A stretch of DNA of 21,091 bases from IMG/VR virus record IMGVR_UViG_3300036853_000119, positions 1 through 21,091 of that record, one strand, 5' to 3'. The notes beneath the pieces are model-generated. The model did not search any database. It worked only from the letters and a program-made list of their open reading frames with translations, and was not told the DNA's origin. The stretch comes from a virus. A program made the translations under genes and the position numbers. Shown one piece after another: positions 1 through 21,091 of this stretch (position 1 is its first letter; every line of letters starts with the position of its first letter).

Positions 1-215
1 CCAGCCGTGGACGGCCACAGACGTACGGCCCTGCCCTCCCAGCTGGCGTAGACGATGGTGGACGTGTGCAAGTACTCAGCCATGGCCTGTCGGGATAACC
101 CGAGCCGTTCGCGTAGCTCCTTGAGTCGGCCATCTGCTACTACGGTCCGGCCAAGCTCAACGTCGTCGTCATCCTCGCGCACGGTGGTCTCCCTGAAGCG
201 GGTGTCGGTGATCAC
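1..215 (-). CDS. Helix-turn-helix DNA-binding protein, N-terminal part (runs off left edge)
   Basis: The visible 71 residues start at a GTG (213-215, minus strand) preceded by a GGGAGGGG purine run about 10 bases upstream. No in-frame ATG precedes it before a stop. After an acidic stretch (EDDDDVE, residues 14-20), residues 30-60 have the shape of an XRE/Cro-type helix-turn-helix: GRLKELRERLGLSRQAMAEY followed by a second helix ending in YASWEG. Such proteins bind DNA operators; the target here is unknown. The gene lies just beyond the terminator at 271-307, so it probably has its own promoter. TACGAT at 250-255 (minus) is a possible -10 with no good -35. The C-terminus is outside the window, so repressor versus activator cannot be judged. 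The HTH call is fairly secure; the role is not. Confidence 0.7.
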   Translation of the reverse strand, partial: MITDTRFRETTVREDDDDVELGRTVVADGRLKELRERLGLSRQAMAEYLHTSTIVYASWEGRAVRLWPSTA

Positions 216-270
216 CGGAGCCTACCCCTCCCTACGTCCAATGTCATGGATCGTACGAGGAGGGTCCGAC

Positions 271-307
271 AAAAAACAGCACCCTGGGCCCCACACCCAG
301 GGTGCTG
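271..307 (-). terminator. Intrinsic terminator of the leftward TROVE operon
   Basis: A perfect 11-bp stem (278-288 with 296-306, extended to 12 bp by 277/307) has a 7-base loop and is followed on the minus strand by six T (271-276). It sits five bases past the stop of the small Cys-containing gene, so it ends the leftward transcript. Confidence 0.88.
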
Positions 308-311
308 CTGC

Positions 312-632
312 CTACCACGACATCGTGCGTCGAGGCCAGACGTCTAGATCTTCCCAGTTGTCCAGCTTGCGAGCATCACTCAACAGTTGTCTAATCTTGT
401 GTCGCCACCAGCGGCGCTCCCGAAAGCGATAGTGACTACCGCCACACCAGGAGCAGCCGCAGAGGTTCTGTGGACCTCGGTAGCCGCGCCGACAATAACT
501 CAGACCCCATGTACTGGCCTCACCAGGAATGAGGTCACAGATGCCGTCTCGGTGATCGTGGATTTCCTTGAATCGTTGTGGCTCATCAACTTCGAGCACA
601 TACAAGGGACGATGCGCGTCGGTGCGCGCCAT
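312..632 (-). CDS. Small conserved actinophage-type protein with CxCxxC motif
   Basis: A 106-aa basic protein, ATG preceded by GGAGAGG at 8-base spacing on the minus strand. The centre holds LCGCSWCGG (about residues 58-66), a Cys cluster followed by a very Arg-rich helix (RFRERRWWRHKIR), which together suggest a small metal-binding or nucleic-acid-binding protein. The N-terminal HDHRDGICDL segment resembles hypothetical proteins I have seen in Streptomyces phages; this is memory, not a search. It lies 40 bases downstream of the TROVE stop in the same orientation and just before the terminator, so it is the last gene of that operon. A small hairpin (648-662) occupies the gap. No function can be assigned. 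Confidence 0.68.
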   Translation of the reverse strand: MARTDAHRPLYVLEVDEPQRFKEIHDHRDGICDLIPGEASTWGLSYCRRGYRGPQNLCGCSWCGGSHYRFRERRWWRHKIRQLLSDARKLDNWEDLDVWPRRTMSW

Positions 633-672
633 GACTGCCTCTCCGGAGCGGGTCCCTCCCGCTACCTCTGCG

Positions 673-2298
673 TCATGACGCCACCTCCCAGGGCCACTGT
701 GCCCGCTGTCCGGCCTCCACCAACGGAATCATGGCGAAGGTCCGATCGGTCAACCCACCCAGCTCATGTCGGGTGGACGATGTCTCCATCATGGCTGGGG
801 CGTACCCCAGCATGTTGAAGGCGTAGATGGGTACGTTGGCCGGGATCTGAGAACTGACGACATCTCGGCTGACCCAAACCGGCTGGGTGCCGAACGTCTG
901 ACCATCAGTCACGATGACTACCCGATCCTGGCCAGTCCACGTTGCCCGCAACGCTTCCGCTGTCCGGGTACCGTGGCCAACCTCGCCGACCCGGGCAACG
1001 AATCGCTCCGTCTCCCGGAGTACCCCGGCACCCTTACGTACCGGGTGCGGGAACACGCCATCGGCGTAGCCGTACAGGTTCACGTTCTCCCCCTTGGCGG
1101 CCAGGGCCACCCCGAACAGGGCGCCGGCCATCATGGGCGTGATCTTCGACTTCCTGCTCAGGCCCATGCTGGACATTGAGGACGAGGTGTCCACCAGGAC
1201 CAGCGTCGAGCCCGGCAGGGCCGGGATGTTGGCCGTGGCGTACTGCATAGCCGTCTCCAGTGGCTGCGCCCAGGCGGCGTTGGTCGCCTCCAGGTACGCC
1301 GACAGGAACCGGTATGGCAGCTGCCGGGAGTTGTGCACAGCGGTCTGCTGAGACAGGGTAAGGGCCACTTCCCGGACCATCTCGTCCGAGATACCGGCCT
1401 CCTGGAAGTTGCGCAGGTTCCGCAACAGAGCCATGTACCCCATGTTCGGGATGATGGCCTCCCAGGCAGCCTTATCCATGGGACCAGAGGAAGACAGTGC
1501 CTCCCACGTTATTCCAGCCTCGGCCAAAGCCTCACCGACGTTGAAGGAGGCAAAGATGGACTTGCGGCTTTCTGGACCTTGGAGATCCCTAAGCATCGCG
1601 TTCCGGTACCGGAGCATTGTCAGTTCTGCCGGGACCTCGGTGGGGCGGTGCCGACTGTCCAAGATGTACTTGAACAGTGCGCCCTGTTCCTGGCGCCATT
1701 CGCCGACTCGAGGGTGCGTCAACTCGATCACGTCGGCCATCCGTACCGAGCTTCGGTCCGAATCCCACTTGATGAAGTTGCGCTCCGTGTACAGCCGCTT
1801 GGCCACATCAGCAACACCACGACGGATAGGGCCAGGGATCTTGCGGCCGTACGTCTGGAGGTAGTAGCTCAGGGCCTCTGCCGGCTCGTCGGCACGGAGC
1901 AGAGTCGCACCGATAATCCGGCGGGCCGGGCCCATCTGCTCGCCCGGCTGGTCACGACGTGATAGCGCACGCGCCGCCTCAACAGCACCAACGACAGCTG
2001 CTGTGCGAATGTTGGCGTCTCGCCGCAACCAGGGCAGAAACTGACCCAGCCACTGCGGGTCCTCGGCGGCAACACGATGGACCAGCTCGATGAATCGCTG
2101 GTTTCGGTCGCCGGCCTTCTCATAGAACGTGTCCTCCCCGTAGAAGTTCGTCACTGCCAATAGAAACAAGTCTGACTTGGCATCACGAGACCAGGCCGCT
2201 GCGCCCTCAAACGTCTTCGTGTCCTGCCTAGTCGTCGTCACCGGGGACAGTGCTGACGGCTTCGCCGTCTTCGCCCCCTTCGTGTTCAATCGTGCCAT
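673..2298 (-). CDS. Ro60/TROVE-domain RNA-binding protein (Rsr-like)
   Basis: A 541-aa protein, close to the usual Ro60 length of about 540. Ro60 family proteins are ring-shaped HEAT-repeat proteins that bind Y RNAs on the outer surface and misfolded or 3'-single-stranded RNAs through the central hole. The N-terminal two thirds (about 20-345) form the TROVE region. The C-terminal third is a von Willebrand A-like domain with an intact MIDAS: DTSSS at 370-374, the Thr of GHGTRT near 444, and the Asp of VTDGQ near 465. The start is the ATG with AAGGAGAAGG just upstream (2299-2312); it overlaps the upstream LAGLIDADG gene by 71 bases, so the two are probably coupled. A longer in-frame ATG at 2397 has no comparable ribosome site. 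Three Y RNA-like units lie upstream on the same strand. In bacteria Ro60 orthologues act with Y RNAs and nucleases in RNA turnover; a phage role is unknown. Confidence 0.95.
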   Translation of the reverse strand: MARLNTKGAKTAKPSALSPVTTTRQDTKTFEGAAAWSRDAKSDLFLLAVTNFYGEDTFYEKAGDRNQRFIELVHRVAAEDPQWLGQFLPWLRRDANIRTAAVVGAVEAARALSRRDQPGEQMGPARRIIGATLLRADEPAEALSYYLQTYGRKIPGPIRRGVADVAKRLYTERNFIKWDSDRSSVRMADVIELTHPRVGEWRQEQGALFKYILDSRHRPTEVPAELTMLRYRNAMLRDLQGPESRKSIFASFNVGEALAEAGITWEALSSSGPMDKAAWEAIIPNMGYMALLRNLRNFQEAGISDEMVREVALTLSQQTAVHNSRQLPYRFLSAYLEATNAAWAQPLETAMQYATANIPALPGSTLVLVDTSSSMSSMGLSRKSKITPMMAGALFGVALAAKGENVNLYGYADGVFPHPVRKGAGVLRETERFVARVGEVGHGTRTAEALRATWTGQDRVVIVTDGQTFGTQPVWVSRDVVSSQIPANVPIYAFNMLGYAPAMMETSSTRHELGGLTDRTFAMIPLVEAGQRAQWPWEVAS

Positions 2299-2812
2299 TT
2301 GCCTTCTCCTTTTCATGGAACTGGAGTGCGAGTTCATACACCGGTGGCAGATCCCAGCCAAGGCCCCTGAGTCGGGCCAGGGTGGCGTAGACGGCACCGC
2401 TGCCTCGCCCCGAATAGGCCGTCACCTTCTGGATCTGGTCGATCGCTTCCCGGTAACCTTTATCGATCACCAGGAACGGCAACAGGTTGTCCAGTACTAC
2501 GACCAGGCCGGCGCCCGTGATGGTCCACCGGGAGATCTCCGCTACCCATTCTCTGTCAGCGACATGAACATGAGCCTCGGGACAGTGCTCGCTACAGCCT
2601 CGACGGATGAAATTCGACAGGGTCTTGGCGTTCTTCCACTCCGGCTTTGTTCCGGTAAGCAGACCAAGCTGCCGCACGATCGCAGCATCCTTGCTGTCAA
2701 CGGTGAGGACGGCCTGAATGGTGTTCCGTTGCTGGTTTGTCTTGTAATGGATCCTTCCCTTGAGGTCGATGATCCCGGCCATCCAGCCGAGGCTGGTCAT
2801 TGATATGGTCAT
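2228..2812 (-). CDS. Single-motif LAGLIDADG-fold protein, probably catalytically inactive
   Basis: A 194-aa protein. Residues 10-21 read WMAGIIDLKGRI, matching the LAGLIDADG helix of homing endonucleases. The later GCSEHCPEAHVHV and RWTITG...NLLPFLVIDKG segments fit the beta-sheet and closing helices of a single-motif domain. The acidic residue before the last Gly, which binds the catalytic metal in enzymes such as I-CreI, is Lys (K18), so DNA cleavage is doubtful. The protein ends in an acidic tail (HEGGEDGEAVSTVPGDDD). AAGGAG lies 5 bases before this ATG; another ATG 3 bases upstream (2815) would be only 2 bases from it. It is the first protein gene after the Y RNA array and hairpin terminator, and overlaps the TROVE gene by 71 bases. 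Context suggests a partner or regulator of the TROVE system; that is inference. No intron or intein is seen around it. Confidence 0.75.
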   Translation of the reverse strand: MTISMTSLGWMAGIIDLKGRIHYKTNQQRNTIQAVLTVDSKDAAIVRQLGLLTGTKPEWKNAKTLSNFIRRGCSEHCPEAHVHVADREWVAEISRWTITGAGLVVVLDNLLPFLVIDKGYREAIDQIQKVTAYSGRGSGAVYATLARLRGLGWDLPPVYELALQFHEKEKANGTIEHEGGEDGEAVSTVPGDDD

Positions 2813-2832
2813 CATTTCTCCTTGGATATAGA

Positions 2833-2875
2833 AAAGGGGCCGGATCCCTCATAGGCGGTAGGATCCGGCCCCTTT
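2833..2875 (-). terminator. 15-bp hairpin between the RNA array and the TROVE operon (terminator or attenuator)
   Basis: A perfect 15-bp inverted repeat (2833-2847 with 2861-2875) with a 13-base loop. On the minus strand it is followed by TTTTCTATAT, with the ribosome site of the LAGLIDADG gene only about 10 bases further on. It would release Y RNA transcripts and allow some read-through into the protein genes. On the plus strand it is followed by TTTATAT, so bidirectional action is possible. Confidence 0.65.
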
Positions 2876-2954
2876 ATATGTAGGTCGTTTCAGCCACAGG
2901 AGACCTACAACCCTGTTCTCCACTGGAGATCTCACTTCCAGCCCAGCTGCTGGT
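2876..2954 (-). other. Structured non-coding spacer between Y RNA-like unit 1 and the terminator
   Basis: No ORF is seen here. On the minus strand there are several short hairpins: a 7-bp stem 2880-2886/2902-2908 with a 15-base loop, and a 5-bp TCTCC/GGAGA stem around 2917-2929. It lacks the UCCGA/UUGUUGC motif of the three array units, so it is not counted as a fourth copy. It may be a leader or the 3' part of the unit 1 transcript. Confidence 0.3.
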
Positions 2955-3097
2955 GGTACCAGGCAACAAAGTCGACGCAGGTGACATGAGTGGCGTGCTG
3001 CTTACACAACCCCCCTATGAGCTTGGTAGCAGGGGGCGGAGGATTTGATACCTCCACTTCCACCTTGGAAGTAACCCGTGTCTTCGGATCTGGTACC
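2955..3097 (-). ncRNA. Y RNA-like Ro60-binding RNA, unit 1 (143 nt)
   Basis: The ends pair perfectly over 8 bp (2955-2962 with 3090-3097). Next inward is the conserved internal loop: UCCGA on the 5' strand (3084-3088, minus strand) opposite CUUUGUUGC (2963-2971). Then comes a second helix, 3074-3082 with 2974-2982, 8 of 9 paired when read as minus-strand RNA. The head carries a 6-bp hairpin (3056-3072), a tRNA T-arm-like hairpin with 5-bp stem and loop UAUCAAAU (3038-3055) and a 6-bp hairpin (3011-3036). UCCGA opposite CUUG in a bulged terminal stem is the known Ro60-binding arrangement of vertebrate Y RNAs, and a TROVE gene lies downstream. Y RNA identity is inferred from structure and context. 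Confidence 0.68.
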
Positions 3098-3107
3098 CAA
3101 GTTGGGT

Positions 3108-3178
3108 GGCCCCCGGCTGGAGTTTAACCAGCGTCTCTCGGCTTTAGGCGGAGTGTCTTCACGTTGGACGACAGGGAC
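3108..3178 (-). ncRNA. tRNA-like cloverleaf between units 1 and 2 (degenerate or fortuitous)
   Basis: Read on the minus strand, 71 bases can form a cloverleaf with tRNA spacing: a 7-bp acceptor (3172-3178 with 3109-3115, two G-U pairs), a 3-bp D-like stem, an anticodon-like stem with one C-C mismatch and 7-base loop CCUAAAG, and a perfect 5-bp T-stem with 7-base loop UUAAACU (3116-3132). Against a working tRNA: no GG in the D loop, no U33, no C56 in the T loop. It may be a decayed tRNA, a tRNA mimic in the Y RNA transcript, or chance. Confidence 0.28.
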
Positions 3179-3187
3179 CACGTTAAA

Positions 3188-3304
3188 AGTTGCCAGGCAA
3201 CAAGGTGTCTCAGGTATGCCCGCACGCCATGCGGGCCCGGCCAAGAGCGGCCGGGGGTGGAATCGAACCATCGAAGTAACCCGAAACGATCGGATCTGGC
3301 AACT
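3188..3304 (-). ncRNA. Y RNA-like Ro60-binding RNA, unit 2 (117 nt)
   Basis: The terminal stem is 9 bp (3188-3196 with 3296-3304) and differs in sequence from units 1 and 3 while staying fully paired. The internal loop has UCCGA (3290-3294, minus strand) opposite CCUUGUUGC (3197-3205). The second helix (3279-3287 with 3207-3215) is a full 9 bp as minus-strand RNA, two of them G-U. The head has a T-arm-like hairpin with loop UUCGAUU (3256-3272, one A-C mismatch in the stem) and two GC-rich 7-bp hairpins (3236-3255 and 3218-3236). The 3' end runs into UUUU, as in the U-tailed ends of vertebrate Y RNAs. Confidence 0.68.
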
Positions 3305-3327
3305 ACGTATTCACTTATCAAGGTAAA

Positions 3328-3407
3328 GCAGCCAGGCAACAAGGCGACTCAGGTTTCTATGTTCTCTTGAAATGAGGGAAGTAACCCGGATCTTCGGATC
3401 TGGCTGC
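3328..3407 (-). ncRNA. Y RNA-like Ro60-binding RNA, unit 3 (80 nt, minimal form)
   Basis: An 8-bp terminal stem (3328-3335 with 3400-3407), UCCGA (3394-3398, minus strand) opposite CCUUGUUGC (3336-3344), and a second helix (3384-3392 with 3346-3354) with 8 of 9 paired as minus-strand RNA. The head is only about 30 bases and has no clear T-arm, so this unit is essentially the predicted Ro60-binding stem alone. It is promoter-proximal and its 3' end is followed by UUU. A 7-bp hairpin (3408-3435) lies between it and the promoter. Confidence 0.65.
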
Positions 3408-3433
3408 GTTGGTCCTGCATGGAGCCGAGACCA

Positions 3434-3464
3434 ACCATACCCGCACCCAGGGGTGGGTTGTCAA
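3434..3464 (-). promoter_or_regulatory. Promoter for the Y RNA array / TROVE operon
   Basis: On the minus strand TTGACA (3459-3464) is a perfect -35, followed after 19 bases by TATGGT (3434-3439), a TAnnnT -10. The spacer is slightly long. The predicted start is about 20 bases before unit 3. No other -35 this good was seen in the gene-free stretch. Confidence 0.55.
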
Positions 3465-3467
3465 CCC
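3455..3467. promoter_or_regulatory. Inverted repeat over the leftward -35 (possible operator)
   Basis: GGGTTGTCAACCC is a perfect 6-bp inverted repeat around one central base, exactly covering the TTGACA element. A DNA-binding protein here would block the leftward promoter. The binder is unknown; the HTH gene at the left edge is one candidate. Confidence 0.4.
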
Positions 3468-3473
3468 CGAATA

Positions 3474-3494
3474 CTGTTCGCCGTGAGCGAACAG
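3474..3494. promoter_or_regulatory. Inverted repeat upstream of the terminase start (possible operator)
   Basis: A perfect 8-bp inverted repeat, CTGTTCGC and GCGAACAG with a 5-base centre, lies at about -37 to -17 relative to the predicted terminase transcript start. No U-run follows, so it is not an intrinsic terminator; an operator is more likely. Confidence 0.4.
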
Positions 3495-3497
3495 ACG

Positions 3498-3503
3498 TAC
3501 TAT
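3498..3503 (+). promoter_or_regulatory. -10 element for a leaderless terminase transcript
   Basis: TACTAT (TAnnnT type) ends 7 bases before the terminase ATG at 3511, which places the transcript start at or next to the start codon. No Shine-Dalgarno sequence precedes that ATG. No convincing -35 is visible. Confidence 0.45.
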
Positions 3504-3510
3504 CTCCAAC

Positions 3511-4941
3511 ATGGGCAAGTCCCTCAAAGAGCGCGTAGCCGCCTTACCGGCACAAGACCGGGACGAGTGGATTGCCAACCTGCCCGAAGAACTGCTCCCC
3601 GAGATCCTGCGCAACGAGTGGTGGTGGACCGCTCGCCCGGAGCAGGTCCCACCCGATGGTGACTGGCTCGTCTGCCTGGCTCTAGCTGGTCGTGGCTTCG
3701 GCAAGTCCCGAGCTTCCTCCGAATGGATCACCGAGCGGGTACTCCAGCACCCGTTCGACCGGCACGGCGTACCCACCGAATGGCTGGTGGTGGCGGACAC
3801 CTTGGCCGATGCCCGGACGATCAACGCCGAAGGTCCTAGCGGCATCCTCAACGTGCTGACCCGGCGCAAGATCGACCACCGGTACAAGCAGAGCCCCCGG
3901 CCCATGGTCCTGTTCCCGGACGGGGCAAAGATCTACCTGGAGGGGGCCGACGACCCCGACACGGGGCGTGGATACAACGCAGCCGGCGTCGTCTGTGACG
4001 AGATGGCCAAGTGGGTCAAACCCTACGAAACGTGGTACGAGGGTCTCCTGCCATCCCTGCGGGCTGACCTAGTAGACGATCATCCCCGGGCCTTCGTTAC
4101 CACCACCCCGAAGCCGATCAAGTTACTGGCCGAGTGGCTGTCCCGCAGCGACGAGACGATCCATGTCATTACCGGGTCCACCTTTGACAACGCCTCCAAC
4201 CTGTCCTCGCACGCCCTGCGAGAGCTGAAGCTGCGTTACGCCGGTACTGCCCTCGGTGAACAGGAGCTGTACGGCCGGCTCCTGGAGCTGACTAGCGGCG
4301 GCCTATTCAAGCGCCTGGACATTGCCAACAACCGGGTGACGGTACCCCCTGACGATCTGGTGTCGATTGTGGTGGGGGCCGACCCGAACCTCACCGGTGA
4401 GGATGCCATGTTCGGCATCGTGGTCGTGGGTCGGGACGTGAAGAATGAGTTGTTCGTCCTGGCCGATTGCTCAGTGGAATACTCGGGGCGCCAGGCTGTC
4501 CTTGCCGCCTGGCGTGCGGTGTCTTTATACGCTGCCGATGTCCTCGTGTATGAGGAAAACCTGGGTAAGCGGTACCTGGAGGAGGTCCTTCGGGATGCTT
4601 ACCAGGAATCCATTGAACTTGGCCTGTTCCCGAAACACACCTCGCCACCCATGCAACGAGTACACGCCAAGCATGGAAAGAAGACCAGAGCTGAACCGGT
4701 AGCCATGCGTAACGAACAGGGCAAGCTGCACATGGTGGGGACCTGGCCACAGCTCGAAGACGAAATGGTCCTCTTCGATCCTGAGTCCACCCGGGAGTCC
4801 CCCGACCGCATGGATGCCATGGTCCATGCGTCCATCAAGCTCATGAGTGGGGAACGTCGACGTTTGGGTGCCGCCGACCTGAGCAAGTACGACGGTTTTA
4901 GGATCGATCAGTCTATGTACGACTTGGGTCGACTATTGTAA
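3511..4941 (+). CDS. terL: Terminase large subunit (DNA-packaging ATPase/nuclease)
   Basis: A 476-aa protein of normal TerL length that packages phage DNA into the prohead and cuts the concatemer. The ATPase half has Walker A AGRGFGKS (59-66), Walker B VVCDE (160-164) and the coupling motif FVTTTPKP (195-202). The RNase H-like nuclease half has the expected acidic residues: D291 in VVGADPN, E348/E349 in VYEEN, and D432/D435 in SPDRMDAMVHA. ARPEQVPPDGDW just before Walker A is typical of actinophage terminases. The ATG at 3511 lacks a ribosome site, and TACTAT sits 7 bases upstream, so the message is probably leaderless. No small terminase gene is visible beside it. It opens the rightward virion module and is divergent from the Y RNA array. 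Confidence 0.95.
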   Translation: MGKSLKERVAALPAQDRDEWIANLPEELLPEILRNEWWWTARPEQVPPDGDWLVCLALAGRGFGKSRASSEWITERVLQHPFDRHGVPTEWLVVADTLADARTINAEGPSGILNVLTRRKIDHRYKQSPRPMVLFPDGAKIYLEGADDPDTGRGYNAAGVVCDEMAKWVKPYETWYEGLLPSLRADLVDDHPRAFVTTTPKPIKLLAEWLSRSDETIHVITGSTFDNASNLSSHALRELKLRYAGTALGEQELYGRLLELTSGGLFKRLDIANNRVTVPPDDLVSIVVGADPNLTGEDAMFGIVVVGRDVKNELFVLADCSVEYSGRQAVLAAWRAVSLYAADVLVYEENLGKRYLEEVLRDAYQESIELGLFPKHTSPPMQRVHAKHGKKTRAEPVAMRNEQGKLHMVGTWPQLEDEMVLFDPESTRESPDRMDAMVHASIKLMSGERRRLGAADLSKYDGFRIDQSMYDLGRLL

Positions 4942-4971
4942 GGAAGTCGACTGGAAGGAGGCGTACCCCAA

Positions 4972-5463
4972 TTGGCCAGTATCGACCTTGGGGACCTCGT
5001 CCTTGACTTTGGTTTCCGGGTCAAGTGTTGCCAACGCTTAAAGATCGTGTGGCATCTGGGTTCTGTTACCGACACAGACCCGTCTGACCGTGTCATCAAA
5101 CCCCCTCCCTATACCCCCTGGACTGGAAGGATTGATCTCGTCATGGATCTTGCAGCCGACATGAAGGTTGCGCTTCTCGCGCCCACCTTCACTGATGAGG
5201 TTGGCAACCCTGTTTCAACCCCGGCCGGTGCCACCTTTACTTACACGGTGGACGACCCGACCATCATCTCCCTCACGGACAATGGCGATGGCACCGGTGA
5301 AGCTGCCGCCATGGGTACGCTGGGTACAGCTAACCTTCACCTTGATGCCGCATTCAATGGCTCTACCGCAACCGGCGACCTTCAGATCGTGGTTGTGGCC
5401 GGTCTCGCTGAGCGGGTGGCCATCAATGTTGGTCCTCCGGAGGAAGTCACCCCGGACGTCTAG
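4972..5463 (+). CDS. Bacterial Ig-like (Big_2-type) domain protein, possible virion decoration
   Basis: A 163-aa protein if started at the TTG at 4972, which has a strong AAGGAGG about 10 bases upstream. An in-frame ATG at 5143, with GGAAGGA upstream, would give a 106-aa protein holding just the recognisable domain. That domain (residue 58 onward) has the Ig-like beta pattern: TFTDEVGNPV, FTYTVDDPTIISL, DGTGEAAAMGTLGTANL and LQIVVVAGLAERVAINV. Such domains occur on phage capsids and tails as surface decoration. The upstream 57 residues have coding-like codon use but no recognised domain. It lies 30 bases after the terminase stop and directly before a strong terminator, so terL and this gene form one unit. 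Confidence 0.75.
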   Translation: MASIDLGDLVLDFGFRVKCCQRLKIVWHLGSVTDTDPSDRVIKPPPYTPWTGRIDLVMDLAADMKVALLAPTFTDEVGNPVSTPAGATFTYTVDDPTIISLTDNGDGTGEAAAMGTLGTANLHLDAAFNGSTATGDLQIVVVAGLAERVAINVGPPEEVTPDV

Positions 5464-5472
5464 CCAATGACG

Positions 5473-5512
5473 AAAACGGAGCCTTGGGTTATCGACCCAG
5501 GGCTCTGTTTTT
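5473..5512 (+). terminator. Intrinsic terminator after the Ig-like gene
   Basis: An 11-bp stem (5479-5489 with 5495-5505, one G-U) has a 5-base loop and is followed by TGTTTTT. The A-rich 5' side (5473-5476) can pair with the T-run, so the stem may also act from the other strand. Confidence 0.88.
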
Positions 5513-5557
5513 GCTTGTATCTACCCCTTGTGTTCTGGACACCCGTACAGTATGTAC

Positions 5558-5839
5558 ATGCTGGTCATTTCGCTGATCGTGGCAGCGTTAGCTGTTGCCA
5601 GGGTGACGCGATTTCTCATCGAGGACCGGCTGTCGGTGAAGTGGCGGCAATGGGTCGTCAAACGATGGGGAGCCGATTCCCTCCCCTCCTACTTTGTTCA
5701 CTGTCCCTGGTGTATGGGGATGTGGATGTCCCTGCTTGCTGTGCCCGCCGTTCTGTACCCCTACCAATGGGTCGTGGCCATCTACGCCGTGCCCGCCATC
5801 TCGATGGTTACTGGTCTCTTGCTGGACCGGAAGGAGTAG
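5558..5839 (+). CDS. Small membrane protein, DUF1360-like
   Basis: A 93-aa protein. The N-terminal segment (1-17, LVISLIVAALAVARVTR) is hydrophobic, and a second hydrophobic stretch (about 55-86) contains the CPWCMGMWMS motif. A CPxCxGxW motif next to membrane segments is characteristic of DUF1360-type proteins found in phages and Bacillus; the role is unknown. No ribosome site precedes any start. TACAGT (5546-5551) lies 6 bases before this ATG and could be a -10 for a leaderless message; an ATG at 5552 and a TTG at 5528 are alternatives. The gene comes right after a terminator, so it needs its own promoter or read-through. Its stop is 3 bases before the portal start, and the portal ribosome site lies inside its last codons. 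Confidence 0.75.
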   Translation: MLVISLIVAALAVARVTRFLIEDRLSVKWRQWVVKRWGADSLPSYFVHCPWCMGMWMSLLAVPAVLYPYQWVVAIYAVPAISMVTGLLLDRKE

Positions 5840-5842
5840 CCC

Positions 5843-7750
5843 ATGCGCCTGGGCAGGCAGAAGGCCCTCTTAGTCGCCGCACCTGCCCATGAGTCCCCAC
5901 CACGAAGCCTCGTCGCCTCGGCTGCCCGGATCACCAATCTGGAAGGGCGTGGATGGAGAAGCTACCGGTTTGGTGACGACTCGTGGCAACAGGAGGCGTG
6001 GCGACTCTACGACATCATTGGGGAACTCCGGTTCGTGGCGAACTGGATCGGGGCCGCCTGTTCCCGGGTGCGTATCTATGTCGCCGAGGTCGATGACAAC
6101 GGACGGGTTCAGCAGGAGACCAAGAGCAAGAAGGTGGCCGGGCTCGCGGACACCCTGTTCGGGGATGCTGCCCACAAGGCCGAGGCGCTACGACTGCTGG
6201 GCATTGATCTGACGATTGCCGGTGACGCCTACATCATCGGACGTAGCACAAAGCAGCTCGATTCTGATGAGTGGTTTGTCCTCAGCTGTTCTGAACTAAA
6301 AAAGTACGCCCGTAGTGGCGTCATCGAAATGACGAACTACGAAGGGGAGCCAGAAAAACTGGACCCCGAACAGGACATCATCATCCGGGTCTGGACCCCA
6401 CACCCTCGCCGAACTCTCTGGGCCGACTCCCCTACTCGAGCCGCGATGCCGATGCTGTGGGAAATCGAACGGCTCACCAAGTACGTGTTCGCTCAGATCG
6501 ATTCCAGGCTCGTCTCGGCCGGACTGCTTCCGATCCCGAAGGAAACCAGCTTCCCGGACGACGATGTAGAGATCCCGGGCGCTGAAGGTCTGACCAATCT
6601 TCTGCTGAAGACCGGCACCATGGGTCTGAAAGGTGAAGGTACGGCAGCCGGGGTCATGCCCACCGTGGTGGAGATGCCCATGGAGGCCCTGGGCAAGATC
6701 GAACTGATCTCCTTCGCCAGCGAGCTGTCCAAGCAGGCCATGGACCTGCGTGCGGAAGCACTGCGCCGGTTCGCCTTGGCCATGGACATTGAGCCGTCCA
6801 TCCTGACCGGGGTCGGCGAGGCCAATCACTGGGGCGCCTGGCAGATCATGGAAGGCCAGATCAAGGTACATATCGAGCCGCTCATGACTCGAATCTGTGA
6901 TGCCTTGACCACTGGTTATCTCATCCCAGCCCTGAAGCGCATCGGACAAGACCCCGAAAAGTACATCTACTGGTACGACACGGCCCCGCTGACCGTACGT
7001 CCAGAACGGCTCAAAGAGACTCGGGAACTATACGATCAGGGTCTGGTCAGCAAGGCCGAGGTGCTGCTCCAAGGTGACTACAACATCAGTGCAGCCCCCA
7101 GCGTCGAGGAAGATCTTCAAAAGTTCACCCGCGAACTGATGCTCCGGGACCCGAACCTGTTCCAAATCCCGGCAGTACGGAAAGTGGCGGGTTATACCGA
7201 CGACGTACTTCCCCCCGAGACCGTCGTCACGCCACAGACCCAGCCGGGTATGCCGGGGGCGGGCCCGCCCCCGCCCCCGGCACCACCCACCGGGATCTCC
7301 CCCACGGCTGGCGGGCCCATCCCCCAGATCACCGAAGCACAGAACGCCCCCGGCGGTCCCCCACCGGTACCCGCTGGGGTGACCGCAGCTGCTTCTGTGC
7401 CGGCCTGGGCCAATGTACTCGTCATGGCCAACGCCACCGTACTACGGGCCCTGGAGGTGGCTGGGAAGAGGTTGGCCGGCAACATCAACCGACACCAGTT
7501 CTCCGTGCCCACTTATGAGCTGCATACCAAGATCTCGGTACAGGGCAAGGACAAGGCCGAGAAACTTCTCGACGGGGCCTGGGACCATCTGCACGTCCTG
7601 GCCTCCCATGTGGACCCCGGGCTGGATGCCGTGGCCCTGGAGACGGCCCTGAACCACTACTGCATCACGTTGTTGGTCCGGGAGAAGCCGCACCAGGTCA
7701 CGCTGCTGGGTGAATACCTGAAGCAAGCAGGCTTCATCGATGAGTCGTGA
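5843..7750 (+). CDS. Portal protein
   Basis: A 635-aa protein. Portals form the dodecameric ring at the capsid vertex through which terminase pumps DNA. AAGGAG lies 6 bases upstream. The order terminase, portal, MuF supports the call, as do portal-like segments: YDIIGELRFVANWIGAACSR near 55-75, LGIDLTIAGDAYIIG near 118-132, and the helical stem region around 300-390. A Pro/Gly-rich linker (about 467-515, with runs of five prolines) separates the portal core from a C-terminal domain of about 115 residues (520-635) of unknown role. The tail overlaps the MuF start by 11 bases. The portal assignment is confident from context; the C-terminal extension is not explained. Confidence 0.88.
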   Translation: MRLGRQKALLVAAPAHESPPRSLVASAARITNLEGRGWRSYRFGDDSWQQEAWRLYDIIGELRFVANWIGAACSRVRIYVAEVDDNGRVQQETKSKKVAGLADTLFGDAAHKAEALRLLGIDLTIAGDAYIIGRSTKQLDSDEWFVLSCSELKKYARSGVIEMTNYEGEPEKLDPEQDIIIRVWTPHPRRTLWADSPTRAAMPMLWEIERLTKYVFAQIDSRLVSAGLLPIPKETSFPDDDVEIPGAEGLTNLLLKTGTMGLKGEGTAAGVMPTVVEMPMEALGKIELISFASELSKQAMDLRAEALRRFALAMDIEPSILTGVGEANHWGAWQIMEGQIKVHIEPLMTRICDALTTGYLIPALKRIGQDPEKYIYWYDTAPLTVRPERLKETRELYDQGLVSKAEVLLQGDYNISAAPSVEEDLQKFTRELMLRDPNLFQIPAVRKVAGYTDDVLPPETVVTPQTQPGMPGAGPPPPPAPPTGISPTAGGPIPQITEAQNAPGGPPPVPAGVTAAASVPAWANVLVMANATVLRALEVAGKRLAGNINRHQFSVPTYELHTKISVQGKDKAEKLLDGAWDHLHVLASHVDPGLDAVALETALNHYCITLLVREKPHQVTLLGEYLKQAGFIDES

Positions 7751-8462
7751 TGATGATGAGCGGGAGCTGGACGGTGTCGTGGCCGGGGCCTTGCGCCGGT
7801 GGCTGGCCCGTGTCCGGGGGGTGGTGATGGCACCGTGGAATCGTTTCAAGCTACAGCCGGATCCGACAGCGATCTACAGCACACAGAGCCAATGGAACGA
7901 CGAGGTCGAGACGATCCTGACAACCATTGGTCGTATTGGCATGAATGCCTGGAGCCAGGCCACCGATGTGCCACCTGTGAGTAGGCACGCTTTTGTTGTC
8001 TCACAACTAGCGGAGACGCAGAACTTTTTGGTTCGTATCCCCGATGAGGTCTACAACACGATCTTTGGCGAGATTACCGACGGAGTAAATGCGGGTGAGT
8101 CCAAGGAGCAGATTGCGGAACGAGTGGACCGTGTCCTTTCCTTCACGGGATCGGAACGATGGCCGAATCGTGCTCAGGTCATTGCCCAAACTGAGACGAC
8201 TCGAGCCTACGGCGCTGGCACTTTGGCTGCGGGACTTGAGCAGAGTCGAGTTACTGGTCGTTTACTGCGAAAACGCTGGGACACTGAACAAGATCAAAGA
8301 GTCAGGAGTTCTCACCGTGAGGTTGATGGGCAGATACGTGATCTTGGTATGCCGTTCTATGTAGACGGCTTCCCTCTTCAGTTCCCTGGTGATCCAATAG
8401 GACCACCAGAGTCGGTCATCAACTGCCGATGCGACCTAGTGATTCTGAACGAGGAGGGGTAA
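7740..8462 (+). CDS. MuF-like minor head protein
   Basis: A 240-aa protein of the phage head morphogenesis (Mu gpF / SPP1 gp7) family, which binds the portal inside the head. The diagnostic C-terminal part is present: KRWDTEQDQRVRSSH followed by EVDGQ (about 178-198), then QFPGDPIGPPESVINCRC (about 213-231). The upstream region is mostly helical, including TETTRAYGAGTLAAG. It starts 11 bases inside the portal gene and ends in TAATG with the next gene. From about 7980 to 8440 the codons are visibly more A/T-ending than in its neighbours, which suggests a different recent history for this segment. Confidence 0.88.
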   Translation: MSRDDDERELDGVVAGALRRWLARVRGVVMAPWNRFKLQPDPTAIYSTQSQWNDEVETILTTIGRIGMNAWSQATDVPPVSRHAFVVSQLAETQNFLVRIPDEVYNTIFGEITDGVNAGESKEQIAERVDRVLSFTGSERWPNRAQVIAQTETTRAYGAGTLAAGLEQSRVTGRLLRKRWDTEQDQRVRSSHREVDGQIRDLGMPFYVDGFPLQFPGDPIGPPESVINCRCDLVILNEEG

Positions 8463-11047
8463 TGGTCGACCCGAGTCCTAGGGGAATGCCCCTCCAGCTT
8501 CAGCGGTACTGGCTCGCCGGTAAAGGTGCCGCAAAAATTCGCTGGAACATGCCCGGCGACTTCCTCCGGTGCGTCCGCCAGCTCACCAAATACTTCCCCA
8601 AGGACCCCAAGGGGCTGTGCAACATCCTGCACACCAAGGCCACCGGTGGCCCACCCGGACATGGATCCCTGGAGCACGCCCTTACCGCCTCCATGGTGGA
8701 CGGATACGAGGACCTGGAAGCGCTCACCGCCGCTCAGGCCCTCCTGGACCGGCAGCCGAAGATGGGCAAGTACGCCTGGGCCGGTCCCCTGGCCCCCATC
8801 GGTCGTCCCACCGGTGAACCCCGCCGGACCCGGATCTTCGAGCCAGGAGCACTCAGTCACCGCGTCCTACCCCTGCCTCTGGATTCCCGGTTCCTACAGG
8901 GTGACGGACACAACGGCGCCATGACCACGGCCCGGATCCTCGGGATCACCTACGGCCCCGATCACAAGGGCCTGGACTTCTCCTGGGGCTGGGGTGACTA
9001 CCTGGACGAGGACATCGTTCCCGAGGCGAGGCGGGCTCGGCACCTAGCCGAGATGGGTGTCTCGGGGCCCAGTGTGGACCCTGGTGGACGGGTGAATGCC
9101 ACTGTGAACCCGGAGACCGGGTTCGAGCACATGCTCAAGTTCGTTATCGGGGGCGCCACCATGGTGTCTATCCCGGCCTTCGCCGCACTGCGTCAGATGG
9201 TGTTTACCACTGACGGTGACTGGCCCGATGATGACCCGGACATGGCCATGGATATGGCCATGGATATGCCCATGGACAAGGACTGTGGCTGCGGTGACGG
9301 TGCCCCAGTTCCGGTGAAGGCCACGGGCTACACCAGCGACGAGGGTGACGTTTTCGTCGTTAATGCCAGCGGCTGGCGAGGGCTACCGCTGGCCCCTCGT
9401 GACGCCGTGTTCGACAATGATGACGCGGTCAAGCGCATCACGGCCTGGGCTAATGGTGGCCAGGACGTGGAGAAGATGCGCCGGGCGTTCATGTACTACG
9501 ACTCCACCGCGTCCCCCAACGACCCCACGTCGTACCGGCTGCCGCTGGGGGATGTCATCAATGGACGACTGACGCTGATCTTCCACGCCATCTATGCGGC
9601 TGCCGCTCTCATCTCGGGTGCCCATGGCGGGTTGCCCAATGTGCCCGAGCCAGAAGTGGCAAAGATCCGTAATGTGATCTCTGACATTTATCCCGAGATG
9701 GCCACAGCGTTCAATGATCAAAGTATCCGAGCCCCGTGGGATCGCTCGGCACAGGAAGGGGTGCAACTCTCCATGGATGAGTACGCAAGTGATACGGCTC
9801 AGCCGTACGGGGACGTTGCCTACGCCGACCCAGGGTATCGAGACAACAAGAAGCGCTACCCGATTAATACTCCCGAGCATATCCGAGCAGCGTGGTCCTA
9901 CATCAACCAGTCGGATAACGCTTCCTTTTACAAGCCGGAACAGTTGAAACTGATCAAGGCTCGGATTATGGCGGCAGCCAAGAAGCATGGCGTCGAGATC
10001 TCGGAGGGATCCATGACCGCCAGCATGACCGACGACGGCTACATGTTGACCCCGCCTCGGGAATGGTTCGAAGACCCGCACCTGCCCAAGGGATTCAAGC
10101 TCAGCGTCGACGCTGATGGCCGGGTCAAGGGCCGGTTGGCTGAATGGGGCGTCTGTCACCGGGATGTGGCCATGCGGGAGTGTGTCCTAGCCCCACGTTC
10201 TCGGCAGGGATATGCGCCCTTCCACCTTGGTGAGGTGGTCACGGCCGAAGGTGACGTCCTGTCCGTGGGCAAGATCGTCATGGACACTCGCCACGCTGAC
10301 ATCAACCTCGGGTACGCCTCGGCTGCCTTGCACTACGACAACACCGGTGACGAAGTCGCTGTAGTCCGAGCTGGTGAGGATGAGTACGGCATCTGGGTAG
10401 CCGGTGCCGTGGTACCAGAGGCCACGCCTCGTAAGGTGGCCAAGCTTCGCCGGTCTCCACTGTCGGGTGACTGGCGTCGCGAGAAGGGCAGCCTGGAACT
10501 CACTGCTGCTCTGGCCGTGAACGCTCCTGCGTTTCCGGTGTACTCCATTGAAGGTGATGAGCAGCTGGCCCTGGTGGCTGCGGGCTCGGTCTGGATTGAA
10601 GACATGGATGAAGAGTTTGTGCCCCCGTCCGGGATCGTGGAGGCCATCACCGCGAGTGTGACCGCTCAGCTTGACGAAGAGGACCGAGACGAGCTAGCTG
10701 CCCGGTTGCAGGACATCCTTGAGGATGAAGAGATTTTCGAACAGCGTGAGCGATCAAAGCGCCTGGAGCACATGTTCGCCATGGATGCGGCCGTTGCTCC
10801 CGCACCCGCTGCTCCGGTAGCTGCTCCAGCACCTGGTGTCCCTGCTCCAGGTGCCGTACCGACACCGGGTCAGGTGGACACCACACAGCAGCAGGCCAAC
10901 GACCCCCAGGGCCTGCTCAATGACCAGAACATTGACGACTCTGAGATTGAAGCTTGGCAGATGGCCGCCATGGGCGATTCGCGAATGTCCATTGTGGCCG
11001 AGCCAGGTGCTGGCACCGCTGACCAACAGCCAGTGGCAACGGAGTAA
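8462..11047 (+). CDS. Capsid maturation protease-like multidomain protein
   Basis: An 861-aa protein. The ATG overlaps the MuF stop (TAATG) and has GAGGAGGGG upstream; a longer in-frame start at 8429 lacks this. Residues 8-70 form an N-terminal module seen in actinophage head proteins. Residues 122-245 resemble a prohead protease: FEPGALSHRVLPLPL, GHNGAM with a candidate His (150), GVSGPSVD with a candidate Ser (204) and GATMVSIPAF. A Met/Asp/Cys patch (257-279) follows, then two helical modules (about 303-410 and 456-514). Residues 533-692 are a second protease-like region with HAD (611-613), HYDNTG, GIWVAGA and LSGDWR (667-672). The end is acidic, then Ala/Pro-rich. It probably processes capsid and scaffold. 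Which region is catalytic is uncertain; it may also serve as scaffold. Confidence 0.75.
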   Translation: MVDPSPRGMPLQLQRYWLAGKGAAKIRWNMPGDFLRCVRQLTKYFPKDPKGLCNILHTKATGGPPGHGSLEHALTASMVDGYEDLEALTAAQALLDRQPKMGKYAWAGPLAPIGRPTGEPRRTRIFEPGALSHRVLPLPLDSRFLQGDGHNGAMTTARILGITYGPDHKGLDFSWGWGDYLDEDIVPEARRARHLAEMGVSGPSVDPGGRVNATVNPETGFEHMLKFVIGGATMVSIPAFAALRQMVFTTDGDWPDDDPDMAMDMAMDMPMDKDCGCGDGAPVPVKATGYTSDEGDVFVVNASGWRGLPLAPRDAVFDNDDAVKRITAWANGGQDVEKMRRAFMYYDSTASPNDPTSYRLPLGDVINGRLTLIFHAIYAAAALISGAHGGLPNVPEPEVAKIRNVISDIYPEMATAFNDQSIRAPWDRSAQEGVQLSMDEYASDTAQPYGDVAYADPGYRDNKKRYPINTPEHIRAAWSYINQSDNASFYKPEQLKLIKARIMAAAKKHGVEISEGSMTASMTDDGYMLTPPREWFEDPHLPKGFKLSVDADGRVKGRLAEWGVCHRDVAMRECVLAPRSRQGYAPFHLGEVVTAEGDVLSVGKIVMDTRHADINLGYASAALHYDNTGDEVAVVRAGEDEYGIWVAGAVVPEATPRKVAKLRRSPLSGDWRREKGSLELTAALAVNAPAFPVYSIEGDEQLALVAAGSVWIEDMDEEFVPPSGIVEAITASVTAQLDEEDRDELAARLQDILEDEEIFEQRERSKRLEHMFAMDAAVAPAPAAPVAAPAPGVPAPGAVPTPGQVDTTQQQANDPQGLLNDQNIDDSEIEAWQMAAMGDSRMSIVAEPGAGTADQQPVATE
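9242..9277 (+). repeat. 12-bp tandem repeat encoding a Met/Asp run
   Basis: Three 12-base units of ATGGCCATGGAT type (9242-9253, 9254-9265, 9266-9277; the third has two changes) encode MAMDMAMDMPMD, directly followed by KDCGCGDG. It lies between the first protease-like region and the next module of the 861-aa protein. Confidence 0.85.
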
Positions 11048-11050
11048 TCC

Positions 11051-14000
11051 ATGGCCGGTGTCGGTGGGGCGTGGGGCTCGCGGGAGGAGTTTCTTCACCC
11101 GCGAGACCGGCATGGCCGTTTCCGTACCAAGTGGAAGATGGCCGAAGGTGTCGCCGATGCCATCAGCAACTTCCTGGATCGGTTCAATCCTCGTACGTTC
11201 CAGTCCGACAACCAGTCGTCACAGTATCTGTTCAACCGAGCCAAGCCCGACAGGTTCGGTGGCGGCGCCGGCTACTCCCGCCTGCACTCTGACTTCGATG
11301 AGACCAACACCCACCTTCGCTCCGGTGACATAGACGAACCCACCAAGAAGTTCGTCAAGATGATGGACGACAGTTCCGTCACCACCACCGAAGACCTGAT
11401 CTTCAGTCGCACCATGGGAGCTGACTCATTCGGGCTTACCCCCGAAACCCTAGGCCAGGACGAGGGGGGCATCGAAGACTTCACTAGTCGGCTGATGGGG
11501 GACCGTGGCTATACCGCTGCGGTCATTGGTACGCCCATGGGACATGGGCCCGGCAAGGTCACCATGTCCGTAGCTGTGCCCAAGGGAACGAAGGTCATCA
11601 TCCCGGCCCGGTCCCAGACTGACCGAGGTGTCTTCTTCGACAAGGACCAGGAATTCCGTATCACCAAGGTGACCTCGGACGGTCGCGGCGGCTTCTACAT
11701 GATGGCCATAGCCACGCCCCGTACGCCTGGTGAGACCCCGGAACCTATTGACCGTGGGCCTCGTGGTGTAGGGCTGACCCCGCAGCAGCGTGAGGCTGGG
11801 ATCCTGCGCGGGGAGCAGATCACTGCCAAGCGGATGAAGCAGGGGGAGCAGCCCCCGGCTGGTGCTACGTCGCCGATTACGCCGCACCAGAACTCGCCCA
11901 CCGGCCCCGTAGACACGGGGGCTGGTGGACCACCGCCGCGCAATGAGCCCATCCATGCCCCGTCCATTGGGGCCGGTGGTACCCCGCCTCCGTCAGAGGT
12001 GGTGCCGGGACAGACTCCGACACCGGAGACCCCGCAGACCCCCGCGCCAGCACCGGACTTCCGGCAAATTGTTCGTGATTCTGGCCTTGAGTGGCCCTCA
12101 TCTGGTGGTAGACGGAGGGAATTTAACAACGCCTATCTAGGAGTGGCGTCTGGGAAAAAGGACCCGGGGGACATGCTCCGGGAACTTGAAGCGGACATTA
12201 GGCGCAACAAGGCTGAGCTGGATTCACCGCCGCCACATGGACTCGATGTAAACGGTGAGTCCATGCGAAGCCGAGCGCAGGGCGGACGAGAAAACCTGGC
12301 TGGAGATATCAAGTCCCAGGAGCAGCTTGCTGACCTGATCTCCAGCACCTACAACGTCCCCCGACAGAAGCCAGAGGCGCCACCGGTAAAGAAGGCTGCC
12401 CCGAGCAAGGTCACGCCCATTGCTGAGGCTCCCGGTGAAAAGCATCGAGGTATCCCCGGTGAGGCTGGGACCCGGCAGGTCACCAACCTGGAAGCTCGGC
12501 GGGCAGCGAAGGCTGTCCAGGCACCACGGGCACCGCAGCGGGAGGAGCCGACTCCGCCTCCGGCAAAGAAGGCTGCCCCAGAGCTGGCCAAGGTCCTACC
12601 GATCAAGAAGGCTGCCCCGGAGGCGCCCGCTGAGCCGTCCTCGATGGAGGGCCGGGTCCGGCCTGGTGGTCAGATCCCTCTCGGCAAGATCGCCAAGGGC
12701 GACCGGGTCTATGTCGAGCAGCGTGACGGTAAATGGCACCCTACTACCCGTAAGACTGGGTCCACGGTCATTACCGTGGACGAACGGGTGCCGGTGTCCG
12801 CAACCCGTCGCCGAGTTTCTGGTCGCAGTACAAGCCGCAGCACCATCGTTGGTCACGATGACCAGGGCAACGTCATCCGGGTTGACGGTAACGAGTCAGG
12901 ATATCCCGGTATCCAAACCTTCAAGGCAGAGGTGCCTTCACCAGCCAAGAAGACTGCTCCATCTGCTCCTGCCGCCAAGAAGGCCGTCCCTTCGGTTCCA
13001 GAGGTTGCCAAGAAAGCCCTGCCCCGTAAAGGCACCCTGGCTGACGCTAAGCGAGAAGCCGCTCTTTCAGCCTTTTTCAAGAACGACATGTCAGGTGAGG
13101 ATAAGGGGGGGAAGTTTCGCTTTATCAGGAACCTGTTCCGTGAAGGAAATATCAGTGTCTCCGATGCTCAGCGCGAAGCAAGTGATGAGGCCAAGCACTG
13201 GCGACGGGAAAATACCAGATTCATTGATGCTGGAGACGGGGCCAAGGCTGATGAGGCTGAGAGGCTTGCGAATAAGTACGAGAAGCTAGCCTCTGATCTT
13301 CAGACCTCGCAGAGTGTCGTTTCCACAGACAAGATCCGTCAAGAGGCCAAGAAGGCTGCCCCGGCTGCGCCCACTCCGGAGCCAGGCACTGCTCCCGACA
13401 TCGACAAGATGACCAAGGCCGAACTCCTGGCCCATGCCGGTGAGCAGGGAATTACGGCTCGCCAGTCCTGGACCAAGGACAAGATCAAGGAAGCAATCCG
13501 TGGTGGCGGTGCACCCAGTGCACCCGCTAAGGCAACTGCGCCAGTTGCTCCAGCTAGCCCTTCGGAGCCCACCAACGAGGACTTGATCAAGAACCTTTTC
13601 AACGGGAAAAAGCCCACGGTCGCCAACCTTCGCCAGTTCATGGAGGACCGGCGAGTTGGTGAGGGTCAAGACACCAAGAAGATGACCCGTCGTGAGCTGA
13701 TCGAGACCATTCTCAGTGAGGCAGGCACGCGCCGGGGACGTGGTTCAGAGTTCAACCGACCGACACCTTCTCCAGCGACTAAGCCCGCTGAACCCAATGC
13801 CCCGGCCGCCCAGAAGGTTATCCAGGCCCCTGATCGCAGGGAAGCATTTGACCGGGCTTGGGCCAAGGCTGGTCCTGTCGCTGACCTTCCTGACTCTGCT
13901 GCTGGGCGCTCTATCGCCGAGGTTCGCGATGACGTCTCCAGCGGCAAGATCACTCCAGATGAAGGAATACGTCGCCTAGAGAACGATATCGACCTCAATA

Positions 14001-16453
14001 AGAGTGACCTGGCTGAGGTTGAACAGGGTCTGCGTGGGGACCTGGATCCGGCTGAGCGAAGCCGGCTCATGGACGAGCGGGACAAACTCCGTAGTGCCGT
14101 AACGGCACAGGAAAATGCCTCAAAGTTCATGCGTGGCCATTTCCGTAAGGCTCCCGCAGTCACGCCCAAGGAAGTTGAGGTACAGCTCGACCCCGAGGCT
14201 AAGAAACTTGTCGACAGTGCCAGCCCCAATGACATCCGGGAGGCGGCCAAGGTCGGTGGGTTCGGGGAACTGAAGGGCGAGAACAAGGACGAACTGCTCC
14301 AGGACCTGGTCAAGAAGATTGCTGGGAAGGAGCTAGCCTCCCGAGCTGCCAAGAAAGCTGCCCCGAAGAAACTGGCCCCGGCACCCCTGGTCACCAAGAA
14401 GTCTGGAGATCCTGACTACGTCGATGCTCGGGCCATTGCTGAGGGCCTGGACATGGACGAGTCGGATAACAAGATGTTGAAGCATGTTCAAGACATGCTC
14501 GACGGGACCGGCGGGGAGAAGGTCCACACCCCAGCTGCCGCTGGGCGTGCACTTCACGACATGAACAACGGTATGGGCTCCCCATCCTGGGAGCGCGTCA
14601 TTCACCACCAGATCACCCTGGAGAAGCTCCAGGATCAGGTTGCGGGAAAGACGCCTTCTCCCTTTAGCAAGGAGGAGCTTCGGCAGCAGCTTAAAGAGGC
14701 CGAAGCCAGGGATGCGCGCCTTGGGGCTCAGAGTGAACGCTGGAAGGCGCTAGCTGACCGTCTCATGAAGACACGCCGTCGCCCTGCCCGTGGCCCCGAA
14801 GCGGCCGGAACCGTACGTGCAGAGGGCTACTCTCCCTCCGCTAATACTCAGGTACGGGTGGTGGCTGACGGTAAGGGTGGCTACATAGGCGAACGGCAGA
14901 GTCGCTCCACGGGTGCATGGAGGGATGACCCATCTCTTGGCACTGGCAACACCCCCAAGGACATCACCTCCCGCTTCCCCAGGATGCAATGGAGAGCTAA
15001 GGCTGCAACCAACGAGCCTGAGAAGCCGAAGCTCACCACGGAGGAGAAGAAGGTTACCGCCCAGGCGGCTGAGGTGCTGGGCGTACCCAAGGAGCAGCTA
15101 CAGAGCCGCGCCCTGGCCAAGAAGGTGGCCGCTGCACCGCCACCCGAGGCTGCCAAGAGTGCCGTGGAACAGCTCTCGAAGATGGACTCCATGGAGGAGG
15201 GGCACGCCTTCCTCAAGAACCGGACAAAGGCCGAGCTACAGGAGATTGCCAAGGCGAGCAATGCACCGGTGGAGAGTAAAGACACCAAAGAGAAATTGAT
15301 CGAAAGAATTGTCGGTCTCAACATCGGTTCCCGGTTGAGGTTCGAAGAGTTCAGGCAGGCCAGGGAAGGCTCCACCTTCAGGGGAGACACCACCGACGCT
15401 CCGAAGGCGACGGAGGGGCCTGTAGCTCAAGTACTGTCCCGCATCAATGCCGTGGACGCCGACAACGTTCCGGTGATGAACCGCAACGAGGTGCGGGACC
15501 TACTGACTCCATTGAACAAGACCCAGCTTACCGAGATCGCCAAGACATACAGCATCCCTGGCGTGAACAAGAAAACGATGCCTGAGTTGCGACGGGAAAT
15601 TGCTGAGGCTTCGGTGGGGAGGCGCTTGGACTCTATCGCCGTACGAGGATTCACGGGTCCCCGGCCGGATCAACCAGGATCCCGCCCCCTGGCGAACATG
15701 AGTCCGGCTGAGCTGGCCGACCTCGAATCCGAGCTTGGCATCAAGCGCACGAGCTTGGATAGGGCAGATCGCATCGCTGCGATCAAGGCAGCCCAAGCTG
15801 AGAAGAGTACTCAGGCATCGATCCCTAAGTCCTTGCCGTCGTCCGGTCGTAAGTGGAACTGGGAGACGATCCAGAAAGATGGCGGGACCATGCACGGCGA
15901 CTCGGCCAGCATGGGGCTTGCCCAGAAGCTCCGCAAGGCTGGTCGAGAAGATGCCGCTCAGTATGTGGCCGATATGCGGTTCCACATCAGTAATAACTAT
16001 GGGGAACACGACGCTGCCGATGTTGAAAAGATGGTAACCGACCTTAAGAAGATGAGGGACGCGGAGCCGGACCCGAATCTTAAGCGGGCGTACGAGAGGG
16101 CGCTAGAGGACATTGACGCTCCGCAGTCTGCCGCGCCGAAGATCCCTGAGTCGACCCCAGACTCGCTCAAGAAGATAATGAGCGAGTTGAACCAGATCCC
16201 GGTGGCTCGCAGAACCGGACATTTCGCTGGAACAGTGAAGGAAGTTTCCGCAGTTGATCGACTGGCTGAATTCATTCGAAAAGTTGAAGCAGGAGACGTT
16301 GACAGGATCGGATCCGTAGAGTCCGAGATCCGTAGAATTCTGCGCTCATTCCACGAAAGCGTTGATGGGGCGTATCAGATGTGGCGACTGGAAAAACTTG
16401 TCAACGGCAAAGAAGTCCTGGCCTGGGCGCTGAGTAATCGCCCAAAGACGTAG
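11051..16453 (+). CDS. Giant multidomain head-region protein with ADP-ribosyltransferase-like N-terminus and SAP/Rho-N-like repeats
   Basis: An 1800-aa protein; GGAG lies 6 bases before the ATG. Residues about 95-205 follow the ADP-ribosyltransferase toxin pattern: Arg in IFSRTMG (R120), GYTAAVIG (153-160) where STS is expected, SVAVPKGTKVIIP, and DRGVFF (191-196) where the E-x-E catalytic motif should be. The key glutamates are missing, so activity is doubtful. A beta-rich SH3-like stretch spans about 539-625. Short helical SAP/LEM/Rho-N-like motifs recur near 784-815, 848-895, 1058-1094, 1388-1423, 1478-1520 and 1550-1582, joined by Lys/Ala/Pro linkers (KKAAP and variants). A module near 336-397 is repeated near 933-997. 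Its place between protease and capsid suggests a protein inside the head, possibly bound to or injected with DNA. That role is inference. Confidence 0.75.
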   Translation: MAGVGGAWGSREEFLHPRDRHGRFRTKWKMAEGVADAISNFLDRFNPRTFQSDNQSSQYLFNRAKPDRFGGGAGYSRLHSDFDETNTHLRSGDIDEPTKKFVKMMDDSSVTTTEDLIFSRTMGADSFGLTPETLGQDEGGIEDFTSRLMGDRGYTAAVIGTPMGHGPGKVTMSVAVPKGTKVIIPARSQTDRGVFFDKDQEFRITKVTSDGRGGFYMMAIATPRTPGETPEPIDRGPRGVGLTPQQREAGILRGEQITAKRMKQGEQPPAGATSPITPHQNSPTGPVDTGAGGPPPRNEPIHAPSIGAGGTPPPSEVVPGQTPTPETPQTPAPAPDFRQIVRDSGLEWPSSGGRRREFNNAYLGVASGKKDPGDMLRELEADIRRNKAELDSPPPHGLDVNGESMRSRAQGGRENLAGDIKSQEQLADLISSTYNVPRQKPEAPPVKKAAPSKVTPIAEAPGEKHRGIPGEAGTRQVTNLEARRAAKAVQAPRAPQREEPTPPPAKKAAPELAKVLPIKKAAPEAPAEPSSMEGRVRPGGQIPLGKIAKGDRVYVEQRDGKWHPTTRKTGSTVITVDERVPVSATRRRVSGRSTSRSTIVGHDDQGNVIRVDGNESGYPGIQTFKAEVPSPAKKTAPSAPAAKKAVPSVPEVAKKALPRKGTLADAKREAALSAFFKNDMSGEDKGGKFRFIRNLFREGNISVSDAQREASDEAKHWRRENTRFIDAGDGAKADEAERLANKYEKLASDLQTSQSVVSTDKIRQEAKKAAPAAPTPEPGTAPDIDKMTKAELLAHAGEQGITARQSWTKDKIKEAIRGGGAPSAPAKATAPVAPASPSEPTNEDLIKNLFNGKKPTVANLRQFMEDRRVGEGQDTKKMTRRELIETILSEAGTRRGRGSEFNRPTPSPATKPAEPNAPAAQKVIQAPDRREAFDRAWAKAGPVADLPDSAAGRSIAEVRDDVSSGKITPDEGIRRLENDIDLNKSDLAEVEQGLRGDLDPAERSRLMDERDKLRSAVTAQENASKFMRGHFRKAPAVTPKEVEVQLDPEAKKLVDSASPNDIREAAKVGGFGELKGENKDELLQDLVKKIAGKELASRAAKKAAPKKLAPAPLVTKKSGDPDYVDARAIAEGLDMDESDNKMLKHVQDMLDGTGGEKVHTPAAAGRALHDMNNGMGSPSWERVIHHQITLEKLQDQVAGKTPSPFSKEELRQQLKEAEARDARLGAQSERWKALADRLMKTRRRPARGPEAAGTVRAEGYSPSANTQVRVVADGKGGYIGERQSRSTGAWRDDPSLGTGNTPKDITSRFPRMQWRAKAATNEPEKPKLTTEEKKVTAQAAEVLGVPKEQLQSRALAKKVAAAPPPEAAKSAVEQLSKMDSMEEGHAFLKNRTKAELQEIAKASNAPVESKDTKEKLIERIVGLNIGSRLRFEEFRQAREGSTFRGDTTDAPKATEGPVAQVLSRINAVDADNVPVMNRNEVRDLLTPLNKTQLTEIAKTYSIPGVNKKTMPELRREIAEASVGRRLDSIAVRGFTGPRPDQPGSRPLANMSPAELADLESELGIKRTSLDRADRIAAIKAAQAEKSTQASIPKSLPSSGRKWNWETIQKDGGTMHGDSASMGLAQKLRKAGREDAAQYVADMRFHISNNYGEHDAADVEKMVTDLKKMRDAEPDPNLKRAYERALEDIDAPQSAAPKIPESTPDSLKKIMSELNQIPVARRTGHFAGTVKEVSAVDRLAEFIRKVEAGDVDRIGSVESEIRRILRSFHESVDGAYQMWRLEKLVNGKEVLAWALSNRPKT

Positions 16454-16465
16454 TTGGAGGTAGTG

Positions 16466-16618
16466 ATGTGTGGTTGTAACCAGGGCAGTACCCCCGCCCC
16501 TGAGCCGAGCTACGAGGTACGCCTACCGAACGGGCAAACGAAGACCGTGCAGGGTGAGCATGCGGCCAAGGTCGAGGTCACCATTGCCGGCGGTGGGACT
16601 TATTCTCTCGTCCGTTAG
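16466..16618 (+). CDS. 50-aa conserved small phage protein, Cys-containing N-terminus
   Basis: The ATG is preceded by GGAGG at 5-base spacing, 12 bases after the giant gene. The protein begins MCGCNQGS and continues with YEVRLPNGQTKTVQGEHAAK and VEVTIAGGGTYSLVR. This resembles very small actinophage proteins with a Cys-rich start and a YEVRLPxG...AGGGT core (DUF7196-like, from memory). It is the last gene before the terminator upstream of the capsid gene. Function is unknown. Confidence 0.75.
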   Translation: MCGCNQGSTPAPEPSYEVRLPNGQTKTVQGEHAAKVEVTIAGGGTYSLVR

Positions 16619-16647
16619 TTGACGATGCGCACCCGTTGATCTACGAT
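16619..16647 (+). promoter_or_regulatory. Promoter for the major capsid gene, nested in a terminator
   Basis: TTGACG (16619-16624), a 17-base spacer and TACGAT (16642-16647) form a near-consensus main-sigma promoter. It starts immediately after the stop of the 50-aa gene. The -10 straddles the end of the first arm and the loop of the terminator hairpin, so new transcripts begin in its second arm and escape termination. Confidence 0.6.
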
Positions 16648-16676
16648 CCACCTAGATTGACGGGTGCTGTGTTTTT
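16629..16676 (+). terminator. Intrinsic terminator upstream of the major capsid gene
   Basis: A 15-bp stem (16629-16643 with 16653-16667, two G-U pairs) has a 9-base loop and is followed by TGTGTTTTT. It would stop transcripts from the portal-to-50-aa block. The 80 bases from here to the capsid ATG hold no gene and carry the capsid leader. Confidence 0.85.
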
Positions 16677-16756
16677 GGGCCAGACCTGACCGGTGGCTGT
16701 CGCTGTGGGCCTGCACCGGGAGACGCTAACCACGTATCCCGAGAGGGTGCCACACC

Positions 16757-18481
16757 ATGACATTCCAGATTCCTGAGAAGCTCGACCAGTTTTCTGTCTC
16801 CGCACTGGAGGATTTCCTCCGGGTAGCCAAGGACGAATTCTCTACCCTCAAGGGCTCGGTTGACCTGCATACGGTCACCACCGACCAGCTTGAGCGCCTG
16901 GAGGAGCTTCAGGAGTTCACCCGCATCACGGTCCCGGAAGAGATCAAGCGGCGCAAGGAGATCGAGGACCGCTATACGGCGGCCACCTCGGAGGACGAGC
17001 CGCCGGTTGACACCCCACCGGCCACCGAGGACACCCTCACCGCCTCCACCACTGCACCGACTGAGGTCATCAACGTCCGCGTCTCTGACATCGTCGACCA
17101 GGTCCCGGCCCCGGTCATCCGGATCGCTGAGCGCCCTCGTTACTCGACGCTTGTTGCCGCCGCTGGCGTCCCCAACTATGAAGCCGGCCAGGAACTGCCG
17201 GACATGCTGGACGTGGCCAAGGCGTTCATTGCCCGTTCTGCCGGTCACGTAGGGCTGGCCCGGCGAGGTGTCCGGGTCGAGGAACCCCAGGCGTACCCGG
17301 TCGCTCAGCTGGTCCGTAACTACCCAGACGAGTTCAGCGTCAACGGTGACGAGACCGACTACAACAAGCTGCTCAAGGTCGCTGACGAGACCCGTCTACC
17401 TGGTGGATCCCTGCTTCGCTCAGTGGAGACCCGGTACAAGCAGATCCAGGAGGAGCACCCGGAGCGGGACGCCCTGGTTGCCGCCCAGGGCTGGTGTGCC
17501 CCGTCGGAGACGGACTACGACATCTGTCTCCAGATCACCACGGATGGCATGTACGACGCTCCCGAGGTCCAGGCCCGTCGTGGTGGTATCCGGCACAACA
17601 CCGGTATCGAGTTCGACTCCATCTTCGGTGGCGGTAACTGTGCCAGCCCCAGTGGGTTCTTCGACCTCACTGAGGCCCAGGTGGCAGCCGGGACGATCAA
17701 GACGTGTCTCGAGATCCCCTGCCCCGACTTCATTGACACCCGTCTCGGTGTTACTGGTCTCTGCCTCACCGGCAACATCCTGGCCATCCGTGGCTACCCG
17801 GAGTTCACGGCCACCTTCACCCGTGGCGCCCTGGCGGCCTCGGCTCACCAGATCAACCGTGAGCAGATCGCGGATGTTGTGGCCGGCTCCACTGCGGTCA
17901 CCTTGACCGGCTTCGCACCGTGGGCCACCGACCTATCGGTAGTCAGCCAGGTCTTCAGTGCCGTGGAAATGGCCATCGTCGACATCAAGTACCGCCTGCG
18001 GATGCAGCGCAGTGCCACGCTCGAGGTGGTCATGCCGTGGTGGATCCTGGCCCAGATGCGGGCGGACTGGATCCGGCGCAACGCCACCGGTAGCGGCCCC
18101 GAGGCCCTCACCTTGGCCGACAGTGCCATCACGGCCGCCTTCACGGCCCGTGGTGCTCGGGTCCAGTACGTCTACGACTGGCAGGACGCCTTCGCCACCT
18201 GTGCTGCCTCCGGTACCCCCGGTGCAGACACCCCGATCACGGAACTGCCGACCAGCCTCCAGTTCCTGGTCTACCCGGCCGGTACCTGGATCCGGGCAGT
18301 CAACGACGTCATCACGTTGAACTCGGTCTACGACTCGACCAAGTTGGCCACCAACCAGGTCACCCACCTGTTCACCGAAACAGGGTGGGCCATGATCCGG
18401 ATGTGTCCGCTCAGCCGGGTCTACACGGTTCCGATCTGCCCCAACGGTAAGACCGGACTCCAGCGGGATGTGACCTGCTAA
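16757..18481 (+). CDS. Major capsid protein with N-terminal scaffold-like region (HK97-fold type)
   Basis: A 574-aa protein that forms the icosahedral shell. The ribosome site is modest (GAGAGGG about 10 bases upstream). Residues 1-75 are charged and helical (LEDFLRVAKDEF, LERLEELQEF, EEIKRRKEIEDRY), like the scaffold/delta domain of HK97-type capsids, and residues 76-102 are an acidic Pro/Thr linker where cleavage could occur. The rest is typical capsid shell: ERPRYSTLVAAAG, HQINREQIADVVAGS, AVEMAIVDIKYRLRM, LEVVMPWWILAQMRADW and YVYDWQDAF. It has 10 Cys, all after residue 240, and ends in Cys, so disulfides or metal sites may stabilise the shell. The nested promoter upstream suggests high separate expression. 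The fold assignment rests on context and sequence style. Confidence 0.87.
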   Translation: MTFQIPEKLDQFSVSALEDFLRVAKDEFSTLKGSVDLHTVTTDQLERLEELQEFTRITVPEEIKRRKEIEDRYTAATSEDEPPVDTPPATEDTLTASTTAPTEVINVRVSDIVDQVPAPVIRIAERPRYSTLVAAAGVPNYEAGQELPDMLDVAKAFIARSAGHVGLARRGVRVEEPQAYPVAQLVRNYPDEFSVNGDETDYNKLLKVADETRLPGGSLLRSVETRYKQIQEEHPERDALVAAQGWCAPSETDYDICLQITTDGMYDAPEVQARRGGIRHNTGIEFDSIFGGGNCASPSGFFDLTEAQVAAGTIKTCLEIPCPDFIDTRLGVTGLCLTGNILAIRGYPEFTATFTRGALAASAHQINREQIADVVAGSTAVTLTGFAPWATDLSVVSQVFSAVEMAIVDIKYRLRMQRSATLEVVMPWWILAQMRADWIRRNATGSGPEALTLADSAITAAFTARGARVQYVYDWQDAFATCAASGTPGADTPITELPTSLQFLVYPAGTWIRAVNDVITLNSVYDSTKLATNQVTHLFTETGWAMIRMCPLSRVYTVPICPNGKTGLQRDVTC

Positions 18482-18523
18482 GTGGTTCCTGGGGGGCTGG
18501 GATAACCAGCCCCCTTCGCCACT
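18481..18523 (+). other. Hairpin between the capsid gene and the next gene
   Basis: A GC-rich 9-bp stem (18492-18500 with 18506-18514, loop GATAA) is extended by outer pairing of AGTGG (18481-18485) with CCACT (18519-18523). No T-run follows, so it is more likely an RNA-stability, processing or attenuation element that sets the capsid-to-downstream ratio than a full terminator. Confidence 0.55.
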
Positions 18524-18544
18524 AGGCAGGAAGGAGGCCCGCAC

Positions 18545-19396
18545 ATGGCGATCGTGAACGCCCCCGAATTCATCGCAACCCCAGCGCCGCCACCGAGACC
18601 GTACGGCATCTTTGATGTGGCATTGGGGCCTATGCCATTCCCGGTGCCGGCCTCGCAAGCTGGTGGCGTCCTCTACGTACCGGATACGTGTAACAACGAC
18701 GTTTTCCTGTATGCCATGAACTGCCCACCGGTCAGCGGTTCCAAGACATTCTCCACTAACGAGTTCCCGGTGAGCGGTTCCCCGTTCGCCGTCATCACTT
18801 CGTACACCTGTGGTGCCCTCGGCTACAGCTTCGAAGAGGTTGAGCAAAAGGTTCGTACCCGGATGTCGTTGCGGGAGCAGCGAGCGGTAGAGCGTCGGAT
18901 CTGGCAAGGATCACCCGCTGGCGGCATTGGCGGTATCCCTGGCCTGTTCCGTAACGCTGTCGACCTGGGTCCGTCCAGCTGTGTCACCGAGGCCATCGAG
19001 GTTCTGGAGCAGGCCCTCGCTGACAATGGCGTCATCGGGGGCATCATCCATGCCCGACCAGGGCTCACCGCTCATCTCCAGACCAGTTTCCTTATCTATG
19101 AGGGGCCGGGACGGGTGAAGCGGACGGTCCTCAACACCCCGTACGTGTTCGGCCAGGGGTACGACGGCAGTGGTCCTACGGGGCAGCCGGCGGACACCAA
19201 CGTGGAGTGGATGTATGCCTCCGGCCGAGTAGTCATTTGGCAGTCGGAGGTTGAGGTTCCGGATCCTCGTCAGACATTCAATCGGGCCACCAACCAGCAG
19301 ATGCTGTTGGCTGAACGGATCTATGCCGTGGCGATTGAGTGTGGTGTGTGGGCCACTCAAGTGACCAGAAACTGTACGACAGCCGGGAGCACGTAA
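18545..19396 (+). CDS. Conserved virion protein downstream of the capsid gene, function unknown
   Basis: A 283-aa protein with AAGGAGG 8 bases before the ATG. I do not recognise a named family. Visible features: a Pro-rich N-terminus; YTCGALGYSFEEVEQK leading into a charged helix (about 97-120, RTRMSLREQRAVERRIWQG); CVTEAIEVLEQALADNG; GGIIHARPGLTAHL (about 165-178); VLNTPYVFGQGYDGSGPTG; and a beta-rich end with the helix MLLAERIYAVAIECG. The helix-then-GxIHA-then-VxGxGY pattern is reminiscent of shell or connector proteins with an HK97-like core. It could be a minor capsid, encapsulin-like or completion protein. Its stop overlaps the next start (TAATG). Confidence 0.7.
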   Translation: MAIVNAPEFIATPAPPPRPYGIFDVALGPMPFPVPASQAGGVLYVPDTCNNDVFLYAMNCPPVSGSKTFSTNEFPVSGSPFAVITSYTCGALGYSFEEVEQKVRTRMSLREQRAVERRIWQGSPAGGIGGIPGLFRNAVDLGPSSCVTEAIEVLEQALADNGVIGGIIHARPGLTAHLQTSFLIYEGPGRVKRTVLNTPYVFGQGYDGSGPTGQPADTNVEWMYASGRVVIWQSEVEVPDPRQTFNRATNQQMLLAERIYAVAIECGVWATQVTRNCTTAGST

Positions 19397-19599
19397 TGAT
19401 CTACGTGCTGAACAACAACAGCGAGATCAAGATTTTCCTTGATCTCGCTGAGGACCCACGCCATGACGTGAAAACGACGATGGAACCTGGTCGTCTGGCA
19501 GTCGATGTCCCTGACTACCTCTACGAGCGGTTCCAGCAGTACCAGTCCCTTAAGTCTTCGTCGCCTATAGAGCCGAAGAAGAGTGGGAGCAGGAAATGA
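19396..19599 (+). CDS. Small 67-aa protein in the head-tail block, function unknown
   Basis: The ATG overlaps the previous stop (TAATG) and GGGAG lies 7 bases upstream. A longer reading to an ATG at 19339 would lie deep in the preceding gene and is not favoured. The protein runs MIYVLNNNSEIKIFLDLAED, then a central VDVPDYLYERFQQYQSLK helix, and a Ser/Lys-rich basic tail (PKKSGSRK). Its stop overlaps the next start (ATGA). The coupled overlaps on both sides support a real gene; no family is recognised. Confidence 0.7.
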   Translation: MIYVLNNNSEIKIFLDLAEDPRHDVKTTMEPGRLAVDVPDYLYERFQQYQSLKSSSPIEPKKSGSRK

Positions 19600-20315
19600 C
19601 TTCGGTATGTTACACCCCGTTCAAGATTCCTAAGATCCGGGCGACGCTGCTCAACTCGTGTGGGCTCCCGGTAACCGGGTGTTCCACCGTAGTCTCGGAC
19701 GGAATCATCTCGGTCGCCATGACCGCTGAATATGAGGCCCGCCAGGAGTTCTTCGTCAAGAACGGTGACGGCGTCTTCTGTGTCAAGGAGACCAACCCAC
19801 CGGTCCTGAAGTGGATCAACCTGGTCATCACGTTGTGCAACGTGGACCCAGAGCTGATCAACATCATGACCGCTGAGCCCATGGTTGCCAACGACGCAGC
19901 GTCGCCGGTCAACACTGGTTTCTCCACTCAAGAAGGTACGGCCGCCAACGCCAACTTCGCCCTGGAAGGATGGACCCGGATCTCCGGCTCCGGTGTTCCC
20001 TGCTCCGGTGGCCAGGAATACGGATACGTCTTATTTCCCTGGATTATCGAGGGAACTGTTGGTGACCTGACCTTGGAAAATGGTGCCGCCAGCTTCGTCG
20101 TGAACGCCAGGACACGAAGCAATTCCCCGTGGGGCCTGGGTCCATACTTCGTGGACTACTCGGACAACCCAGCCGGGAGCACTACCAACATCCCGCTGCT
20201 GACACCGATCCTGTCCACCCAACACAAGCGGATGTTCCTCACTCGTAAGCCTCCACCCACGGCGGCCTGTGGCTGTATCACGCTGAGCAGCTTGACGCCG
20301 AGTGGGCCACTGTAA
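19596..20315 (+). CDS. Probable major tail (tube) protein
   Basis: A 239-aa protein starting in an ATGA overlap with the preceding gene. It is beta-rich: IRATLLNSCGLPVTG, VVSDGIISVAMTAEYEAR, then LVITLCNVDPELINIMT, FALEGWTRISGSG, YVLFPWIIEGTVGDLTLENG and SPWGLGPYFVDYSD. The W-t-x-x-G..., xPxxxxGxxGDxTxEN and WGxGPY elements recall major tail proteins of actinophages; this is from memory and needs a profile search. A tail tube protein placed before the head-to-tail adaptor is not the most common order, so a head-tail connector is the alternative. It has 8 Cys, including ACGC near the C-terminus. Confidence 0.6.
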   Translation: MTSVCYTPFKIPKIRATLLNSCGLPVTGCSTVVSDGIISVAMTAEYEARQEFFVKNGDGVFCVKETNPPVLKWINLVITLCNVDPELINIMTAEPMVANDAASPVNTGFSTQEGTAANANFALEGWTRISGSGVPCSGGQEYGYVLFPWIIEGTVGDLTLENGAASFVVNARTRSNSPWGLGPYFVDYSDNPAGSTTNIPLLTPILSTQHKRMFLTRKPPPTAACGCITLSSLTPSGPL

Positions 20316-20357
20316 CCGTTGAGGTAAGGGGTCTAATCTGAGACGGAGGTGGTGTTC

Positions 20358-21091
20358 ATGGCAACGTTAACCGTGTTCACTACCTCCGTTCCCGGAATGC
20401 CCTGCAACTGGACAGTAGACACCGGGTGCTGTGACGAGTGGGCCACCTACAGCACGGAACTACAGACGGCTGCTGCTGAATATGGCGCCCTGGTTACCTG
20501 GGCTGCCACCGGTCGCCGGTTCGGTGCCTGTAGGAGAACCGTGAGACCGTGCCAAGTCTCCTGCGACGATTGTGTAGCTGGGTACTTCTGGTCCGAGGGC
20601 ACCTGGCTGCCCTACATCATGAATGGGGCCTGGCGGAACTGCTCCTGCCCTAACAGCAGCGGCGGCTGTATGGGCTGCCGGGCCTCCTGCCAGATCTACC
20701 TCACCCCACCGGTGTCCGGGATCGTGGAGGTCCGGTTCAGTGGCTCGGGGGTCGTTGATCCCAGCACGTACCGAGTAGACAATTGGCAGTGGCTGGTGCG
20801 CCAAGGGCCAGCAGTTGTGGGATCAGGGACCACCGACTGCTGGCCCACCACCAACGACTACAACGTCCCCGTCACTGGCCCCCTGGCTCCCACCGACGAC
20901 TCGGCGTGGGAGGTCACGTACCTGTGGGGGCTACCGGTCCCTTCGGTACTACAGCGGGCGGCCGGTGAGCTGGCCTGCGAGTGGGCCAGGAGCTGCACTG
21001 GGGCAGCCTGTCGACTCCCACAGCGGGTTACCTCCATATCCCGGCAGGGTGTCAACGTCACCCTGGCCGACGTGGATCAGCTCCTGGATAA
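20358..21091 (+). CDS. Head-to-tail adaptor, N-terminal part (runs off right edge)
   Basis: 244 complete codons are visible with no stop; GGAGGT lies 7 bases before the ATG. The pattern is that of actinophage head-to-tail adaptors: NWTVDTGCCDEW, TWAATGRRFGACRRTVRPC, LPYIMNGAWRNCSC, IYLTPPVSGIVEVRF, the conserved WEVTYLWGLPVP, then LACEWARSCTGAACRLPQRV and TSISRQGVNVTLADVDQLLD. Such proteins bind below the portal and join head to tail. It is strikingly Cys-rich: 16 Cys in 244 residues, including CQVSCDDC and CMGCRASC clusters. The 42-base gap from the preceding gene holds no clear promoter. Confidence 0.8.
   Translation, partial: MATLTVFTTSVPGMPCNWTVDTGCCDEWATYSTELQTAAAEYGALVTWAATGRRFGACRRTVRPCQVSCDDCVAGYFWSEGTWLPYIMNGAWRNCSCPNSSGGCMGCRASCQIYLTPPVSGIVEVRFSGSGVVDPSTYRVDNWQWLVRQGPAVVGSGTTDCWPTTNDYNVPVTGPLAPTDDSAWEVTYLWGLPVPSVLQRAAGELACEWARSCTGAACRLPQRVTSISRQGVNVTLADVDQLLD

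What the first reader, a model, noticed from the sequence alone, without database searches (positions are those of the whole stretch)
2955..3407. Phage-borne array of three Y RNA-like RNAs next to a Ro60/TROVE gene
Three units (143, 117, 80 nt) share CCAGAUCCGA and (C/U)UUGUUGCCUGG strands. Their terminal stems differ in sequence (GGTACCAG, AGTTGCCAG, GCAGCCAG) yet each pairs perfectly with its own partner, which is direct covariation. A second helix also covaries (for example A-U, U-A, A-U at its second pair). UCCGA opposite CUUG is the Ro60-binding signature of vertebrate Y RNAs, and a full-length TROVE gene lies downstream on the same strand. Single Y RNAs beside bacterial Ro60 genes are known; I do not recall a described three-unit array in a phage.
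Basis: partly seen in the sequence, partly recalled or inferred. Interest (0 to 1): 0.92.

Follow-up and report, generated by a model that had tools for sequence, protein, structure and literature searches.

The report
Phage Ro60 gene with three Y RNAs
A virus of (probably) soil actinobacteria carries a gene for the RNA-binding protein Ro60 and, just upstream, three small noncoding Y RNAs, at least one and probably two of which imitate parts of a tRNA; the structure is real and strongly conserved, but such RNA arrays turn out to be the rule beside Ro60 genes of related phages and bacteria, so this is a solid new example of a known RNA family rather than a new kind of thing.

Summary
On the minus strand, three units (A 3328-3407, B 3189-3303, C 2955-3097) share a Ro60-binding-type handle and lie upstream of a TROVE/Ro60 gene (673-2298) in a tailed-phage contig. 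Thirty-two units from nine contigs give a 16-pair consensus with 12 compensated pairs (covariation score 0.559 against 0.189 shuffled). A model built from them finds units only on the Ro60 strand.

B has a perfect T-loop, a 7-bp acceptor stem and a D-like hairpin in circularly permuted order, as in published YrlA RNAs. It also overstated the rarity: with a broader model all 70 actinobacterial Ro60 loci (1-5 units) and all 77 viral loci (2-8 units) carry such units. Three is ordinary. The RNAs are unannotated in GenBank phages, or miscalled as tRNAs by ARAGORN.

Best explanation: a phage Ro60 RNP in which each Y RNA clamps Ro60 with a constant handle and presents a different, exchangeable module to an effector. 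Window B and its closest relative share identical handles (58/58 nt) but unrelated modules. Identity is near certain; the tethering function is inferred from Deinococcus. New member of a known kind.

The parts
3328..3407 (-). Y RNA unit A (80 nt): Ro60-type handle with a short body and no tRNA-like module
   Evidence: Direct reading; terminal stem 8/8 pairs; z -2.64; covariation
3189..3303 (-). Y RNA unit B (115 nt; stem extends 1 bp further on each side): handle plus permuted tRNA-mimic module
   Evidence: fold z -4.16
3256..3272 (-). T-arm mimic of unit B: GAUGG-UUCGAUU-CCACC, canonical T-loop
   Evidence: 6 of 6 T-loop positions, 4 of 5 stem pairs
3236..3255 (-). Acceptor-stem mimic of unit B: CCCGGCC-GCUCUU-GGCCGGG, 7 of 7 pairs directly after the T-arm, closed by a loop
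3219..3235 (-). D-arm-like hairpin of unit B: CCCGCA-UGGCG-UGCGGG, loop with GG
   Evidence: Sequence reading; same short D-like hairpin in L004, L005 and L032 last units
2955..3097 (-). Y RNA unit C (143 nt): handle plus a degenerate tRNA-mimic module
   Evidence: fold z -3.02, but the minimum-energy fold disrupts part of the handle
2992..3055 (-). Module of unit C: T-arm-like GGAGG-UAUCAAAU-CCUCC (3038-3055), acceptor-like CCCCCU/AGGGGG (3010-3037), D-arm-like UUGUGUAAGCAGCACGCC (2992-3009)
   Evidence: Sequence reading; the module is conserved at 85/86 aligned positions in L001; fails the strict T-loop test
3108..3178 (-). Canonical-order tRNA-like gene between units B and C, degenerate (loop CCUAAAG lacks U33; no GG in D-loop)
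   Evidence: Rfam tRNA 32.1 bits; ARAGORN none; counterpart in L001 33.9 bits
2835..2873 (-). Terminator-type hairpin (14 bp, then UUUUCUAU) separating the array from the protein genes
   Evidence: -29.4 kcal/mol, z -5.17; hairpin and T-run at the same place in L001-L006, L027 and L032
2228..2815 (-). ORF of 195 aa between array and ro60, weak HNH-endonuclease PHROG match; not part of the conserved array
   Evidence: PHROG 5046 E 3.2e-7; also in L001, absent in L002 and L003
673..2298 (-). ro60 (TROVE plus vWA) gene, 541 aa
   Evidence: PF05731 E 1.8e-17; PHROG 850; profile matches solved Ro60/Rsr structures 1yvp, 2nvo and TROVE protein 9kop

Best explanation
The region is a phage Ro60 ribonucleoprotein locus. 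A separately terminated transcript from the minus strand yields three Y RNAs (and a tRNA-like RNA). Each Y RNA has a constant handle (terminal stem, asymmetric UCCGA/CUUGUU internal loop, second helix, GGGUUACUUC) that binds the outer surface of the phage's own Ro60, and a variable distal module. The module of B, and in degenerate form that of C, is a YrlA-type tRNA mimic in circularly permuted order (T-arm, acceptor stem closed by a loop, D-arm), in which the second helix takes the place of the anticodon stem; A is a short Y RNA without the mimic. By analogy with the Deinococcus Rsr-Y RNA-PNPase complex, the modules most likely recruit an RNA-processing effector such as PNPase, or gate access to Ro60, so that one Ro60 protein can be loaded with alternative partners during infection. 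Shown here: structure, covariation, handle conservation, module mimicry, linkage to Ro60. Inferred: transcription and processing, Ro60 binding, the effector and the benefit to the phage. (Identity as Ro60-associated Y RNAs: about 0.95; the tether mechanism: about 0.5.)
For: Compensatory pairing across 32 and 124 units. All 99 hits of model R1 at E<=1 lie on the Ro60 strand. In four whole actinobacterial genomes (about 38 Mb) every strong hit of model R2 lies at a Ro60 gene, including one beside a second Ro60 paralogue. Fifteen of the 39 units listed have a canonical T-arm followed by a 6-7 bp acceptor stem, many then UAGCUCA..GG..GAGC. Rfam YrlA (RF02553) matches relatives at the same positions: Xanthomonas phage 55.9 and 46.7 bits, E 6.8e-12 and 3.2e-9; L032 26 bits, E 0.003. 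The Ro60 family carries an invariant DxSxS motif and matches solved Rsr/Ro60. Rsr binds the Y RNA lower stem, and Y RNA tethers Rsr to PNPase, in D. radiodurans (PMC4726728, PMC8394870).
Against: No Rfam YrlA match in the window itself at E<=5; relatives match below the gathering score of 69 bits. The mimic in C is degenerate and its predicted fold competes with the handle. No expression, binding or effector data exist for this contig. The loci were chosen because they hold Ro60, so adjacency is independent only in the whole-genome test, where the first-look filter scored just 150 candidates per genome.
Confidence: 0.75

Rival explanations
1. The modules are decoys: tRNA-like surfaces held on Ro60 that occupy host anticodon nucleases or other tRNA-targeting defences, with the phage tRNA cluster replacing cleaved tRNAs.
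For: Phage Ro60 genes often lie inside large tRNA clusters. Viral arrays are longer than bacterial ones (mean 3.8 against 2.5 units). Competitive inhibition of an anticodon nuclease by YrlA has been suggested in Salmonella (PMC7790460).
Against: The mimics replace the anticodon arm with the handle, so an anticodon nuclease would see no anticodon; bacteria carry the same RNAs; the viral-bacterial difference is not corrected for ancestry.
Confidence: 0.2
2. The array is a cis-acting leader: Ro60 binds the handles in the ro60 5' region and regulates its own expression through the terminator.
For: The array is usually immediately upstream of ro60, with a terminator hairpin between in the close relatives.
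Against: In Arthrobacter phage Atuin three strong units lie downstream of ro60 (L037 5899-6331, ro60 4001-5644). In the window a 195-aa ORF separates array and ro60. A leader would not need compensated stems in 2-8 separate units.
Confidence: 0.08
3. The units are decayed tRNA genes or chance hairpins of a phage tRNA cluster.
For: T-loops and acceptor stems; ARAGORN calls some Y units in cultured phages tRNAs.
Against: ARAGORN finds none in the window; unit A has no tRNA part; the arms are in permuted order; terminal stem and second helix covary; canonical tRNAs match the Y model only weakly and partially.
Confidence: 0.02
4. The Y RNAs act only as gates that block the Ro60 ring and stabilise Ro60, and module sequence is neutral filler.
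For: Unit A and many other units lack any tRNA-like module; modules can turn over faster than handles.
Against: T-loop, 7-bp acceptor and D-arm identity nucleotides are maintained in many unrelated modules; C's module is conserved at 85/86 aligned positions with L001.
Confidence: 0.2

Closest known systems
YrlA-type bacterial Y RNAs (Rfam RF02553; Chen et al. 2014 and Wang et al. 2018, known here through PMC8394870, PMC7790460 and PMC4726728)
   Same: Encoded beside a Ro60 orthologue; basal stem joining the 5' and 3' ends; tRNA-like domain of D, T and acceptor arms; RF02553 matches related units at the same positions
   Different: The window units are below detection by RF02553; handle sequence differs; three units in one array with different modules plus a tRNA-like gene between
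Deinococcus radiodurans Rsr-Y RNA-PNPase complex (RYPER)
   Same: Ro60 protein plus Y RNA with a basal stem for Rsr and a distal module
   Different: No evidence yet that the phage RNAs bind PNPase; here several different RNAs serve one Ro60
Vertebrate Y RNAs (RF00019)
   Same: Analogous asymmetric internal loop in the lower stem (UCCGA opposite CUUG)
   Different: No match to the family; tRNA mimic in place of the vertebrate upper stem and loop; literature treats bacterial and vertebrate Y RNAs as not homologous (PMC4726728)
Y RNAs beside Ro60 in other phages (mycobacteriophages, Chen et al. 2014 as cited in PMC12282133)
   Same: Phage-borne Ro60 with adjacent Y RNAs
   Different: This contig's lineage and its three-unit set are new; multi-unit arrays are quantified here

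Membership tests
Bacterial Y RNA / YrlA (RF02553) | Encoded next to a Ro60 (Rsr) orthologue | tested here: met
   PF05731 gene 673-2298, same strand
Bacterial Y RNA / YrlA (RF02553) | Basal stem pairing 5' and 3' ends with a conserved Ro60-site-like internal loop | tested here: met
   Stem 8/8 in A, B, C; covariation 0.559 against 0.189
Bacterial Y RNA / YrlA (RF02553) | tRNA-like domain with T, acceptor and D arms in at least one RNA of the locus | tested here: met
   Unit B: T-loop 6/6, acceptor 7/7, short D-like hairpin; unit C degenerate; A none
Bacterial Y RNA / YrlA (RF02553) | Score above the RF02553 gathering threshold | tested here: inconclusive
   Window: no match at E<=5. Relatives found by the same model: 55.9 bits (L204) and 26 bits (L032), below 69 but at the right place
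Bacterial Y RNA / YrlA (RF02553) | Binds Ro60; substrate of tRNA-modifying enzymes (DusA, TruB) | not testable with these tools
   Needs biochemistry
RYPER (Ro60-Y RNA-PNPase) | Y RNA tethers PNPase to Ro60 | not testable with these tools
   Needs pull-down or structure
Ro60/TROVE protein | TROVE domain and vWA MIDAS motif DxSxS | tested here: met
   PF05731 above cut-off; D370, S372, S374 invariant in 11 relatives
Vertebrate Y RNA (RF00019) | Match to the Rfam model | tested here: not met
   No match at E<=5
tRNA | Canonical-order cloverleaf called by ARAGORN or the Rfam tRNA model | tested here: not met
   None on units A, B, C; only 3108-3178 matches Rfam tRNA

The most novel reading that the evidence does not exclude
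Phage Y RNA arrays are modular cassette arrays: a constant Ro60-binding handle carries interchangeable tRNA-mimic modules that recombine at the handle-module boundary, so that one phage Ro60 is loaded with up to eight different effector or decoy surfaces, and phages have expanded this repertoire beyond their hosts' 1-5.
Probability: 0.3. Interest if true: 0.72.

Novelty: new member of a known kind. Interest (0 to 1): 0.45.

Why it matters
It gives a strongly supported phage Ro60-Y RNA locus and a covariance model that finds this family across phages and actinobacteria, where YrlA in Rfam largely misses it and GenBank and ARAGORN leave it unannotated or call it tRNA. It makes the question of what the tRNA-mimic domain is for testable in cultured phages, where arrays of several different mimics on one handle allow side-by-side comparison. 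If modules prove to recruit different partners, it would be a natural example of swappable RNA adaptors on one protein ring.

Tried and rejected
Direct DNA similarity search of the array in phage records: no match; the family is only visible by covariance model. Rfam at gathering level: no Y RNA family in the window or in ten relatives. A sigma-70 promoter scan around the array found nothing; TTGACA-like words lie 18-26 nt upstream of several units, but the spacing does not fit a promoter of those units. I tested the suggestion in PMC12282133 that three highly transcribed regions upstream of an Rsr-like gene of the Listeria phage CKA15 are Y RNAs, using its relative P100: the model finds no unit in 131 kb. 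The P100 protein of matching size and position (gp165; the equivalence is my inference) is DUF7788/DUF2828 rather than TROVE, and one unannotated region upstream matches ROOL RNA (RF03087, 86 bits, just under the cut-off). Considered and rejected: decayed tRNA cluster, cis-leader only, vertebrate Y RNA homology. Structure prediction of the Ro60 protein was not run because sequence profiles already match solved Ro60 and Rsr. The primary YrlA papers (Chen 2014, Wang 2018) were not held, so claims about them rest on reviews and, where marked, on memory.

Full report
1. What is there. The window is a 21,091-base virus record with terminase, portal, major head and tail genes on the plus strand. On the minus strand, reading away from the terminase, come unit A (3407-3328), unit B (3303-3189), a tRNA-like gene (3178-3108), unit C (3097-2955), a 14-bp hairpin followed by UUUU (2873-2835), a 195-aa ORF (2815-2228) and a 541-aa TROVE/Ro60 gene (2298-673). 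The host is not known; actinobacteria are inferred from the nearest Ro60 relatives among cultured phages (Streptomyces, Gordonia, Arthrobacter).

2. Is it more than chance? Searching IMG/VR with the Ro60 protein gave 32 loci. The closest contigs (including the window's nearest relative L001, Ro60 85% identical) hold 3-5 such units each, directly upstream of Ro60 on the same strand. An alignment of 32 units gives, by RNAalifold alone, an 8-bp terminal stem and an 8-pair second helix with 12 of 16 pairs compensated. The count test gives 95.5% paired against 77.1% shuffled, covariation 0.559 against 0.189 +/- 0.016, and at most 0.138 for slid partners. Unit finding for this alignment required at least 6 of 8 stem pairs, which favours the terminal stem, but not the second helix (92.6% paired) and not the pair-type diversity. 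In 124 units fitted to the model all 16 pairs show compensatory changes.

3. How widespread is it? A covariance model of the 32 units (R1) finds 99 matches at E<=1 in 38 Ro60 loci, all on the Ro60 strand, including cultured Streptomyces, Gordonia and Arthrobacter phages where the RNAs are not annotated as such. A second model (R2) finds units at all 70 actinobacterial chromosomal loci tested (1 unit at 9 loci, 2 at 28, 3 at 23, 4 at 8, 5 at 2; mean 2.5) and at all 77 viral loci (2-8 units, mean 3.8; 8 units in L134 and L161). These sets are not corrected for relatedness, some loci also served to train R2, and viral contigs may include prophages. In four whole genomes (about 38 Mb) strong matches lie only at Ro60 genes; the one apparent exception proved to be beside a second Ro60 paralogue. 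The family reaches Caulobacter phage CcrColossus (about 8 units) and Xanthomonas phage 10KY502B (about 4), but not the TROVE loci of Vibrio phage phiKT1024 or Myxococcus phage Mx1, and Thermus phage phiLo gives only one weak match. Listeria phage P100 served as a tRNA-rich negative control: no unit in 131 kb.

4. The modules. Fifteen of the 39 units from the close relatives listed carry a T-arm with canonical loop followed at once by a 6-7-bp stem closed by a short loop and, in many, UAGCUCA..GG..GAGC. This is a tRNA read in permuted order: T-arm, acceptor 3' strand, loop, acceptor 5' strand, positions 8-9, D-arm, with the second helix in place of the anticodon stem. Window unit B has T-loop UUCGAUU, a 7/7 acceptor (CCCGGCC/GGCCGGG) and a short D-like hairpin with GG in the loop; unit C has a degenerate version; unit A has none. 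Published YrlA has D, T and acceptor arms (PMC8394870). The Rfam YrlA model matches Xanthomonas-phage units over its full length at the R2 positions (55.9 bits, E 6.8e-12) and L032 weakly, which ties this family to YrlA, although the window itself is beyond that model's reach.

5. Modularity. Window unit B and L001 unit b have identical 5' arms (31/31) and 3' arms (27/27), yet their bodies are not recognisably related (34 of 54 aligned positions, z 1.9), whereas the flanking unit C body is 85/86 identical between the same contigs. B's body instead resembles the last, Ro60-proximal unit of L005 and L032 (z 7.5 and 6.6). This is what exchange of a module on a fixed handle would leave. One case is shown; generality is untested.

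6. Mechanism. Shown: conserved handle, tRNA-mimic modules, linkage to Ro60, and a terminator-type hairpin between the array and the protein genes in the close relatives. Inferred: the RNAs are made, processed and bound by the phage Ro60, and the modules recruit an effector as Y RNA recruits PNPase to Rsr in D. radiodurans (PMC8394870, PMC4726728). A decoy role against tRNA-targeting enzymes is possible (suggested for Salmonella YrlA in PMC7790460) but hard to square with the missing anticodon arm. A cis-leader role is unlikely because Arthrobacter phage Atuin carries three units downstream of Ro60.

7. Novelty. Y RNAs beside Ro60 in bacteria and phages, with tRNA-like domains, are published (Chen et al. 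2014; the statement 'at least one Y RNA in each species contains a tRNA-like domain' is from my memory of its abstract; the phage occurrence is confirmed through PMC12282133 and PMC7765460). A locus with more than one Y RNA is also known (yrlBA of Salmonella, PMC7790460). A three-unit array is ordinary in this family. What may be new, though I could not check it against the primary papers, is the scale (up to eight units), the larger viral arrays, the module exchange and the systematic misannotation. I therefore file it as a new member of a known kind with moderate interest.

Noticed in passing
L034 3769-3843, L036 3704-3775, L039 3774-3847, L202 2724-2814, L206 2131-2198: GenBank tRNA annotations (Arg-CCT in GiJojo, Arg-TCT in VanLee, Ser-GCT in Alone3, Pro-TGG in Frankenweenie, Gln in CcrColossus) overlap Y RNA units upstream of Ro60; Rfam's tRNA model does not accept them, ARAGORN calls the first four, so they look like false tRNA calls.
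   Followed up: partly
3108-3178 (-), with counterparts in L001 4791-4861, L002 and L007: A degenerate, Glu-like tRNA with loop CCUAAAG (no U33) is kept between Y RNA units in several related arrays; whether it is charged or has another role is unknown.
   Followed up: partly
2228-2815 (-): A 195-aa ORF with a weak HNH-endonuclease match (LAGLIDADG-like by eye) sits between array and ro60 in the window and L001 but not in L002 or L003, overlapping the ro60 start: possible homing-endonuclease insertion.
   Followed up: partly
L209 2051-3859 (-): Streptomyces stelliscabiei has a second Ro60 paralogue with a single short Y RNA directly upstream, about 7.4 Mb from the first locus.
   Followed up: partly
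L212 28073-28624 (-): Listeria phage P100 has a ROOL RNA match (86 bits, below the cut-off) upstream of a DUF7788/DUF2828 protein; in the related phage CKA15 highly transcribed unannotated regions near the tRNA genes were guessed to be Y RNAs (PMC12282133), so at least one may be ROOL instead.
   Followed up: partly
L012 5695-5835: A Y RNA unit whose body contains a tRNA in canonical, unpermuted order (Rfam tRNA 40.2 bits at 5740-5805).
   Followed up: no
window 3098-3103 and spacers before units in L004-L006, L027 and L032: Short spacers before many units carry ACUUC or ACUUG just upstream of the stem; possibly a processing signal.
   Followed up: no
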